The position numbers and the translations under genes are program-made. The notes under the pieces are model-generated. The model was not told the DNA's origin. It was given only the letters and a program-made list of their open reading frames with translations, and did no database searches. DNA of 64,000 bases from Alysiella crassa DSM 2578 (GTDB lineage Bacteria; Pseudomonadota; Gammaproteobacteria; Burkholderiales; Neisseriaceae): the NCBI RefSeq assembly GCF_000745955.1, contig NZ_JQKH01000006.1, positions 1-64,000 on the forward strand, written 5' to 3'. Numbering within the stretch: position 1 is the first letter of the stretch; each line of letters begins with the position of its first letter. Positions 1 through 64,000 of the stretch are shown here, one piece after another.

Positions 1-44
1 AAACATCATCAGAATGCATTTTCGGTTGAATACTTGATGTTTTC

Positions 45-430
45 AGGCTGCCTTTTGTTACCCTACAAAAATAAAATATTGCCCGTAATCGTTGAGATAC
101 CACCATCTGGCTCCTTCTCCTTTTGGAGAGGGCTGGGGAGAGGGAAAAATCGTGGTACATTAACTGTTTTACCCTCTCCCAAAGGCATGGGTATCTACAC
201 ATCTTTTTACAATAAAATTAAAAGGTTATTTGAAATATCAATTCAATAGCCCTTAATTTTAGTTTCAAAATCACGCGTAACACGGCGAGATTTTGTCAGC
301 TTGTTTTGAAATTTTTGTTGAAAAACAATCAACATAATCTCAAAAAAGATGTGTAGATACCCATGCCCAAAGGAGAGGGAATAGATGGGTGGTCGGCAGA
401 AATTTGTAGGGTAATGAAAGGCTGCCTGAA
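45..430. repeat. CCCTCTCC-core repeat with DUS arms, interrupted
   Basis: The left end reads DUS, then a TTACCCTACAAAAA arm; the right end has the mirrored arm TTTGTAGGGTAATGAAAGG followed by a DUS. In between are alternating GAGAGGG and CCCTCTCC blocks. The same element without the insertion is present at about 44165-44310, including the phrase ATCGTTGAGATACCA, so this copy can be compared directly with an uninterrupted one. The copy here is split by the 184-bp insertion at 184-367. Confidence 0.65.
184..367. mobile_element. MITE-like element, 25-bp perfect terminal inverted repeats
   Basis: A 184-bp non-coding segment begins GGCATGGGTATCTACACATC and ends with the exact reverse complement; 25 bp at each end (184-208 and 343-367) match perfectly. 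It is flanked by CAAA at 180-183 and CAAA at 368-371, consistent with a 4-bp target duplication. Removing the element and one CAAA restores the CCCTCTCCCAAAGGAGAGGG hairpin of the host repeat. It has no transposase and must be a non-autonomous element or an internally deleted IS; I could not assign a family. Confidence 0.7.
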
Positions 431-448
431 AAATTGTCGCCCCGAAAT

Positions 449-525
449 GTAGGGTGCGCTGTGCGCACCAAATGTCTGAATAATTTAAGTATTGTGGTTG
501 ATTTGGTGCGCACGGTGCACCCTAC
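449..525. repeat. GTAGGGTGCG palindromic repeat
   Basis: Inverted repeat beginning GTAGGGTGCGCTGTGCGCACC and closing with the mirrored GGTGCGCACGGTGCACCCTAC, with an AT-rich loop between. The right DUS arm seen in other copies is absent here. It lies directly upstream of the exonuclease gene. Confidence 0.75.
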
Positions 526-611
526 ATTATTGCCCACAAAATATCACGCGCCACCCACCCAAAGCGTGGGTATGGCGGCGCAACGCCATGCTCCCGAAAA
601 GGAACAAATCC

Positions 612-1226
612 ATGAAAATCATTGAACATTTTAAACGCCAATTCGCCCTGAAAAAATTGCGCGACCCTAACTACCGCTTTTTGTTTGACGACAATATCCC
701 AGATGAATACGTCAGTTTTGATTGCGAAACCACCAGCTTGGACGTGAAAGAAGCGGAAATCATCTCCATCGGCGCAGTGAAAATTTGTGGCAATAAAATT
801 GTTACCAGTGAATCGTTTTACGTTTTGGTGAAACCCGAAGGCATGATGGAAGCGCGGAACGTTACCATTCACGGTTTGCGCCCCAAAGATTTGCGTAACG
901 GCTTACCGATTGAAGAAGCCTTGAAGCAATTTTTGGCATTTGTGGGCGGTCGTCCTGTGGTGGGCTTTTTTCTGGAATACGATGTGGCGATGGTCAATAA
1001 ATTCTTGAAACCAATGATAGGCGTGGGCATGCCCAATCGGCAAATTGAAGTGTCGGCGCTGTATTATCAGCAGGAAATGCGCCAGAAATATTACGATATG
1101 GTGGTGGATTTGCGTATGGCGAGCATGATTAAAAAATTGAATATTCCTGATTTACCACGCCATGACGCGCTTAATGATTCCATCAATGTGGCGATGATGT
1201 ATTTGGCTTTGCAGGCGCGAGAATAG
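612..1226 (+). CDS. DnaQ-like 3'-5' exonuclease
   Basis: A 204-residue protein with the DEDDh exonuclease fold of the DnaQ / PolC epsilon type. Motif ExoI is visible as SFDCETTSLD with the metal ligands D37 and E39, and ExoIII as RHDALNDS (H-x4-D) near residue 177. Such enzymes remove nucleotides from 3' ends for proofreading, repair or RNA trimming; no polymerase domain is attached. The start at 612 is preferred over an in-frame upstream one because AAAGGA lies 7 bases before it and the upstream frame runs through the repeat. The gene stands alone, followed by a DUS-ended repeat. The exact substrate cannot be told from the sequence. Confidence 0.85.
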   Translation: MKIIEHFKRQFALKKLRDPNYRFLFDDNIPDEYVSFDCETTSLDVKEAEIISIGAVKICGNKIVTSESFYVLVKPEGMMEARNVTIHGLRPKDLRNGLPIEEALKQFLAFVGGRPVVGFFLEYDVAMVNKFLKPMIGVGMPNRQIEVSALYYQQEMRQKYYDMVVDLRMASMIKKLNIPDLPRHDALNDSINVAMMYLALQARE

Positions 1227-1228
1227 TT

Positions 1229-1377
1229 TTTCAGGCTGCCTTTCAGTACACGACAATTTTTACAAACACCCAAAATGTAGGGTGTGTACCACGCACCAAA
1301 TCATTCAAGTAATTGAAATTTCGGTGCGTAATACGCACCCTACATGTAGTTATCGTGTACTGAAAGGCAGCCTGAAA
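1229..1377. repeat. DUS-armed GTAGGGTGCG repeat, complete copy
   Basis: The best-preserved complete element. Order: DUS, CAGTACACGACAA arm, core 1277-1343 (GTAGGGTGTGTACC to GCACCCTAC), mirrored ATCGTGTACTG arm, DUS. The outer 25 or so bases at each end are reverse complements, so the whole 149-bp unit can fold on itself. Confidence 0.75.
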
Positions 1378-1380
1378 ATA

Positions 1381-1417
1381 AAAAACACGTTTATCTATCA
1401 TAAAGATAAACGTGTTT
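1381..1417. terminator. intrinsic terminator (porin)
   Basis: AAACACGTTTATCT pairs with AGATAAACGTGTTT across a 6-8 base loop, with T-rich flanks on both sides. It lies 20 bp past the porin stop codon on the minus strand and could also stop transcription arriving from the exonuclease side. Confidence 0.8.
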
Positions 1418-1436
1418 TTCCATTTAAATCCAATTG

Positions 1437-2594
1437 TTAAAAACGATGGCGTAAACCCACACCAAATGCAACAGTGCGAACTTTTTCATCACCTTTACCT
1501 ATATTAATGTAACCCATTTGTGTGTAGGCATCGGTACGTTTGGAAAATGTGTATTGTGCGCCCACTACGCCTTGCCAGTACTTGCCATTGTTACCAACTT
1601 TTTGGATTTCGCTTGTGCCAGCCGTGTGGTTGGTGCGTAAGGCTTTGATGTCAAAGCCATGCGCCGCCGTTGCGCGTAAACGCAGATTAGGCGCAACTTT
1701 GAATGCTGCCATCGCCAACACTTCTTGTGAGCGCGTGATGGCACGGGTTTGTACGCCACTCGCTGGTGTGGCTGCATTGGCGGCGACATAAGTGTCAAAA
1801 ATATTCGCGTCAAATGCGCTCGGTGCGTCCACATTTTTGGCGAATTGATACGCCAAACCTGCGGTGAAGTGGTCTTTTTCCACACCAAATTGTGCAATTG
1901 CTTGGAATGCGTCATCTTTCAAAGGGTTGTAGCCGCCATTTTTGGTGTGTGCGCCCACCAAATTGGTGAAAAAGCCATTTTTGTGTTTGTAATCCAAACC
2001 TACGCCATACAAACCTTTGTCTATCTTACGCGAATTTACCCACACATTTTCATCATTGTTTGGCGCATTATTGCTTGGTGAAACATAGGCTTGCATCATC
2101 AAGCCGCCCATTCGTGGCGTGTAATAACGCATAGCCGTGCGGCGGCGTTTCACATCATTGCCCGAACTGTTGCGTGTCCAATAGCCCGCGCCTAAAGCAT
2201 CGCTAATATATTGATATGGGTCAAGATAGCCGTCTGACCACTCATTAATTGGTGTATTCACATAACCAAAATGCACACGCCCAAAGTCGCCTTCCAAGCC
2301 AATATACGAATCACGATTAGCAAAACCCGAACCATCGCCATTTAAATTAATGCGTTGTTCAATTTGCCAAACCGCATTCAGGCTGCCTGAAAGTTTTTCT
2401 TTGCCTTTAAAGCCCAAACGAGAGCCTGGGGCAACCACGCGTGTGCGCGTACCATTGTATAATTTGGTATTGCCCACTTTTTTGCTTTCCACTTCCATGC
2501 CACCACGCATTTGCCCATACAGAATCACATCTGCTTGAGCCAAGCTAGCGAGAGGTATCATAGAAATGGTTATCATCAATTGTTTTAATTTCAT
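1437..2594 (-). CDS. Gram-negative porin, Neisseria PorA/PorB type
   Basis: An outer-membrane trimeric beta-barrel porin of about 385 residues. The start MKLKQL at 2594 gives a normal signal peptide ending near ASLAQA and is preceded by AAGGGA at good spacing; a longer frame would add a non-signal leader. The mature part opens DVILYGQMRGGMEV and ends GVGLRHRF with a terminal Phe, both typical of Neisseria porins and of barrels handled by the BAM machinery. A DUS inside the gene near 2388 encodes a SGSLNAVW stretch. It is transcribed alone, with a terminator behind it and an AT-rich upstream region. It should mediate passive diffusion of small solutes. Confidence 0.92.
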   Translation of the reverse strand: MKLKQLMITISMIPLASLAQADVILYGQMRGGMEVESKKVGNTKLYNGTRTRVVAPGSRLGFKGKEKLSGSLNAVWQIEQRINLNGDGSGFANRDSYIGLEGDFGRVHFGYVNTPINEWSDGYLDPYQYISDALGAGYWTRNSSGNDVKRRRTAMRYYTPRMGGLMMQAYVSPSNNAPNNDENVWVNSRKIDKGLYGVGLDYKHKNGFFTNLVGAHTKNGGYNPLKDDAFQAIAQFGVEKDHFTAGLAYQFAKNVDAPSAFDANIFDTYVAANAATPASGVQTRAITRSQEVLAMAAFKVAPNLRLRATAAHGFDIKALRTNHTAGTSEIQKVGNNGKYWQGVVGAQYTFSKRTDAYTQMGYINIGKGDEKVRTVAFGVGLRHRF

Positions 2595-2641
2595 GATTAT
2601 GTTTCCCTTGTAAATGTACACTTTTTGATAATAACAAATAA

Positions 2642-2670
2642 TTTATCATATTTTAACTAAAATGAGACAA
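2642..2670 (-). promoter_or_regulatory. candidate sigma70 promoter for the porin
   Basis: Reading the minus strand, TTGTCT (2665-2670) and GATAAA (2642-2647) are 17 bp apart, about 50 bp upstream of the porin start. The region is very AT-rich, so chance matches are easy and the call is tentative. Confidence 0.4.
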
Positions 2671-2899
2671 ATTTTACAAATTACCACCCATGAAAAATAA
2701 CGAATAACCTGTATTTGTAAGGTTTATATATTGATTTTATTAAAAATTTTTTCGAATATAAGGCGATTTTTTAAGCCAATATCGGGACGATTGGCTTAAA
2801 AAGCCAACGCAGTAGGCGCATGAAGTGGCGATAAAAGCAAGCTATATAAGATTATGAACACAGATTCTAAATATATCTGAAATCAAGTAAAAATTTCCC

Positions 2900-2929
2900 T
2901 TGCGCCATCTTGCTGATTCGCCGTATAAT
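2900..2929 (+). promoter_or_regulatory. sigma70 promoter for rpsB-tsf
   Basis: TTGCGC at 2900-2905 and a perfect TATAAT at 2924-2929 with an 18-bp spacer. Transcription should begin near 2936, giving a leader of about 140 nt before rpsB. Confidence 0.65.
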
Positions 2930-2934
2930 CAACC

Positions 2935-2960
2935 AGTTTTCCTTTTGGGAAACTTTTTTA
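2935..2960 (+). terminator. terminator-like hairpin in the rpsB leader
   Basis: AGTTTTCC and GGGAAACT can pair (one G-U) around a TTTT loop and are followed at once by TTTTTTATTTT. The structure sits at the very start of the expected transcript, so it could be an attenuator, a 5' stabilising hairpin, or chance. Confidence 0.35.
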
Positions 2961-3077
2961 TTTTGACGCAACACATATTTCGCGTTAAGGGTGTTTTCAG
3001 GCAGCCTGAAAAGGTATTTTGAAAATTCTGGCAGAAATATGTATGCTTTTTAACCCTTATATTTTTTAGGAAATTCA

Positions 3078-3806
3078 ATGTCTTCTCAAGTTACTATGCG
3101 CCAAATGATTGAAGCTGGCGTACATTTCGGTCACCAAACTCGTTACTGGAACCCAAAAATGGCACAATACATTTTTGGTGCCCGCAACAAAATCCACATC
3201 ATCAACTTGGAAAAAACCTTGCCTTTGTTTAACGAAGCGCAAGAAGTGGTGCGCCGTTTGGTTGCCAACAAAGGCACGATTTTGTTTGTTGGTACAAAAC
3301 GCCAAGCGCGTGAAATCATCAAAGAAGAAGCACAACGCGCAGGTATGCCTTACGTTGACCATCGCTGGTTGGGCGGCATGCTGACCAACTACAAAACCGT
3401 CAAACAATCCATCAAACGCTTGGAAGAAAAAGCCGCTTTGTTGGCAAACGCCGAATCAAGCGGTTACAACAAAAAAGAATTGTTGGACATGACCCGCGAA
3501 GTGGAAAAATTGGAACGCTCTTTGGGCGGCATCAAAGACATGAAAGGTTTGCCTGACGCGATTTTCGTGATTGACACAGGCTACCAACACGGTACTTTGG
3601 TGGAAGCCGAAAAATTGGGCATTCCCGTGATTGCCGTTGTGGACACCAACAACAGCCCTGACGGTGTGAAACACGTTATCCCTGGTAACGATGACTCTGC
3701 CAAAGCCATTCGTTTGTACTGCCGTGGCATCGCTGATGCTGTGTTGGAAGGCAAAAACCAAGCGGTTGCGGAAACCGTAGCGGCTGCACAACAAGCTGCT
3801 GAATAA
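3078..3806 (+). CDS. rpsB: 30S ribosomal protein S2
   Basis: A 242-residue S2 protein, full family length, opening [28 protein letters not shown] with the strongly conserved GVHFGH segment, and with the PDAIFVIDT and [10 protein letters not shown](N)SPDGV segments typical of S2. It binds the 30S subunit at the head-body junction and is needed for S1 attachment. It is followed directly by tsf, the universal order. The start has AGGAAATTCA before it. In enterobacteria S2 represses its own operon through the leader; a long leader is present here but no matching structure was proven. Confidence 0.98.
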
Positions 3807-3814
3807 GACTTTTG

Positions 3815-3858
3815 TCTTTTCAGGCTGCCTGAAAACGGTTTCAGGCAGCCTGTTTTGA
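3815..3858. terminator. DUS inverted pair between rpsB and tsf
   Basis: TTTTCAGGCTGCCTGAAAA and TTTCAGGCAGCCTG face each other with a 4-base loop and the second arm is followed by TTTTG. The hairpin could lower read-through from rpsB into tsf, or protect the rpsB mRNA end; no separate tsf promoter was evident. Confidence 0.5.
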
Positions 3859-3891
3859 ATTTCATTTGAATTGATATTTTTGGAGAACAAT

Positions 3892-4746
3892 ATGGCAGAA
3901 ATTACTGCAAAAATGGTTGCCGATTTGCGCGCCGCAACTGGCTTGGGCATGATGGAATGCAAAAAAGCATTGGTAGAAGCCGAAGGCAATTTTGAAAAAG
4001 CCGAAGAAATCTTGCGCATTAAATCTGGCGCAAAAGCAGGTAAATTGGCAGGTCGCACGGCTGCCGAAGGCGTGTTGGCTTACGCGATTGAAGGCAAAGT
4101 GGGCGCATTGGTTGAAGTAAACTGCGAAACCGACTTTGTGGCAAAAGACGCTGGTTTTGTTGAATTTGCCAATTTTGTTGCCAAAACTGCGGTGGCGAAA
4201 AAACCCGCTACCGTTGAAGAATTGGCGGCTTTGGTGGAAGACGAGCGCAAAGCCGTGATTGCCAAATTGGGCGAAAACATGTCTGTACGCCGTTTCCAAG
4301 TAATTGAAACTTCTGGCGAATTGGTGGCTTACATTCACGGTGCTTTGGCAACCGAAGGCGTGTTGGTGGAATACACAGGCAGCGAAGACGTGGCGCGTAA
4401 AATCGGCATGCACATCGTTGCAGCGAAACCACAATGCGTACGCGAAGACCAAGTTGATGCGGAAACCGTTGAAAAAGAACGCCACATCTACACCCAACAA
4501 GCGATTGAATCTGGCAAACCTGCTGAAATCGCTGCGAAAATGGTTGAAGGTCGCATCAAAAAATTCTTGGCAGAAGTGTCTTTGAACGGTCAAGCATTTG
4601 TGATGAACCCAGACCAAACCGTTGCCCAATACGCCAAAGAAAATGGCACAGAAATCTTGTCATTCGCACGCTACAAAGTGGGCGATGGCATTGAAAAAGC
4701 GGTTGTGGACTACGCGGCAGAAGTGGCTGCGGCTGCAAAAGTTTAA
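3892..4746 (+). CDS. tsf: elongation factor Ts
   Basis: A 284-residue EF-Ts, the guanine-nucleotide exchange factor that regenerates EF-Tu-GTP. The N-terminal UBA-like segment [27 protein letters not shown] and the TDFVAKD motif (residues about 80-86), which contacts EF-Tu, are both present, as is the C-terminal ALTDQ-like dimerisation region. The start at 3892 is supported by TGGAGA 7 bases upstream and by the invariant N-terminus; a start seven codons earlier is unlikely. It is the second gene after rpsB and ends at a strong DUS-based terminator. Confidence 0.98.
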
Positions 4747-4770
4747 TCTTTTGATTCAGCAATAAAATTT

Positions 4771-4815
4771 AAAGCTGCCTGAAAAGTTTTTTGGCTTTTC
4801 AGGCAGCTTTTCTTC
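4771..4815. terminator. DUS-based bidirectional terminator
   Basis: AAAGCTGCCTGAAAAG pairs with CTTTTCAGGCAGCTTT over an 8-base loop and is followed by TTCTTCTATTTT. It serves tsf on the plus strand and the convergent HNH gene on the minus strand. Confidence 0.75.
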
Positions 4816-4820
4816 TATTT

Positions 4821-5360
4821 TCATTTTGATAGTTGCTTTTTATCCACCATCTTTTTCTTATATTCGGGATGAGATGCTTTAAGGCTACAATGAAAACATA
4901 GGCACATGGCATTTTCACGAGTTCGTTCAAGCTGATTGTTAATTCTCCGCAATGTTGCTTTTACCAATCGGATTCTTTTTTTACAAAAAGCACAAGAACA
5001 TTCTTGTTTTGCCCATACACTTTGTTTCATACTACGATATTGTTCAATACTATCATATATTTCCCGATATACCAAAAGCAATTCATCTTTAATTGTTTGA
5101 GAAACATTTAAAGAATTTATTGTATTGACTGTGGGAATTTCTGCATCTTTTTTTAAATTGCAGTCCATATGTACTGCAAATAGATTAGCGGCACTCTCCA
5201 CTTGCAATTCAACCTCTGGTTTCTGAATCCATTTATATATTGCGCGAGGTATAAAATGTTCCACAGACCATTTTTCATGACTTAAAATGGGTTGATTACA
5301 TAAAATACAAATACCATTACTGTTTTGATATGCTTTTTGTCTGCGTTCTAAAACATTCAC
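4821..5360 (-). CDS. HNH endonuclease domain protein, three CxxC pairs
   Basis: A 179-residue protein with an HNH nuclease core. A first zinc pair C18-I-L-C21 precedes the catalytic strand SVEHFIPRA (H35), and NLFAVHMDCNLKK supplies the N/H part. Two further CxxC pairs lie in the C-terminal half (CAFC and CLCFHC), suggesting a second structural zinc knot. The gene is visibly more AT-rich than its neighbours and stands alone between tsf and gmhA, convergent to tsf, which suggests acquisition by transfer. HNH proteins of this kind occur as restriction or anti-phage nucleases and as mobile-element homing enzymes; which applies here is unknown. GGGAG lies about 10 bases before the start. Confidence 0.7.
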   Translation of the reverse strand: MNVLERRQKAYQNSNGICILCNQPILSHEKWSVEHFIPRAIYKWIQKPEVELQVESAANLFAVHMDCNLKKDAEIPTVNTINSLNVSQTIKDELLLVYREIYDSIEQYRSMKQSVWAKQECSCAFCKKRIRLVKATLRRINNQLERTRENAMCLCFHCSLKASHPEYKKKMVDKKQLSK

Positions 5361-5417
5361 AATTCACTCCCACATTCCTAGAAATAACGGTATCAATTTC
5401 AAATGTTTGTTGTTTTT

Positions 5418-5456
5418 AGGCAGCCTGAAATGCCACTTCCCCATTTCAGGCTGCCT
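5418..5456. terminator. DUS inverted pair behind gmhA
   Basis: AGGCAGCCTGAAAT (5418-5431) is mirrored by ATTTCAGGCTGCCT (5443-5456). It lies immediately past the stop codon of the minus-strand isomerase gene. Confidence 0.5.
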
Positions 5457-5460
5457 GAAA

Positions 5461-6054
5461 TTAAAAACCTTCCATCAACATGGTATCAATGGAATCACAC
5501 AGCGCGTGAATTAAGAGAATATGCACTTCTTGAATACGCGCTGTGCGATGGTACGGCACATTCAGCAGCACATCGCCATCGCGCAACATCGCCGCAATTT
5601 TGCCGCCATCGCGCCCTGTAAACGCCACCACGCGCATATCGCGCTCATGAGCCGCCTTAATCGCTTCCATCACATTGCCCGAATTGCCCGATGTGGAAAT
5701 GCCAATCAGCACATCGCCCGCACGACCCAGCGCACGCACTTGTTTGCTGAAAATATGCTCAAAACCGTAATCGTTGCCAATGGCGGTCAGCGCGGAGGTG
5801 TCGGTGGTCAGCGCAATCGCCGCCAATTCCATGCGTTCTTGTTCAAAACGCCCCGTCATTTCGGCGGCAAAATGCTGTGCGTCTGCGGCGGAACCGCCGT
5901 TGCCGCATATTAAAATTTTGCCATCGTTTGCCAAAGCATTAAACAGCATTAATGCGGCTTCGGCGGTGGCTTCGGTCAGCACTTCTTGCGCTAACTGTTT
6001 GACTTTTATGCTTTCTTCAAAATGCGCCGCAACGCGTTCATGTAAAATCATCAT
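5461..6054 (-). CDS. gmhA: SIS-domain protein, phosphoheptose isomerase GmhA / DiaA family
   Basis: A 197-residue sugar-isomerase (SIS) domain protein. The phosphosugar-binding pattern ILICGNGGSAADAQHFAAE and the later GISTSGNSGNV loop are intact, as is the HALCD segment near the C terminus. GmhA converts sedoheptulose 7-phosphate to heptose 7-phosphate for lipooligosaccharide core synthesis; DiaA, of the same family, controls DnaA at the origin. The neighbour yraN, 4 bp upstream, is the partner of diaA in enterobacteria, yet Neisseria homologues at this place are usually called GmhA. Sequence alone does not separate the two. AGGA lies 8 bases before the start codon, which follows the yraN stop directly, so the genes are co-transcribed. 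Confidence 0.85.
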   Translation of the reverse strand: MMILHERVAAHFEESIKVKQLAQEVLTEATAEAALMLFNALANDGKILICGNGGSAADAQHFAAEMTGRFEQERMELAAIALTTDTSALTAIGNDYGFEHIFSKQVRALGRAGDVLIGISTSGNSGNVMEAIKAAHERDMRVVAFTGRDGGKIAAMLRDGDVLLNVPYHRTARIQEVHILLIHALCDSIDTMLMEGF

Positions 6055-6058
6055 TGAG

Positions 6059-6403
6059 TTATCCTGTGAGGTTGGTAATCCATTGGGGGCTTGCTGTGCC
6101 TTGTAGCAAAACCGCGTCTAGGCGGCAAGCGGTATTTAGTTGATTGATTTGTAAATAATATTCTGCGCTACGTTGGAGTTTGGCTAATTTATTTGGGGTA
6201 ATGCTGTATGCTGCGCCGCCAAATGCTTGGGTTTTGCGAAATTTCACTTCAACAAACAAGAGTTTATCGCCTAAACGCATGATTAAATCAATTTCGCCGT
6301 ATGGACAATGCCAATTTCGTTCCACCAATTCGCAACCTTGTTCCAGCAAAAAGGCAAGGGCACGGTCTTCGGCGGCTTGTCCTGTGGGGTGGTTTAGTTT
6401 CAT
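6059..6403 (-). CDS. yraN: UPF0102 family protein YraN
   Basis: A 114-residue protein of the YraN/UPF0102 family, full length. The restriction-endonuclease-like fold is marked by YGEIDLIM and LFVEVKFR, which place the acidic and lysine residues of a PD-(D/E)xK nuclease core (D45, E58 region, K60). Its cellular role is not established; it is almost always linked to gmhA/diaA, as here. It starts about 30 bp downstream of the tsaB stop and ends 4 bp before the isomerase start, so tsaB-yraN-gmhA may be one transcript. Confidence 0.9.
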   Translation of the reverse strand: MKLNHPTGQAAEDRALAFLLEQGCELVERNWHCPYGEIDLIMRLGDKLLFVEVKFRKTQAFGGAAYSITPNKLAKLQRSAEYYLQINQLNTACRLDAVLLQGTASPQWITNLTG

Positions 6404-6431
6404 ATTAATTATTTGATTAAATTAAAATTTT

Positions 6432-7097
6432 TCAGGCTGCCTGAATTTTCCGCGCGGCTTGTTCGGCGGCGGTCAGGGCGATTTTATCGCGCACATACAA
6501 TAATTCGGCGTGTGCCGCGTCTGTTTGTGGATAACGTCCTGTTTGCGCCAAAGCCAGATAATCGGCGGCGGTTGGCATATTCAGGCTGCCTGAAAACGGC
6601 ATTTCCAAGGCAAAGGCATTGCCCACGCCACGCATATTTTCGGCGGACACGTTTTCAGGCAGCCTGATGTCGGCGGCTTTGCCCACCGCGTAATCGCTTA
6701 AACGAATGTGGTTTTTCGTGTCAAACCATGCGTAAAACACTTCGCCCATACGCGCGTCTGTAGCGGCTAAAACGCATTCACAATCAGGGATTTGATATGC
6801 CACCGCGTCCAAACACGGTACGCCAATCAAGGGCGTGTCAAACGGTGCCGCCAAACCCTGCGCCACGCCGATTCCAATTCGCAAACCTGTGAATGCGCCC
6901 GCCCCTTGCGCGTACACAATCGCCCCCAAATCCGCCGCCGTGCAATGGGCTTGTGAGAATAGGGCATTGATTTGTGGCAAGATTTCGGCGGACTGTTTAT
7001 TGCCCACTTCGGCGTGAAATTCGGTTTTCAGGCTGCCTGAAATCAGGGCAAGGGATAAATAGCTGGTGCTGGTGTCTATGGCGAGTAGGGGTTTCAT
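6432..7097 (-). CDS. tsaB: tRNA threonylcarbamoyladenosine biosynthesis protein TsaB
   Basis: A 221-residue TsaB, the inactive Gcp-like partner that with TsaD and TsaE transfers the threonylcarbamoyl group to A37 of ANN-decoding tRNAs. It opens MKPLLAIDTSTSYLSLAL and has the GAGAFTGLRIGIGVAQGLA segment typical of the ASKHA-fold family. Three DUS copies are carried inside the gene and read as SGSLKTE, FSGSLN and IRLPEN; a fourth forms the end, giving a QAA-stop C terminus. No good ribosome-binding site precedes the start. The DUS-rich gene shows how much uptake sequence a coding region can hold. Confidence 0.93.
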   Translation of the reverse strand: MKPLLAIDTSTSYLSLALISGSLKTEFHAEVGNKQSAEILPQINALFSQAHCTAADLGAIVYAQGAGAFTGLRIGIGVAQGLAAPFDTPLIGVPCLDAVAYQIPDCECVLAATDARMGEVFYAWFDTKNHIRLSDYAVGKAADIRLPENVSAENMRGVGNAFALEMPFSGSLNMPTAADYLALAQTGRYPQTDAAHAELLYVRDKIALTAAEQAARKIQAA

Positions 7098-7186
7098 GGT
7101 TTGGGAAAATAAAAAAATGGGCGAAATTATAACACGTTACACGATAAAAATTGTTCAGGCAGCCTGAATATTCGTAAGATACATTT

Positions 7187-7402
7187 TTAATCCCATTCGC
7201 TGCGAATTTGGCGTTCATATTCCAAGCCGTCAATGCCGCAACCTTGTAACAAACCTGCGGCAGCCATTAAGGAATCTTCGCTGGGGCAGTTGAGATTGCC
7301 AATTAATTTGCCATGATTCACAAATTGAACCAATTCGCCTTTTTGAACCGACAAAATTTGCTCTTGAATGGCAGGCGGCAATGCACTAATTTCAATTAAC
7401 AT
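7187..7402 (-). CDS. small conserved-looking protein, antitoxin-like
   Basis: A 71-residue acidic protein, MLIEISALPPAIQEQIL..., ending IRSEWD. The short beta-strand then helix pattern with a QFVNHGKLIGN stretch recalls small prevent-host-death or AbrB-like antitoxins, but no toxin gene lies next to it and the resemblance is weak. A DUS (7155-7169) lies between it and tsaB. No clear ribosome-binding site was seen. Treat the function as unknown. Confidence 0.55.
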   Translation of the reverse strand: MLIEISALPPAIQEQILSVQKGELVQFVNHGKLIGNLNCPSEDSLMAAAGLLQGCGIDGLEYERQIRSEWD

Positions 7403-7511
7403 TTTGATTTTTCATATAAAAATAAAACATAAAATGGGATTATCTGTTTTGATGAAATGACTGTCAAGCGATGAAAAAATGTTTCAGGCAGCCTGAAAAA
7501 TCGTTTTACCC

Positions 7512-8234
7512 CTACCATTTATGGCGCAAATTCCAAATCAATTTTTGCCATTGTTGGCGCAATTTTCGTTCCCAATCAAAGCGTTTTGTCAAACGATTGA
7601 TGCCGTCCAAAATCAAAGGAATGCTCATAAACAGAAAAAACGGCAACCACACCAATTCGCCCCAAAACAGCCATTCTGCCATGCTGCCATAACGGTTGTT
7701 GGCGCGATTTCTCATGGTGCCAGCAGGCGAAATCATGCCCAGCCGCGTGGATTCGCCCACCAATTTGGGGCTGGTTTGTAACACTTGGGCTGTCCATTTG
7801 TTCCAACCCGATTGTTCGGGCAATTTGCAGGCTGCCTGTACGGGTTTGAGTGGTCGGAAAACCCAATTATTCCAACTGGTTACATCATCTTGCATAAAAT
7901 CGCAACTTTTGCCATTTACAGAAATTCTCATCAACACGGGTTCGCCAATCACGCCTTTTCCCACATCGCCGAGCAAATTCAGGCGCAAATCGCCATTGCT
8001 GGCGCGGCGGTAGCCCATTTCAAATTGGGTGGATTGGGTGGCAACAGGTCGCCACACTTCCCATTTTACTTGTGCGCCGTCTTGTAATTTAAGCGGCAAT
8101 TCGGGGGCGTGAATGGCAACGTCCAGAAACGTGAGTGAGCTGGTCGTGATGAGTGCTAATGTGAGCCATATTCCCCAAATTAATTTTAATTGATTGATTT
8201 TTTTAAATTTATTTTTTAATTCTTGAATATTCAT
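7512..8234 (-). CDS. membrane protein of unknown function
   Basis: About 240 residues. One transmembrane helix lies near the N terminus (IWGIWLTLALITTSSLTFL) and a second near the C terminus (LVWLPFFLFMSIPLIL), with a soluble, probably periplasmic, domain of about 150 residues between them, and a basic cytoplasmic tail. I do not recognise the family. The start at 8234 follows a DUS whose AGG lies 10 bases upstream and may act as the Shine-Dalgarno sequence; a longer frame would translate the DUS itself. It is the last of a minus-strand series of membrane-associated genes (8254-8940, 8945-9418, 9458-10861, 10865-11743) with very short gaps, which suggests one operon. Confidence 0.65.
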   Translation of the reverse strand: MNIQELKNKFKKINQLKLIWGIWLTLALITTSSLTFLDVAIHAPELPLKLQDGAQVKWEVWRPVATQSTQFEMGYRRASNGDLRLNLLGDVGKGVIGEPVLMRISVNGKSCDFMQDDVTSWNNWVFRPLKPVQAACKLPEQSGWNKWTAQVLQTSPKLVGESTRLGMISPAGTMRNRANNRYGSMAEWLFWGELVWLPFFLFMSIPLILDGINRLTKRFDWERKLRQQWQKLIWNLRHKW

Positions 8235-8253
8235 ATTCAGGCAGCCTGAAAAA

Positions 8254-8940
8254 TTAAAACAAATCGCCAATCACCAAAATCGGCAACATAATCATACCGC
8301 TAACCGTGTCCACCGCCAATGCAAGTGGCGTGAGCAAAATATGGCTGGCGAGTTTGCTTTTGTCTATATTGGTTTGATTTTGTTTCAAAGTTAATTCTAT
8401 GGGGATACTGTCGTGGAAACGGTAATCTTCGGAAAATTGTTGTGGTTTGGTATAAACTGTGCCTTCGGTGGCATAGCATAGTCGGTAATGCTGTGGATTG
8501 GCTTGCGGCTGGAAGCGTAATTTTTGTAAGGTTTGGTGTTCATCTAGATTTTGCGCGTGGTAATCTAGGCAAAAATCGCTGTGAAAATGGCTGCCATCGG
8601 TAATGCTGACGGGGAGCGCGGCGAGTGTTTTGCCTGTGTAGGGGGCGGTGATTTGGTAGCGTTGCGGCAAACGGGCGGCAAGTGGTGCGAGCAATTCGGT
8701 GGATATATCTGATTGAATCGCATACCAATATTTGCCACCCATCATCATCAGGCTGCCTGAAAGCGGTTCGCCATTGTGTGGCACATAGGCAAAGGCGTGG
8801 ATTTGGTCGTGGTCGGTGGTTTGCACAACGGTGCGGGTGTTGATGGCGCGGTCGGCATCGTAAATGCCGCCGTTCCACACCACTGAAGTGCAAGCCGTTT
8901 GACCGAATAATATGAGCGTTAAGAATATCTTTTTCAACAT
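8254..8940 (-). CDS. lipoprotein of unknown function
   Basis: A 228-residue protein with a classical lipoprotein signal: a basic start MLKK, a hydrophobic stretch and the lipobox QTAC with C17 as the acylated residue. The mature part has a beta-rich look, with two further Cys (FCLDY and RLCYA) that could form a disulphide, and a hydrophobic C-terminal helix LASHILLTPLALAVDTVSGMIML. I do not recognise the family. A DUS inside encodes PLSGSLMMM. It sits between two genes for membrane proteins, 4 bp after the preceding one, and probably works with them at the envelope. Confidence 0.7.
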   Translation of the reverse strand: MLKKIFLTLILFGQTACTSVVWNGGIYDADRAINTRTVVQTTDHDQIHAFAYVPHNGEPLSGSLMMMGGKYWYAIQSDISTELLAPLAARLPQRYQITAPYTGKTLAALPVSITDGSHFHSDFCLDYHAQNLDEHQTLQKLRFQPQANPQHYRLCYATEGTVYTKPQQFSEDYRFHDSIPIELTLKQNQTNIDKSKLASHILLTPLALAVDTVSGMIMLPILVIGDLF

Positions 8941-8944
8941 AAAT

Positions 8945-9418
8945 TTAATTTTCAGGCTGCCTGAATGTTTTGAATATTTTGCGATACAGCCATTTGCCGA
9001 ATTTCCAAATGAATGTGGTAATAAAAATTGCCCAAATATACGCCATCACACGCATCATCATGCCGCCATATTCCCAATTGATTGGCGTGATTTTGCCCTG
9101 ATTATCTATTTGATAACGGTAAATAGCTGGGTCGCCCATACTATCTCTCCATGTTTCCAGTTCCCAAATTTGATTGGGTAATAAGCGCAAGTGCATGGAA
9201 CCAAAATGCGGAAAATCATAATCCAAAGGCTGTGTACAAACGGTTTGTGTGGTTTTGATTTTTTTAATGGTCAGCAAATTCGGCGTATTATTTTCCATGA
9301 CACAAACATTGAAATAATCACTAGGCGGTCGTGGCTTCGTTTTCATTTGCCAAACAAAAAGTTGTGAAATCAAAATATATAAGCCAATGACAGACAATAT
9401 TTTTTTCACAGTATTCAT
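8945..9418 (-). CDS. small two-helix membrane protein of unknown function
   Basis: A 157-residue protein with an N-terminal membrane helix (VIGLYILISQLFVW), a periplasmic-type loop with two Cys (NVCVM and TVCTQ) and a C-terminal helix (VMAYIWAIFITTFIW) followed by a basic tail. The final residues FRQPEN are encoded by a DUS, so the coding end and uptake sequence overlap. It shares layout (helix, soluble loop, helix, basic tail) with the product of 7512-8234. No family was recognised. It lies between an MscS channel gene and the lipoprotein gene with tight spacing. Confidence 0.6.
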   Translation of the reverse strand: MNTVKKILSVIGLYILISQLFVWQMKTKPRPPSDYFNVCVMENNTPNLLTIKKIKTTQTVCTQPLDYDFPHFGSMHLRLLPNQIWELETWRDSMGDPAIYRYQIDNQGKITPINWEYGGMMMRVMAYIWAIFITTFIWKFGKWLYRKIFKTFRQPEN

Positions 9419-9457
9419 GTGATTTGTCCTTAATTTAATTTTCAGGCAGCCTGAAAT

Positions 9458-10861
9458 TTATTGTTCATCGTCATCATCAAATTCCTTGCCCACTGTTTGG
9501 CTGTGTTTGGCGTGAATTTGCGCTTTGAGTAAAGCCAAATCGCTGGGATTTTGCTCATCGGGCAAAATGCGGATTTCGCGTTGTGGAAAGGGAAAGTCTA
9601 TGCCTTCTTCATTAAAACGCTGCCAAATTGCCAATAAAATCGCCGAATTTAAACCTGCAAAACCATTTTCAGGGTCTTTTACCCAGAATCCTACGCGTAA
9701 ATCAATGCCGTTTTCGCCAAAATTGGTTAAAAAGGCTTTGGGTTCTTTTTCTACGCGTTCTTGTGCGGCGGCAGCTTCCTGCAAAATGCGTAGGGCTTTG
9801 GTTAAATCGGTGTGGTACGCCACTTGCACGTCCAAACTTTGGTACAGCGATTTGCCTGTGTAGGATTCGTTAATCACGGTGCTGGTTACAAAAGTTTCGT
9901 TGGGAATCAAGGCTTCTGGTCCGCTCGCGCTGCGTAATACGACAAAACGCGCATTGATGGCGGTTACATAACCCGTGAAACCGTTTACCGTCAAACGGTC
10001 GTTTGGGCGGATAGAACGGTCTGCCAAAATAATAAAGCCCGACACATAATTACTGGCAATTTTCTGCAAACCAAAACCCAAACCTACACCCAACGCGCCA
10101 CCAAATACCGACAATACCGTCAAATCTATCCCCACCAAAGGCAGGGCAATCAACACCGACAAAATCAGTAAGGCAGCCTGAATGATTTTGGACAACACAA
10201 TCCGTAAATTAATGTCCAAACTATCGGTTTGCATTAACTGCTTGCCCAGCCAACGCCCCAGCGACATCATCGCCGCCAACATCAAACCCACCCACAACAG
10301 CCCAGTCAGCAAAGTCCAAACATTTAAGGTGCTTTTGCCAACCGCAAACTGAATACCGCGCAACATACCAATCAACAAATCATCAATGCCCGACACCCAA
10401 AACAAAAAATACACCCACAATAAAGTTGCCAAAAACGATTCACGCTTATGGTTCAACCACTTTTCAGGCAGCAGAAAATGCAAACCACCTAAAATCAAAC
10501 GAATCGCCAACATCCAGTTTGCCGCAAACACCATCAGCCGCAACCACAAAGAATCTACCCCCACCGTTGCCCACCAGCCCAATAAACCAACCGTCCCAAA
10601 TACGGTCAATAATAATGGCAACATGACCCGCAACAATAATGGTTTTAGCCAAACCGATTGAATTTTCGGCAACTGTTTGCGCGTGATGAAATGCGCCGCC
10701 AGCCACGCCAACATTGCCAATGCCAGCACCAAAGCCAGTTCCGCCCAACCTATCATTTGCGTGAAACTGCGCCCCAAAAGCGTGGCGGTAAATTCATCGC
10801 GGGCAAATAAATAAGCCAATGTTTCGCTTAATTTTTCACTAAGGGATTGTTCTGTTGTCAT
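9458..10861 (-). CDS. MscS-family mechanosensitive ion channel
   Basis: A 467-residue inner-membrane channel with about five N-terminal transmembrane helices, then the pore-lining TM3 and beta-domain of MscS: GGALGVGLGFGLQKIASNYVSGF is the signature region, followed by DRSIRPNDRLTVNGFTGYVTAINARF and LIPNETFVTSTVIN. The C-terminal alpha/beta domain ends with FPFPQREIRIL and an acidic tail. Extra N-terminal helices make it longer than E. coli MscS (286 residues) and more like the mid-size YbdG/YbiO-like group. It should release solutes on osmotic downshift. The gene overlaps none of its neighbours but is 39 bp from the next and 3 bp from the preceding one, suggesting co-transcription. Confidence 0.9.
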   Translation of the reverse strand: MTTEQSLSEKLSETLAYLFARDEFTATLLGRSFTQMIGWAELALVLALAMLAWLAAHFITRKQLPKIQSVWLKPLLLRVMLPLLLTVFGTVGLLGWWATVGVDSLWLRLMVFAANWMLAIRLILGGLHFLLPEKWLNHKRESFLATLLWVYFLFWVSGIDDLLIGMLRGIQFAVGKSTLNVWTLLTGLLWVGLMLAAMMSLGRWLGKQLMQTDSLDINLRIVLSKIIQAALLILSVLIALPLVGIDLTVLSVFGGALGVGLGFGLQKIASNYVSGFIILADRSIRPNDRLTVNGFTGYVTAINARFVVLRSASGPEALIPNETFVTSTVINESYTGKSLYQSLDVQVAYHTDLTKALRILQEAAAAQERVEKEPKAFLTNFGENGIDLRVGFWVKDPENGFAGLNSAILLAIWQRFNEEGIDFPFPQREIRILPDEQNPSDLALLKAQIHAKHSQTVGKEFDDDDEQ

Positions 10862-10864
10862 TTT

Positions 10865-11743
10865 TTATTGTCCTTTGGGTTGGGGGAATGGGGGTTCAGG
10901 CTGCCTAAAAATCATTTTTCGCGCCCAAAAATAAAACATCACAAATGGCAATGTTATCAAGAAAATACCGCTAAAAAAATTGCGCCAAAACTGATGGAAT
11001 TGTTCTGTGTAAAATTCAATGGCTTGCTCATGGCTTAATAATTCTTTTTCATTGATTTGAATGGAGAAAATTCTATTTCGGTATTCATCATCTGGTAAAT
11101 AAGTGAAGTGTGCTTTTTGCCCAATATAATCAAAAATATCCTGACAAGTCCATTTATCTATCAACCATTCATCTTTTCTACCATAAAAACAAGATAATTT
11201 AACTTTATCAATGATTAAATAATTAGCTTCACATGGGGTTTTTTTGCCGCAATGGTATCGTTCATAAATCAGATTTTTGGGAACAATGCCTGTAACAGCA
11301 AGGGTTTGTTTTGCTGTGGTATGGTGCCATTTTGCCCATTCACTTTCTTTGATAAACAAGGGTATAGAGACAAAAACCAATGCCAGCAAAATCATTTTAA
11401 TAATGTGCGCAATATAGCCGCCAAAAGTTAAGGTGAGTAAAACAATCAAAATGGATAAGGTAAACCATAAAATAGACACATTATATAAATAATACAATAA
11501 ATCTATATAGGGAATGCAGGCAATGGCGAGAAAAACATTGGCATAAAATGAAAGGGGAAAAGCATAATTATTTGGTGCTTTACCAGTCAAAACATAGACA
11601 CTCCCAATACCAAAGTATGCAGCAGGCAGCCATAAAATATAGAGAATATATAATTCTGTGTAATAAATATACGCCAACATCAGCAATAAGAAAAAATAAA
11701 CCAATTTAATCAGTAAATTATCTGTTTGTTTATTGCTTAACAT
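10865..11743 (-). CDS. polytopic membrane protein with a periplasmic loop, unknown function
   Basis: About 292 residues. AAAGGATACCCC before the ATG at 11743 supports this start. Five or so hydrophobic helices fill the first 140 residues, then comes a loop of about 110 residues with four Cys (YHCGKKTPC, LSCFYG, WTCQD) that could be paired outside the membrane, then a final helix (FFSGIFLITLPFVMFYFW) and a tail in which FRQPEPPFP derives from a DUS. The gene is AT-rich. I do not recognise the family. It is the first gene of the tight minus-strand run ending at 7512. Confidence 0.65.
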   Translation of the reverse strand: MLSNKQTDNLLIKLVYFFLLLMLAYIYYTELYILYILWLPAAYFGIGSVYVLTGKAPNNYAFPLSFYANVFLAIACIPYIDLLYYLYNVSILWFTLSILIVLLTLTFGGYIAHIIKMILLALVFVSIPLFIKESEWAKWHHTTAKQTLAVTGIVPKNLIYERYHCGKKTPCEANYLIIDKVKLSCFYGRKDEWLIDKWTCQDIFDYIGQKAHFTYLPDDEYRNRIFSIQINEKELLSHEQAIEFYTEQFHQFWRNFFSGIFLITLPFVMFYFWARKMIFRQPEPPFPQPKGQ

Positions 11744-11766
11744 GGGGTATCCTTTGTCATAAAGTC

Positions 11767-11891
11767 GTAGGGTGCGCCGTGCGCACCATTTTTTCACACA
11801 AAATTCAATTTGGTGGCAATTTGGTGCGTAATACGCACCCTACATTTTGGGTGTTTGTAAAAATTGTCGTGTACTGAAAGGCTGCCTGAAA
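11767..11891. repeat. GTAGGGTGCG repeat with one full arm
   Basis: Core 11767-11843 (GTAGGGTGCGCCGTGCGCACC to GCACCCTAC), followed by ATTTTGGGTGTTTGTAAAAATTG, the CGTGTACTGAAAGG arm and a DUS. The left arm is missing; the repeat abuts the coding start of the membrane protein at 11743. Confidence 0.7.
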
Positions 11892-11894
11892 AAT

Positions 11895-12629
11895 TCATTT
11901 GCGTTTTGCTTTGGGCGATGTTTTCTTTTTGCTGGGTGTGGCTTGAATGTCCGCCACTTTGATTTCAAAAATCAACATGGAATTGGGTTTAATGTATGCA
12001 CCCACTGAGCTCTCGCCAAACGCCAAATTGGCGGGGATAAACAAGGTGTATTCACCCCCTTTTTGCATGAGTTGCAAACCTTCAACCCAGCCTGCAATCA
12101 TGCTTTCTGGGGTCAATTCATGGGTAAAGGGCTGCTCATTTACTTGCGCAAATACTGTGCCGTTCCACAATTTACCTGTGTAAAACACGCTCACGGTATC
12201 GCCCAATTTCACGCGCGCACCTGAACCTGCCTTGTCCACGCGATATTGCAAACCCGAGGCTGTGGTGTGAATGTCTGCCTGCGTTTTGTTTTGCGCCAAA
12301 AATTGCTCGCCTTTGGTCAGGTTTTCTTGAGCGATATGATGGTGGTATGTGTCAAGTTTTCTCTCTATTTCCAAAAGTAATTGACGATGCTGTTTTTTGT
12401 TGACTCTAGCTGCTTTATTATCCAGTGCATCTTGCAACCCTTGCCATATTTCTTGTTTATCCCATTGCATAATGGCTTGCATTGGTAGCTTATTTACCAT
12501 ATTTGCCGCTTCATAACCCATTAAATAGCTCAAATCTTTTTGCTGCTGTTCCGATAATTTCACATCATCATCGGCAAACGCCAAACCGCTTGCCGCCGCC
12601 AAAATCATCGCCAAAAATGTTTTTTTCAT
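11895..12629 (-). CDS. periplasmic FKBP-type peptidyl-prolyl isomerase, FkpA/Mip-like
   Basis: A 244-residue prolyl cis-trans isomerase. The start at 12629, preceded by AAAGG, gives a signal peptide MKKTFLAMILAAASGLAFA. Residues 25-120 form the helical dimerisation part seen in FkpA and Mip, with LSYLMGYE matching the conserved start of that domain; residues 130-225 form the FKBP domain, with VSVFYTGKLWNGTVF, VEGLQLMQKGGEYTLFIPANLAFGE and SMLIFEIKV. The last residues are a strongly basic tail (KKKTSPKAKRK), unusual for a periplasmic foldase. It lies just downstream of hisF, 57 bp away, behind a DUS. Confidence 0.9.
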   Translation of the reverse strand: MKKTFLAMILAAASGLAFADDDVKLSEQQQKDLSYLMGYEAANMVNKLPMQAIMQWDKQEIWQGLQDALDNKAARVNKKQHRQLLLEIERKLDTYHHHIAQENLTKGEQFLAQNKTQADIHTTASGLQYRVDKAGSGARVKLGDTVSVFYTGKLWNGTVFAQVNEQPFTHELTPESMIAGWVEGLQLMQKGGEYTLFIPANLAFGESSVGAYIKPNSMLIFEIKVADIQATPSKKKTSPKAKRK

Positions 12630-12685
12630 CTGAAAATACCTTTCAGGCTGCCTGAAACGCTGTTCAGCAAAGCCAAAATCAAAAA

Positions 12686-13450
12686 TCACAAACGCACTTC
12701 AATCCCAGCCGCTTGCATGGCTAATTTGGCTTCGCGTATGGACACTTCGCCAAAATGAAAAATACTCGCCGCCAACACCGCGTCCGCTTTGCCTTGCAAC
12801 ACGCCTTCCACCAAATGCTGCACATTGCCCACGCCGCCCGAAGCGATGACGGGAATGTCCACCGCTTCCGAAATGGCGCGAGTAAGCGGCAAATTGAAAC
12901 CGATTTTCGTACCGTCTCTGTCCATTGATGTTAAAAGGATTTCGCCTGCGCCACGCGCTTGCATTTCACGCGCCCATTCTACCGCGTCCAAGCCTGTGTC
13001 TTTTCTGCCGCCGTGCGTGAACACGTCCCAGCGCGAATTTTCAGCATTGACCGCTTTCGCGTCTATCGCCACCACAATCGCTTGCGAACCGAAAAACGCG
13101 CTTGCCTCGCTGACCAAATCGGGATTGGTAACGGCGGCGGTGTTAATGCTGACTTTATCCGCGCCCGCATTGAGCAAACGGCGAATGTCCGCCACACTTC
13201 GCACGCCACCGCCCACCGTAAGCGGAATAAACACTTGGCTTGCCACGTCTTCAATCACATGCAAAATGGTGTCGCGGTTGTCGCTGCTGGCGGTGATGTC
13301 CAAAAATGTGATTTCGTCTGCGCCTTCATCGTTGTAGCGTTTGGCGACATCTACGGGGTTGCCCGCGTCTCGTAAACCCAAAAAATTCACGCCTTTGACC
13401 ACGCGACCTTTTTCTACGTCTAAACAGGGGATAATGCGTTTGGCTAACAT
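12686..13450 (-). CDS. hisF: imidazole glycerol phosphate synthase subunit HisF
   Basis: A 254-residue (beta-alpha)8 barrel, the cyclase subunit that with HisH makes imidazole glycerol phosphate and AICAR in histidine synthesis. It opens [23 protein letters not shown]; the catalytic aspartates are D11 (PCLDV) and D130 (VAIDAK), and the phosphate sites VGGGVRS and ASGGVGN are intact. HisA, its evolutionary sister, is 500 bp upstream with a membrane protein between; the partner HisH is encoded far away at 41.8-42.4 kb, so the pathway genes are dispersed. Confidence 0.97.
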
Positions 13451-13476
13451 AATGTGTTCCTTTTTGACAAAAATAA

Positions 13477-13526
13477 TTCAGGCTGCCTGAAAATTAGGAA
13501 TTGTCCCATTTTCAGGCAGCCTGAAC
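13477..13526. terminator. DUS inverted pair between the membrane protein gene and hisF
   Basis: TTCAGGCTGCCTGAAAA (13477-13493) and ATTTTCAGGCAGCCTGAA (13509-13526) can form a 15-bp stem. It lies past the stop of the 13538-13888 gene on the minus strand and could end that transcript before hisF. Confidence 0.5.
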
Positions 13527-13537
13527 AAGTTATCGTT

Positions 13538-13888
13538 TTAACCAACGTAGTTTTTCAATAATGCTTGCCCTGAAGCACCAAAAATATATTCCGCCAAGAA
13601 ATACCAGCCCACCGCGCCACCAACTGAAATACTCAAATTCACACCCATGCTAACAGAATAACGTCCCACCAATTCAATCACCGCCACCGTAAACACCCAC
13701 ATCACCCCCCAAGTTGCCAATTCCACAGGCGCAAAGCTTGGAACACCATTCCATTCCATAATTGCTTTTGCCACAATTGCAATAATGGTAATGCCCAAGC
13801 CTTCCATCAGCGAATTGGGGTCGCGGTTTGCCGACCAAATGCCCCAAAAGCCCACTACAAACGCCATCAACATAAACGTACCGTTCAT
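13538..13888 (-). CDS. small polytopic membrane protein between hisA and hisF
   Basis: A 116-residue, very hydrophobic protein with three or four membrane helices (FMLMAFVVGFWGIWSA, LGITIIAIVAKAIM, WGVMWVFTVAVIELV, ISVGGAVGWYFLAEYIF). No soluble domain and no catalytic motif can be seen. It lies between hisA and hisF and is transcribed with them, yet nothing links it to histidine synthesis. I do not recognise a named family; it may be one of the small conserved Neisseriaceae membrane proteins. Confidence 0.7.
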   Translation of the reverse strand: MNGTFMLMAFVVGFWGIWSANRDPNSLMEGLGITIIAIVAKAIMEWNGVPSFAPVELATWGVMWVFTVAVIELVGRYSVSMGVNLSISVGGAVGWYFLAEYIFGASGQALLKNYVG

Positions 13889-13949
13889 GATTTAACTCTC
13901 TTTCATATTAAAAAATCAATTAATTAAAAAATTTCAGGCAGCCTGAAAA

Positions 13950-14690
13950 TCAAGCACACAATTCATCTGCCAATTGTTGCGCGGCGGCAAAATCAATGCT
14001 GCCCTCGTAAATCGCGCGCCCCGTAATTGCACCCGCCACGCCTTCATGCGCCACCGCACACAAAGCGCGTACATCGTCCAAATTCGTCAGACCACCCGAT
14101 GCAATCACAGGTACAAGCAAATTTTGTGCCAATTTCACCGTCGCTTCAATGTTCACGCCGCTCATCATGCCATCGCGCCCAATGTCGGTGTAAATAATGC
14201 TGTTTACGCCATCATCAGAGAATTGTTTTGCCAAATCAATCACATGATGTTCAGTAACAGTCGCCCAACCATCAATCGCCACCATGCCATCTTTCGCGTC
14301 CAAACCGACAATAATATGCCCAGCAAATTCACGACACGCTTCGCGCACAAAATCAGGATTTTTCACCGCCGCCGTGCCGATAATCACATCATTTAAACCT
14401 AAATCTAAATATTTTTCAATGGTTTGTAAATCACGAATGCCGCCACCCAATTGTACGGGAATATCCGCCGCCACCGCCGCGAGAATTTCACGAATGGCAG
14501 GAAAATTTTTGGGTTCGCCCGCAAACGCGCCGTCCAAATCCACCAAGTGCAAACGCCGTGCGCCTTGCTTTTTCCAATGCAAAGCCATATCAGCAGGTTG
14601 GTCGGAAAACACGGTGGCTTGTTCCATCAAGCCTTGTTTCAGGCGGACACATTGCCCATTTTTTAAGTCAATCGCTGGAATTAATTGCAT
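13950..14690 (-). CDS. hisA: phosphoribosylformimino-AICAR-P isomerase HisA
   Basis: A 246-residue half-barrel-duplicated TIM barrel, the fourth enzyme of histidine synthesis (ProFAR to PRFAR). [20 protein letters not shown] holds the catalytic D8, and [14 protein letters not shown] the second aspartate; the phosphate sites QLGGGIRD and IASGGLTN are intact. Length matches the family. A DUS lies between it and the next gene. The start has no strong Shine-Dalgarno but its N-terminus is invariant in HisA. Confidence 0.97.
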
Positions 14691-14838
14691 TTTTGTTCAC
14701 TATTTTGGGAAAGAATAGGGCGCAATTTTACACCAATTAACACATGTTTTGCGGATTTTTCATTTAGACAGCCTGAAAACCTGTTTTCCGTTATAATTTA
14801 GTTGACTTCAACCATTTTTAGCCCGAAAGGAAAGCATC

Positions 14839-15687
14839 ATGAGTCAAACCCAAAGTTCTAAATATGAAATGCCCTATATTAATGGTTTTGCGATGGCGGT
14901 AACTTTAGTTGTTGTAGCGGTATTTTCTGCAGTTGCGTTTTTTTCAGGCGGTTTTTTGGCTATGTTTGTGGTTGCGCCTTTTTTGTATTGTTTGACACGT
15001 TTTCGCACCATTCAACCGAATACGGCTTTGGTTGGCACATTATTTGGTAAATATGCGGGGATTTTGCCGCATTCGGGCTTTTATTGGCTGTTTCCCTTTT
15101 ACAGTACGGAAGTGGTTTCTTTAAAAACCAGCAATTATGTTACCGAAACGCTGAAAGTAAACGATTCGTCTGGTACGCCGATTGAAATTGCTGCCGCGAT
15201 TGTGTACCACATTGAAAACCCTGCCGCCGCCGTATTGGATGTGGAAAATGTGTACAATTTCCTGCAAATTCAAAGCGAAAGCGCATTGCGGACACTCGCC
15301 ACGCATTATCCGTACACCAATGATGGCAGCAGCGACAGTTTGTCGGGGAATTCGGAAAATATCATGGCGCGTTTTGAAGAAATGGTGCAGGAACGTGTTG
15401 AATTGGCGGGCATTATGATTGACGAAGTGCGTTTTACGCATTTGGCGTACGCGCCCGAAATCGCGCAAGCCATGTTGCGCCGCCAACAAGCCGAAGCGGT
15501 GATTTTGGCTCGGAAAACTTTGGTGCGCGGTGCGATTGAAATGGTTGGCGGCACAGTCAAAGAGCTGGAAAGACGCGGTATTGTGAACATGAGCGACAGC
15601 GAAAAAGCCAAATTGGTTACCAATATGATGACGGTGTTGTTGAGTGAAGAAAATGCTGCGCCTGTGTTGAATGTGAGTGGCGATTGA
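14839..15687 (+). CDS. SPFH / band-7 (stomatin-like) membrane protein
   Basis: A 282-residue membrane-anchored protein with two N-terminal helices (FAMAVTLVVVAVFSAVAFF and LAMFVVAPFLYCL) and an SPFH domain from about residue 60 (NTALVGTLFGKYAGILPHSGFYWLFPFY) to 240. The later helical part is charged and ends with a short VLSEENAAPVLNVSGD tail. SPFH proteins form ring-like scaffolds in the inner membrane and modulate proteases or microdomains. No NfeD-type partner lies beside it. AAAGGAAAG precedes the start, and TATAAT at 14792-14797 may be its -10 box. It is divergent from hisA. Confidence 0.88.
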   Translation: MSQTQSSKYEMPYINGFAMAVTLVVVAVFSAVAFFSGGFLAMFVVAPFLYCLTRFRTIQPNTALVGTLFGKYAGILPHSGFYWLFPFYSTEVVSLKTSNYVTETLKVNDSSGTPIEIAAAIVYHIENPAAAVLDVENVYNFLQIQSESALRTLATHYPYTNDGSSDSLSGNSENIMARFEEMVQERVELAGIMIDEVRFTHLAYAPEIAQAMLRRQQAEAVILARKTLVRGAIEMVGGTVKELERRGIVNMSDSEKAKLVTNMMTVLLSEENAAPVLNVSGD

Positions 15688-15688
15688 G

Positions 15689-15823
15689 TTTTCAGGCTGC
15701 CTTTATGACAACGACACAAATGTAGGGTGCGTACCACGCACCAAATGATTCAAATAATGTGGCATTTCGGTGCGTAATACGCACCCTACGTAAGTTTTGT
15801 TGTGAACTTTCAGGCAGCCTGAA
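15689..15823. repeat. DUS-armed GTAGGGTGCG repeat
   Basis: Order: DUS, arm TTATGACAACGACACAA, core 15722-15789 (GTAGGGTGCGTACC to GCACCCTAC), mirrored arm GTTTTGTTGTGAAC, DUS. It fills the gap between the SPFH gene and dnaG; arm sequences differ from the GTACACGAC type but keep the inverted symmetry. Confidence 0.7.
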
Positions 15824-15865
15824 CTTTTCCCCAAAACATTTCCCATTCAAAAAAATTGCCTAACC

Positions 15866-17632
15866 ATGATACCCCACGAATTTATAGACGACCTACTCGC
15901 CAGAACCGATATTGTTGATATTATTGACCAATATGTTCCCCTGAAAAAAGGTGGCGCGAATTATATGGCGTGTTGCCCATTTCATAAGGAAAAATCGCCC
16001 AGCTTTTCTGTGAGTCCCAGCAAGCAGTTTTACCATTGCTTTGGCTGTGGGGCGCATGGTTCGGCGATTGGTTTTATTATGCAACATCAGGGTTTGAGCT
16101 TTGTGGAAGCGGTGCAGTTTTTGGCTGACCGCGTGGGCATGGTCGTGCCGAATGTGCGCGGCGACAATCCAGAACACGCCACCCAACGCGTTGCCAAAAA
16201 ACAACAACAGCAAACGCTACAATCCACCGTTCAGGCTGCCTGCGATTTTTATCGCCAACAATTGCCTTTGCATAAACACGCGATGGCTTATTTGCAACAA
16301 CGCGGTTTGTCGCCCGAAATCATCGCGCATTATGGTATTGGTTACGCGCCCGATGGTTGGCAGCCTTTGGCGCAAGTGTTTCAGCCTTATCCGTCCATGC
16401 CTTTGATGGAAAGCGGCATGGTGCTGGAAAATGAAAACGGCAGGCAATACGACCGTTTTCGCCACCGCATTATGTTTCCCATTCGTGGTGTGGGGGGCGA
16501 AGTGATTGGTTTTGGTGGGCGCGTGTTGGACGACAGTAAACCGAAATATTTAAACTCGCCTGATACGCCCTTGTTTGACAAAGGGAAAAATTTATACGGT
16601 TTACACGAAGCGCGGCAGACAATTAAAGACGTGGGGCGCATTGTGGTGGTGGAAGGCTATATGGACGTGGTGGCATTGGCGCAATTTGGCGTGGGCTACG
16701 CGGTGGCGGCTTTGGGTACGGCAACCACCGCCGAGCATATTAAATTGCTGTTTCGTCAAACCGATAGCGTGTATTTTTGTTTTGATGGCGATGAGGCTGG
16801 GCGCAAAGCGGCATGGCGGGCTTTGGAAAACGCATTGCCGCAATTAAAAGACGATAAATCTTTGTATTTTCTATTTTTACCCGAGCAACACGACCCAGAC
16901 AGTTTTGTTCGCCAATTTGGTAAAATGCGTTTTGAAGAAGCCTTATTGTACGAAAGCAAGCCACTTTCCGTGTATTTTTGGGACGCGCTGACCGCAAATT
17001 TGGATTTGAATTGGCAAGAAGGCAAAGCCGAATTGGTGAAATCCGCCACGCCGTTTTTGAATCAAATTAGCCAAGCCCCCGCGTTGGCGTATTTGCTGAA
17101 ACAAGAATTGAGTCATAAAACGGGCATAGACCCGAGCAATTTGGCGCACTTGATGGGACAAGCCGCGCCGCGCCGTCATGTGCAAGCCAAGTCTTATCAT
17201 TTGCCGCGCGAATCGTTCAGGCAGCCTGAAACGCCGACTTTGGTGCAAAAACAAATTCGGGCATTATTATTCAATCCTGATTGGGCGGAACAGGTTGTTT
17301 TTCCAGATTATTTGCCTATGGGCGAAGACATGGCGTGTTTGTGGGCATTGGCGAATTTTTACCGTGAACACGCGGGCAATGTGCGTGTGGGCATGGCGCA
17401 GGCATTGGAATTTTTCCGCGAAACGCGTTTTGCTGAAACTTTGGCGTATGTCTGTCGCCAAATGGAAGCGTGGGGCGATGATGACAGCGAAGCGGCACAA
17501 CAGGATTTTGCCGATGGCATGACCCGTTTGGTGCGGCAAGCGGTGGGCGAGCAAATTGAATTATTGAAAAATAAGGGCAATTTGAATGCACAAGAAATGA
17601 ATTTATTGATGAATTTATTGAAAATGAAATAA
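15866..17632 (+). CDS. dnaG: DNA primase
   Basis: A 588-residue primase that makes RNA primers for lagging-strand synthesis. The CHC2 zinc finger is C37, H40, C58 and C61; the RNA-polymerase/TOPRIM core has VVVEGYMDVVAL (catalytic Glu) and FDGDEAGRKA (DxD-like pair). The C-terminal helicase-binding part follows a linker into which a DUS is placed, giving the residues SFRQPETPT at about 450-458. Length is normal. In many bacteria dnaG lies next to rpsU and rpoD; neither is here. The start has little Shine-Dalgarno signal. Confidence 0.97.
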   Translation: MIPHEFIDDLLARTDIVDIIDQYVPLKKGGANYMACCPFHKEKSPSFSVSPSKQFYHCFGCGAHGSAIGFIMQHQGLSFVEAVQFLADRVGMVVPNVRGDNPEHATQRVAKKQQQQTLQSTVQAACDFYRQQLPLHKHAMAYLQQRGLSPEIIAHYGIGYAPDGWQPLAQVFQPYPSMPLMESGMVLENENGRQYDRFRHRIMFPIRGVGGEVIGFGGRVLDDSKPKYLNSPDTPLFDKGKNLYGLHEARQTIKDVGRIVVVEGYMDVVALAQFGVGYAVAALGTATTAEHIKLLFRQTDSVYFCFDGDEAGRKAAWRALENALPQLKDDKSLYFLFLPEQHDPDSFVRQFGKMRFEEALLYESKPLSVYFWDALTANLDLNWQEGKAELVKSATPFLNQISQAPALAYLLKQELSHKTGIDPSNLAHLMGQAAPRRHVQAKSYHLPRESFRQPETPTLVQKQIRALLFNPDWAEQVVFPDYLPMGEDMACLWALANFYREHAGNVRVGMAQALEFFRETRFAETLAYVCRQMEAWGDDDSEAAQQDFADGMTRLVRQAVGEQIELLKNKGNLNAQEMNLLMNLLKMK

Positions 17633-17667
17633 AAACCTGTATTCAGGCAGCCTGAAAGGAACGAAAT

Positions 17668-18615
17668 ATGAAGATGAAATTATGTGCGCTGATGGTGTTT
17701 GCCATGCCGTGTGCGTTTGCGCAACAAAACGATACTTGGGTGGACGTGCAACACCAAAATACGCACAACACTTTGAAATCATGGGCGAATCGTATGGACG
17801 ATTGGTTTGGTGAACCCGACCCGAATCACCCTGCTTCGGCGAATTTGCGTGTGATGTTGGACACGAATTGGGACAAATATGATGGTGTGCGCGTGAAACC
17901 GCGTGTGCGTGGGCGCGTAAAATTGCCCGTGTTGGAGCGCAAAGTGAGTGTAGTGTTTGGCGATGACGATTTGGATCACGAAATTGTGAACAGTAGCCGC
18001 GATGAATTGAATCGCCCAATGGTGTACAACAATGATAAATGGTTGAATGCGCGTAGCAGCCGTAATGAAAATTCATCTTTGGCGTTGCGCTGGTCCAATA
18101 TTTCCAAAAAACAAGGTATTGATACCGATGCGGATATTGGTGTGCGTTCAGGCGATGATGTTTATTTGCGCCTGAAAGCCAGCAAAACTTGGAAACATGG
18201 GCAGCATTACACCACGAAATTGGAGCAAATGTATCGTTACGGTTTGGACAGCAAACATTTTGCGCGTAGCAGCATGGAAGTGAAGCGGGCGCAAGCGGAC
18301 GATGTGTTTGTGGCGAATTATGTACACGCGGATTATGTGGACAATGACGATGAGAAAGGCTGGTCGTGGGGCAATAGTTTGTATCGCCAACACAATTTGT
18401 CGGGGAATCGGCGGCTGAATTATGGCGTGCAAGTGGGGGGGGCATTAAGTGGCGATGGTCATCGTTTGAACAGTTATGGTTTATTTGCCAGTTGGCGGCA
18501 ACCTGTGTGGCGTGATTGGCTGTTTGTGCAGCCTGAAGTGCGTTATGCGAATAATCGTGATGAAGATAGGAAACATTATCCAAGTGTTTTATTTCGGGTA
18601 GAAGCGATTTTTTAA
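17668..18615 (+). CDS. outer-membrane beta-barrel protein with a poly-G tract
   Basis: A 315-residue secreted protein: signal peptide MKMKLCALMVFAMPCAFA, then a long series of alternating polar and hydrophobic short strands, ending FRVEAIF with a terminal Phe, as in BAM-assembled barrels. I do not recognise the family; it is too short for a TonB receptor and unlike the porin at 1437. Eight consecutive G bases (18435-18442) in the reading frame encode part of QVGGALSG near residue 257, a tract of the type that slips in phase-variable Neisseria genes. GAAAGGAAC directly behind a DUS serves as ribosome-binding site. It is followed by a strong bidirectional terminator. Confidence 0.72.
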   Translation: MKMKLCALMVFAMPCAFAQQNDTWVDVQHQNTHNTLKSWANRMDDWFGEPDPNHPASANLRVMLDTNWDKYDGVRVKPRVRGRVKLPVLERKVSVVFGDDDLDHEIVNSSRDELNRPMVYNNDKWLNARSSRNENSSLALRWSNISKKQGIDTDADIGVRSGDDVYLRLKASKTWKHGQHYTTKLEQMYRYGLDSKHFARSSMEVKRAQADDVFVANYVHADYVDNDDEKGWSWGNSLYRQHNLSGNRRLNYGVQVGGALSGDGHRLNSYGLFASWRQPVWRDWLFVQPEVRYANNRDEDRKHYPSVLFRVEAIF

Positions 18616-18639
18616 TGTTCAGGCAGCCTGAAAATAGAA

Positions 18640-18678
18640 AAAGCTGAATATTCAATCATTAGAATATTCAGCTTTGAT
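18640..18678. terminator. bidirectional intrinsic terminator
   Basis: AAAGCTGAATATTC (18640-18653) pairs perfectly with GAATATTCAGCTTT (18662-18675), with A-rich and T-rich flanks. It separates the convergent barrel gene and the RmpM-like gene. Confidence 0.85.
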
Positions 18679-18693
18679 TTTTAGCTAACTGGA

Positions 18694-19383
18694 TTATTGT
18701 TGTACAGGTACAGTTACAGGTACTTTGATTTCAGTTACCACGTTAGATACCACGCGGATATCTACTTTGCGGTCTGGCTCAATACAAGCAATCAGAGCAG
18801 CGCGTTTTTTCGCTTTAGACACTTTTTTGCCCATTTGCGCTACTTGTGCTTGGCAAGAAGCAGTCATGCGTGCTTGAGATTCGCCATAGCCCACAGCAGA
18901 GATTTTAGAAGCTGGAACGCCTTGATTTGCCAAGTAGTTTGCCACTACGTTTGCACGGCGTTCAGACAATGCTTGGTTGTAAGAATCTTTGCCCATAAAG
19001 TCGGTATGACCTTCTACGCGTACAGATTCCACTTCAGTGCCTTGCAATTGGCGAGCCACATTGTTCAACTCAGTGATGGCTTCAGGACGCAAGGTTTCTT
19101 TGTCAAAGCCGAACAAGAAATTAGATTGTAAGGTTTTTACGCTTTCTTGGCGTTCAGTTTTGTATTCGGTGCGGTATTGTTGTTCAGGTGCTTTGTCGCC
19201 ACACTCTACCAAGCCGTTGGTTTCTTTGTTCAGGTGGGTGTTTTGCCAGCATTCGCCGTAGCTGTTGCGTACCACAGAGCCAGATTGACCACTGGTTGTG
19301 TAACCGTGTACGCCTTCTGCCATCGCGCCAGTAGATGCCAACAGGGCAACCATCATTGCGCTGAATTTAATCTGTTTAGTCAT
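18694..19383 (-). CDS. rmpM: OmpA-family outer-membrane protein, RmpM-like
   Basis: A 229-residue protein: signal peptide [22 protein letters not shown], a short N-terminal segment with a Cys pair (GECWQ and VECGDK), and a C-terminal OmpA-like peptidoglycan-binding domain with [39 protein letters not shown] and DRKVDIRV, which hold the conserved Asp and Arg that bind diaminopimelate. The layout and lengths match RmpM (class 4 protein) of Neisseria, which tethers porin and TonB-receptor complexes to the cell wall. A second Cys pair (ASCQAQ, IACIEP) is conserved in that family. A very good promoter lies upstream. Confidence 0.92.
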
Positions 19384-19476
19384 TTGTTATTCCCTCATTA
19401 AAAAAATGATTGGCAGCCTGAAAAGTGTCTGCCACGTTACGAGATATTTAGGATTAAACCTAACTTTTCAGCGTTC

Positions 19477-19505
19477 ACTATAAAAAGTTAAGCTGTTTCT
19501 GTCAA
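19477..19505 (-). promoter_or_regulatory. consensus sigma70 promoter for rmpM
   Basis: On the minus strand a perfect TTGACA (19500-19505) and TATAGT (19477-19482) are separated by 17 bp, about 95 bp before the rmpM start. It is the best-matching promoter in the window and suits an abundant outer-membrane protein. Confidence 0.8.
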
Positions 19506-19527
19506 TAGATAAGCGGTTTTTTTCTGC

Positions 19528-19554
19528 GGGGGTGGGAGTGGGGGTGTTTGGGGG
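19528..19554 (+). other. putative G-quadruplex motif
   Basis: Four G runs of 5, 3, 5 and 5 bases with loops of 1, 3 and 5 bases, on the plus strand. The motif begins 22 bp upstream of the -35 box of the rmpM promoter. Confidence 0.6.
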
Positions 19555-19701
19555 TAACTGTTTGTTATTGAGTGGCTATTTTGTGGATTTATTGGAGTGG
19601 TCTGGGTTTGTGTTGTGGTAAAAATGTTACAAGTTTTTCAGGCTGCCTTGTGTTAGGCAGCAAATAGAGATGAAATATGCTAGGCAATCCATGATTTGAC
19701 T

Positions 19702-19812
19702 GTAATAGTCGCAGAACTGAAAAGCAGTACGGCGTTGCCAACGCCCTTATGTACTATTCGTACACGGCGGGCGTTGTCGCCTTGTACTGCATTTTCATTT
19801 CTACGACTATAT
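19702..19812. repeat. palindromic repeat with AGTACGGCG / CAAGGCGAC arms
   Basis: The left half AGTCGCAGAACTGAAAAGC AGTACGGCGTTG is mirrored by CGCCTTGTACTGC ATTTTCATTTCTACGACT, about 40 bp each side around TTATGTACTATTCGTACACG. Small intergenic repeats of similar wording (ACAGTACAAATAGTACGGCAAGG) are common in pathogenic Neisseria as I recall them. It ends beside a DUS. Confidence 0.6.
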
Positions 19813-19875
19813 TTTCAGGCTGCCTGAAATTATGGTACATTCACTTGTTTACCATCAAAAATGCGGTATTTAGCC

Positions 19876-20811
19876 ATGAAGTTGCAACAATTACGCTATG
19901 CAGTGGAAACTTTTCGCTGCAATCTCAATGTTTCGGAAGCGGCAGAACGTTTGTTTACCTCGCAACCTGGCGTGTCCAAACAAATTCGTTTGCTGGAAGA
20001 AGAATTGGGTGTACAAATTTTTATTCGGAGCGGAAAACGCATAGTGGCGGTTACGCCTGCGGGCGTACAAGTTTTGGAAATCGCTGAACAAATTTTGCGT
20101 AATGTCCAGCAAATCAAGCACATTGGCAATCAATTCGCGCAAGACGATGGCGGCAATTTAACCATAGCCACCACGCCCACATTGGCGCGTTTCAGGCTGC
20201 CTGCAACGGTGGCGGCGTTTCGGGCGAAACACAATGATGTGCAATTGAGCATTAAACAAGCCGCCCCCGATGAATTAGCCGCGCTCGTGTTGCACGGCGA
20301 AGCAGATTTCGCCATCAGCAATCAAGTACCCCAATCGGGCGATTTGCGCCGTTTACTGTGTGAGCGTTGGGCATACAGTTTGCTTGTGCCTGAAGAACAT
20401 CTTTTGGCACGGCAGCCTGAAATTGCTTTAACCGACATCATTGCCCACCCCTTGCTGACTTACGATTATATGCTAAACCCCACCGCGCCACTCGGACGCG
20501 CTTTGCTACGCGCCAATATGAAAGACTGCAAAATTGTCTTGATAAGCCACGATGTAGATGTTTTGCAAACTTATGTGCGTTTGGGTTTGGGTGTGGGTTT
20601 GGTGGACACGATGGCGGTGGCGCAAACGGATTTGGTGCAACGCGATGTGTCTGCCCTATTTGCGCCCGATGATGTGCAAATTTTGTTGCGCCCCGATGTC
20701 TTATTAAGAAATTATACTTATGATTTTTTTGAATATTTTGACGTGAATTTAACACGAGAACGTGTGGATAAATTACTGTATGCGCCGCCTATTGATGATT
20801 TTTCAATTTGA
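19876..20811 (+). CDS. cysB: LysR-family regulator CysB
   Basis: A 311-residue LysR-type regulator. MKLQQLRYAVETFRCNLNVSEAAERLFTSQPGVSKQIRLLEEELG is nearly the CysB signature, and fixes the start at 19876 instead of 15 bases earlier. Residues 1-60 form the winged helix-turn-helix; from about 90 the effector domain has the TTPTLARFRLPATV segment in which TTHTQARY of enterobacterial CysB lines the sulphate/acetylserine site. It should activate sulphate assimilation and cysteine synthesis genes in response to O-acetylserine. A DUS encodes FRLPATV within the ligand-site loop. Its end overlaps the next gene. Confidence 0.93.
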   Translation: MKLQQLRYAVETFRCNLNVSEAAERLFTSQPGVSKQIRLLEEELGVQIFIRSGKRIVAVTPAGVQVLEIAEQILRNVQQIKHIGNQFAQDDGGNLTIATTPTLARFRLPATVAAFRAKHNDVQLSIKQAAPDELAALVLHGEADFAISNQVPQSGDLRRLLCERWAYSLLVPEEHLLARQPEIALTDIIAHPLLTYDYMLNPTAPLGRALLRANMKDCKIVLISHDVDVLQTYVRLGLGVGLVDTMAVAQTDLVQRDVSALFAPDDVQILLRPDVLLRNYTYDFFEYFDVNLTRERVDKLLYAPPIDDFSI

Positions 20812-22009
20812 TGAACTGAAACTGCTGGGATTAAAGCCGTATTGGGGATTTTTGCGCTTTTTTTGGCGGCGGTGCAATGAAATTCGCGTGTGGCAAGTGG
20901 CAGGCAGCCTGACCTTTACCACTTTGCTCGCGCTGGTACCTGTTTTGACGATTGTGTTGGTGCTGGTGTCGGCGTTTCCCATTTTTGGCGATGTAACGCT
21001 GGAATTTATGCAGTTTGTGAACACGATTATTGTGCCAAGCGGTGCGGTTGCTGTGTGGGATTATCTCAATGAATTCAATAAACAAGCCAGTAAATTAACC
21101 ACCGTTGGTGTGGTGATGATGTTGCTGACTTCGCTTTTGTTGATTAAAACCATAGACCAAACGTTTAACCGCATTTGGCGCGTGCGCCGACCGCGTTCCC
21201 CATGGCTACAATTTCCCGTGTATTGGGCATTGCTGACGTTTATGCCTGTATTATTGGCTTTGGGCGTGTCTTTGATTAGCCAAACGGCGGAATTTTCAGG
21301 CAGCCTGAAAATGATGGCGTGGTTTATTTTTGATGTGCTGGTGTTGTACATCTTGTATCGTGTTGTTCCTAACCGATTTGTCCCCGCCAAACACGCTTTG
21401 TGTGGCGCATTATTGACGACTGTATTACTCAAATTCGCCAAATTGGGTTTTGATGGCTATATTCAAAATTTCAATAGTTATCAAATAATTTACGGTGCGT
21501 TTTCTGCGATTCCTGTGTTTTTGGTGTGGCTGCATTTATTGTGGGCGATTATTTTGCTGGGGGCGGTGCTGACGGCGAGTTTGTCGTATTGGCAAGGCGC
21601 GGTGTATTTACGTCCACGCGGCAAACACGCTTTGTTTAACGATATTGTCCAAATTTTGCTGATGTTGAGTCGCGCTCAAGCCGATGGGCGTTCCCTGCGT
21701 GTCCAGCATTTCAGGCAGCATGTGAATATGGGCTACGATGAATTGGGCGATTTGCTGGAGCAATTGGAAGATATGGGCTATGTTGGTTCACACAAAAATG
21801 GTTGGCTGCTGAAAAAATCTTTGGAACACATTACCTTACGCGAATTGGTGGGGCATTTTGTTTACATGCCGTCCACGATAGACAGTCCGATTAAATTTGC
21901 TTTGGCGGCACTTATGCAATCGGGTTTTGAAATGTTGGACATTACATTGGCGGAATTTGAACGGCGGTTTTTGTCGGAGCAAATAGTGGACAAAAAAAGT
22001 GGTGCGTGA
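20780..22009 (+). CDS. YihY/BrkB-family inner-membrane protein
   Basis: About 409 residues with six membrane helices in the first 270 (for example TFTTLLALVPVLTIVLVLVSAFPIF) and a cytoplasmic C-terminal winged-helix-like region. SLTFTTLLALVPVLT and FNRIWRVRRPR are typical of the family once misnamed ribonuclease BN. Its role is not settled; BrkB is linked to serum resistance in Bordetella. The gene overlaps the end of cysB by about 30 bases, so translation may be coupled. The start is uncertain: ATG at 20780 has GGA 11 bases before it, and ATG at 20795 is also possible. A DUS inside encodes FSGSLKMM. Confidence 0.88.
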   Translation: MRRLLMIFQFDELKLLGLKPYWGFLRFFWRRCNEIRVWQVAGSLTFTTLLALVPVLTIVLVLVSAFPIFGDVTLEFMQFVNTIIVPSGAVAVWDYLNEFNKQASKLTTVGVVMMLLTSLLLIKTIDQTFNRIWRVRRPRSPWLQFPVYWALLTFMPVLLALGVSLISQTAEFSGSLKMMAWFIFDVLVLYILYRVVPNRFVPAKHALCGALLTTVLLKFAKLGFDGYIQNFNSYQIIYGAFSAIPVFLVWLHLLWAIILLGAVLTASLSYWQGAVYLRPRGKHALFNDIVQILLMLSRAQADGRSLRVQHFRQHVNMGYDELGDLLEQLEDMGYVGSHKNGWLLKKSLEHITLRELVGHFVYMPSTIDSPIKFALAALMQSGFEMLDITLAEFERRFLSEQIVDKKSGA

Positions 22010-22016
22010 ATGGTTT

Positions 22017-22162
22017 TCAGGCTGCCTTTCAAGTACAGGCAACAAAATGTAGGGTGCGTACCACGCACCAAAATTTCAATTATTTGAACGATTTGGTGCG
22101 TGGTAGGCACCCTACATCAATTTTGTGGGCAGTACGCCTAACAATCTTCAGGCAGCCTGAAA
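22017..22162. repeat. DUS-armed GTAGGGTGCG repeat
   Basis: DUS, arm CAAGTACAGGCAACAAAAT, core 22049-22115 (GTAGGGTGCGTACC to GGCACCCTAC), arm ATCAATTTTGTGGGCAGTACG, DUS. The right DUS also supplies the last codons and stop of ptsI on the minus strand. Confidence 0.7.
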
Positions 22163-23899
22163 ATTTTCTTCATTTAATTTTTTCAACAAACTGTCCACTT
22201 TATCCGTGTCTTCATTACGCAATAAACGCACAATTTCATTTTCTAATTTACCTGTGTCGCTGCGTAAAACAATATCTTTCACGTCTAACAAATTATTAAT
22301 ATTCATGGAAAAATGCCGCAAACCCAAACCAAGTAATAGTCGTGTATAAACCGTATCGCCAGCCATTTCGCCGCACACCGACACCGCTTTACCCGCCCGA
22401 TTTGCCGTGCGAATCACATGCGCCAATAATTTCACCAAAGCAGGGTGGGCGGGTTGATACAAATGTGCCACCGCGTCATCGTTTCTGTCCACCGCCAAAG
22501 TGTATTGAATCAAATCGTTGGTGCCGATGGAAATAAAGTCCACCCATTTCAACAAACTCGCCACCGTCATCGCCGCAGACGGAATTTCAATCATGCAACC
22601 CACTTCCACATCGCCAAATTCATCGCCGCGCTCGCTCAATTGTCGGCGGGCTGTGTCTAGGTGCGAAAGGCTTTGTTTTAATTCATCTAATCCAGAAATC
22701 ATCGGGAACATTAATTTCACACGCCCCAAATGCGCCGCGCGTAAAATCGCCCGCAATTGTGTGCGAAACATCACAGGCTCGGCATGACACAGCCGAATGC
22801 CCGTCAAACCCAAAGCAGGATTCAACGCCGCATTGGGCGTGCCATTGTTGCCAAACCAACGCGGATTTTTGTCCACACCCAAATCCACCGTGCGTATGGT
22901 TAAAACCTTGCCTTTCATTTTTTTAACAATTTCGGCGTAGATTTCAAATTGTTCATCTTCTTCAGGCAGCGTGTCGCGGTTTAAATACAAAAATTCGCTG
23001 CGCATTAAACCCACGCCATCTGCGCCAAATTTGTGTATCGCTTTCACATCGTCCACCGTTTCAATATTGGCGGACAATTCAATTTCTTCGCCATCGGCGG
23101 TGGTGGTGGCGGTGTGTTTTAATTTGTTTAACTGGCGTTGGCGGCTGCGGTATTCGCGTTGGCGTTGGCGGTATTCGGTGAGTACCAATTCATCGGGCGC
23201 GATAATCAACACGCCCGCCATGCCGTCCACGATGACCCATTCGTGTTCCGAAATCAATTGCCGCGCATTGCCCAAACCAATCACCGATGGAATATTCAGG
23301 CTGCGTCCCAAAATGGCGGTGTGGCTGGTTTGCCCGCCCATATCGGTAACAAAGCCTTCTACGCGTTGGTCTTTGAAAAATACCGTGTCGGCGGGGGATA
23401 AATCGTGGGCGATTAAAATCGTGTCTTCCAATAATTCCGTGTCCACCAACAATTCAGTATTCAAACCAATTAAATTTTTTTGAATACGCTCAACCACTTG
23501 CAACATATCTTGTTTGCGTTGGCGCAAATATTCATCGTCAATTTCATCAAATTGCTGGCTTAATCTATCGGTTTGGATTTTCAATGCCCATTCCGCGTTA
23601 ATCAATTGTTCTTCAATAATATCAATGGGTTCACGCGACAAAGTAACATCGCTCAACAACATCAAATGCAGCGAAATAAACGCGCCCAATTCGGTGGGGG
23701 CATTTTCGGGAATGGCGTTGCGTAGCTGTTCCAATTGCTTGCGTGTGGCTTTGATGGCGGCTTCAAAGCGGTTGATTTCACTGTTTAATTCATTTTCTGC
23801 CAAATCAAATTGTGGCACTTCCGACACGCCGCGCACCACCAAATGCGCGCGTCCAATCGCAATGCCTTTGCCCGCCGCGTAACCATGTAACACCAGCAT
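22148..23899 (-). CDS. ptsI: phosphoenolpyruvate-protein phosphotransferase (PTS enzyme I)
   Basis: A 583-residue enzyme I, which takes phosphate from PEP on H193 (DMGGQTSHTAI) and passes it to HPr. The N-terminal HPr-binding helical domain, the swivelling His domain and the C-terminal PEP-binding barrel (VDLGVDKNPRWFG, GIRLCHAEPVMFRTQLRAILRAA, SIGTNDLIQYTLAVDRND, VCGEMAGD with the active Cys) are complete. Its last residues NFQAA and the TGA stop come from a DUS. It lies 2 bp from ptsH. No sugar-specific membrane EIIC was seen in the window, so the system is probably regulatory. Confidence 0.96.
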   Translation of the reverse strand: MLVLHGYAAGKGIAIGRAHLVVRGVSEVPQFDLAENELNSEINRFEAAIKATRKQLEQLRNAIPENAPTELGAFISLHLMLLSDVTLSREPIDIIEEQLINAEWALKIQTDRLSQQFDEIDDEYLRQRKQDMLQVVERIQKNLIGLNTELLVDTELLEDTILIAHDLSPADTVFFKDQRVEGFVTDMGGQTSHTAILGRSLNIPSVIGLGNARQLISEHEWVIVDGMAGVLIIAPDELVLTEYRQRQREYRSRQRQLNKLKHTATTTADGEEIELSANIETVDDVKAIHKFGADGVGLMRSEFLYLNRDTLPEEDEQFEIYAEIVKKMKGKVLTIRTVDLGVDKNPRWFGNNGTPNAALNPALGLTGIRLCHAEPVMFRTQLRAILRAAHLGRVKLMFPMISGLDELKQSLSHLDTARRQLSERGDEFGDVEVGCMIEIPSAAMTVASLLKWVDFISIGTNDLIQYTLAVDRNDDAVAHLYQPAHPALVKLLAHVIRTANRAGKAVSVCGEMAGDTVYTRLLLGLGLRHFSMNINNLLDVKDIVLRSDTGKLENEIVRLLRNEDTDKVDSLLKKLNEENFQAA

Positions 23900-23901
23900 G
23901 A

Positions 23902-24171
23902 TTATTCCCCTTCGCCAAAATAATCGTTAATTAAATCAAGGAGTGCGTTCATGGCGGCGATTTCGTCTGCGCCTTGCGTTTCTAGTTCAATTTGCATGCC
24001 TTGCGCGGCGGCGAGCATCATCAAACCCATAATGCTTTTGCCGTTAATCCGTTTGCCATTGCGCGACACCCACACTTCGCTTTGAAATTGCGCGGCGGTT
24101 TGGGTGAATTTGCTGGACGCACGCGCGTGTAAACCCAATTTATTGATGATTTTAACGGTTTGTTTTTGCAT
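23902..24171 (-). CDS. ptsH: phosphocarrier protein HPr
   Basis: An 89-residue HPr. The active-site H15 lies in KLGLHARAS and the regulatory S46 in GKSIMGL, so it can be phosphorylated both by enzyme I and by an HPr kinase, as in Neisseria. It is followed 2 bp later by ptsI. In related genomes an EIIA(Man)-type gene lies directly before ptsH; here a repeat and two nucleotidyltransferase genes stand between them. Confidence 0.96.
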   Translation of the reverse strand: MQKQTVKIINKLGLHARASSKFTQTAAQFQSEVWVSRNGKRINGKSIMGLMMLAAAQGMQIELETQGADEIAAMNALLDLINDYFGEGE

Positions 24172-24205
24172 GATTTTTCCTAATGGTTTAAATGTGGGGT
24201 GGGGT

Positions 24206-24356
24206 TTCAGGCTGCCTTAAGACATGAGCAAATCTGTTGTAGTCGTAGGGTGCGCTGTGCGCACCTACTTTTCCATAAAATTTAATTATTTCATGGATTT
24301 GGTGCGCACGGCGCACCCTACATATTGTTTGGTCATGCTTTTTCAGGCTGCCTGAA
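24206..24356. repeat. DUS-armed GTAGGGTGCG repeat
   Basis: DUS, a diverged arm AAGACATGAGCAAATCTG, core 24245-24321 (GTAGGGTGCGCTGTGCGCACC to GGCGCACCCTAC), arm ATATTGTTTGGTCATG, DUS. The right DUS also encodes the QAA-stop end of the gene at 24343. Confidence 0.7.
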
Positions 24357-25434
24357 AATAGGCGCGATACAATTCACGCCGCATATCAATCAAAGCACAT
24401 TCTGCCGCTTCATAATTGACCTGTTCAGGCAGCCTGCAAGGATTTTCATTAAATAAATCTTGCACTTCTTGGTTCAATTGTTCTGCTTGCGACAATAAAG
24501 TTTCATAATCCAAACTCCCCTGTTTAATCGCCAACAATTCATCACGATTATCACGGCGCACCCGAATTTCTCCGTGAACCGCAATGTCTCGCGCCATTTG
24601 TAACAAGCGGAATGTGTGCATCATATTTTTGCTGTCGTAGCCGCCTTGATGGGCTTGATTATTTTGGTAACGCGTTTCGTTGCGCTCGCGTACCCATTGC
24701 CAATAGGAAGCGTATTCGCGGTAATAGCTGCTGTAACCGTCCTGATTAAACGACAAATACGCCACGCGTTTGGCGTGGGGTGGAATGCTGCTCACGGTCA
24801 AACTGTTTGCCATATTTTTCGGCGCAACGCCGCGATAGCCAAGCGAACCGTCTTCATCATAAAACACGGCGAATAAATTACGCGCGTGTGGCACGGCAGC
24901 CAAGCCGATTTTTTCAGGCTGCCTATTTGTTTCTGCCAACCATATTGGCAAATCAATTGTGTCATTTTCTTGAATAATATAACAAAAATCCAATAACGAT
25001 TTTTTCTCGGGCGACATTGGATTATTGATTTTCTTGTTTAAACCACGCGCTTTTTTAATTTGCCCCAAAGCGTAACCTGCAAAACTGTGCTGACATGCTT
25101 GTGAAACAAACCAATCCAGCCGCAAATTGTCCATAATCGGCGCACGTTGGCGTATGCAATCTGTGGGCGCGGCGAGCAGTTCCAGCGCGTGTGGATTGCT
25201 CGCCAACAGTAATTCCACAAATCGCCCCAGTTCATAATACACAATGTCATTGCTTTCATTGGCAATTTGCGGTGTGTAGTGCAAACTAAAATACTGTTTT
25301 GGTGGCAAATAAAACACGCCTTTGATGTCCCAATCGGATTCTGGGGTTGCCAAACCGTAGGCGCGGCTGCCTGAAACGGTTTCCAGTAAAATCAGATTTT
25401 GTGAATGCAAATCGGCAAGGGTAAGTGTGTGCAT
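24343..25434 (-). CDS. RlaP-family nucleotidyltransferase (COG3541-like)
   Basis: About 363 residues with a DNA polymerase beta-type nucleotidyltransferase head: ETVSGSRAYGLATPESDWDIKGVF has the GS motif and the two metal-binding Asp (SDWD), and a third acidic residue follows downstream. The rest is helical. The family (RlaP / YcgL, COG3541) is linked to RNA repair cassettes but its reaction is not settled to my knowledge. The start at 25434 lies 1 bp after the stop of the gene upstream; a DUS spans the junction and supplies both that stop and a possible AGG ribosome-binding site. Two DUS peptides (NRQPEK and CRLPEQ) and a QAA-stop end are visible. Confidence 0.8.
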   Translation of the reverse strand: MHTLTLADLHSQNLILLETVSGSRAYGLATPESDWDIKGVFYLPPKQYFSLHYTPQIANESNDIVYYELGRFVELLLASNPHALELLAAPTDCIRQRAPIMDNLRLDWFVSQACQHSFAGYALGQIKKARGLNKKINNPMSPEKKSLLDFCYIIQENDTIDLPIWLAETNRQPEKIGLAAVPHARNLFAVFYDEDGSLGYRGVAPKNMANSLTVSSIPPHAKRVAYLSFNQDGYSSYYREYASYWQWVRERNETRYQNNQAHQGGYDSKNMMHTFRLLQMARDIAVHGEIRVRRDNRDELLAIKQGSLDYETLLSQAEQLNQEVQDLFNENPCRLPEQVNYEAAECALIDMRRELYRAYFQAA

Positions 25435-25435
25435 A

Positions 25436-26218
25436 TCAGGCAGCCTGAACAATATTTTTATCACAACGATTTAAGGTGGAGCGGAACAATTCATTCAAAG
25501 GTTCAATATCCCTGATTTGGCTGTCTGGCGGTGTCAGTTGCGCCACTTCATTTGCCAAATTGAGCGTTACATGGCGCAAATTGGCACTTAAAATATGGCG
25601 ATATTGTTCGTCTTTTTCTGATTTTAATTCAATTAAATCAAAAATTTCTTGATGATGTTCAGGCTGCCAGTCTTGCATTAAATCGCGCAACACCATAGGC
25701 GGCACACCACCGTGCAACACCGCTCAACGCGCCGCCAACAAAGGGCGCAACACATAAAACCATTTTTTCAAACGAATTTCGCCATCTAAATCCAAATCTT
25801 TCAAAGCATTATGGGCAATGCCACGATAATGATGTAATAAAGGGGCAGCCTGAACGTAGTGCGGCAAAAGTGGATTTAATTGGGCAATAAATTCCGTATC
25901 CTGTTGATAAATCGTGGGCGAATTCAGCCATTCCAGTAAAACAGCATTGCTTTTGCGTAACAAAGACAAGGTTTTGCGAATATCCCAGCCACCGACATCA
26001 AACCATTGATTTTCAATGTATTCAAATGTATCTTTGTGTTCGCCTATGCTCAAATACACATCGCTGGGCGAGATGTAAATGGCGCGAACATCGTAATCGC
26101 TGTCGGGCGATGGGAAACCCCATGCGCGGCTACCACTTTCGGCAACGTGCAAAAAATGGATGTGTTTTTGCTGACTGATTTCATGGAGTTTTTGGATAAT
26201 TTGCGTCTTCATATTCAT
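25436..26218 (-). pseudogene. RlaP-family nucleotidyltransferase interrupted by in-frame TGA
   Basis: The first part (26218-25724, 164 codons) has the intact catalytic head AESGSRAWGFPSPDSDYDVRAIY with D41 and D43. It then meets TGA at 25724-25726, directly after YVLRPLLAAR. Reading on in the same frame gives AVLHGGVPPMVLRDLMQDW and another 85 codons without a stop, ending IVQAA on a DUS. In the related family the segment LRPLLAAR is followed by Trp, so a TGG to TGA change is the simplest cause. The downstream part has a GTG at 25720 but lacks the catalytic head and would hardly work alone. It may be a fresh nonsense mutation, a sequencing error or a read-through site. Confidence 0.75.
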
Positions 26219-26240
26219 ATTTGCTTTCAGGCTGCCTGAA

Positions 26241-26636
26241 TTATTCGGTAAACGCCATAATGCCTTGTAAACCCGATTGTTTCACTTTTTCGGTAAATTC
26301 ATTTAAATCATGGGCTTGAGTGGAATGGCTCACGGCTTTGATTAACATGGGCGCGTTTAAGCCGCTAATCATGGCGGATTGTTGTGGCACGATGAGTTTC
26401 ATGGCGGCGTTGCAGGGGGTTGCGCCGAAAATATCGGTTAAAATCAACACACCGTTGCCGCAATTGATTTCGGGCAACAGGGTTTGGGCACGTGTAATGA
26501 TGATGGCGTGGTCATCGGTGTTTTCCACATTGAGTAGGCGAATGTGGTCAAAATTAAAATTGGGGAAAAAATGGCTGGCGAGTTGTGTGTATGCCGCACC
26601 CAATGATTCGTGGGTAATGATTAATAAACCTATCAT
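26241..26636 (-). CDS. PTS EIIA component, mannose/fructose type
   Basis: A 131-residue single-domain EIIA(Man) protein. MIGLLIITHESLG holds the phosphorylated H9; VLILTDIFGATPCNAA is the second family signature. It receives phosphate from HPr. No EIIB, EIIC or EIID gene lies beside it, which matches the incomplete, regulatory PTS of Neisseria in which such a protein senses carbon or phosphate state. Its expected partner ptsH is 2 kb downstream on the same strand, with the nucleotidyltransferase pair between. Confidence 0.92.
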   Translation of the reverse strand: MIGLLIITHESLGAAYTQLASHFFPNFNFDHIRLLNVENTDDHAIIITRAQTLLPEINCGNGVLILTDIFGATPCNAAMKLIVPQQSAMISGLNAPMLIKAVSHSTQAHDLNEFTEKVKQSGLQGIMAFTE

Positions 26637-26739
26637 AATCTTCTCAAAATAAAATAATAGGTGAAGTGTAATAGATTTTTAGGCAGCCTGAAAGTCTAAA
26701 ATCTGTTATATTCACGCCTTTTTTATTTGAGATAAATAC

Positions 26740-28038
26740 ATGGATTTACGACACAAAATCGCCACCAGCCCCATGAGTGTACAACAATGGTTGGTGGTTG
26801 TATTAGCGGTATTACTGAATATGTTAGATGGTTTTGATGTATTGGCGGTTGCGTTTACCGCGAAAAGCATTAAAGCGGAGTTGGGTTTGAGTGGCGCACA
26901 AATTGGCACGCTGATGAGTGCGGGTTTATTGGGTATGGCGGCAGGTTCGCTGTTGCTGGGGCCTTTGGCGGATAAATTTGGTCGCCGCCCTTTGGTGCTG
27001 CTTTCTACGGCTTTGTCGGCGGTGGGCATGTTGCTGACTTATTTTGCCCATTCTTTTGAAATAATTACCTTTTCTCGTGTGATTACAGGTTTAGGTGTGG
27101 GTGGGATTTTGCCGTGTACCAATGTGCTTGTGAGTGAATATGCCAATAAAAAATGGCGCGGTTTGGCGATTGCGATTTACGCGGCGGGTTTTGGCGTGGG
27201 GGCGATGTTGGGCGGCATGTCGGCGGTGATGTTGCAGGCAGAATATGGTTGGCGCGCAGTGTTTTTGACGGGCGCATTGGCGACTGGGGCGACATGGGTG
27301 ATTATTTTTGTCTTGCTGCCTGAAAGTGTGGACTTTTTAATGAGCAAACGCCCAGTCAATGCCAAAGCACGTTTGAATGCGATTGCGGCGAAAATTGGTT
27401 TGGCGGGCGATTGGGACGTGTTGGCAGAAAACCAGTCTGCTCAACAAAAAGTGTCCTTTTTACGATTATTTGAAGCCGAGCAAATTCGGACGACTTTGTT
27501 GATTTGGTTGGCATTTATTGGCGTGATGGCATCATTTTATTTCATCAGCTCATGGACACCCGCTTTGCTGGAAGAAGCAGGCATGGCAAAAGAAAAAAGC
27601 CAAACCGTAGGCATGGGCATTTCCATTGGCGGTACGATAGGTTCGCTGGTGTTTGGTTTTTTGGTGAGCCGTTGGGATTCGCGTAAAGTATTGTTATGGT
27701 TTACGATTTTATCGGCTTTGGCGGTGTGTGTGTTTGTGCCAGCGACTTCGGCTTTGTCTTTGGCGTTGGGTTTGGCGGTGTTATTGGGGGCGTTGATTAA
27801 TGCGTGTATTGCGGGTTTGTACACGATTAACCCCACTTTGTACGCCACAGATTTTCGCAGCACAGGCGTGAGCATGGCGATTGGCGTGGGGCGATTGGGT
27901 TCCATTGTTTCGCCTTTGGCGGTGGGCGTGTTGTTGGACGCGGGTTGGCAGAAAAATCAGTTGTATTTTGGTGCGGCGATTATTTTATTATTGACGGCTG
28001 TGGCAGTCGCATTGTTAAAACCGAAAAATAATGCTTAA
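26740..28038 (+). CDS. MFS transporter, aromatic acid:H+ symporter (AAHS) type
   Basis: A 432-residue transporter with 12 predicted membrane helices. The AAHS mark LDGFDVLAVAFTA lies in helix 1; GPLADKFGRRPL is the conserved loop 2-3 motif and SRVITGLGVGGILPCTNVLVSEY lies in helix 4, both typical of the family of PcaK, BenK and MucK. It should import an aromatic or related carboxylic acid with protons. No aromatic catabolic gene was seen nearby, so the substrate is open. It is divergent from the EIIA gene. Confidence 0.88.
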   Translation: MDLRHKIATSPMSVQQWLVVVLAVLLNMLDGFDVLAVAFTAKSIKAELGLSGAQIGTLMSAGLLGMAAGSLLLGPLADKFGRRPLVLLSTALSAVGMLLTYFAHSFEIITFSRVITGLGVGGILPCTNVLVSEYANKKWRGLAIAIYAAGFGVGAMLGGMSAVMLQAEYGWRAVFLTGALATGATWVIIFVLLPESVDFLMSKRPVNAKARLNAIAAKIGLAGDWDVLAENQSAQQKVSFLRLFEAEQIRTTLLIWLAFIGVMASFYFISSWTPALLEEAGMAKEKSQTVGMGISIGGTIGSLVFGFLVSRWDSRKVLLWFTILSALAVCVFVPATSALSLALGLAVLLGALINACIAGLYTINPTLYATDFRSTGVSMAIGVGRLGSIVSPLAVGVLLDAGWQKNQLYFGAAIILLLTAVAVALLKPKNNA

Positions 28039-28090
28039 TCCAGATTGCTCAACGGCGTTTATTTTGCCTTGTTGAGAGCCTTGCGGTAAA

Positions 28091-28232
28091 CTTTCAGGCT
28101 GCCTTTCAGTACGCACCATTTTGACTAACACCAAAAATGTAGGGTGCGTATCACGTACCAAATGATTCAAATAACGTGGCATTTCGGTGCGTCATAAGCA
28201 CCCTACATGGGTTTTGTTGTGTACTTTCAGGC
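28091..28232. repeat. DUS-armed GTAGGGTGCG repeat
   Basis: DUS, CAGTACGCACCATTTTGAC arm, core 28139-28206 (GTAGGGTGCGTATC to GCACCCTAC), arm GTTTTGTTGTGTAC, DUS ending in CCTGCAA. It lies between the transporter gene and creA. Confidence 0.7.
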
Positions 28233-28276
28233 AGCCTGCAATTATCTCATTATCATGAATCAACAAAGGAAAAATC

Positions 28277-28846
28277 ATGAAAACCAAACTCTGTGTTCTC
28301 GCCGCCGCTTTTTTATTGGCAGCCTGTGGCGAAAAAACCGATAAAATCGGCGAAGCATCCACCGTATTCAATATGCTGGGCAAAAACGACCGCATTGAGG
28401 TGGAAGCATTTGACGACCCCGATGTGAAAGGCTTGTCTTGCTTTTTGTCTTACGCGAAAAAAGGCGGCTTGAAAGAAACCGTGAATTTGGAAGAAGACGC
28501 GTCTGACGCTTCCGTGTCCTGCGTCCAAACCGCACCTGTGGTGGAATATTACGAAAGCGTGGTCGCCAAACCACGCAAAGTATTCAAACGCGATGCCAGT
28601 TTCGCCTTCAAAAGCCTGCAAATCATGCGCTATTACGACAGCAAACGCAAAGCCTTTGCCTACATGGTTTACAGCGATAAAATCATTCAAGGTTCGCCGA
28701 AAAACTCATTGAGCGCGTGGTCGTGCTATGGCGGCACCCCCAGCAGCGCGGCAAACACGGCAACCGCCACCGCTTCCGCCAGCACACCCAACACGCCCGT
28801 TGTGCCAACGCAAAAACACGGTGCGTGCGTGATTAGCATGAAATAA
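28277..28846 (+). CDS. creA: CreA family lipoprotein
   Basis: A 189-residue protein with the lipobox LAAC (C17) after a short signal, then the CreA domain: IGEASTVFNMLGKNDRIEVEAFDDPDVKGLSCFLSYAKKGG and LQIMRYYDSKRKAFAYMVYSDKIIQGSPKNS are strongly conserved. Function of CreA is unknown. The C terminus carries an Ala/Thr/Ser-rich insertion (about 25 residues) before a final HGACVISMK, longer than in E. coli CreA. GGAAAAATC lies before the start. A G/C-rich hairpin terminator follows. Confidence 0.9.
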   Translation: MKTKLCVLAAAFLLAACGEKTDKIGEASTVFNMLGKNDRIEVEAFDDPDVKGLSCFLSYAKKGGLKETVNLEEDASDASVSCVQTAPVVEYYESVVAKPRKVFKRDASFAFKSLQIMRYYDSKRKAFAYMVYSDKIIQGSPKNSLSAWSCYGGTPSSAANTATATASASTPNTPVVPTQKHGACVISMK

Positions 28847-28866
28847 TTTTTTCTATTTTCAATAAT

Positions 28867-28904
28867 CTGTCCCCTCCCCCGCCAGACGGGAGGGGACAGT
28901 TTTC
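28867..28904 (+). terminator. terminator hairpin with CCCTCC-type core
   Basis: CTGTCCCCTCCC (28867-28878) pairs with GGGAGGGGACAG (28888-28899), followed by TTTT. It is the shortest form of the CCCTCTCC repeat family and here sits as the terminator of creA; a DUS follows at once. Confidence 0.7.
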
Positions 28905-28964
28905 AGGCAGCCTGAATATTTTAAAAAGGCAGCCTGAAAACCTATTTCTCTAAATAAAAACAAA

Positions 28965-29876
28965 ATGTTCACACTTATATTCCCCCATTTATTGCGCTCT
29001 GAACACGAGCAGCTTCCCGAATTAAATATCCCCACATTTAACCATTTACTGCGCCACGCCCAATTTCAGGCTGCCCCCAAATCCACCGCCGAACTCTACC
29101 AAATCCACCTGTGCGACCAACTCGCCCAGCCACAAAATTGCGCCTACGCCAGCCCCATCAATCAACAAATGGGCATGAACAGCGTAACCATTCAACACGG
29201 TGCGGCACTCGCCATCACCGCCGCCGAAGCGCAAACCCTGTGCGATGGGCTAAACCAACTTTACGGCGCAGACGCGCATTTCCACCCCATTCGCCCCGAT
29301 TTATGGCAAATTCAATTTCCCCAAAATATTGATTGGCAAGTAGAAAATATATTTAATTTAAATCAACTACTTGACCCAAACGAAGCCGCCGCCGATTGGC
29401 TACAACTCGCCACCGAAACGCAAATGTATTTACACGCCCACCCAATGAATCAAGACAGAAAATCTTGTCCAATTAATGGCTTATGGATTTGGAACGCGCC
29501 CAGCCACGCGCCAGCGTTTCAGCCAGCCGCCAAAATCGCCAGCGACAGCGCATGGATAAGCCACAGCAGCCAAGATTGCGCCGCCATACCAACAGATTTT
29601 CAAACTTGGCAACGCGATTGTGCCGAACAAAATATTGATTTATCAGCAACAAAAATCTTCAGCGAAACTTTTGTTCACGCCGCAGACACGTATTCATACG
29701 CCGAACAATGGGCAAATTGGGAACGCAATTTTTTCGCCCCCATTGCTGCTGCGTTGCAATCGGGCAGCCTGAAACAGATGAAAATCGTCTGCGAACAAGG
29801 CGAATTGTGTTTCCAAAAACCCAAAGCATGGGCATTTTGGAAACCCGAAAAAGTGTTTGATGGGAAAAAGTTTTAA
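28965..29876 (+). CDS. conserved protein of unknown function, possibly RpfE/COG4255-like
   Basis: A 303-residue soluble protein with no signal peptide or membrane helix. It opens MFTLIFPHLLRSEHE and has NQQMGMNSVTIQH, HPMNQDRKSCPINGLWIWNAP and YSYAEQWANWERNFFAPI. The phrase resembling VNSLWFWG is what I associate with the RpfE-like proteins of beta- and gamma-proteobacteria, which are distantly related to phosphoglycerate mutases; the match is from memory and weak. A DUS encodes SGSLKQMK near the end. It follows creA after 118 bp and ends at a strong terminator. Confidence 0.6.
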   Translation: MFTLIFPHLLRSEHEQLPELNIPTFNHLLRHAQFQAAPKSTAELYQIHLCDQLAQPQNCAYASPINQQMGMNSVTIQHGAALAITAAEAQTLCDGLNQLYGADAHFHPIRPDLWQIQFPQNIDWQVENIFNLNQLLDPNEAAADWLQLATETQMYLHAHPMNQDRKSCPINGLWIWNAPSHAPAFQPAAKIASDSAWISHSSQDCAAIPTDFQTWQRDCAEQNIDLSATKIFSETFVHAADTYSYAEQWANWERNFFAPIAAALQSGSLKQMKIVCEQGELCFQKPKAWAFWKPEKVFDGKKF

Positions 29877-29879
29877 TAG

Positions 29880-29919
29880 TAAACCCACCCTTTTCGTATC
29901 ATAAATAAGGGTGGGTTTA
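29880..29919. terminator. intrinsic terminator
   Basis: TAAACCCACCCTT (29880-29892) pairs perfectly with AAGGGTGGGTTTA (29907-29919) and is followed by TTGG. It lies directly after the stop codon at 29876. Confidence 0.85.
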
Positions 29920-29939
29920 TTGGACGTTCAGACAGCCTG

Positions 29940-30047
29940 AAACCTTTGCAAAACCCTATTTTTTGAACTTTTTTGAAAAATAAATTTATTAAAATTCAAA
30001 ATATTAAAATTTTTAAAAATCAAATTTTAGGTGTTTTGCAAGGGTTT
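29940..30047. mobile_element. possible MITE with TTTGCAAAAC ends
   Basis: AAACCTTTGCAAAAC at 29940 is mirrored by GTTTTGCAAGGGTTT ending at 30047, with about 75 bp of almost pure A/T between. The ends recall the ACCTTTGCAAAA termini I associate with IS5-type elements of Neisseria. No coding capacity remains. Confidence 0.45.
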
Positions 30048-30062
30048 TTGCCTGAAAAAAAT

Positions 30063-30614
30063 TTAGCGGCGTTGGCAAGTTCTCATGACTTTCATGTCAT
30101 CAATTTCTACTTCTACTTGAAATAGCTTATCATTTAAGGTCATGATTTTGCCACGAAATGCCTCATCATCAAATTTACTCAAACTGTCTAGCAGTTCTTT
30201 TTTCATTTCAAGCACTTCGGGATTGCTTTTTTCAAACGCTTTTAACAATCTGCGCGTGTTTTTGTTTTCAATGGGCAAGAGTTTGACAATCGGTTTGGCG
30301 GCTTGTTGTTCAAAGAAATATGCACCGTCAATGCGCCATTTGCTTTGCGTTTGTGCTTCAAATTGCCATACCAAATCTTTTTCACTCAATCGCACGGTTA
30401 AAATGCCTTTGTCGCGGCTGGTGCCATCAGCGTGATAATCTATGTCAAAAGCATAATCCATATTTTCTTCAAATTGCGCGTGACAATGCCATTTGCCCAC
30501 CAACGCAGCCGCATTGTATTGGGGTGCGGTTGCGGTTTGTGGCGCGGATTGGGTCGCACAAGCTGCCAAACCCAATGATAAAATCATTGAATAAACAATC
30601 TTATTTAACATCAT
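30063..30614 (-). CDS. lipoprotein of unknown function
   Basis: A 183-residue protein with a lipoprotein signal ending in the lipobox LAAC (C19). The mature part begins with a Thr/Ala/Pro spacer and then ALVGKWHCHAQFEENMDYAFDIDYHADGTSRDKG, which looks like a lipocalin-type or META-like beta-barrel opening (GKW...), followed by WQFEAQTQSKWRIDG. No catalytic residues are evident. AAGGGC before the first ATG supports the start. It stands alone between a MITE-like segment and a composite repeat. Confidence 0.7.
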   Translation of the reverse strand: MMLNKIVYSMILSLGLAACATQSAPQTATAPQYNAAALVGKWHCHAQFEENMDYAFDIDYHADGTSRDKGILTVRLSEKDLVWQFEAQTQSKWRIDGAYFFEQQAAKPIVKLLPIENKNTRRLLKAFEKSNPEVLEMKKELLDSLSKFDDEAFRGKIMTLNDKLFQVEVEIDDMKVMRTCQRR

Positions 30615-30633
30615 TTTGCCCTTATGAAAATCG

Positions 30634-30766
30634 TTTCAGGCTGCCTTTCAGTACACGACAATTTTTGGGATTTACGCCAATCTGTCCCCTCCCCCGCAAG
30701 CGGGAGAGGGGACAGGTTTCAGGCAATCCAAAGATTTTTGTCGTGTACTAAAAGGCTGCCTGAAAA
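30634..30766. repeat. DUS-armed repeat with CCCTCCCC core
   Basis: The outer arms (DUS, CAGTACACGACAATTTTTGG and mirrored TTTTTGTCGTGTACTAAAAGG, DUS) are those of the GTAGGGTGCG elements, but the core is a CTGTCCCCTCCCCCGC palindrome (about 30681-30718). This copy shows that the cores are exchangeable within one type of frame. Confidence 0.7.
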
Positions 30767-30774
30767 ATCCAAAC

Positions 30775-32067
30775 TCAATCTTTCAAACGCATTTCTGCTG
30801 CACGAGCGTGTGCGGTCAGCATTTCGCCATGCGCCAACACGCTGGCGATTTTGCCCAATTTTTGTGCGCCATCTTCTGAAACTTGAATCAGGCTGCTGCG
30901 TTTTTGGAAATCGTAAGTGCCGAGTGGCGATGAAAAACGCGCTGTGCGGCTGGTTGGCAGCACATGATTGGGGCCCGCGCAATAATCGCCCAAACTTTCG
31001 CTGGTGTATTTGCCCATGAAAATCGCGCCTGCGTGGCGGATTTTTTTCGCCCAAGTTTCGGGATTTTCCACTGACAATTCAAGGTGTTCAGGCGCGATGT
31101 AGTTGGCGACTTCGCAGGCTTCGTCCAAATTGTCCACCAAAATCATCGCGCCACGATTGTTCAGGCTGGCTTCAATAATGGCACGGCGTGGCATTTCTTC
31201 AATCAATTTGTCCATAGACTTTTGTACTTCGTCCAAATAATTCTTTGATGTTGAAATGAGAATGGCTTGCGCGATTTCATCGTGTTCGGCTTGGCTAAAC
31301 AAATCCATAGCCACCCAATCGGCTGGCGTGCTGCCGTCTGCGATGACCAAAATTTCGCTCGGACCCGCCACCATGTCAATCCCGACCACGCCAAATACAC
31401 GCCGTTTTGCTGCTGCAACAAAAGCGTTGCCCGGCCCTGTGATTTTGTCCACTTGCGGTACGGTTTGCGTGCCATACGCCAAAGCCGCCACCGCCTGTGC
31501 GCCACCAATCGTGTACACCTGCGTTACGCCTGCGATGTAGGCGGCTGCCAACACAATGTCGTTGCGCTCGCCTTTGGGCGTTGGCACAACCATGATGATT
31601 TCGGGTACGCCTGCAACGTGGGCGGGCATGGCGTTCATAATCACGCTGCTGGGGTAAGCCGCTTTGCCCCCTGGTACGTAAATGCCCACGCGGTCAAGAG
31701 GCGTGATTTGCTGACCGAGCAACGTGCCGTCTTCATCGGTGTATGTCCACGATTCCATTTTTTGTTTTTGATGGTAGGATTCAATGCGTTGTGCGGCTGT
31801 TTTCAGGGCATTTTGCACGTTTTCAGGCAGCCTGAAAAAGGCTGCACGCAAATCGTCTTGCGATAAAGTCAAATCTGCCATGGATTGAGCCGATGTGCCG
31901 TCAAATTTGTTGGTGTATGCCACCACCGCCTCATCGCCGCGCTGTTTCACATCGGCGCAAATATCGGCGACAATTTGGTCAATTTTCGGGTCTTGCGCGG
32001 TTTCAAAGGCGAGCAAGTTTTTCAGTTCGGTTTGGAAATTGGGGGATTGTTTGTTTAAAAATTGCAT
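30775..32067 (-). CDS. hisD: histidinol dehydrogenase
   Basis: A 430-residue zinc enzyme that carries out the last two oxidations of histidine synthesis (histidinol to histidine). Family segments seen: [73 protein letters not shown] with the zinc and catalytic His, and [23 protein letters not shown]. The start MQFLNKQS at 32067 fits family length; a longer upstream frame runs through a repeat. A DUS encodes FFRLPENVQ. The gene is far from hisF, hisA and hisH. Confidence 0.97.
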
Positions 32068-32110
32068 GGTAGGGCTTTCGTTTTTTGAATTTAATTTAAA
32101 TATTTCAATT

Positions 32111-32189
32111 GTAGGGTGCGCCGTGCGCACCCAATTTTTGTGAGAAATTTGATATTTGTGCGAATTTTGGTGCGCACGGCGCACCCTAC
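32111..32189. repeat. GTAGGGTGCG palindrome without DUS arms
   Basis: Bare core GTAGGGTGCGCCGTGCGCACCC ... GGTGCGCACGGCGCACCCTAC in the gap between the NYN gene and hisD. The stem is long and near perfect and may also act on transcript ends of the minus-strand NYN gene. Confidence 0.7.
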
Positions 32190-32195
32190 AACAAA

Positions 32196-33695
32196 TTACT
32201 CTTTATTAATAAACCGCTTATTCACACGCACACGCTCGCCGCGACCGATTTTCTGTACCGTCAGCCAATCGGCGTACACCGAATGCAGCAAATCACGCGC
32301 ATTGGCAAAACCATATTGTGAAACAGAAACTTGCGTTTCCAAATGTTTCACCACATCGCCAAAACGCGCCCAACCCGAAGCGTCCGCCACCGCGTCCACC
32401 GCCGCTTGCGCCAACAAAATCACTTTGCCAAATGGGGCTTTGTTGGGCGTGCTGGATTTGGTTTTGGATTTGGGTTTTTCTGCTGGTTTCTCGGCGGCTG
32501 GCGCATTTTCCAACACGACTACAACGGGCGTTTCCGCTTGATTTTTCTTGGGGCGACCGCGCTGTTTTTTGTTTTTTTCGGTTTTCAGGCTGCCTGAAGA
32601 TTCGGGCGTTTCCGTGGGTGCGGTTTCGGGTTTGGGGGTTTCTGGTTTTGGGTTTTCAGGTTTGGGCAACTCGGTGGTGGCGATGCTTGCTTGTTCGCTG
32701 CTGTTTTTCTTGGGGCGACCGCGCCGTTTTTTGCTTTTTTCGTTGTCGGCGGCTTTCAGGCTGCCTGAAAGTTCGGATGTTTCGTTTTTAGCAGTTTCAG
32801 GTTTAACAGTTTCCTGTTTGTTTAACTCGCTGGCTGCAGTATTGACAGATGAGGTTTCGTTATCATTTTTCTTGGGACGACCACGCCGTTTTTTGTTTTT
32901 CAGGCTGCCTGAAACGGCTTCGGCTTTGTTTTCAGGTTTATTTTCAATTTTGGTTTCGGTTTTTTGATTGTCCGATTTTTTGCGGCGAATTTGCAATTGA
33001 TTGTTGTCGGTGCGATGTTCAAATAAATCAAATGATTTAATCAAATCCGACAGTTTGCCAAAACCATACAGCCGCGCATCAAAATCAGGGTTGATTTTAT
33101 TGATGTAACTGCCAATGCTCGCCAAATGCGCCCAACCCAAATCGTCCGCATTTTCTTTCACGGCGCGTTTGAGCAGGTGCAGCAAATTGGGGTTGGTTTT
33201 GTTTTCAGGCTGCGTGGTTTCGGTTTGGGGATTTTTGGGTGGATTGTGTTGCGGTTTTTGCGGACGGAAAATTTCAATATAGACAAATTTATCACAGGCG
33301 CGGCGGAACGATTCGGGCGTTTTTTTCTCGCCAAAACCGTAAACCGTCAAACCGCTTTCCCGAATCCGCGAAGCCAAACGCGTAAAATCACTGTCACTGG
33401 ACACAATGCAAAAACCGTCCACATTGCCGCTATAGAGCAAATCCATGGCGTCAATCACAAGAGCCATATCGGTGGCGTTTTTGCCTTTGGTGTAGGCGAA
33501 TTGTTGCACGGGAATAATGGCGTGGGGCAGCAGCACGGCTTTCCATTTGCTCAAGCCATGACTCCAGTCGCCATAAATGCGTTTTACGCTGGCGATGCCG
33601 TATTTGGCGATTTCTTCCAACATTTCGTCTATGCTGTCGGCGGGGGCATTGTCTGCGTCAATCAGGACGGCGAGTTTTTTATTGCTGGTGGACAT
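32196..33695 (-). CDS. NYN-domain ribonuclease with two LOTUS-like domains and three AT-hook repeats
   Basis: A 499-residue protein. Residues 8-140 form a NYN (PIN-like) domain: [11 protein letters not shown] with the first acidic pair, [18 protein letters not shown] and [21 protein letters not shown] with the other Asp. Residues about 165-235 ([51 protein letters not shown]) are an OST-HTH/LOTUS domain; a second, similar one lies at about 425-490 ([32 protein letters not shown]). Between them is a low-complexity linker with three [10 protein letters not shown]-type AT-hooks, each close to an SGSLK peptide encoded by a DUS. NYN-LOTUS proteins are thought to act on RNA; the AT-hooks add DNA or RNA minor-groove binding. 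The gene is monocistronic between hisD and the divergent proC. Confidence 0.85.
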
Positions 33696-33770
33696 GTTTT
33701 ACTCTCATCTTTAGAATGGGAAAAGTTTCCCGTAGTGAAAAAATTTAAATTATGAAAAGGATTGTTCTAA

Positions 33771-34568
33771 ATGGCAATTTATTTTTTAGGTGGCGGCAAT
33801 ATGGCGCGGGCTATTATCTCGGGTTTACGCGCCCAATCGGCAGACGATGAGATTTTTGTTGCCAATCGCAGCGAAGATAAGAATTTGATTTTGAAAACAG
33901 AATTTCAGGTCAAAACCGATTTCAGGCTGCCTGAAAACTTGTCGCCCGATGATGTGTTGATTTTAGCCGTAAAACCGCAAGACATGAAAAACGCATTGGC
34001 AAATGTGCAGCACAATGGCGCATTGATTATTTCATTGGCGGCGGGTTTGGAAGTGGCAACTTTGGCGAACTGGTTGGGCAGCCAACGCATTATCCGTGTC
34101 ATGCCAAACACGCCCAGCGCGATTGGTTTGGGCGTGTCGGGGCTGTTTGCGGCGGACGGTGTGAGTGTGTCTGATTGCGCGATTGCCGAAAAAATCATGG
34201 CAGCCTGCGGTGTAACCATTTGGTTAAACGATGAAAAAATGATGAACGCAATTACGGCGGTGTCGGGAAGTGGCTCGGCGTATGTGTTTTATTTGATGAA
34301 TGCCTTGCAGGAAGCGGCGGAAGGTTTGGGTTTTGCCGATGAGACGGCGCGGACTTTGGCGTTGAACACGTTTCGCGGCGCGGTGGCGTTGGCGGGACAG
34401 TCGGGCGAGGATTTTTTTACTTTGCAGCAACAGGTTACATCTAAAGGCGGCACAACTTTTGCGGCGTTGGCGAAATTTGAAGAGTGTGAAGTGGCGGACG
34501 GTTTGATAGAAGGTGTGAATGCGGCGGCGGCGCGCTCGGCGGAATTGGCGCAGATTTTGCGAGATTGA
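33771..34568 (+). CDS. proC: pyrroline-5-carboxylate reductase
   Basis: A 265-residue NAD(P)H enzyme for the last step of proline synthesis. The Rossmann motif is FLGGGNMARAIISGL; the C-terminal dimer domain has AITAVSGSGSAYVFYLMNALQEAAEGLGF and VTSKGGTTFAALAKFEE, the strongest family signatures. Length is normal. A DUS encodes DFRLPENLS in the N-terminal domain. It is divergent from the NYN gene and followed by a DUS-armed repeat. Confidence 0.97.
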   Translation: MAIYFLGGGNMARAIISGLRAQSADDEIFVANRSEDKNLILKTEFQVKTDFRLPENLSPDDVLILAVKPQDMKNALANVQHNGALIISLAAGLEVATLANWLGSQRIIRVMPNTPSAIGLGVSGLFAADGVSVSDCAIAEKIMAACGVTIWLNDEKMMNAITAVSGSGSAYVFYLMNALQEAAEGLGFADETARTLALNTFRGAVALAGQSGEDFFTLQQQVTSKGGTTFAALAKFEECEVADGLIEGVNAAAARSAELAQILRD

Positions 34569-34569
34569 G

Positions 34570-34724
34570 TTTCAGGCTGCCTGATAGTAAACAATAAAAA
34601 TAGTTAATGTAGGGTGAGCCGTGCGCACCAAAATAATTGAATGATTTAAATATTTTCGGTCAATTTGGTGCGCACAGCGCACCCTACGATTATTTTTGTT
34701 GTGTACTATTAGGCAGCCTGAAGC
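34570..34724. repeat. DUS-armed GTAGGGTGCG repeat
   Basis: DUS, arm ATAGTAAACAATAAAAAT, core 34609-34687 (GTAGGGTGAGCC to GCGCACCCTAC), arm TTTTTGTTGTGTACTAT, DUS (AGGCAGCCTGAAG). The right DUS encodes the QAA-stop end of the LysR gene on the minus strand. Confidence 0.7.
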
Positions 34725-35644
34725 CCCAATGGACTCAATCCCGTTAAATTTGCAAAACTCTCTTGTCGCACAATTTCACAAAAATCAAGAATGTATGCAC
34801 AATCCACATCTTCACTGCGCATGGCGGCATACAATTCGCTGCGTAGTGGTTCGTTACCAATTTGTCGCGCCACCACATAATTTTTCTCCAAATACGGCAT
34901 CACCGTCCAATAGGGCAGCGCGGCAATACCGCGTTTGCTGGCAACCAGTTGAATGATGGCAATGGTTAATTCGCTGTGGCGGCGTTTCGGATTAATCCCT
35001 TGTGGCAACAGGATTTTTTTCAGTAAATCCAACATATCGTCTGGCACGGGATAGGTAATCAATGTTTCATCAATAAAATCTTGGGCTTGCCAAATTTCTT
35101 GTTCGGCAAGTGGGTGGTCGGGCGCACAAATGCCCACCATTTCATAAGCAAAAAGCGGCTGATAGGCAATACCCATAATTGGTGTAGTTTCCGACACAAT
35201 TGCCAAATCCGCACGATGGCTTAGCAGCAAACCCACAGGGTCTGCCTGAAAACCCGACACAATGTCCAATTCCACCTGTTGCCATTGCGGACGAAACACG
35301 CCCATTGCAGGCATTAGCCAATCAAAACAGGTGTGGCATTCCACCGCCACGCGCAGTTCACCAGCTTCGCCGTGTATGATTTGCATTAAATCGCGCTCGG
35401 CGTGCGCCACGCGGGGGAGCAATTCGTGGGCGAGTTTCAGCAGCCGTTCCCCTGCTGGGGTGAAGCGTAGGGGGGTGGATTTGCGTTCAAAGAGTGGCGT
35501 GTCAAAATGGTTTTCCAGCAAACGAATTTGGTGGGATAGGGCGGATTGGGTTAAAAACACGCGTTGGGCGGCGAGTGATACGCTGCCTGTTTCTTCTAGG
35601 GCAATGAGGGTGCGCAGGTGGCGCAATTCTATGATGGTTTCCAT
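34709..35644 (-). CDS. metR: LysR-family regulator, MetR-like
   Basis: About 311 residues. The N-terminal helix-turn-helix METIIELRHLRTLIALEETGSVSLAAQRVFLTQSALSHQIRLLENHFDTPLFERKSTPLRFTPAGERLL is close to MetR (TQSALSHQ, PLRFTPAGE), and the effector part holds VECHTCFDWLMPAM, typical of MetR. MetR activates methionine synthesis genes with homocysteine as co-inducer. No met structural gene lies beside it. The start is uncertain; ATG at 35662 or 35665 is also possible and none has a good ribosome-binding site. The C terminus GLQAA and stop come from a DUS. Confidence 0.85.
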   Translation of the reverse strand: METIIELRHLRTLIALEETGSVSLAAQRVFLTQSALSHQIRLLENHFDTPLFERKSTPLRFTPAGERLLKLAHELLPRVAHAERDLMQIIHGEAGELRVAVECHTCFDWLMPAMGVFRPQWQQVELDIVSGFQADPVGLLLSHRADLAIVSETTPIMGIAYQPLFAYEMVGICAPDHPLAEQEIWQAQDFIDETLITYPVPDDMLDLLKKILLPQGINPKRRHSELTIAIIQLVASKRGIAALPYWTVMPYLEKNYVVARQIGNEPLRSELYAAMRSEDVDCAYILDFCEIVRQESFANLTGLSPLGLQAA

Positions 35645-35678
35645 TTTTGTGTATTTTGTCATCATGGTTGATTGGGGT

Positions 35679-35827
35679 TTCAGGCTGCCTTTGGGTGCAC
35701 GATTATTTTGATAAACACCTAAAAATGTAGGGTGCGTACCACGCACCAAATCATTCAAATAATTGAAATTTCGGTGCGTAATACGCACCCTACATGGTTT
35801 ATAAAAAACACTTCAGGCTGCCTGAAA
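35679..35827. repeat. DUS-armed GTAGGGTGCG repeat
   Basis: DUS, arm TGGGTGCACGATTATTTTGATAAACACC, core 35727-35793 (GTAGGGTGCGTACC to GCACCCTAC), arm ATGGTTTATAAAAAACA, DUS. It fills the gap between the metR-like gene and the potI end. Confidence 0.7.
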
Positions 35828-35859
35828 AATAAGTTTCCCCATTTTCAGGCAGCCTGAAT
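35815..35859. terminator. DUS inverted pair behind potI
   Basis: TTCAGGCTGCCTGAA (about 35813-35827) and TTCAGGCAGCCTGAA (about 35844-35858) face each other and can pair over 15 bp. It lies past the end of the pot operon on the minus strand. Confidence 0.5.
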
Positions 35860-35873
35860 ATTTAGGCAAGCAA

Positions 35874-36740
35874 TTATTTCGCTTCTACTTTGTAGGCGAC
35901 TTGCATTTCGCGTTCACGCTTGGTGGCTTGGCGCATCATAATGTAATTGATGAAAATCACCAGTGTGCCGACTATGCCAATCATAATGGTCGCCAACACG
36001 TTCATTTGCGGGTCTAGCCCCAATTTGATTTTGGAGAAAATCACTTGTGGCAGCGTGGACGAACCTGGCCCTGACAAGAATGACGTAATCACCAAATCAT
36101 CTAGCGACAAAGTTACCCCCAACAAAAAGCCCGAAGCAATCGCTGGCGCAATCAAAGGCAGCGTAATCAAGAAAAAGATTTTGAGCGGACGTGCGCCCAA
36201 ATCCATCGCTGCTTCTTCTAGCGATTGGTCTAATTCCATCAAACGTGAGCGAATCACCACCGTAATATACGCCATGCACAAAGTGGTATGCCCCAAGAAA
36301 ATGGTGAAAAAGCCACGGTCTAGCCATTCCGCATTGCCACCCATTTGCTGAATCAAACCCTGCACTTGGATAATCAGCAGCAGCATGGATAAACCTGTAA
36401 TCACATCAGGCATCACCATAGGCGCAGACACCATGCCGCCAAACAGCATTGCGCCACGAAAACGCTTGATTCGCGCCAAAGCGTAGCCCGCCATTGTCCC
36501 CAAAGCCACCGCCGCCAAAGATGACACCACCGCAATTTTCAATGACAACCATGCTGCACTTAAAATCTGGTCGTTTTCCAATAATTTTGCATACCATTTG
36601 GTTGAGAAACCGCCCCAAACCGTTACCAATTTGGAATCATTAAATGAATAAACCACCAGCATAATCAAAGGGATATACAAAAATGCAAATCCCAGCAGCA
36701 GCATGATTTTCAAAAACCATGACATTTTATTGCCTTGCAT
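35874..36740 (-). CDS. potI: putrescine/spermidine ABC transporter permease PotI
   Basis: A 288-residue inner-membrane permease with six helices. LLGFAFLYIPLIMLVVYSFNDSKLVTVWGGFSTKWY is close to E. coli PotI, and EEAAMDLGARPLKIFFLITLPLIAPAI is the EAA loop that docks on the ATPase. Its start overlaps the potH stop (TAATG), with AGAAGGG at good distance, so translation is coupled; an alternative ATG at 36725 also has a fair AAGG site. It is the third gene of the potG-potH-potI operon. Confidence 0.93.
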   Translation of the reverse strand: MQGNKMSWFLKIMLLLGFAFLYIPLIMLVVYSFNDSKLVTVWGGFSTKWYAKLLENDQILSAAWLSLKIAVVSSLAAVALGTMAGYALARIKRFRGAMLFGGMVSAPMVMPDVITGLSMLLLIIQVQGLIQQMGGNAEWLDRGFFTIFLGHTTLCMAYITVVIRSRLMELDQSLEEAAMDLGARPLKIFFLITLPLIAPAIASGFLLGVTLSLDDLVITSFLSGPGSSTLPQVIFSKIKLGLDPQMNVLATIMIGIVGTLVIFINYIMMRQATKREREMQVAYKVEAK

Positions 36741-37696
36741 TATTTTTTCCCTTCTTCTAATTCACGCTCTTCGTAGCGTTGGAACAATGCCATCGGCACC
36801 ACCAGCAGCAAAACCATCACTACCGCCACAGCCGCAGCTAAAGGCCAGTTGTTTTGGTCAAAAAAGGCTTGCCACAATACTTTACCAATCATTAGGTTAT
36901 CAGGACCGCCAACCAATTCGGGAATCACATATTCGCCCACCGCAGGAATAAACACCAACATGCTGCCTGCAATAATCCCTGTTTTGGAAAGGGGTAGGGT
37001 AATCGTGAAAAATGCCTTAATTGGGTGTGCGCCCAAATCCGCCGCCGCTTCCAGTAAGCGATGGTCTAATTTCACCAATTGAGTGTACAAAGGTAAAATC
37101 ATAAACGGTAAATAAGCGTACACCATCACCAAATTCAATGAAAATGTGTTGTAAAACAAATTCAAAGGTTCAGAAATAATGCCCCATTTGATTAAGTAAT
37201 TGTTGATAATCCCGTTTTGCCCCAGCAAACCCATCCACGCATACACACGCAGCAAAAACGATGTCCAAAACGGCAACATAATCGCCAACAATAAACCATT
37301 GCGAATAGACGGATTAGCGCGTGAAATGGCATACGCCATCGGATAACCAATCAATAAGCAAATAATGGTGGTGGTCAAAGCCGTTTTCACGGACAACCAA
37401 TAAGTCAGCAAATAAATATTGTCGCCTTGCTTGTCGTCAAACGGGTTGAGCAAAGCCGCCAGCGATGAACCAAAATCAGCAAAAATATCTTTATAGTTTT
37501 GCCAAACAATGTGCAGGCTGCCATCGTCTTTAAACAAAGGCGTAAAGGGCGGAATAGACAATTCCTGTTCCGCAAAACTGATTTTAAACACAATGAAAAA
37601 TGGTACGAGAAACAGCAACAGCAACCACACAAATGGAATGCCAATCACCAATTTCCCACCTGGTCTCATGCGGCGTTTAATGTTTACACTAGACAT
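36740..37696 (-). CDS. potH: putrescine/spermidine ABC transporter permease PotH
   Basis: A 318-residue permease with six helices; the EAA loop is LEAAADLGAHPIKAFFTITLPLSKTGI. The segment GKLVIGIPFVWLLLLFLVPFFIVFKISFAEQELSIPPFTPL matches PotH-type permeases. It pairs with PotI to form the membrane channel. The gene is 15 bp downstream of potG, behind a DUS, and overlaps potI by one base. Confidence 0.93.
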   Translation of the reverse strand: MSSVNIKRRMRPGGKLVIGIPFVWLLLLFLVPFFIVFKISFAEQELSIPPFTPLFKDDGSLHIVWQNYKDIFADFGSSLAALLNPFDDKQGDNIYLLTYWLSVKTALTTTIICLLIGYPMAYAISRANPSIRNGLLLAIMLPFWTSFLLRVYAWMGLLGQNGIINNYLIKWGIISEPLNLFYNTFSLNLVMVYAYLPFMILPLYTQLVKLDHRLLEAAADLGAHPIKAFFTITLPLSKTGIIAGSMLVFIPAVGEYVIPELVGGPDNLMIGKVLWQAFFDQNNWPLAAAVAVVMVLLLVVPMALFQRYEERELEEGKK

Positions 37697-37711
37697 TTCA
37701 GGCTGCCTTTC

Positions 37712-38824
37712 TTAACGGGTTAAAGGCGTGGGCTGGTTTTCAGGCCAATCCAAATACACTTCATCGCCCCAAGTTGGCGGCTCAATACCGCGCACATACC
37801 AATAGGGCGCAGGCACTTGGCTCTTAATAATGCGCCCATTGTCCATTTGCACATGGTAAATGGCGAAACTGCCCAAATAGGCAATTTCTTTCACTTTGCC
37901 TTTTGCCCAATTGTGGGTGTCGCGGTGGGCGGGTTTTTCTTTGTGTAAATCAATGTCTTCGGGGCGAATGGAAATCCACATGGTTTGACCATTTTCCGCT
38001 TCAAATTTTTGGTCGGTATAAACTTTTGCAGGCAACTCTGGGCAATCAATCAGCGCGTGTGCGTCATCTTTTTGAATCAAAGTGCCTTTAAAAATATTGG
38101 TTTCGCCAATAAATTCTGCAACAAATTTGCTTTCAGGATAATCGTACACATCGGCGGGTGTGCCAACTTGTTGCAATTCGCCGTGCGACATGATGGCAAC
38201 ACGGCTTGCCATGGTCATGGCTTCTTCTTGGTCGTGGGTTACCATAATGCAGGTTACGCCGACTTTTTCCAAAGTGTTCACCAATTCAAATTGCGTTTGT
38301 TGGCGCAATTTTTTGTCCAACGCACCCAAAGGTTCGTCCAACAACAATAATTTCGGACGTTTCGCCAAGCTACGCGCCAACGCCACGCGCTGTTGCTGAC
38401 CGCCTGACAATTGGTGCGGTTTGCGTTTGGCAAATTGCGGCATTTGCACCAAGCGCAACATTTCATCTACACGCGCCTGAATTTCGTCTTTGGGCAAACC
38501 ATCTTGTTTCAAACCAAAGGCGATGTTTTGCTCCACCGTCATGTGCGGGAACAGGGCATAGCTTTGGAACATCATGTTAATGGGGCGGTCGTAGGGCGCG
38601 AGTTTGGTAATGTCTTGCCCGTCCAAAATAATTTGACCATCGCTAGGCGTTTCCATGCCAGCCAGCATACGCAGCAGTGTGGATTTACCACTCCCCGAAC
38701 TGCCCAGCAGCGCGAAAATTTCGTGTTGATTAATCACCAAATCAAGTGGTTTGACGGCGAGATTGTCCCCATATTTTTTTGCTAATCCTTTGATTTGCAA
38801 ATAAGGTTGGGTTTCGGTGGTCAT
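37712..38824 (-). CDS. potG: putrescine/spermidine ABC transporter ATP-binding protein PotG
   Basis: A 370-residue ATPase. Walker A GSSGSGKSTLL, signature LSGGQQQRVALARSL and Walker B KLLLLDEPLGALDKKL are intact, with the H-loop VTHDQEEA. The C-terminal TOBE-type regulatory domain (about residues 240-360) has ISIRPEDIDL and KGKVKEIAYLGSFAIYHV. It energises the PotH-PotI permease. No periplasmic binding protein (PotF or PotD) is encoded in the window, so it must lie elsewhere. Confidence 0.95.
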   Translation of the reverse strand: MTTETQPYLQIKGLAKKYGDNLAVKPLDLVINQHEIFALLGSSGSGKSTLLRMLAGMETPSDGQIILDGQDITKLAPYDRPINMMFQSYALFPHMTVEQNIAFGLKQDGLPKDEIQARVDEMLRLVQMPQFAKRKPHQLSGGQQQRVALARSLAKRPKLLLLDEPLGALDKKLRQQTQFELVNTLEKVGVTCIMVTHDQEEAMTMASRVAIMSHGELQQVGTPADVYDYPESKFVAEFIGETNIFKGTLIQKDDAHALIDCPELPAKVYTDQKFEAENGQTMWISIRPEDIDLHKEKPAHRDTHNWAKGKVKEIAYLGSFAIYHVQMDNGRIIKSQVPAPYWYVRGIEPPTWGDEVYLDWPENQPTPLTR

Positions 38825-39058
38825 GAGCGTACTCCAATGAAATGAAAAAGACTTACGCCTAGCTTTGGACAGAATCTTTGATTTATCAGTAAAATCTCCG
38901 TGCTGTTTAGCGGCTTTCAGGCTGCCTGAAAAAATTTAAAGCGCGTGATTTTATTAGACAAAACCCAATGGGGCAAGTCTAAATATCCCCAGCATGATAA
39001 AAATACCACAATCATTATTTTACGCTGTTTTGGGTGCAAACAAAATTGCCCAAAAAAT

Positions 39059-39676
39059 TTATTTAAATAATTGATTTAATGCCATTTCAATTTGATTTTT
39101 TGTCCAATCTTTGTCGCGGCTGCTGTCCACGATGGTGTAGGCTTCGGGTTGTGCGGCGGCGCGGCGCAAATAAGTGTCGCGCACACGCGTGAAAAACGCG
39201 CTGTCTTCTTGTTCAAAACGGTCTTTTTCGCGTGCGCCTTCAATGCGTTGCATGGCGGTTTCCAAAGACACGTCTAATAAAATGGTTAAATCGGGGCGCA
39301 GGCTGCCTTGTACCCACGTTTGCAGCGTGTCAATATCGGTTTCAGGCAGCCCTTTGCCGCCGCCTTGATAGGCAAAAGTGGCATCTGTAAAACGGTCGGA
39401 AACCACATTTATCCCCTTGTTTAAATTTGGTAAAATCACATCTACCAAATGTTGCTGCCGCGCTGCAAACATCAGCAAGGTTTCGGCGCGTGGGTCAATT
39501 TGATTGCCCGCTTTCAGCACAATTTCGCGCAGGGCTTCGCCAAACGCCGTTCCCCCTGGTTCGCGGGTAAACACAACGGGCAAATTATTTTGTTCAAACC
39601 ATTGTTTCATCACATTTAATTGTGTGGTTTTACCTGAACCGTCAATGCCGTCTAGGGTAATGAATTTTGCTGTCAT
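39059..39676 (-). CDS. tmk: thymidylate kinase
   Basis: A 205-residue dTMP kinase. The P-loop is LDGIDGSGKTTQ, the DRX motif is VVSDRFTDATFAYQGGGKGL and the TREPGGT dTMP-binding loop is intact. It makes dTDP for DNA synthesis. It stands alone here; in many bacteria tmk precedes holB. A DUS-like GCAGGCTGCC lies inside the gene near 39300. Upstream lies the divergent YciO gene. Confidence 0.97.
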   Translation of the reverse strand: MTAKFITLDGIDGSGKTTQLNVMKQWFEQNNLPVVFTREPGGTAFGEALREIVLKAGNQIDPRAETLLMFAARQQHLVDVILPNLNKGINVVSDRFTDATFAYQGGGKGLPETDIDTLQTWVQGSLRPDLTILLDVSLETAMQRIEGAREKDRFEQEDSAFFTRVRDTYLRRAAAQPEAYTIVDSSRDKDWTKNQIEMALNQLFK

Positions 39677-39782
39677 GGTTTTGGTTCCTGTGTTTGGATT
39701 AACAATTTTATTTTAAATGAAATTTCCCTTTCAGGCAGCCTGAAAGTTTGTTACGATAAAAATTTTTTGGGAATACACCATT

Positions 39783-40403
39783 ATGGCACAATTTTTGAGC
39801 ATTCACGCCGACAATCCGCAAGAGCGTTTAATTAAACAAGCAGTTGAAATCATTAAAAAAGGCGGCGTGGCAATTTACCCCACCGATTCGTGTTACGCGC
39901 TGGGCTGTCATTTGGGAGACAAGGCGGCGATGGAACGCATTTTGGCTATCCGAAAAATGGATTTAAAACATCATTTTACGCTGATGTGCGCCGATTTAAG
40001 CGAATTAGGCACTTACGCGAAAGTGGACAACAGTCAATTTCGCCAATTAAAAGCCGCCACCCCCGGTAGCTACACCTTTATTTTACAAGCCACCAAAGAA
40101 GTCCCCAATCGCACCTTGCACCCGAAACGCAAAACCATTGGTTTGCGCGTGCCTGATAATAAAATTGCGCTGGCGTTGCTGCGTGAATTGGGCGAGCCGA
40201 TGTTGTCTTGCACCCTGATTTTGCCCGAAGACGATGAAGCCTTGACCGACCCCTACGAAATCCGCGACCGTTTGGGGCATTCAGTGGATGTGATTATTGA
40301 TGGTGGCTGGTGTGGCACGGAATTGACCAGCGTGATTGACATGACCGATGGCGTGGAATTGGTGCGGCAGGGCAAGGGTGATATTGCCTTATTTGGTTTG
40401 TAA
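39783..40403 (+). CDS. YciO-type Sua5/YrdC family protein
   Basis: A 206-residue protein of the Sua5/YrdC/YciO family. KGGVAIYPTDSCYALGCHLGDKAAMERILAIRKMDLKHHFTLMCADLSELGTYAKV contains the conserved KRxxxxHP-like loop in YciO form (RKMDLKHHFTLMC). The YrdC branch makes threonylcarbamoyl-AMP for tRNA t6A, working with TsaB and TsaD; the YciO branch binds RNA-like ligands and its activity is disputed. The wording and length here suit YciO better. It is divergent from tmk. The pair of DUS behind it may act as terminator. Confidence 0.88.
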   Translation: MAQFLSIHADNPQERLIKQAVEIIKKGGVAIYPTDSCYALGCHLGDKAAMERILAIRKMDLKHHFTLMCADLSELGTYAKVDNSQFRQLKAATPGSYTFILQATKEVPNRTLHPKRKTIGLRVPDNKIALALLRELGEPMLSCTLILPEDDEALTDPYEIRDRLGHSVDVIIDGGWCGTELTSVIDMTDGVELVRQGKGDIALFGL

Positions 40404-40409
40404 ATAGTG

Positions 40410-40456
40410 GTTTCAGGCTGCCTGCTATTAAGGGAAAACAAACAGGCAGCCTGAAA
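40410..40456 (+). terminator. DUS inverted pair behind the YciO gene
   Basis: TTTCAGGCTGCCTG (about 40411-40424) pairs with CAGGCAGCCTGAAA (40443-40456). A-rich loop; downstream AATTTAATT is only weakly T-rich. Confidence 0.45.
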
Positions 40457-40483
40457 AATTTAATTGACAAAATCAGAAATCAG

Positions 40484-40512
40484 TTGATAAGGCAAATCTT
40501 TAGGCATACAAT
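40484..40512 (+). promoter_or_regulatory. candidate sigma70 promoter for the MarR gene
   Basis: TTGATA (40484-40489) and TACAAT (40507-40512) with a 17-bp spacer, about 90 bp before the MarR gene. The leader has two TTAGGCA direct repeats (near 40499 and 40539), which could be operator halves for self-control, but this is a guess. Confidence 0.55.
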
Positions 40513-40602
40513 ACAAGTGAATGAATAGTAAATTACCGTTAGGCAGGAAATCACAGTTTGATTGAATATGAAATGTTTTTCATTGAAATTTAGGAGAATA
40601 TC

Positions 40603-41052
40603 ATGTCCGAAACATCGCAACATTCATTTATCAATATTGCTCTGGTGCAAGCGCGAGATGGCGTATTGAACTATTTTCGCCCAGCATTGAGCAGCGCGGG
40701 GCTGACCGAACAGCAATGGCGTATTTTGCGCTTGCTGGCGGCAAATGGCACGATGGATTTTCAAGATTTGTCGGAGCAAACCAGCATTTTGCGCCCCAGT
40801 TTAACAGGCGTTTTGACACGTTTGGAACAAATGGGTTTATTAATGCGCTTGAAACCCGCCAGCGACCAACGCCGCGTGTTCATCAATTTAACCGAAAAAG
40901 GCGTGAAGCAATACGACCAAATCGCCGCGCAAATGGAAGCCGCTTATGCCGCTTTGGAACGCGATTTTGGCAGCAATAAGTTGCAGAAATTAAACACTTT
41001 ATTGCGCGAATTAAGCAAATTAGGCGAACAATACGCGCAGAAGAAAGAATAA
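40603..41052 (+). CDS. farR: MarR-family regulator, FarR/HpaR-like
   Basis: A 149-residue MarR-type winged-helix repressor. SFINIALVQARDGVLNYFRPALSSAGLTEQQWRILRLLAANGTMDFQDLSEQTSILRPSLTGVLTRLEQMGLLMRLKPASDQRRVFINLT closely follows FarR of Neisseria, which represses the farAB fatty-acid efflux pump and, with iron- or acid-related signals, other genes; HpaR of aromatic catabolism is a near relative. No farAB pump or hpa genes are in the window. GGAG lies before the start. The transporter of aromatic acids at 26.7 kb is not adjacent. Confidence 0.85.
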   Translation: MSETSQHSFINIALVQARDGVLNYFRPALSSAGLTEQQWRILRLLAANGTMDFQDLSEQTSILRPSLTGVLTRLEQMGLLMRLKPASDQRRVFINLTEKGVKQYDQIAAQMEAAYAALERDFGSNKLQKLNTLLRELSKLGEQYAQKKE

Positions 41053-41061
41053 AATCATCAC

Positions 41062-41098
41062 ATCAGGCAGCCTGAAAATTATTTTCAGGCTGCCTGAT
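41062..41098. terminator. DUS-based bidirectional terminator
   Basis: ATCAGGCAGCCTGAAAAT and ATTTTCAGGCTGCCTGAT form a perfect 17-18 bp stem with almost no loop between the convergent MarR and GrxB genes. Confidence 0.65.
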
Positions 41099-41111
41099 TG
41101 ATTTTGTGTAA

Positions 41112-41759
41112 TTATAAAGCGCGGTCAAAAAACAAATCCACACCTGATTGTTCCGACATATTCATCACATAATTCAATAAATTATCGGGAAACACCAATC
41201 CGCGCACCATCGTTAAATTCCGCAATACTGGGAAAATCAACACATCGTCCACACTCACGCTTTCGCCATTCAAATAATTTTCTGACAAAGCCAATGCGCT
41301 CAAATCCGCCAAATCCGCATGAATTTGCGCCAAATATTCCGCCGTTTTATTCAGATTTTTTTCAAAGCTGCCTATGGTTTTTTCTTTTTTATCAACAAAA
41401 TACTTAATGGCTTCGGGCGTGGCAAATTCCGCCAAACCCAATTTCACATCACGCGGCTGCACCAAACGATTGTAGTATTCGTTCACGCGCTCAAACCACG
41501 CTTGCACTTCGGCTCGCGCTGGCGCAAGCGGCGGATTGCCCGATAATTCATTGAGATAATGCACAATATCCAAACTTTCACCCATGTGCGAGCCATCGGG
41601 TTTTTGCAAAATGGGGACTTGTTTCGCGCCAATCAAGCCGATGGGTGTGGCTTCGTCATCGTTGAGCAAGACGATTTCTTCCACCGCCATTTGGCGCACG
41701 CCCGCCATCAGGCGCGCGCGGACACAGAAAGGGCAATGGTCGTAAATGTATAATTTCAT
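41112..41759 (-). CDS. grxB: glutaredoxin 2
   Basis: A 215-residue, GST-fold glutaredoxin. The active site is CPFC at residues 9-12 in MKLYIYDHCPFCVRARLMAG; KQVPILQKPDGSHMGESLDIVHYLNE is the glutathione-binding part, and an all-helical C-terminal domain follows. It reduces protein disulphides with glutathione. GshA, encoded 850 bp upstream on the same strand, makes its co-substrate precursor; hisH lies between the two. Confidence 0.95.
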   Translation of the reverse strand: MKLYIYDHCPFCVRARLMAGVRQMAVEEIVLLNDDEATPIGLIGAKQVPILQKPDGSHMGESLDIVHYLNELSGNPPLAPARAEVQAWFERVNEYYNRLVQPRDVKLGLAEFATPEAIKYFVDKKEKTIGSFEKNLNKTAEYLAQIHADLADLSALALSENYLNGESVSVDDVLIFPVLRNLTMVRGLVFPDNLLNYVMNMSEQSGVDLFFDRAL

Positions 41760-41805
41760 TTTGTTTTTCCGTTATGTGAATATTTGATTTTCAGGCTGCC
41801 TGAAT

Positions 41806-42441
41806 TTACCAATTGATAAAATTACGCAATAAAATCAAGCCAGCGTCATGGCTTTTTTCCGTGTGAAATTGCGTGGCAAACACATTGTCTTTGCCAACAA
41901 TGCAAGCAAATTCATTGGGATACTCGCTGCTACCCAATACAATCTGGTCATCATTCGGCGCAAAATAATAGCTGTGGACAAAATAAAAATGTGCCAAATC
42001 AGCCACATCTTTAAATAATGGGTGGGTTTGGGTTTGGCGAACTGTGTTCCAGCCCATGTGTGGCACTTTTAATTTATTGCCGTGCGAGTCGGTGGCGGGC
42101 GCAAAACGCTTCACGCTGCCTGAAAACCAGCCCAAACCAGCCGTATCGCCTTCTTCGCTGTGGTCAAACAATAATTGTGCGCCCACGCAAATGCCGAAAA
42201 AAGGTTTATTTTTCAAACCATCTAACACGGCTTCGCGCAAACCGCTTTGATTGAGCGCGTTCATGCAATCGGGCATGGCACCTTGTCCGGGGAAAATGAT
42301 TTTGTCGGCGCGAAGCACCATTTCGGGGTCGGCGGTGAGCGTGATATTTGCGCTGCTGTGCGCCAATTGCGCGGCGGCTTGCACCGATTTTTGCACAGAA
42401 TGCAAATTGCCCATGCCGTAATCTACAATGGTAATATTCAT
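41806..42441 (-). CDS. hisH: imidazole glycerol phosphate synthase glutaminase subunit HisH
   Basis: A 211-residue class-I glutamine amidotransferase. The nucleophile Cys lies in FFGICVGAQLLFDHSEEG and the catalytic His and Glu in ATQFHTEKSHDAG. It feeds ammonia to HisF, whose gene is 29 kb away. The start MNITIVDYGMGNLHSV at 42441 follows AAAAGGAAAAAA; a longer frame upstream runs through a repeat. DUS copies lie on both sides. Confidence 0.96.
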   Translation of the reverse strand: MNITIVDYGMGNLHSVQKSVQAAAQLAHSSANITLTADPEMVLRADKIIFPGQGAMPDCMNALNQSGLREAVLDGLKNKPFFGICVGAQLLFDHSEEGDTAGLGWFSGSVKRFAPATDSHGNKLKVPHMGWNTVRQTQTHPLFKDVADLAHFYFVHSYYFAPNDDQIVLGSSEYPNEFACIVGKDNVFATQFHTEKSHDAGLILLRNFINW

Positions 42442-42469
42442 TTTTTTCCTTTTTAATGAATGATTTGAA

Positions 42470-42596
42470 TGTTCAGGTTGCCTGAAATCTATCCCCTCCC
42501 ACGCTGGCGGGGGAGGTCTGCCCCGTTGGGGCGGGGGAGGGGACAGATTATTGGTAAACAAAAATTGTCGTGTACTGAAAGGCAGCCTGAAACCAA
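42470..42596. repeat. CCCTCC-type repeat with half-arm
   Basis: A DUS-like TTCAGGTTGCCTGAAA at 42473, then CTATCCCCTCCCACGC, GGGGGAGG and GGCGGGGGAGGGGACAG blocks, then AAAAATTGTCGTGTACTGAAAGG and a DUS. It combines the CCCTCC core with the GTACACGAC arm, as at 30634-30766. It lies between gshA and hisH. Confidence 0.6.
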
Positions 42597-42606
42597 ATGG
42601 CGCAAC

Positions 42607-43947
42607 TTATTTCGCCAATTCCAACGAAGCCGCCAACAAAGACAAACGCGCCATCACGCCATACACATACAAGCGATTGGACGAACAATCGGGCTGTTCC
42701 GCATTCGGACGAGCCATGCCCAATTCGTCCCATTGTTCAAACACGCGTTTGCAATGAATTTCGGTTTCCACATCATTTGCGCTGCCCGCATTGGGAATGC
42801 TTTGATTTAATGGCACAAACACCATGCCACCCGCATTCAAATTCTCATCATTGCCGCGCCCTTCGTGGACACGGAAAAAACCGCCAATCACAAACCTGTC
42901 CATCATATACACCACAGGTTCGCACACCGCATTGTCCAAAGTCTCGTAAGTATAAATCCCTTCCTGAACAATCACTTCCGATACTTCCAAACCTTCTTTG
43001 ACTTTCGCCATTTTATTGCGATTTTTGCGATTCAAGCCGCGCACTTCGTCCGCCGATTTCACGCTCATCACGCCCATGCCATAAGTGCCAGCGTCCGCTT
43101 TCACAATCACAAAAGGCTTGTCGGTAATGCCTTTTTCATCGTATTTGGCTTGGATTTTTGCCAACACGCGTTCCACCGCGTCCGCCAAAGCGTCTTCGCC
43201 TTCGCGTTCTTGGAAATCCAGTCCGCCCACATATTCAAAATAGGGATTAATTTGCCATTCATCTATTTGTAATAACTCAGCAAATTGTTTGGCGACTGTG
43301 TTGTAGGCTTCAAAATGCTGGGTTTTGCGGCGCGTTGTCCAGCCACCGTGTAGCGGCGGCAAAATGGTTTGCGATAAGCCTTGCAAAATTTCGGGTACAC
43401 CGCCAGATAAATCATTGTTTAACAAAATAAAACAAGGAGAAAAACCATCAGCCAAATGAATGCGTTCACGCGTGCGTAATAAGGGTTCAATCAGCAATTT
43501 GTCGCCATTGGCGGTTTCAAATTCGGTCGCTTCGGTCAATTCTGGGTTGAACGAACCAATGCGCACCACAAAACCCGCATTGCGCAAAATGCCTGCCAAT
43601 GCAAAAACATTCTGTAAATAGAATGTGTTACGCGTATGATTTTCGGGAATCAGCAAAACCGATTTGGCGGTTTCGCAAGCGCGTTCTACTGCATCTTGGG
43701 CGGCGATGGTAGCGAGTGGAATGAAATTGGGGTTGAGATTATTGAATCCCCCTGGGAAGAGATTCATGTCTATGCTTGCCATTTTGTAGCCAGCGTTGCG
43801 AATGTCCACCGAGCCATAAAAGGGCGGGGCGTGTTCCTGCCATTGTTGGCGAAACCATGCTTCAATGCGGCTGTGGTTTTGCAGGATTTTTTGTTCAAAA
43901 TCTTGCAAATGTTGCGCGTAGTTGGGGGAAATTTGGGGGAGTTTCAT
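42607..43947 (-). CDS. gshA: glutamate-cysteine ligase, proteobacterial GshA type
   Basis: A 446-residue enzyme for the first step of glutathione synthesis. The sequence is of the type found in beta-proteobacteria and acidithiobacilli, not the E. coli type: YGSVDIRNAGYKMASIDMNLFPGGFNNL, IPENHTRNTFYLQNV, FVIVKADAGTYGMGVM and PVVYMMDRFVIGGFFRVHEGRGNDENLNAGGMVF are the marks I recognise. The start is not backed by a strong ribosome-binding site. It lies upstream of hisH and grxB on the same strand, separated by repeats. Confidence 0.92.
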   Translation of the reverse strand: MKLPQISPNYAQHLQDFEQKILQNHSRIEAWFRQQWQEHAPPFYGSVDIRNAGYKMASIDMNLFPGGFNNLNPNFIPLATIAAQDAVERACETAKSVLLIPENHTRNTFYLQNVFALAGILRNAGFVVRIGSFNPELTEATEFETANGDKLLIEPLLRTRERIHLADGFSPCFILLNNDLSGGVPEILQGLSQTILPPLHGGWTTRRKTQHFEAYNTVAKQFAELLQIDEWQINPYFEYVGGLDFQEREGEDALADAVERVLAKIQAKYDEKGITDKPFVIVKADAGTYGMGVMSVKSADEVRGLNRKNRNKMAKVKEGLEVSEVIVQEGIYTYETLDNAVCEPVVYMMDRFVIGGFFRVHEGRGNDENLNAGGMVFVPLNQSIPNAGSANDVETEIHCKRVFEQWDELGMARPNAEQPDCSSNRLYVYGVMARLSLLAASLELAK

Positions 43948-44026
43948 GGTATTGTCCTTTTATTATGATGTTTCAGGCTGCCTGAATAAAAAATATTTTC
44001 GCCGAATATTATAAACGCGATTGCCT

Positions 44027-44180
44027 TTTCAGGCAGCCTTTTAGTACGCGACAAAATAACAGTAGGGTGCGCCGCGCGCATCAATCCCACCACAATATTT
44101 AAATTATTCAGTTATTTGGTGCGCACGGCGCATCCTACATTTTGGCGATTGGAAAAATTGTCGTGTACTTTCAGGCAGTC
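44027..44180. repeat. DUS-armed GTAGGGTGCG repeat
   Basis: DUS, TTTAGTACGCGACAAAATAACA arm, core 44062-44138 (GTAGGGTGCGCCGCGCGCA to GGCGCATCCTAC), arm AAAATTGTCGTGTACTTTC, then an altered DUS (AGGCAGTCTTTT) that is shared with the next element. Confidence 0.7.
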
Positions 44181-44310
44181 TTTTACTACCCTACAAAAAA
44201 TATTGCTTGCAATCGTTGAGATACCAGCATTTCGCTCCCTCTCTCCTGTGGGAGAGGGGACAGGTAGGCGGTAGGCAAAAATTTGTAGGGTAGTGAAAGG
44301 CAGCCTGAAA
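44165..44310. repeat. CCCTCTCC-core repeat with TACCCTACAAAA arms
   Basis: Arm TTACTACCCTACAAAAAATATTG, then ATCGTTGAGATACCA, core CTCCCTCTCTCCTGTGGGAGAGGGGACAGG, mirrored arm AAATTTGTAGGGTAGTGAAAGG and DUS. It is the uninterrupted counterpart of the element at 45-430. Confidence 0.65.
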
Positions 44311-44369
44311 ATGTAAATCGGCAGAATAAACGCGATTTGGGGAAATAATGATATTTTCAGGCTGCCTTT

Positions 44370-44378
44370 TGTTATAAT
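44370..44378 (+). promoter_or_regulatory. extended -10 element for cysS
   Basis: TGTTATAAT, a perfect TATAAT (44373-44378) with the TG extension, about 36 bp before the cysS start. No good -35 box at the usual distance, which is tolerated with an extended -10. Confidence 0.5.
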
Positions 44379-44413
44379 TGCGCCGTTTTATTTATTTTGA
44401 TTAGAGAAAAATC

Positions 44414-45832
44414 ATGCTTCATCTTTACAACACCCTAACACGCCAAAAAGAAAAATTTGAACCCATTGACCCGAAAAATGTCCGCATGTACGTTTGCGGC
44501 ATGACGGTTTACGATTATTGTCATTTGGGACACGCGCGTGTGTTGGTGGTGTTTGACATGATTGCGCGGTGGTTGCGCCAACGCGGCTATCCGCTCACTT
44601 ACGTCCGCAATATTACCGATATTGACGACAAAATCATTGCCCGCGCCAATGAACGTGGTGTCAGCATTCAAGCATTGACCGAAGAATTTATCCAAGCCAT
44701 GAATGAAGATTCAGACGCGCTCGGCGTGCAACGCCCCGATGTGGAACCCAAAGCCACGCTGCACATTCCGCAAATGATTGCGATGATTGAACAATTGATT
44801 GCCAATGGCAAAGCCTACCCCGCCGCCAATGGCGATGTGTATTACGCCGTACGCGAATTTGCCGCTTATGGACAATTATCAGGCAAAAGTTTGGACGATT
44901 TACGCGCGGGCGAACGTGTGGAAGTGGACAATTTCAAACGCGACCCATTGGATTTTGTGTTGTGGAAAGCGGCAAAACCCGAAGAACCACATTGGGAAAG
45001 CCCATGGGGCAATGGTCGCCCTGGTTGGCATATTGAATGTTCCGCGATGGGCGGCGATTTGTTTGGCGAGACGTTTGATATTCACGGCGGCGGCGCGGAT
45101 TTGCAATTTCCCCATCACGAAAATGAAATTGCGCAAAGCTGTGGTGCACACGGCGGTTTGTGCGGACACCATGCGCCTCAAGTTGGCGAAAAACGCATTG
45201 ATAGCCATGTAAAATATTGGTTACACAATGGTTTTATTCGCGTGGACAATGAAAAAATGTCCAAATCGCTGGGCAATTTTTTCACCATTCGCGATGTGTT
45301 GAAAAAATACCAACCCGAAGTTATCCGCTTTTTTATTTTACGCGCCCACTATCGCAGCCCTTTGAATTATTCAGACGCGCATTTAGATGACGCGAAAAAC
45401 TCATTGGCGCGTTTATACAATACTTTGAATAATATTGCGCCCACCGAGTTTGCATTATCCGAACAGGCAAACGAGTACACGCAAAAATTTTTCGCGGCAA
45501 TGGACGATGATTTCGGCACGGCGGAAGCGATGGCGGTGTTGTTTGAAATCGCCAATGAAGCGAATAAGCAAAACAGCGCGGAACTTTCAGGCTGCCTGAA
45601 AACTTTGGGCGGTGTATTGGGTTTATTGCAGGACAATCCGCAGGCGTTTTTGCAAGGTGGCGACACGGCGGAAGGTTTGTCGGCAGATGAAATTAATGAT
45701 TTGATTGCACAACGCAAAATTGCGCGTGAAACCAAAAATTGGGCGGAATCTGACCGCATTCGTGATATTTTGGCGGAACACAAAATCACGGTGCGCGATG
45801 GCGCAGATGGCACAACTTGGACGCGTGGATAA
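44414..45832 (+). CDS. cysS: cysteinyl-tRNA synthetase
   Basis: A 472-residue class-I synthetase. Zinc ligand C28 lies in [20 protein letters not shown], which also holds the HIGH motif as HLGH; the KMSKS loop is [11 protein letters not shown]. Other zinc ligands lie in WHIECSAM and [15 protein letters not shown]. The anticodon-binding helical end is complete. A DUS encodes [11 protein letters not shown] in the C-terminal domain. A promoter with extended -10 precedes it, and a DUS inverted pair follows. Confidence 0.98.
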
Positions 45833-45836
45833 AATG

Positions 45837-45873
45837 TTCAGGCAGCCTGAAAATGGTTTTCAGGCTGCCTGAA
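45837..45873. terminator. DUS inverted pair behind cysS
   Basis: TTCAGGCAGCCTGAAAA (45837-45853) and TTTTCAGGCTGCCTGAA (45857-45873) form a 17-bp stem with a 3-base loop, followed by ATATATTTTTAAA. Confidence 0.6.
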
Positions 45874-45889
45874 ATATATTTTTAAATAG

Positions 45890-46093
45890 AATTTTCAACT
45901 GGTTAAACAGAAAAGGTCATTTGCTGAATTGGAACGCGGTTTATACGAAACATTGAGCCAGCAGCCCGCCAATGAAGCCGAGCGCACCATTTCATTAAAA
46001 TGGACACGTGATAAAAAGGACTCCAAAAAAGTTTTGGTGGAACAAATGGATGAAACAAATGGCAAGGGCTTTTGTTATCGTGTAGCGCAGTAA
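45890..46093 (+). pseudogene. possible gene remnant without a start codon
   Basis: Sixty-seven sense codons run from just after an in-frame TAG (45887-45889) to TAA at 46091. The translation (QLVKQKRSFAELERGLYETL, then SQQPANEAERTISLKWTRD, ending GKGFCYRVAQ) looks protein-like, with an even mix of charged residues, but the only ATG lies near the end. A TTG at 45929 could start a 54-residue product with a distant AAAAGG. I do not recognise it; it may be the C-terminal remnant of a lost gene. Confidence 0.4.
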
Positions 46094-46166
46094 TGTTTTT
46101 GCGGCAGCCTGAAAATCTATGAACACAGAGTAGGGGCTAGACCACCAAAAACATTCTGAAAAAACA

Positions 46167-46209
46167 CTTCAGGCAGCCTGCTGAAAACGATGGTTCAGGC
46201 TGCCTGAAG
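46167..46209. terminator. DUS inverted pair behind the TetR gene
   Basis: CTTCAGGCAGCCTG (46167-46180) pairs with CAGGCTGCCTGAAG (46196-46209) just past the stop codon of the minus-strand regulator gene. Confidence 0.5.
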
Positions 46210-46222
46210 ATTGTGTGCAAAA

Positions 46223-46864
46223 TTATTTGGCTACCAGTAAAGCGTCAAACTCTGCCCGATGTTCTGCGCGAACATAGGGGCGAATTAAGCTCAATGAACG
46301 GTACACGCCGCGCTGTTTGGCATTTTCGGTGATTTTCACATTGGGCTGCATGGAGCTGTCAAAATCAAACCAATATTTGGTTACCAGCCAGATATTGATG
46401 GACAAATCCTGTTTGCCGCGTTCATCAATGTCTATCATGCCCAAGCTGTGCCATTGGGTGAACAATTTGACCAACAATGGGGCAATTTTGGCGCGGGTAA
46501 ACTCATTGTGTTCGCCGACCAATTCCACGCTGCGATTGAGTAAAGTATTGACATCGCTAAACAAAAAGCGATATTCCCACATCACATCGTAAATGCCCAT
46601 CATATAATCAATCATTTGCTCAATGGTTTCAGGCAGCTTGGCTTTGGACAAATAGTCCAATAATTCATTACTGTAGCGTTTGAATAATTGAATAATGATT
46701 TCGTCTTTATTATTAAAATGATAGTACAAATTACCAGGGCTAATCCCCATGTGGCTGGCGATGTGGTTGGTACTTATGTTGCGTTCGCCCTGCTCATTGA
46801 ATAGCTGCAAACTGGCTTCTACAATACGATTTGCCGTATTGGTACGAGAAGGTGGTCTAGACAT
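46223..46864 (-). CDS. TetR-family transcriptional regulator
   Basis: A 213-residue regulator. The N-terminal helix-turn-helix TANRIVEASLQLFNEQGERNISTNHIASHMGISPGNLYYHFNNKDEIIIQLF is a full TetR_N domain; the C-terminal ligand domain is long and helical, with WEYRFLFSDVNTLLNRS resembling the AefR/YbiH-like group that has an extra C-terminal tail. The start MSRPPSRTN at 46864 follows AAGGA; a much longer frame upstream lacks support. Its target is not evident: the next gene upstream is a small unknown protein in the other direction. It may repress a transporter elsewhere. Confidence 0.88.
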   Translation of the reverse strand: MSRPPSRTNTANRIVEASLQLFNEQGERNISTNHIASHMGISPGNLYYHFNNKDEIIIQLFKRYSNELLDYLSKAKLPETIEQMIDYMMGIYDVMWEYRFLFSDVNTLLNRSVELVGEHNEFTRAKIAPLLVKLFTQWHSLGMIDIDERGKQDLSINIWLVTKYWFDFDSSMQPNVKITENAKQRGVYRSLSLIRPYVRAEHRAEFDALLVAK

Positions 46865-47026
46865 GATAAATCCTTGATGTTTGAATGAAATGGTTTTAGA
46901 GTAAATGATAAATAAATTTACTTTTAAAAGCAATAAGTTAAATTTAAGTATTGATTTTTCAGGCAGCCTGAAAATGATTTCGCGTAAAATGGTTCTAATT
47001 TTAACCTTTTTCCCAAAAATTGCAAA

Positions 47027-47350
47027 ATGAAACCTGAACAATTACACAGTTGGCAGCCACAGGCAACAATTGAACAATTATCTGATTTTATTCAACAAAA
47101 TCAAACACTCATGACTTTGCTAGAAGAAGCATGGCAAAAATTTGCTGCCACGCTGCCTGATAATCCACCACCCACTTATGTGTCCAATTATGGCGAGGGC
47201 ATAGATTTGGAGACTGTGGAGCATTTCCCGATTTCACAGGAGGAAATGATTGAATTTTTAAATCATTTTGAAAAAGAGCGCTACCACAACGACCGTCCAT
47301 TTGGCGATAGTATTCACATCAATGAGCAGGATTGGACATTGAGCGAATAA
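47027..47350 (+). CDS. small acidic protein of unknown function
   Basis: A 107-residue acidic, soluble protein opening MKPEQLHSWQPQATIEQLSDFIQQNQTLM and ending IHINEQDWTLSE. Helical in its first 50 residues; the phrase PPPTYVSNYGEG and the acidic IDLETVEHFPISQEEM follow. No family recognised and no ribosome-binding site of note. It is divergent from the TetR gene, so it could be the regulator's target, but that is only a guess from position. Confidence 0.55.
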   Translation: MKPEQLHSWQPQATIEQLSDFIQQNQTLMTLLEEAWQKFAATLPDNPPPTYVSNYGEGIDLETVEHFPISQEEMIEFLNHFEKERYHNDRPFGDSIHINEQDWTLSE

Positions 47351-47356
47351 AAATAT

Positions 47357-47389
47357 TTCAGGCTGCCTGAGTATCAAGGCAGCCTGAAA
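47357..47389. terminator. DUS inverted pair between convergent genes
   Basis: TTTCAGGCTGCCT (47357-47369) and AGGCAGCCTGAAA (47377-47389), 7-base loop. It separates the small acidic protein gene and the His-rich protein gene. Confidence 0.55.
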
Positions 47390-47405
47390 AAATTCAGTTA
47401 ATAAA

Positions 47406-47741
47406 TTATTTAACAATTTCCACTGCGCCGTGGTCATCGCAATGGTCGCCGTGTTGGTGGTGCAAACGACCGTTTACAATGTAGTCAATGTGGTCGCCAT
47501 GTGGTACGGCTTCGTGTCCGCAGCCTTCGCCGTGAATGTGTCCCGCGCATTCGTGGGTGGGGTTGCAGCCGTCTGGGTTTTGCTCGTTCACGTCCAAAAC
47601 GTGTTCATCGTAATGTCCGTTGTGTTCGTGGTGCAAATGACCATCGTGCAAGTAGTCAATGTGGTCGCCGTGTTTGATGGCGGTGTGTCCGCAATTTGCG
47701 CCGTGTTGATGGTCGTGGTTGGCATGAGTTTGACAAGTCAT
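47406..47741 (-). CDS. histidine-rich, probably metal-binding protein
   Basis: A 111-residue protein with about a quarter His and several Cys. Two copies of one unit are seen: GHTAIKHGDHIDYLHDGHLHHEHNGH and GHEAVPHGDHIDYIVNGRLHHQHGDH, each ending in an HxxHxxH cluster and separated by a DGCNPTHECAGHIHGEGC stretch. It has no signal peptide. GGGAGTAACAAA before ATG 47741 fixes the start. The make-up suggests storage or transfer of Zn or Ni inside the cell. It is divergent from the yojI-like exporter gene; a TGCTATAGCA palindrome (47841-47850) lies between them and might be an operator. Confidence 0.75.
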   Translation of the reverse strand: MTCQTHANHDHQHGANCGHTAIKHGDHIDYLHDGHLHHEHNGHYDEHVLDVNEQNPDGCNPTHECAGHIHGEGCGHEAVPHGDHIDYIVNGRLHHQHGDHCDDHGAVEIVK

Positions 47742-47920
47742 TTTGTTACTCCCTATTTGGGTTTGGTTAAGAATGTCTGCATTGTAAATAAATAAATATA
47801 AAATTGCAAGTAATTTATTGATTATAAAAGAAATTTGCTGTGCTATAGCATAACAAGAAAATAAAATTTCAGGCTGCCTGAAAAATTGATTCACTATTTT
47901 TATTTAAAGAAATCAATATT

Positions 47921-49573
47921 ATGGAAATTATTAAACTGATTTATATACAACATCAACGCGCTTTTTGGCAAATGTTTGCGCTCACACTGCTGTCGGGTGG
48001 TTTGGGGATTGCAACATTATCCTATATAAACAATTATTTATTGCGCGATAATCAATTGAATAGTGGCGGCATTGGCACATTTTTATTGTTGGTGGCGGTG
48101 TATTTTGTTGTGGCGAGTGTGGCGCAAATACAACTGGCGCGTTTGGGGCAGCGTTTCATTTACGACACGCAAACCCAGTTTGTGAAACGCATTTTGGACA
48201 GCCATGACGAGCAAATTCAATGGATAGGCAAACCCAAAATTCTCGCCAGTTTGTCTAATGACATACGCAGCTTGTCCATTGCGTTTACTCGGCTGCCTGA
48301 ATTGGTGCAGGGGGCGTTGTTTACGCTGGTGTGTAGTTTGTATCTGATTGTTTTATCGTTTAAATTATTTTTGGTTACGGCAATTTTGATGGCGGCGATG
48401 ATTGTGGGAACGCATTTTGTGGTAAAAAAACACTATGGCAGTTTCCGCGCCATGCGCAATGCTGAAGACGAAATTCAGCAACATTATGAAACTGCGTTGG
48501 ACGGTCATAAGGAATTGAAATTAAACCGTTTTCGTGCCGAGCGTTTTTACCGCGAAGATTTTTTGCCGCAAGCCGAACAACGCCGCAGCACCCATGTGGA
48601 AGCGGACGCGTATCATGCGGTGGCGGTGAATTGGGGTAATAGCGTGATGTTGGCGGTGGTGGGAATTATCTTTTATTTATCAATACAATATGATTGGGCG
48701 AGCCTGTCCGATGCCGCTACGATTACCATGACGGTGCTGTTTATGCGTTCACCGCTCACGGCGGCGATTGGCGCGTTTCCTGCCATGTTGCAAAGTCAGG
48801 TGGGCTTGAAGGCGTTACAGCGTTTGGGTTTGGCAGATTATCATGCTGATTTTCATGGTGATTTCAGGCTGCCTGAAAATTGGCAAACCATACGTTTGGA
48901 ACAAATCAGCTATGCTTATCCCGTGCAAGGTGGGCAGCATTTCTCATTGCAACCAATTGATTTGACTTTAAAACGCGGCGAAACGGTGTTTTTGATTGGT
49001 GGCAATGGTTCGGGTAAATCCACTTTGTCTATGGTGTTGGCGGGTTTGTACACGCCGACTGCAGGGAAAATTTTTGTTGATGATATTGAAATCACAGAGA
49101 AAAATCGTGATGCTTATCGTCAATTATTTGCCAGCGTATTCACCGATTTTCATATTTTTGAACAATTGATGGACGGCGTGGGCGCAGACGTGGCAGACGA
49201 AAAAATTGACGAATGGTTGGCGCATTTACAATTAAGCGATAAAGTTAAAATTGAACAAAAACGCATATTAAACAGCAAATTATCACAAGGGCAACGCAAA
49301 CGCCTTGCCCTGATGATAGCTGCGCTGGAACGCCGCAGTTTGATGATTTTGGACGAGTGGGCGGCTGACCAAGACCCGCAATTTCGCCGTGTGTTTTATG
49401 AAAATTTGCTGCCTTTGCTGAAAAATCAAGGCTATACCGTGTTTGCGATTAGCCATGACGATAAATATTTCCACCACGCCGAACGCATGATTGCCATGAA
49501 ACACGGCGTGTTGAGCGAATTGGACATGGACGGCGCGAAAATAGTCGCAGACGCGCAAAGTCGCGGAGAATAA
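47921..49573 (+). CDS. yojI: ABC exporter, YojI / cyclic-peptide type
   Basis: A 550-residue fused exporter: six membrane helices in residues 1-290 and an ATPase from 320. Walker A IGGNGSGKSTLS, signature LSQGQRKRLALMIA, Walker B SLMILDEWAADQDP; the WAADQDP wording is typical of the SyrD/PvdE/YojI group of cyclic-peptide and siderophore exporters. E. coli YojI exports microcin J25. No peptide or siderophore synthesis gene is nearby. A DUS encodes DFRLPENWQ in the linker between the membrane and ATPase domains. Confidence 0.9.
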   Translation: MEIIKLIYIQHQRAFWQMFALTLLSGGLGIATLSYINNYLLRDNQLNSGGIGTFLLLVAVYFVVASVAQIQLARLGQRFIYDTQTQFVKRILDSHDEQIQWIGKPKILASLSNDIRSLSIAFTRLPELVQGALFTLVCSLYLIVLSFKLFLVTAILMAAMIVGTHFVVKKHYGSFRAMRNAEDEIQQHYETALDGHKELKLNRFRAERFYREDFLPQAEQRRSTHVEADAYHAVAVNWGNSVMLAVVGIIFYLSIQYDWASLSDAATITMTVLFMRSPLTAAIGAFPAMLQSQVGLKALQRLGLADYHADFHGDFRLPENWQTIRLEQISYAYPVQGGQHFSLQPIDLTLKRGETVFLIGGNGSGKSTLSMVLAGLYTPTAGKIFVDDIEITEKNRDAYRQLFASVFTDFHIFEQLMDGVGADVADEKIDEWLAHLQLSDKVKIEQKRILNSKLSQGQRKRLALMIAALERRSLMILDEWAADQDPQFRRVFYENLLPLLKNQGYTVFAISHDDKYFHHAERMIAMKHGVLSELDMDGAKIVADAQSRGE

Positions 49574-49577
49574 CTGG

Positions 49578-49780
49578 GTAGGCAGCCTGAAAGTACGCGA
49601 CAAAAATAATAATTTTGTTAGAAGTCATTAATGTACCAGCCATTTTACTCCCTCTCCTTGTGGGAGAGGGCTGGGGAGAGGGAAAAATCGTTGAGCATTG
49701 CGAACTTTACCCTCTCCCATAAGGAGAGGGGATTAAATTGTGGCACATCACAAATTCTGCTGCATATTTCAGGCAGCCTG
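49578..49780. repeat. CCCTCTCC-type repeat with one GTACGCGAC arm
   Basis: A DUS with arm AGTACGCGACAAAAATAATAA, then ACTCCCTCTCCTTGTGGGAGAGGG, CTGGGGAGAGGGAAAAATCG and CTTTACCCTCTCCCATAAGGAGAGGGG blocks, ending near a DUS at 49768-49782. It fills the gap between yojI and prmC. Confidence 0.6.
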
Positions 49781-49788
49781 AAACGTGT

Positions 49789-50613
49789 TTAGCTGCGCCA
49801 TTGCCCGAATGTGATTCTGTCCAAACCCGCCAAATCTTGTTTTGTTTCAATATTTTGATAACCGTGTTCCGCGAATAGGGCGCGAATCGCCGCCGCCTGA
49901 TTGTAACCGTGTTCCAATAATAGCCAAGCATTTGGTTTCAAATAATTTTTTCCCTGCTCAATCAACACGCGAATATGCGCCAAACCATCGGCAAAATCGG
50001 TTAATGCGTGTTGTGGCTCAAAACGCAAATCGCCTTGCGATAAATGCAAGTCATTGTTTTCAATATACGGTGGATTGGACACGATAATGTCCAAACCCGT
50101 TTCAGGCAGCCTGAAACGCTCCGCCGCTTCATACCATGAACCTTGCGAAAATGCCACCTCTGCGCCCAAATTTGCCGCATTTTCTTGTGCGATGTGTAGG
50201 GCGGCTGCGCTGAAATCGCTCGCAAAAACAAGGCTGTCGGGGCGTTCTAATTTGGCGGAAAGGGCAATAATGCCGCTGCCTGTCCCCAAATCCCACAACG
50301 CGCCGTTTTCAGGCAGCCTGCACAGGGCGGCTTCCAATAAATGCTCGGTTTCGGGGCGCGGAATCAGCACGGCTGGGGAAACGCGAAAGTTGCGCCCATA
50401 AAATTCGCGTTGCCCCAATAAATAGGCGATGGGTTCGCCCAATTCGCGGCGTTGAGTGAGTGCCTTGAGTTGCTCAAGTTGTTGATGGGACAGGATTTCA
50501 TGGTCGTGGGTGATGAGTTGGGCGCGGCTGTAGCCTGTGAGGTGTTGCAGCAGCAAACGGGCTTCATTGCGCGGTAGTGGGGTGGCGGATAGCCATTGGC
50601 TTAAGGTGGTCAT
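49789..50613 (-). CDS. prmC: peptide chain release factor N5-glutamine methyltransferase
   Basis: A 274-residue HemK-family methyltransferase that methylates the GGQ glutamine of RF1 and RF2 using SAM. The helical N-terminal domain is followed by the Rossmann methyltransferase: VLIPRPETEHLLEAAL, WDLGTGSGIIAL (motif I) and IIVSNPPYIENND (NPPY catalytic loop). Two DUS copies lie inside, giving CRLPENGALWD just before motif I and FRLPETGLDII before NPPY, so coding and uptake signals are closely knit. prfA is not adjacent. Confidence 0.96.
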   Translation of the reverse strand: MTTLSQWLSATPLPRNEARLLLQHLTGYSRAQLITHDHEILSHQQLEQLKALTQRRELGEPIAYLLGQREFYGRNFRVSPAVLIPRPETEHLLEAALCRLPENGALWDLGTGSGIIALSAKLERPDSLVFASDFSAAALHIAQENAANLGAEVAFSQGSWYEAAERFRLPETGLDIIVSNPPYIENNDLHLSQGDLRFEPQHALTDFADGLAHIRVLIEQGKNYLKPNAWLLLEHGYNQAAAIRALFAEHGYQNIETKQDLAGLDRITFGQWRS

Positions 50614-50646
50614 ATTTTTCTAAAAAATTGATTTATTTAAAATAAA

Positions 50647-50675
50647 AGGCAGCCTGAATATGTTTCAGGCTGCCT
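50647..50675. terminator. DUS inverted pair behind ubiE
   Basis: AGGCAGCCTGAA (50647-50658) and TTCAGGCTGCCT (50664-50675), 5-base loop. It lies between the prmC start and the ubiE stop, both on the minus strand, and probably ends the ubiE transcript. Confidence 0.55.
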
Positions 50676-50687
50676 AAATTGTCAAAA

Positions 50688-51425
50688 TCAGTATTTCACG
50701 CCTTTGTGGAGTGCCACCACGCCAGCCGTCAAATTATGATAATCCACTTGGTCAAAGCCCACGTCCAACATCATTTGTTTGAGCGTTTCTTGGTCGGGGT
50801 GCATGCGAATGGATTCTGCCAAATATTGATAGCTGTCTGCATCTTTGGCGATTAATTTGCCCATCAATGGCAATAATTTAAATGAATACGCGTCATACAT
50901 AGGCGCAAGTGGTTCATACACTTTGGAAAATTCCAGTACCAGCAAAGTGCCAGCAGGTTTTAATACGCGATACATTTCGCTCAATGCCACGTCTTTGTGT
51001 GTCATATTGCGTAAACCGAAAGACACGGACACCAAATCAAAATAATTGTCTGGAAAAGGCAATTTTTCCGCATCGCACACGGCAACGGGCAAAATCAAGC
51101 CTTCGTTCAACAAACGGTCGCGCCCCACCGTGAGCATGGACGAATTGATGTCGGTCAGCCACACTTCACCATCTTTGCCTACGCGTTTTGCCCAGCCGCG
51201 TGATAAATCGCCTGTGCCACCTGCGATGTCCAATACTTTGCCGCCTTTGGGAATACGCGCGGTGTGAATGGTGAAATGTTTCCACACACGGTGTAAGCCG
51301 CCCGACATCACATCATTCATGATGTCATAATTTTGTGCTACAGAATGAAACACTTGTGCCACTTTATTGGCTTTTTCGCTTTCATTGACGGTTTGGAAAC
51401 CGAAATGGGTTTGTTTGTCGTTCAT
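50688..51425 (-). CDS. ubiE: ubiquinone/menaquinone biosynthesis C-methyltransferase
   Basis: A 245-residue SAM-dependent methyltransferase for the C-methylation of the quinone ring. [43 protein letters not shown] and [14 protein letters not shown] (SAM motif), [20 protein letters not shown] and [37 protein letters not shown] are UbiE signatures. It is followed upstream on the same strand by a small lipoprotein, a rhomboid and a DUF971 gene; ubiE with DUF971 is a common pairing in beta-proteobacteria. Confidence 0.97.
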
Positions 51426-51479
51426 GGGAGATACTTTCTGGATTGAATTGATAAAACTTGTTTCAGGCTGCCTGAAAAA

Positions 51480-51896
51480 TTATTGGGCGGCACTTGCACT
51501 CGCGCTGGCTTTATTTTGTGGCAAATGTTTGTGTAAGCAAACTTGAATGGCATCATCACTGACTTTTTGCAATTGGCTATCGGCTTGTTTTTTATCAAAA
51601 TTGGCGATAGCGACTTCCCATTTGTCTGTGCTACCGTAAGCCTGAATGCCTTCTTCATAGACACAGTTGCACACTTGTTCTGCAAATTGCTGTTTGGCTG
51701 GATTGCTGGCGACTTGGTTGCCCAGCGCGGAATGTACGCACGATTGGTTGAAGTTTTGGCGGATTTGCACATTGCCTGTGTGGGTATTGGACGCAGCCAT
51801 CACGGTTTCATTTGCGTTGGTATTGTTGGGTGTATGGTTGGTTTTTTGACAGGCAGATAATGCAATTATCATGCTGATAAATATTAATTTTTTCAT
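51480..51896 (-). CDS. small lipoprotein of unknown function
   Basis: A 138-residue protein with the lipobox LSAC (C16) after MKKLIFISMIIA. The mature part starts with an Asn/Thr-rich spacer and has three further Cys (QSCVHSAL, QVCNCVYEEG, IQVCLHK) spaced as could suit disulphides. The end KASASASAAQ is low-complexity. No family is recognised. It lies 1 bp from the rhomboid stop and upstream of ubiE, so it is probably co-transcribed with both. Confidence 0.7.
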   Translation of the reverse strand: MKKLIFISMIIALSACQKTNHTPNNTNANETVMAASNTHTGNVQIRQNFNQSCVHSALGNQVASNPAKQQFAEQVCNCVYEEGIQAYGSTDKWEVAIANFDKKQADSQLQKVSDDAIQVCLHKHLPQNKASASASAAQ

Positions 51897-51897
51897 T

Positions 51898-52557
51898 TTA
51901 ACGTACTTTCTTGTTAATCAAAATTTCATAAGCCAAATACAATAATGGCAAACTCATAATACCAATATACAAACCATTTATCACATAAGCCATAGGTGTG
52001 AGTATCCCAATAAACGCCATGCCACATACTGCACCGCCCAAATGTGCGGCGTGTCCCGTATTATCCCATTGTTGTGGACGCAACATCATCGTTACCGAAT
52101 AGGCAAAATACAGTGTGGCGAAAATCCACGAAGTCATCGGGATAAAGAAAACATATAAATTTTCCAATGGCACCAGTGCAACAGTCGCAAACAACACGCC
52201 CGACACGCCGCCCGATGCACCAATTGCCGCGTAACTCGGGCGATTTTTGTACAGCCACAGGGTAAACAAATTACCCGCCAAAATCGCCGCAAAATACAAA
52301 GCCAAAAACAACCACACCCCATACACCACCGCAATAATCCGCGAGAAAAAATACAGGGTAAACATATTAAAAAACAAGTGCATCATGTCCGCATGCAAAA
52401 ACGCAGACGAAAGCAAACGAATATATTGCTTGTCATGGAGAATCGCGCCAATGTGAAATTGGTAGCGTTGAAACACAAATTGATTGTTAAAGCCAATTAA
52501 ACTGGTAGCGCAGGTGATTAAAATCACTAAAGCTGGGATAAGTTCTATTAAATTCAT
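51898..52557 (-). CDS. rhomboid-family intramembrane serine protease
   Basis: A 219-residue membrane protein with six helices. The catalytic Ser lies in AAIGASGGVSGVLFA (GASG) and the His in GHAAHLGGAVCG; the HxxxN part of helix 2 is HADMMHLFFNMFTLYFF. These are the full set for an active rhomboid protease, which cuts membrane helices of its substrates. The start MNLIELIPA at 52557 suits the first helix. A DUS lies upstream. The substrate is unknown; the small lipoprotein gene follows directly. Confidence 0.92.
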   Translation of the reverse strand: MNLIELIPALVILITCATSLIGFNNQFVFQRYQFHIGAILHDKQYIRLLSSAFLHADMMHLFFNMFTLYFFSRIIAVVYGVWLFLALYFAAILAGNLFTLWLYKNRPSYAAIGASGGVSGVLFATVALVPLENLYVFFIPMTSWIFATLYFAYSVTMMLRPQQWDNTGHAAHLGGAVCGMAFIGILTPMAYVINGLYIGIMSLPLLYLAYEILINKKVR

Positions 52558-52612
52558 GGTATTATTGTGTTTGGGTGAATATTTCAGGCAGCCTGTAAAC
52601 AATCAATCATAT

Positions 52613-53029
52613 TTAATGTTTGCAGCCACACGAGCCACCACCGCAACCGCCGCCTGATTGATTTTTCGGGGCGGATTCATCAAATTCGCGGTTGGAACCT
52701 GCGGCGGCGAGTTGGTCTAGGTAATTTTGCCACAAGGCGGCGTGGTTTGCGCCCAAATTGTGCAAATAATTCCAGTCGTATAAACCGCTATCGTGTCCGT
52801 CAGAAAAGCTGATTTTTAACGCATAATTACCCGTCATTTCCAAATCGGTAATGGTTACAAAGCGTTTGCCTGTTTGCAAAACTTCTTGTCCCACGCCGTG
52901 TCCGCGCACTTCTGCGCTGGGTGAATAGACGCGTAAATATTCGGCGGGTAAATGATGTTCTCCGTGTTCGTATTTTAAAATCAGGGTGTTACGTTCTTTA
53001 TTTAAGCGGATTTCATGAGGAATGTGCAT
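52613..53029 (-). CDS. DUF971 domain protein with Cys/Gly-rich tail
   Basis: A 138-residue protein. Residues 5-95 form the DUF971 domain (PHEIRLNKERNTLILKYEHGEHHLPAEYLRVYSPSAEV, FSDGHDSGLYDWNYLHNLG), which is also the N-terminal part of gamma-butyrobetaine hydroxylases and is suggested to bind iron or Fe-S cofactors. The tail GGGCGGGSCGCKH could bind a metal. Genes of this type often lie beside ubiE, as here. It is the first gene of the DUF971-rhomboid-lipoprotein-ubiE run. Confidence 0.9.
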   Translation of the reverse strand: MHIPHEIRLNKERNTLILKYEHGEHHLPAEYLRVYSPSAEVRGHGVGQEVLQTGKRFVTITDLEMTGNYALKISFSDGHDSGLYDWNYLHNLGANHAALWQNYLDQLAAAGSNREFDESAPKNQSGGGCGGGSCGCKH

Positions 53030-53139
53030 TTCAGGCTGCCTGTAAATGAAAATAGGGTGATTTTAACAGAAATGGTTTCAGGCTGCCTGAAAGCCTATTT
53101 TTTTAACCATTATGTGATGATTTGGATAACACAAAAATC

Positions 53140-54000
53140 ATGAAAAACTTTATTGTAAAACGCCTACATAGTTTGGCAATTTTGACCTTAATTGCGCTGC
53201 TGGTCGGGCAAATATTGGGGCAAATAAATTGGTTTGCCGAATTATTCAGCCATTTTGTGCCGCATTACACGCTGGTGTTTGCGTTAGCGGCTGTGTGGGC
53301 GCGTGGCAAAATTTGGCGTGGGGTGTGGGCGGTCAGTTTATTGATTTGTTTGACTTATTTATTTGTCCTGCCCACGCATGCCCATCATCAAGAAAACGCG
53401 CAATCTTGGCAAACCGTTTGGTATAACGTGAATTTAAACAATGCTGACCCATTGGGCGAAACCGAGCGAATTTTGGCGTATCAGCCGCAGATTGTGGCGT
53501 TGGCGGAAATGGATTTGGATAATCCGCATTGGCGCAAATTGCAGGCTGCCTTGCCACATGGCTGTGAACATCAATCGGCGAGTCCCTTTGCTTTGGCGGT
53601 GTGGAGTAGGCAGGCATGGCAATCGTGCGCGGTGCATTTTGTGGACGGCTATCCTTATATTCGCGCAGAACAGGCGGGGCGAGTGGTGTACGCTTTGCAC
53701 CCGCCGCCGCCGATTAATGGCGAGTTGGCGCAATCGCGTTTGCGGTATTTGCGAGAAATTGCGCTACAGATTGCGCGTGAACAAAGGGTTTTGGTGGTGG
53801 GCGATTTGAATGCCAGTCCGTTTTCACCTGTGTTTCGTGAATTTGTGAGCGCGGCAAATCTGGTTCAGCACACGCCAAACTGGTTGCCCACTTGGGGTTT
53901 ATTGGGTTTAAATATTGACCATGTTTTGTCGCGTGAAAACGTGCGTGTGCGGGCGATGGAATGGGGGCAATCTGACCATCGCGGGCTTTGGGTGGAGTAG
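53140..54000 (+). CDS. membrane-anchored endonuclease/exonuclease/phosphatase-fold protein
   Basis: About 286 residues with two or three N-terminal helices (LAILTLIALLVGQIL, LVFALAAVWARG, VWAVSLLICLTYLFVLPTHA) and an outward-facing EEP domain. WYNVNLNNADPLGETERILAYQPQIVALAEMDLDNP carries the metal-binding Glu, VLVVGDLNASPFSPVFREF the D/N pair and IDHVLS and GQSDHRGL the final Asp-His. The set is complete, so it is probably an active phosphodiesterase; substrate (DNA, lipid or other phosphoester) unknown. The start at 53140 is chosen over a TTG at 53122. CPBP protease gene follows after 60 bp. Confidence 0.82.
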   Translation: MKNFIVKRLHSLAILTLIALLVGQILGQINWFAELFSHFVPHYTLVFALAAVWARGKIWRGVWAVSLLICLTYLFVLPTHAHHQENAQSWQTVWYNVNLNNADPLGETERILAYQPQIVALAEMDLDNPHWRKLQAALPHGCEHQSASPFALAVWSRQAWQSCAVHFVDGYPYIRAEQAGRVVYALHPPPPINGELAQSRLRYLREIALQIAREQRVLVVGDLNASPFSPVFREFVSAANLVQHTPNWLPTWGLLGLNIDHVLSRENVRVRAMEWGQSDHRGLWVE

Positions 54001-54060
54001 GGGAATAAGGTTTCAGGCTGCCTGAAAATTGAATCAAACCATTATGTTGAAAAGATAATT

Positions 54061-54735
54061 ATGAAAAATTTTTTGATTTTGCTCGCCCAATTTTTGGCGT
54101 ATTTGCTGGGTTTGTCTAGCGTGTTGGGTGGTATGTTGTTGTTTAATGCGCGATTGGGGGGCGTGTCGTGGCTGGTTCATGTGGTGGAAGCGGTTTTATT
54201 ATTGGCGGTGGGCATGATGTTGGCGTGGCAATTTAATCAACATTATCAACGCCAAATTGCCGACCCCTTATTGTCCAATTGGCAAATCAAGCCGACTGCG
54301 TGGGCGGTGGGTTATGGTTTACTGCTGCTCTTGTTTACAATCGCCTACGACCAAATTCGCCAATTATTCGGGCTGCCTGAAAGCAATCCTGAAAACCAAC
54401 AACTATTATTAAATGTGATGAAACAAGCACCATTCCAATTAATTGTATTTGCGGTAATTCTTGCACCTGTGTTGGAAGAGTTGCTGTTTCGCGGTTTATT
54501 TTGGCGTTTGTTGGGTAAACTGCCTGTGTGGGCGATTTGGCTTATCACGTCCATTGTGTTTGCCGTGCCACATGCGCCGCCGACCAGTTTGGATTTTCTG
54601 ATTTATCTGATGATGGGCGGATTATTGGGCGCGTGTTATTGGCAGACACGCCAATTGAAATACGCCATGCTTGCGCATTTTGTGAATAATGCGATTACGG
54701 TGGCGTTGATGTGGCAAAGTTTGCAGGCTGCCTGA
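54061..54735 (+). CDS. CPBP-family intramembrane metalloprotease
   Basis: A 224-residue membrane protein with six or so helices. The CPBP (Abi/Rce1-like) motifs are EELLFRGLFWRLL (EExxxR), FAVPHAPPTSLDF (first metal His) and HFVNNAITVALM (second). Such proteases act in prenyl-protein-like processing or bacteriocin self-immunity. A DUS variant encodes FGLPESNPEN, and another gives the SLQAA-stop C terminus. It follows the EEP gene and precedes the CpdB-like gene by under 100 bp. Confidence 0.9.
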   Translation: MKNFLILLAQFLAYLLGLSSVLGGMLLFNARLGGVSWLVHVVEAVLLLAVGMMLAWQFNQHYQRQIADPLLSNWQIKPTAWAVGYGLLLLLFTIAYDQIRQLFGLPESNPENQQLLLNVMKQAPFQLIVFAVILAPVLEELLFRGLFWRLLGKLPVWAIWLITSIVFAVPHAPPTSLDFLIYLMMGGLLGACYWQTRQLKYAMLAHFVNNAITVALMWQSLQAA

Positions 54736-54821
54736 AAAAAATCCACCTAATAAAAATCTCAATTTTCCCCTATTTTTTTGATACAATTCAGCCAATTTCA
54801 ACTTTTATTTTAGTGAACCCT

Positions 54822-56642
54822 ATGTTTTCCTTTGCAAAACGCGTTGGCACACTCCTATTAGGTGCGCTATTGGCATTGCCCACTTGGGCGGCAGAGCTGC
54901 AATTGCGCGTGATTGAAACCAGCAATGTGCAAGCACAATTGACCGATTTTGACTACGACCAAGATAAATCCAATCCCCAACTAGGCTACACACGCACTGC
55001 TACTTTGGTCAAAAAAGCCCAGCGTGAAGTGAAAAACCATGTCTATGTGGACAATGGCAATATCTTGCAAGGTTCAGCCATCGGCGATTTTATGCTGACC
55101 AAAGGCTTGGAAGTGGGCGAAATCCACCCCAGCTATTTGGCATTGGAAAAAGCAGGCGCAATGGCGAGTGTGGTGGGGGAACGTGAATTTGCTTACGGTT
55201 TGAATTATTTGGATAAAGCCATCGCCACCTCCAATGTGCCTGTGTTGAGTGCCAATGTGTTTGATGCCAACACCAAAGCACCGCGTTACAAACCTTATTT
55301 ATTTAAAATCATGGATTTGGTGGACACGCAAGGCGAAAAACAACGCATTAATGTCGCGTTTCTTGGTTTGACTTCGCCCAATGTGTTTCACAATAGCCAA
55401 CAGGATTTACGTGGGCAGATTTTAATCAGCGATGTGGTTTTGACCGCGAAAAAATATGTGCCTTTGCTCAAACAATTGGGCGCGGATGTGATTATTGTCC
55501 TAAACCACAGCGAAGCCCATCAAAACGCCTTGTCGCAAATAGATGGCATTGATGTGCTGCTGAATGCAGGCAGCCTGAAAGCCTACGGCAGCGAAATTGG
55601 CACGATGGATTTATTGTTAAACAATAATTCAGGCAGATGGCGCGTGATGAATAAAACATGGGCAACACGCCCCTTGTTCAACCCAGAAACGCAAAAAGCC
55701 AATGCTGGCAACAGTTGGTTAATGAAATGGGTGTTGCGTCATTATCATCGTTCCACCCGTCAATTTATGGCGCAACCTGTGGGCAAAGTGGCGGAAAATT
55801 TGTACAGCTATTTGTCTTTGGTGCAAGACGATTCTGCCGTGCAATTGGTCAATGCGGCGCAAAAAGATTTTGTGCAACGCCAATTGGCAAGGCAGCCTGA
55901 ATTAGCAAAATTGCCCGTATTAAGTGCCACTTCGCCCCTGAAAACAGGCAAACAACACAGCAATGTGTATGATTTCACCAAAATTGAACAGGGCGATGTG
56001 AGCCAACGCCAATTGGCGGATTTGGTGGCGGCTGGCGAAAAAGTGGCGGCGGTGAAAGTGAACGGCGCGGAATTGAAAGAATGGCTGGAATGTTCCGCAG
56101 GCGCGTTTAACCAAATTCAGGCTGCCAGTAAAACAGCGCAACCTTTAATGAATTGGCAATTTCATTCACAGAATTTTGATGTGATTGATGGCGTGTCTTA
56201 CCAATTTGATTTGGTACAGCCTGCGCGTTATAACCAAGATTGTCGTTTGGTGAACGCGAATAGCCAACGCGTGAAAAACTTGAGTTATCGCGGCAAATTG
56301 GTTGAGCCGAAAGCAGAATTTATTGTCGCCACCAATGAAAAACGCGCCAGCGAAGGCAAATTCGCAGGTACGGGCAAACAAAAAGTAGTGCTGAAAGGCG
56401 CGGTGGACACGCGACAAGTGGTTGGCGAATTTGTCCGCGCCCAAACGATGGCAAATGGCGTTGCCGAAACACGCGCCGATAAAAATTGGCAATTTGCGCC
56501 TATGAATGCCACCGTGTCGTTTGAAACATCGCCGAGTGAACGCGCGCGCGCCTACACCGCTTTGGAAGCCACGCGCCCCTATTTGTGGGTGGGGCAAGAC
56601 GCCAAAGGCTTTGCGGTGTATCAATTTGATTTGGATAAATAA
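54822..56642 (+). CDS. CpdB-like periplasmic protein, predicted catalytically inactive
   Basis: A 606-residue secreted protein (signal peptide MFSFAKRVGTLLLGALLALPTWA) that aligns by eye over its whole length with periplasmic 2',3'-cyclic-nucleotide phosphodiesterase / 3'-nucleotidase CpdB. The C-terminal nucleotide-binding half is very close (YSYLSLVQDDSAVQ, KEWLECSAGAFNQI, IDGVSYQFDLVQPARYN, VATNEKRASEGKFAGTG). The N-terminal metallophosphatase half is not: the family's TTDLH reads TSNVQ, DNGD reads DNGN, GNHEF reads GEREF, and the GHAH region reads NAGSLK, written by a DUS, with about 30 residues missing after it. Only the HS of the AHSG motif stays. It probably lacks the two-metal centre and may bind nucleotides without cutting them. 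Confidence 0.85.
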   Translation: MFSFAKRVGTLLLGALLALPTWAAELQLRVIETSNVQAQLTDFDYDQDKSNPQLGYTRTATLVKKAQREVKNHVYVDNGNILQGSAIGDFMLTKGLEVGEIHPSYLALEKAGAMASVVGEREFAYGLNYLDKAIATSNVPVLSANVFDANTKAPRYKPYLFKIMDLVDTQGEKQRINVAFLGLTSPNVFHNSQQDLRGQILISDVVLTAKKYVPLLKQLGADVIIVLNHSEAHQNALSQIDGIDVLLNAGSLKAYGSEIGTMDLLLNNNSGRWRVMNKTWATRPLFNPETQKANAGNSWLMKWVLRHYHRSTRQFMAQPVGKVAENLYSYLSLVQDDSAVQLVNAAQKDFVQRQLARQPELAKLPVLSATSPLKTGKQHSNVYDFTKIEQGDVSQRQLADLVAAGEKVAAVKVNGAELKEWLECSAGAFNQIQAASKTAQPLMNWQFHSQNFDVIDGVSYQFDLVQPARYNQDCRLVNANSQRVKNLSYRGKLVEPKAEFIVATNEKRASEGKFAGTGKQKVVLKGAVDTRQVVGEFVRAQTMANGVAETRADKNWQFAPMNATVSFETSPSERARAYTALEATRPYLWVGQDAKGFAVYQFDLDK

Positions 56643-56753
56643 GCGTGCAGGCAGCCTGAAAACCCTGTTGTTTTTCTGCCAAACACGCTGCTGGAAATGG
56701 TCGCTGGCGACAAATTGCGGTATCATGCCCCTTTTTTGCTGGTGTGATACAAA

Positions 56754-57464
56754 ATGGCTCCAACCACAATTTTACTGGTTCGCCCTGCCAATCGTTTACC
56801 CGAAGACGTGGCAATCTGCCGACAGTTTGGTTGGCAAGCGATACCGTTTCCGCCCCTGAATATTGTTCCCAATGATGACAATATTTACGAATTACCCGAT
56901 TTAATTTTACAATCCGATGCCGTGTTTTGGGTCAGCCCCACCGCCGTGGAAACGGCTGGGCTAGACCTTTCAGGCTGCCTGAAACCGCATATAGCCGTAG
57001 GCACTGCCACCGCCAAAGCCCTGAAAAAATCAGGCGCGGCGTGGGTTTGGTATCCCGAAAATGGACACGACAGTGAAGCCGTGTTGGAATTGCCGATTTG
57101 GGCAAAATTGCCGCACGATGCGCGGGTATTAATTGTAAATGGTGGCGCGAGTCGTCCGCATTTATCGCAAGAATTAACATGGCGTGGTTTTCAGCCGCGC
57201 AATTGGGAAATTTATCACCGCGAAGAGCAAGCCCTTGATTGGACTGAATTTCGCAATAAACGCCCCCATTTTGCATGGATAACTTCGGCGCAAATGGTGG
57301 ATATTTTGTTTCAACAAGTGCCGATGATACTCACGCAAACGCTAAAATCCTTGATATACTTCACCCATCATGAACGGATTGCGGCGGCTTTAGAAGAAAA
57401 AGGTGTGGCACAAGTTAGGGTGGTAAAAAATTTAGCCGAAGGGCTGGATAAATACAGCGTATAA
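56754..57464 (+). CDS. hemD: uroporphyrinogen-III synthase
   Basis: A 236-residue two-domain enzyme that closes the tetrapyrrole ring from hydroxymethylbilane. The family is weakly conserved; ILLVRPANRLPEDVAICRQFGWQAIPFPPLNI, AVFWVSPTAVE, AVGTATAKALKKSGA and VLIVNGGASRPHLSQELTWRG(F) with a conserved Tyr (EIYHREE) identify it. Position before hemX and hemY confirms the call. A DUS encodes DLSGCLKPHIAVG. No strong ribosome-binding site; the start is the first ATG of the frame. Confidence 0.92.
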   Translation: MAPTTILLVRPANRLPEDVAICRQFGWQAIPFPPLNIVPNDDNIYELPDLILQSDAVFWVSPTAVETAGLDLSGCLKPHIAVGTATAKALKKSGAAWVWYPENGHDSEAVLELPIWAKLPHDARVLIVNGGASRPHLSQELTWRGFQPRNWEIYHREEQALDWTEFRNKRPHFAWITSAQMVDILFQQVPMILTQTLKSLIYFTHHERIAAALEEKGVAQVRVVKNLAEGLDKYSV

Positions 57465-57657
57465 TTTGCCCCTACTACAACCCTGTTTTTTCAGGCTGCC
57501 TGAAAAACTGTTTGTTTTGATTTTGAAAATTTTTTTATCAATCATGCTGTTTGGGCTGATGTGTTTTCCTGTGGGAGAATCCATCGGCTATCAGCGTTGG
57601 CTGCTGCACGGCATGTGAGCGGCACATTTGTTCAACCCGAAATAGGTACAACATATC

Positions 57658-59295
57658 ATGTCCGATAACCAATCTTTTGATAAACCAGCGGAAGTGCCGA
57701 TGACACAGCCTGCGCCTGTTGCGCGTAACACGCCCACCGCAGCCAATCCCTATCCACAACAACAACCCATAGTCATAGAGCGTTCAGGCGGACGCGGTGC
57801 GGCAACGGGTGCTTTGGTGTTGTCCGTATTGGCATTGGGTGCGAGTGGTTATTTGTGGGTGGAGGGGCGCAATGTTCTGAAACAGCAAGAAACCATCGTG
57901 CAAAATGCCTTGCAAGACGCTGCTTTGGGTGAAACAGATAATGCACACAGCCTGAAATTAGCCTTGCAGCAACAAGAAAAATTGAATCAAAGCGTGATGG
58001 CTTTGTCCAAAGACCAAAATGAAGACCATCAACATTTAGCCAATATGCAGCGCAGCTACAATGAGTTACTCAAAGGGCGCGTGAATTGGTTGGTGGACGA
58101 AATTGAAGTTACCCTGAATGTGGCTTCGCAGCAATTATTGCTGTCGGGCAATGTGCCTGTGGCGATTTCGGCTTTGAATACGATTGAACAGCGTTTGAAA
58201 CGCTTTGACCAACCCGAATTGATTGCCATCAAAAAAGCAATTGCCGATGATTTGAGCGATTTGCGTGCGCAAGGCGGCAATTATTTGGACGTGTCCAGTA
58301 CATCGCTGAAAGTGGACAGCTTGGAAAAAGGCGTGGCGAGTTTGCCATTGGTGGTGGACAGCACTTTGCAGCCTGCCAACAATGAATCCGTGCCTACCGC
58401 CAATGACGCTGATTTCTGGACACGCACATGGGACAAAACCGTGGGCATGGTTAAAGGTATGGTGGAAATTCGCAAATTAGAAAGCAATGACGCCATGTTA
58501 TTGTCGCCCGAACAAATTTATTTTGTGCGTGCCAATTTGCGTTTGCGTTTGCTGGACGCGCGTTTAGCCTTGTTGCAGCACAATAATGAAATTTATAAGA
58601 AAAACTTGGACGAAGCCAAACGCACAGTGGAGCAATATTTTGATACGCAATCCCCCACCACGCAAGAATGGCTGAAAACCTTGAGCGAATTGAATAATCA
58701 GCAATTGCAAATTGTGTCCGACACTGCTTTGAGTCGCAGCCAAACGGCGGTACGCAATTACCAAACACAAGCAGAAACGGAAAAACAACCAATTTCTATG
58801 CGTGAAATTGAAGCGCGTTCTGATGTGATTTTACCGTCTATCGTGGACAATCCGTCTGATACCGCAAAAGTGGCTTCTGCACCTGTGGCAGAGAAGGTTC
58901 AGCCTGCCTCTGAAGTGAAAGCGACGGATAAACCTGTTGAAAAATCTGTGGAAAAAGCGGCTGAAAAACCTGCTGAACAATCAGAAGTGAAAGCAGCAAG
59001 TGGCGGCTCTTCTGAAGTGTCGGCGGCTTTGGCTGGGGCAACGGGTATGTCTGCTGCCAAAGTTTTAGCAGATAAATTATCTGCCAATAAAGCCGCTTCC
59101 GAAGCCAGCGCAGCCAAAACCACCGATGAAAATAAATCAGAGAGCAAATCAGATAAAGACAAATCTGATAATAAATCATCTGATAAATCAAGCGATAAAA
59201 CCAATACCAAACCCAAAACGTCTGACAGTAAAAAAGCGGATGAGAAAAAATCAGAAAGCAAAAAGGCGGATTCGGTGGGAAAGTCCAATCCTTGA
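57658..59295 (+). CDS. hemX: HemX-like membrane protein
   Basis: A 545-residue protein. An N-terminal cytoplasmic segment with Pro/Gln-rich wording precedes one membrane helix (GALVLSVLALGASGYLWV, about residues 50-68), followed by a coiled-coil and the HemX domain (ALSKDQNEDHQHLANMQRSYNELLKGRVNWLVDEIEVTLNVASQQLLLSGNVPVAISALNTIEQRLKRF). Such proteins lie between hemD and hemY and are labelled uroporphyrin-III C-methyltransferase only by historical error. From about residue 400 the sequence is a low-complexity Lys/Ser/Ala/Asp-rich tail (KSDKDKSDNKSSDKSSDK). A further coding-like stretch follows in the -1 frame (59292-59600). Confidence 0.85.
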   Translation: MSDNQSFDKPAEVPMTQPAPVARNTPTAANPYPQQQPIVIERSGGRGAATGALVLSVLALGASGYLWVEGRNVLKQQETIVQNALQDAALGETDNAHSLKLALQQQEKLNQSVMALSKDQNEDHQHLANMQRSYNELLKGRVNWLVDEIEVTLNVASQQLLLSGNVPVAISALNTIEQRLKRFDQPELIAIKKAIADDLSDLRAQGGNYLDVSSTSLKVDSLEKGVASLPLVVDSTLQPANNESVPTANDADFWTRTWDKTVGMVKGMVEIRKLESNDAMLLSPEQIYFVRANLRLRLLDARLALLQHNNEIYKKNLDEAKRTVEQYFDTQSPTTQEWLKTLSELNNQQLQIVSDTALSRSQTAVRNYQTQAETEKQPISMREIEARSDVILPSIVDNPSDTAKVASAPVAEKVQPASEVKATDKPVEKSVEKAAEKPAEQSEVKAASGGSSEVSAALAGATGMSAAKVLADKLSANKAASEASAAKTTDENKSESKSDKDKSDNKSSDKSSDKTNTKPKTSDSKKADEKKSESKKADSVGKSNP

Positions 59296-59600
59296 GTCGT
59301 TTGCGTGAGCCAGCGGCTCGCTCGGTGGTTCAACAAGCACCGAAACCATTGGCACGCTCTGTCGTGAAAGCGAAAGTGGAAACGCCAAAGGTGGAAAAAC
59401 CTGCACCAGCGAAAAAGGTAATGGAAAAACCTGTGGCAAAACCCACAGTACGCGTTGCCCCAAAAACGGAACAAGTACCGAAACAGATTTTCAGGCAGCC
59501 TGCAAAAACTGCCCAACGCGTTCAAACCACGCCACGCAGTGTGCAGACACCTAAAAACACAACATATCGTTTGATTATCAAAGAGCCGTATATTGAATAA
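59292..59600 (+). CDS. basic Pro/Lys/Val-rich open frame overlapping the hemX stop
   Basis: A 102-residue frame that begins at a TTG overlapping the hemX TGA (TTGA) and ends 30 bp before hemY. It is basic and repetitive (SVVKAKVETPKVEKPAPAKKVMEKP, then APKTEQVPKQIFRQPAKTAQ with a DUS peptide), ending YRLIIKEPYIE. Two readings are possible: a short coupled gene started at TTG with GGGA 11 bases upstream, or a C-terminal extension of HemX joined by a -1 frameshift. The -1 frame is open back to 59244, and C AAA AAG at 59259-59265 lies in the overlap. Composition resembles the HemX tail, which favours a once continuous protein. Confidence 0.5.
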   Translation: MSRLREPAARSVVQQAPKPLARSVVKAKVETPKVEKPAPAKKVMEKPVAKPTVRVAPKTEQVPKQIFRQPAKTAQRVQTTPRSVQTPKNTTYRLIIKEPYIE

Positions 59601-59630
59601 TGCGGCACCAACAGAATAGGGAGACCGTGA

Positions 59631-60824
59631 ATGAAAGGTCTAATTTGGATTATTATCTTATTTGCGGCGGCGGTTGGCTGCGCATTATTGATACAGCATT
59701 TCCCCGGTGATGTGTATGCACATGTCGGTAGCTACATGATACGCATGAATGTGCGGCTTTTTGTGGTGGGTTTGATTATTACCATGATTATGCTGCATTT
59801 TTTGCTCAAATTTATCTTTGGTGTCTTGGCGACGCCTGGGAAAATGAGCCGTTTTGGCAGCAGCCGTAAAAGCCGTAAAGCATTGGAATCTTTAAATGAA
59901 GCGGGTGTGGCGTTTTTTGAGGGACGCTACCAAAAAGCGGCGTCAGAAGCAGCAAAAGTATTGTCTAATCAACATGCTGGCGACAATCGTGTTTTGGCAT
60001 TGATGATTGCGGCGCAAGCCAATCACCGCATTGGCGAACAAGGTAAACGCGATGGCTATTTGAAAGACATGGAAACACATTTGCCAGCCAAAGCGCAATT
60101 GCCACGCTATTTGTTGCAAGCGGAAAGCGCGATGGCGCGTAAAGACTATGTTTCTGCAGAAGAAAGTTTGACGGCAGCCGCACAGTTGGACAAAAATTTG
60201 CCTGAAGTGTTGGGTTTGCAATTGCGTTTGGCGGTGGCAAAAAATCATCCTTTGGAAATTTTGGAAACGGTGGATAAATTGCAAAAAGGTTCACATTTGG
60301 CAATGGAAGAAGTGTTGAACTATCGTGGTATGGCATACCGCCGTTTGGTAGAAAATGCGGCAAATGCGAAAGCTTTGAAAGAGGCGTTAAATCGCATTCC
60401 AAATGAGATGAAATCTGGCGATTTGTGTGTGGTGATTGCGGAAAAATACGCTGCTTTGGGTTTGCATCAGGAAGCGGCGGCATGGGTACGCAGCTATTAC
60501 CCGCATACGCATCATGTTGATTTATTGCATGTTTTTGCCAATAGCGTGCGTTATCTGAACGATACGGAACAGCGTAAAGCGATTGATATTGCTGATGGCT
60601 GGCTGAAAAGCAAACCCGATGACGCGGAATTGTTGTCGTGCTTGGGCGATTTGGCGATTACCAAGCAGCTTTGGGGCAAGGCGCAAACGTATTTGGAAGC
60701 CAGTATTGGTATTAAACCGACTGCTCATGCGCGTTTGGCATTGGCGAAAGTGTTTGATGAAACGCAAGCGGTGGGTGCTGCCGATGAGCAACGCCGTTTG
60801 GTGTTGGGCGAAATGGCGCAGTAA
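59631..60824 (+). CDS. hemY: HemY-like TPR membrane protein
   Basis: A 397-residue inner-membrane protein with two N-terminal helices (LIWIIILFAAAVGCALLI and VRLFVVGLIITMIMLHFLL) enclosing a short periplasmic loop, then a HemY N-terminal domain and several tetratricopeptide-like helix pairs (for example AKAQLPRYLLQAESAMARKDYVSAEESLTAAAQL). This HemY is the proteobacterial protein of unknown role in haem synthesis, not the protoporphyrinogen oxidase of the same name. It completes hemD-hemX-hemY and ends at a DUS-pair terminator. Confidence 0.92.
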   Translation: MKGLIWIIILFAAAVGCALLIQHFPGDVYAHVGSYMIRMNVRLFVVGLIITMIMLHFLLKFIFGVLATPGKMSRFGSSRKSRKALESLNEAGVAFFEGRYQKAASEAAKVLSNQHAGDNRVLALMIAAQANHRIGEQGKRDGYLKDMETHLPAKAQLPRYLLQAESAMARKDYVSAEESLTAAAQLDKNLPEVLGLQLRLAVAKNHPLEILETVDKLQKGSHLAMEEVLNYRGMAYRRLVENAANAKALKEALNRIPNEMKSGDLCVVIAEKYAALGLHQEAAAWVRSYYPHTHHVDLLHVFANSVRYLNDTEQRKAIDIADGWLKSKPDDAELLSCLGDLAITKQLWGKAQTYLEASIGIKPTAHARLALAKVFDETQAVGAADEQRRLVLGEMAQ

Positions 60825-60835
60825 GCCTATTTTGT

Positions 60836-60879
60836 TTTCAGGCTGCCTGAATAGGATAAGTTTTCAGGCAGCCTGAAAA
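60836..60879 (+). terminator. DUS inverted pair between hemY and argB
   Basis: TTTTCAGGCTGCCTGAA and TTTTCAGGCAGCCTGAAAA enclose a short TAGGATAAG loop and are followed by CTGTTTTTGA. Good stem with a modest T run. Confidence 0.6.
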
Positions 60880-60890
60880 TCTGTTTTTGA

Positions 60891-61814
<924 letters not shown>

Positions 61815-61816
61815 AA

Positions 61817-62587
61817 ATGAGTTTACAAGAAAAATTTACTGAAGAAACTGTGCTTTGGGTGAAACGTCATTCGCCCAAATTGATGACTTTTGCCATTACG
61901 CGCCCTGAAAGTTACCGTTTTGCGGCGGGGCAATTTGCGCGGTTGGGGTTTCGGGAGGGGGCTGGTTATATTTGGCGCGCCTACTCGTTCACATCTGCGG
62001 AATATGCGGACACACTGGAGTTTTTTGCTGTTTTGATAGAAGACGGTGCGATGTCGGCGAATTTGGCGAATTTGCAAGCCAACGATAAGATTTTATTGGA
62101 TAAAACCGCACAAGGCTTTTTCTTGCCGCAGCGTTTTCCTGATGGGCGTGATTTGATTATGTTGTCCACAGGTTCGGGGATTGCGCCGTTTTTGTCTATT
62201 TTGCAGCAGCCTGAAATTTGGCAGCGTTTTGAAACATTGGCGTTGGCGCATTGTGTGTCGTATAATAACGATTTGATTTTCAACCAACAAATAAGTGATT
62301 TAGCAGAACACCCGCTAATTGGCGAATTTGCCCACAAACTGCGTTTTGTGCCGATGACCACGCGTGAAAATGATGGGGATAATCTGCATTTCAGGCTGCC
62401 TGAAAGTATCCAAAATCACGCGTTAGAACAAGCATTTAATCTGCAATTTACGCGTGAACACAGCCGCTTTATGATTTGCGGCAACCCAGCGATGGTGCAA
62501 GACACGTTCCAAACGCTGTTGAATTTGGGTTACGCCATGCACCGCAATAAAGTGGCGGGGCAGATTATGATGGAAAACGGTTTTTGA
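61817..62587 (+). CDS. fpr: ferredoxin/flavodoxin-NADP+ reductase
   Basis: A 256-residue FAD enzyme of the Fpr type. FAD-binding RAYSFTSA (in place of RxYSxx) and the C-terminal aromatic end VAGQIMMENGF are seen, with the NADP-binding LSTGSGIAPFLSIL and the MICGNPAMV segments between. It moves electrons between NADPH and ferredoxin or flavodoxin, useful for Fe-S, radical-SAM and oxidative-stress enzymes. It begins 2 bp after argB, so co-transcription is likely. A DUS encodes HFRLPESIQ. Confidence 0.93.
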   Translation: MSLQEKFTEETVLWVKRHSPKLMTFAITRPESYRFAAGQFARLGFREGAGYIWRAYSFTSAEYADTLEFFAVLIEDGAMSANLANLQANDKILLDKTAQGFFLPQRFPDGRDLIMLSTGSGIAPFLSILQQPEIWQRFETLALAHCVSYNNDLIFNQQISDLAEHPLIGEFAHKLRFVPMTTRENDGDNLHFRLPESIQNHALEQAFNLQFTREHSRFMICGNPAMVQDTFQTLLNLGYAMHRNKVAGQIMMENGF

Positions 62588-62636
62588 GTTCAGATAACTG
62601 ATAAAATATTTTGAGTTAAAACATAAGGAATTGACA

Positions 62637-63410
62637 ATGCAACATTTAATTATTGACTTTGAAAAAGTGCAACCTGCCGATTTGGATTGTTTAGATGCGG
62701 ACAGCGTACACGTTTGGTTGTTTTTGGGTTCGGAGCAACAGGAAACTTTGCCTTTGCGCTTGGTGGAGTCATTGTGCCGTTTTGGTAAAAAAGTTCATTT
62801 TATTCATGTGCATAACAATGCGCCGAGTGCTTTGGATTTTTACTTGAGTTTTTATTTGGGTAAAATCATTGACCACGACCGCGATGCGATTATCGGCATT
62901 TTGTCGCAAGACAGCGGCTACGATGTGTTGGTGGAACACGTTCAGCAAAGTTTGCAAGCGAAACACATTTTGCGCGTATCCAGCTTGGCGGAATTGCAAG
63001 AGCGTTCTCGTGAAATCAACGCGTTCCATCAGCCTGCGGAGGTAAACAGCTCCCCTTTTGCTTCTCTGGTGCAACCAGCGAATAAGCTCGCTGCACCAGC
63101 CGCCCCCGTTGCGGAAATCGTAGCCGAAACCGTTATGCAAGCAGAGCAATCTATTGATTTGGTAGATAAATATTATCCGAATATTTTGACCGCGATGAGC
63201 GCGAAAGACGCGTATCACCCACGCCGCCGCCGCAATTTGGTGGCCAATATTCGCCGCTATGTTTCGCAAAGCGAGCCGACTTTAAACCCTGATTTGCAAA
63301 CAGAATTGGCGGAGCGAATTGTGGTGCGTTTGGAAGAAAATCAATTGATTACGGCAATTGATGATGGTTTATTGAGCTATCATTTTAATCAGGAAACTGA
63401 AGAAGCGTAA
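62637..63410 (+). CDS. PIN-like domain protein of unknown function
   Basis: A 257-residue soluble protein. The first 115 residues (MQHLIIDFEKVQPADLDCLDADSVHVWLFLG, VHFIHVHNNAPSALDFYLSFYLGKI, IIGILSQDSGYDVLVEHVQQ) have the strand order and acidic positions of a PIN-like nuclease: D6 and E8, D at LDFY, and the DSGYD pair. An Ala/Pro-rich linker follows and then a basic helical C-terminal domain (KDAYHPRRRRNLVANIRRYV) that could bind nucleic acid. AAGGA 7 bases before ATG 62637 fixes the start. Not a named protein; it lies between fpr and queD. Confidence 0.7.
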   Translation: MQHLIIDFEKVQPADLDCLDADSVHVWLFLGSEQQETLPLRLVESLCRFGKKVHFIHVHNNAPSALDFYLSFYLGKIIDHDRDAIIGILSQDSGYDVLVEHVQQSLQAKHILRVSSLAELQERSREINAFHQPAEVNSSPFASLVQPANKLAAPAAPVAEIVAETVMQAEQSIDLVDKYYPNILTAMSAKDAYHPRRRRNLVANIRRYVSQSEPTLNPDLQTELAERIVVRLEENQLITAIDDGLLSYHFNQETEEA

Positions 63411-63429
63411 TTTTTATTTTTAGGAAAAT

Positions 63430-63466
63430 AAAACCGTTACCGTGTTATCAGGTAACGGTTTTGTGT
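63430..63466 (+). terminator. intrinsic terminator before queD
   Basis: AAAACCGTTACC (63430-63441) pairs with GGTAACGGTTTT (63451-63462), 9-base loop. It ends the transcript of the PIN-like gene. No preQ1-type aptamer was recognised in front of queD. Confidence 0.8.
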
Positions 63467-63506
63467 ATTTTCAGGCAGCCTGAAAATATAGTGGATAAGG
63501 AAAACA

Positions 63507-63932
63507 ATGTTTAAAACCGCTAAACAATTCACATTTGACATGGCACACATGCTGGACGGACACGATGGCAAATGCCAAAATTTGCATGGGCATACCTATA
63601 TTTTGCAGGTGGAAGTTTCAGGCTGCCTGCACGAAGAGGGCGCGAAAAAAGGCATGGTGATGGATTTTGCTGATTTGAAAGACATCGTGAAACAGCATAT
63701 TTTGGACAAAATGGACCACGCCTTTATTTACGACACCACCAGCGCACGAGAAAGCCAAGTGGCTGATTTATTAAATCAATTAAATTCCAAAACCTATGGC
63801 ATTGCCACACGCACCACCGCCGAAGAAATGACACGCCATATTTTCAACACCTTGAAAATAGAAGCGAATTTGCCTGTGAGTTTGGTGCGTTTGTGGGAAA
63901 CGCCGTCTTCTTATTGTGAGTATGCCGAATGA
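63507..63932 (+). CDS. queD: 6-carboxy-5,6,7,8-tetrahydropterin synthase
   Basis: A 141-residue member of the PTPS-like family that makes carboxytetrahydropterin for queuosine and other 7-deazaguanines. The zinc ligands are H14, H27 and H29 and the catalytic Cys is C23 in KCQNLHGHTY; MDHAFIYD and the final WETPSSYCEY segment complete the site. A DUS in the gene encodes VSGCLHEEG, in a loop that varies among homologues. The stop overlaps the queE start (ATGA), so the two are translated together. Confidence 0.95.
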   Translation: MFKTAKQFTFDMAHMLDGHDGKCQNLHGHTYILQVEVSGCLHEEGAKKGMVMDFADLKDIVKQHILDKMDHAFIYDTTSARESQVADLLNQLNSKTYGIATRTTAEEMTRHIFNTLKIEANLPVSLVRLWETPSSYCEYAE

Positions 63933-64000
63933 GCAGCGAACCGATTTACCGCATTGTGGAAATTTTTGAAACGCTGCAAGGCGAAGGCTATAACACGGGC
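63929..64000 (+). CDS. queE: 7-carboxy-7-deazaguanine synthase, partial (5' end)
   Basis: Only the first 24 codons lie inside the window. IYRIVEIFETLQGEG matches the start of QueE, the radical-SAM enzyme that follows QueD in the deazaguanine pathway; the (F)xTxQGEG phrase is diagnostic. It overlaps queD by 4 bases (ATGA). The rest lies beyond the right edge. Confidence 0.9.
   Translation, partial: MSSEPIYRIVEIFETLQGEGYNTG

Follow-up and report, generated by a model that had tools for sequence, protein, structure and literature searches.

Within the window, the whole 64-kb stretch of Alysiella crassa DNA that was analysed, an open frame of 606 codons with zero internal stops (Table 1) was found to be CpdB-like along its entire length by profile search and alignment (A1), as the original prediction had stated. 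The frame is named by the CpdB profile NF006938 (605.8 bits, cut-off 486) and misses the cut-off of the CpdB equivalog model TIGR01390 (589.9 bits, cut-off 883). The 5_nucleotid_C domain (PF02872) was matched with 55.3 bits (cut-off 23.6); Metallophos (PF00149) had no match in the protein at E ≤ 1, the four matches of the genome lying elsewhere. Two CpdB N domains, 3jyf and 5eqv, are the experimental structures nearest to it in sequence, and both full-length homology and a two-domain architecture (NF006938, alignment A1 and the predicted model) place the protein in the CpdB family, while its signal peptide suggests export to the periplasm. A distance of 112 bp separates the gene from hemD downstream, in a same-strand order of a CPBP-type gene, the cpdB-like gene, hemD, hemX and hemY. 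Promoter and terminator scans yielded nothing above shuffled sequence, and the CPBP-type neighbour had no match in four relatives in a search run without a positive control.

Table 1. Features of the cpdB-like gene and its surroundings, in window positions; substitutions are given as E. coli CpdB residue -> residue of this protein.
Feature	Position	Strand	Basis
Gene of a candidate CpdB-like pseudoenzyme, 606 codons	54822..56642	+	ORF and profile; sole match in own genome
Putative signal peptide, residues 1-23, MFSFAKRVGTLLLGALLALPTWA	54822..54890	+	read from sequence; like that of homologues in alignment A1
TSNVQ: metal ligands D31 -> N35, H33 -> Q37	54918..54932	+	alignment
DNGN: bridging metal ligand D76 -> N80	55050..55061	+	alignment
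GEREF: metal ligand N116 -> E120, catalytic H117 -> R121, next N -> A124	55176..55190	+	alignment; PMC7922932 (H117)
H229-S230: single kept metal-ligand position (H225)	55506..55511	+	alignment
Scar: about 42 residues gone relative to the genus mate, among them GHxH and a beta strand of the metallophosphatase sandwich	55512..55601	+	alignment, models
kingDUS AGGCAGCCTGAA at the scar, encoding AGSLK	55568..55579	+	DUS scan
5_nucleotid_C domain, PF02872, E 1.1e-14	55821..56357	+	Pfam
Second intragenic kingDUS	55890..55901	+	DUS scan
DLVAAGEK for DLYLYPNT: Y440 -> A404; Y438, N442 and T443 also lost	56019..56042	+	alignment; PMC7922932 (Y440)
ATNEKRA for ATNNYRA: base-stacking Y544 -> K507	56340..56342	+	alignment
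kingDUS directly behind the stop codon	56649..56660	+	DUS scan

A CpdB match was obtained in four of the 83 Neisseriaceae genomes searched, namely in the genome under study and, as intact genes, in a member of the same genus (G066), a Conchiformibius MAG (G001) and another member of the Neisseriaceae (G082); in genome contigs a single-protein query gave no relatives, an alignment query being needed to find them. In Neisseria, cpdB was reported in none of 306 (PMC9958556). The original prediction had proposed a search for a second, intact cpdB in the genome, and neither a second CpdB nor any other 5_nucleotid_C domain was found in it (2.76 Mb, 99.99% complete), making the present gene its only CpdB; the idea of a backup copy was consequently dropped. 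The intact genes lie at different loci (behind polA in G066, behind dnaG in G082 and elsewhere in G001), and orthology by position was set aside because these unrelated loci provide no synteny support. In a maximum-likelihood tree, the protein groups with those of G066, G082 and G001 (support 87/83), adjoining Actinobacillus indolicus; its end branch measures 1.59 as against 0.07–0.43 for its intact Neisseriaceae sisters. The gene thus looks to have been sporadically transferred and then strongly accelerated in this lineage. Among the more distant homologues, the cpdB of Enterobacter mori (L106:3450-5423) is split in two ORFs, probably as a pseudogene or through a sequencing error, and Serratia marcescens carries two tandem cpdB genes (L082:1034-3046 and 3459-5426).

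To describe the lesions, residues are numbered as in E. coli CpdB, the numbering having been verified against the sequence. Ten residues (D31, H33, D76, N116, H117, H225, H257, H259, Y440 and Y544) are key to metal binding, catalysis or the base clamp, and only one of them, H225 (H229 in the protein's own numbering), is retained; all ten are kept in all 89 other aligned CpdBs. With Burkholderiales added, two of 117 homologues deviate, one by a Y440F substitution and the other as a fragment at a contig end. The seven metal-ligand positions D31/H33/D76/N116/H225/H257/H259 read N/Q/N/E/H/deleted/deleted, leaving no CpdB-type two-metal site, and the histidine with a catalytic role in E. coli CpdB, H117 (PMC7922932), has become an arginine. 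The altered motifs TSNVQ, DNGN and GEREF and the absence of GHxH had been described correctly in the original prediction. The loss in the N-terminal half is equally real, although it had been put at about 30 residues and comes to 42 against the genus mate, as the distance from the NHS motif to the next strand is 35 codons here versus 77 in G066; strand 286–290 of the intact G066 model is missing from the model predicted for the present protein. Since metal ligands, catalytic histidine and base clamp are lost, the protein should be inactive, that is, without hydrolysis of 2',3'-cyclic nucleotides, 3'-nucleotides or cyclic dinucleotides. The two Asp-to-Asn changes, the His-to-Gln change and the Glu-Arg pair at N116-H117 would lower the negative charge left by the absent metals.

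Constraint on the gene is clearly relaxed, given that 35 of the 120 columns that are at least 98% invariant are changed or deleted and that 17 of 196 hydrophobic core positions have become polar. Beyond this broad relaxation, the two sites are hit disproportionately: nine of the ten functional positions were lost, as opposed to 26 of the remaining 110 near-invariant ones (Fisher p 5e-5), and an equally divergent functional homologue (L126) retains all ten key residues.

The second of these sites is the nucleotide-base clamp. In E. coli CpdB the base is stacked between Y440 and Y544 (PMC7922932), and the clamp tyrosines are required for binding in both CpdB and SntA (PMC7922932, PMC8981391). 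Both are replaced in the protein under study, by alanine and lysine, respectively, leaving no such clamp, and Y438, N442, T443 and the invariant R414 of the C domain have been exchanged as well. The C half had been considered almost unchanged, a view that does not survive these replacements or the identity values, which are 48, 44 and 42% for the C half versus 50, 46 and 48% for the N half against G001, G066 and G082, respectively; the C domain retains 48 of its 63 invariant positions. It appears from the sequence that CpdB-style nucleotide binding has been lost.

Despite its relaxation, the gene does not appear to evolve as a neutral sequence. A branch codon model assigned an omega of 0.20 to the cpdB-like branch and of 0.10 to the rest, a difference that is not significant (2dL 2.4), whereby saturation of synonymous sites leaves omega loosely bounded (about 0.08–0.4) and the branch also spans time before the loss. 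An omega of 1 was rejected on this branch (2dL 24.5, p 8e-7) and for each domain (N domain, p 7e-4; C domain, p 8e-5). When neutral mutations were introduced into intact relatives up to the observed 27 replacements among 112 alignable invariant positions, a stop-free frame persisted in 0–0.13% of runs; neutral drift to 60% identity almost never left a stop-free frame and turned 39–42 of about 196 hydrophobic core positions polar (minimum 22), compared to the 17 observed. Furthermore, all indels in the gene are in frame. AlphaFold2 modelling, based on an alignment of 27 sequences from which the E. coli row was left out, returned a mean pLDDT of 89.4 as compared to 91.0 for the intact G066 protein, values that homologues in the alignment may inflate. 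The comparison with CpdB and UshA structures that had been suggested as a check came out in favour of a CpdB fold, which is predicted to be retained: the modelled N half superimposes on 3jyf with a Z score of 40.6 (1.2 Å over 296 residues), and both modelled domains match UshA with Z scores of about 30. Neither another strain nor a sister species sharing this lesion turned up. Selection appears to have preserved both frame and fold and pure decay is disfavoured, the question leaning towards selection; the earlier view that the gene is not simply decaying is favoured by the rejection of omega = 1 and by the neutral runs, which nearly always produce stops.

The original prediction further held that a DNA uptake sequence (DUS) had been written over the GHAH motif. 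GHAH, however, falls in the deleted segment, and the kingDUS at the scar aligns to a later 'GTIHG' stretch. Exact kingDUS copies number 95 in the window (1.5 per kb), 25 of them inside ORFs and distributed over 20 of 59 ORFs. With so many ORFs carrying a DUS, the one at the scar is ordinary and was rejected as a special feature; its placement fits the reported occurrence of DUS in permissive regions (PMC3630211) and needs no special explanation. The suggested spread of an uptake sequence into a freed site is compatible with such placement, although a single DUS at this density is weak evidence for it. Beside the 95 kingDUS the window contains 70 exact simDUS, many of the two forming overlapping dyads, and kingDUS with simDUS dyads has been reported for Simonsiella muelleri, Alysiella crassa and Kingella negevensis (PMC7371117). 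In G066, a simDUS with a single mismatch (KLPE) falls within the stretch missing from the present gene, a weak curiosity.

Two further observations concern the polA region of the genus mate. The polA genes of the genome under study (L118:2317-5218) and of G066 (L013:2935-5836) share 97.35% DNA identity over 2904 bp, where the same pair of genomes shows 78% for rsmD (DNA) and 46% for hemD (protein). The block has a king/sim DUS dyad at its start, a DUS-like TTTTCAGGCAG at its end and flanks that are not directly alignable, and has the appearance of a DUS-bounded interspecies transfer of recent date. Additionally, G066 has a direct repeat of 96 bp (95.8%; L013:5757-5852 and 6351-6446) between its polA and its intact cpdB, perhaps a trace of the insertion of cpdB at that site.

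Among known systems, the protein is compared first with CpdB, the bifunctional 2',3'-cyclic-nucleotide 2'-phosphodiesterase/3'-nucleotidase (in E. coli, PDB 3jyf and 5eqv). It resembles this family in signal peptide, domain order, end-to-end alignment (39–48% identity) and predicted fold, and differs from it by the loss of six of seven metal ligands, H117, both clamp tyrosines and, relative to the genus mate, some 42 residues around GHxH, with Metallophos unmatched. The intact CpdBs of G066, G082 and G001 form its sister group, yet they keep all motifs, occupy other loci and sit on short branches. The UshA/CD73 5'-nucleotidases share the two-domain fold at approximately 18% identity, whereas the active-site residues of both domains are lost here. 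Vps29 and the DNA polymerase B subunits are eukaryotic examples of a metal-less metallophosphatase fold devoid of catalysis; unlike the present protein, they belong to an unrelated family, are cytosolic and lack a 5_nucleotid_C domain. The streptococcal cell-wall CpdB-like proteins SntA and CdnP are of the same family, but are active and possess both tyrosines and the metals; non-catalytic binding roles have been reported for SntA (PMC8981391). A search of the open literature, with subscription journals largely outside it, found no periplasmic nucleotidase pseudoenzyme.

The explanation that we favour, with a probability of about 0.68, is that a CpdB of the Neisseriaceae type has turned into a pseudoenzyme that is folded and periplasmic, has lost both sites and is kept for a non-catalytic role. 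Such a role is likely because nearly all residues for metal binding, catalysis and gripping of the base are gone, yet a complete, presumably exported protein is encoded. The product would be an exported two-domain protein of CpdB fold, lacking the two-metal site, the catalytic histidine and the base clamp, that is most likely kept as a folded periplasmic protein, for example as a binder of some other partner or ligand. More specifically, and tentatively, it may have become a bacterial pseudoenzyme of metallophosphatase fold that binds a new ligand, or acts as a scaffold for a new partner, as a stable protein of the periplasm, in which the Asp-to-Asn changes and the new Glu-Arg pair settle the empty metal site. 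The original prediction of a pseudoenzyme selected to bind or sense nucleotides is therefore supported as regards pseudoenzyme and probable maintenance and not supported as regards nucleotide binding, the clamp tyrosines being alanine and lysine.

It is less probable that the gene is a relict that has lost its function and drifts under weak or no selection, its frame being open through short elapsed time or through selection that acts only against toxic misfolded products. The broad relaxation at invariant and hydrophobic positions and the dispensability of cpdB in Neisseriaceae, as seen in its rarity in the family and its absence from Neisseria, agree with a relict, while the scarcity of stop-free neutral runs, the rejection of omega = 1 and the in-frame indels speak against one. 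An altered enzyme, in which N35, Q37, N80, E120 and H229 make up another kind of site, perhaps for a single metal, that supports a novel activity, is improbable: the four substituted positions are polar and able to touch a metal, H229 is kept and UshA uses a glutamine as metal ligand, but two histidine ligands are deleted, the catalytic histidine is an arginine, acidic ligands are neutralised to asparagine and the clamp is gone, and the exchanges rather resemble charge compensation at an empty metal site. Just as improbable is the periplasmic nucleotide binder or sensor originally envisaged to act through the C domain; it could draw on the persisting Pfam match and the retained invariant C-domain positions, although a retained sensor is unlikely with both clamp tyrosines, which CpdB and SntA require for binding, replaced along with N442, T443 and R414, and with a C half whose conservation does not exceed that of the N half. 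Least probable of all is a moonlighting binder of host molecules or heme in the manner of SntA, for which roles involving heme, host proteins and complement have been reported (cited in PMC8981391). The same-strand run from the CPBP-type gene to hemY, with no plus-strand terminator-like site between the genes, would suit it; this is an argument from gene neighbourhood, however, and the other Neisseriaceae carry their cpdB at loci unrelated to this one.

CpdB-like proteins are regarded as enzymes everywhere, and genomic surveys rely solely on the sequence score when counting them (PMC9958556); NF006938 would thus include the protein described here even though it is probably inactive. The intact CpdB of the genus mate offers a clean comparison partner for it. 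If truly maintained, the protein would represent a bacterial calcineurin-fold nucleotidase that has been retained for a non-catalytic job.
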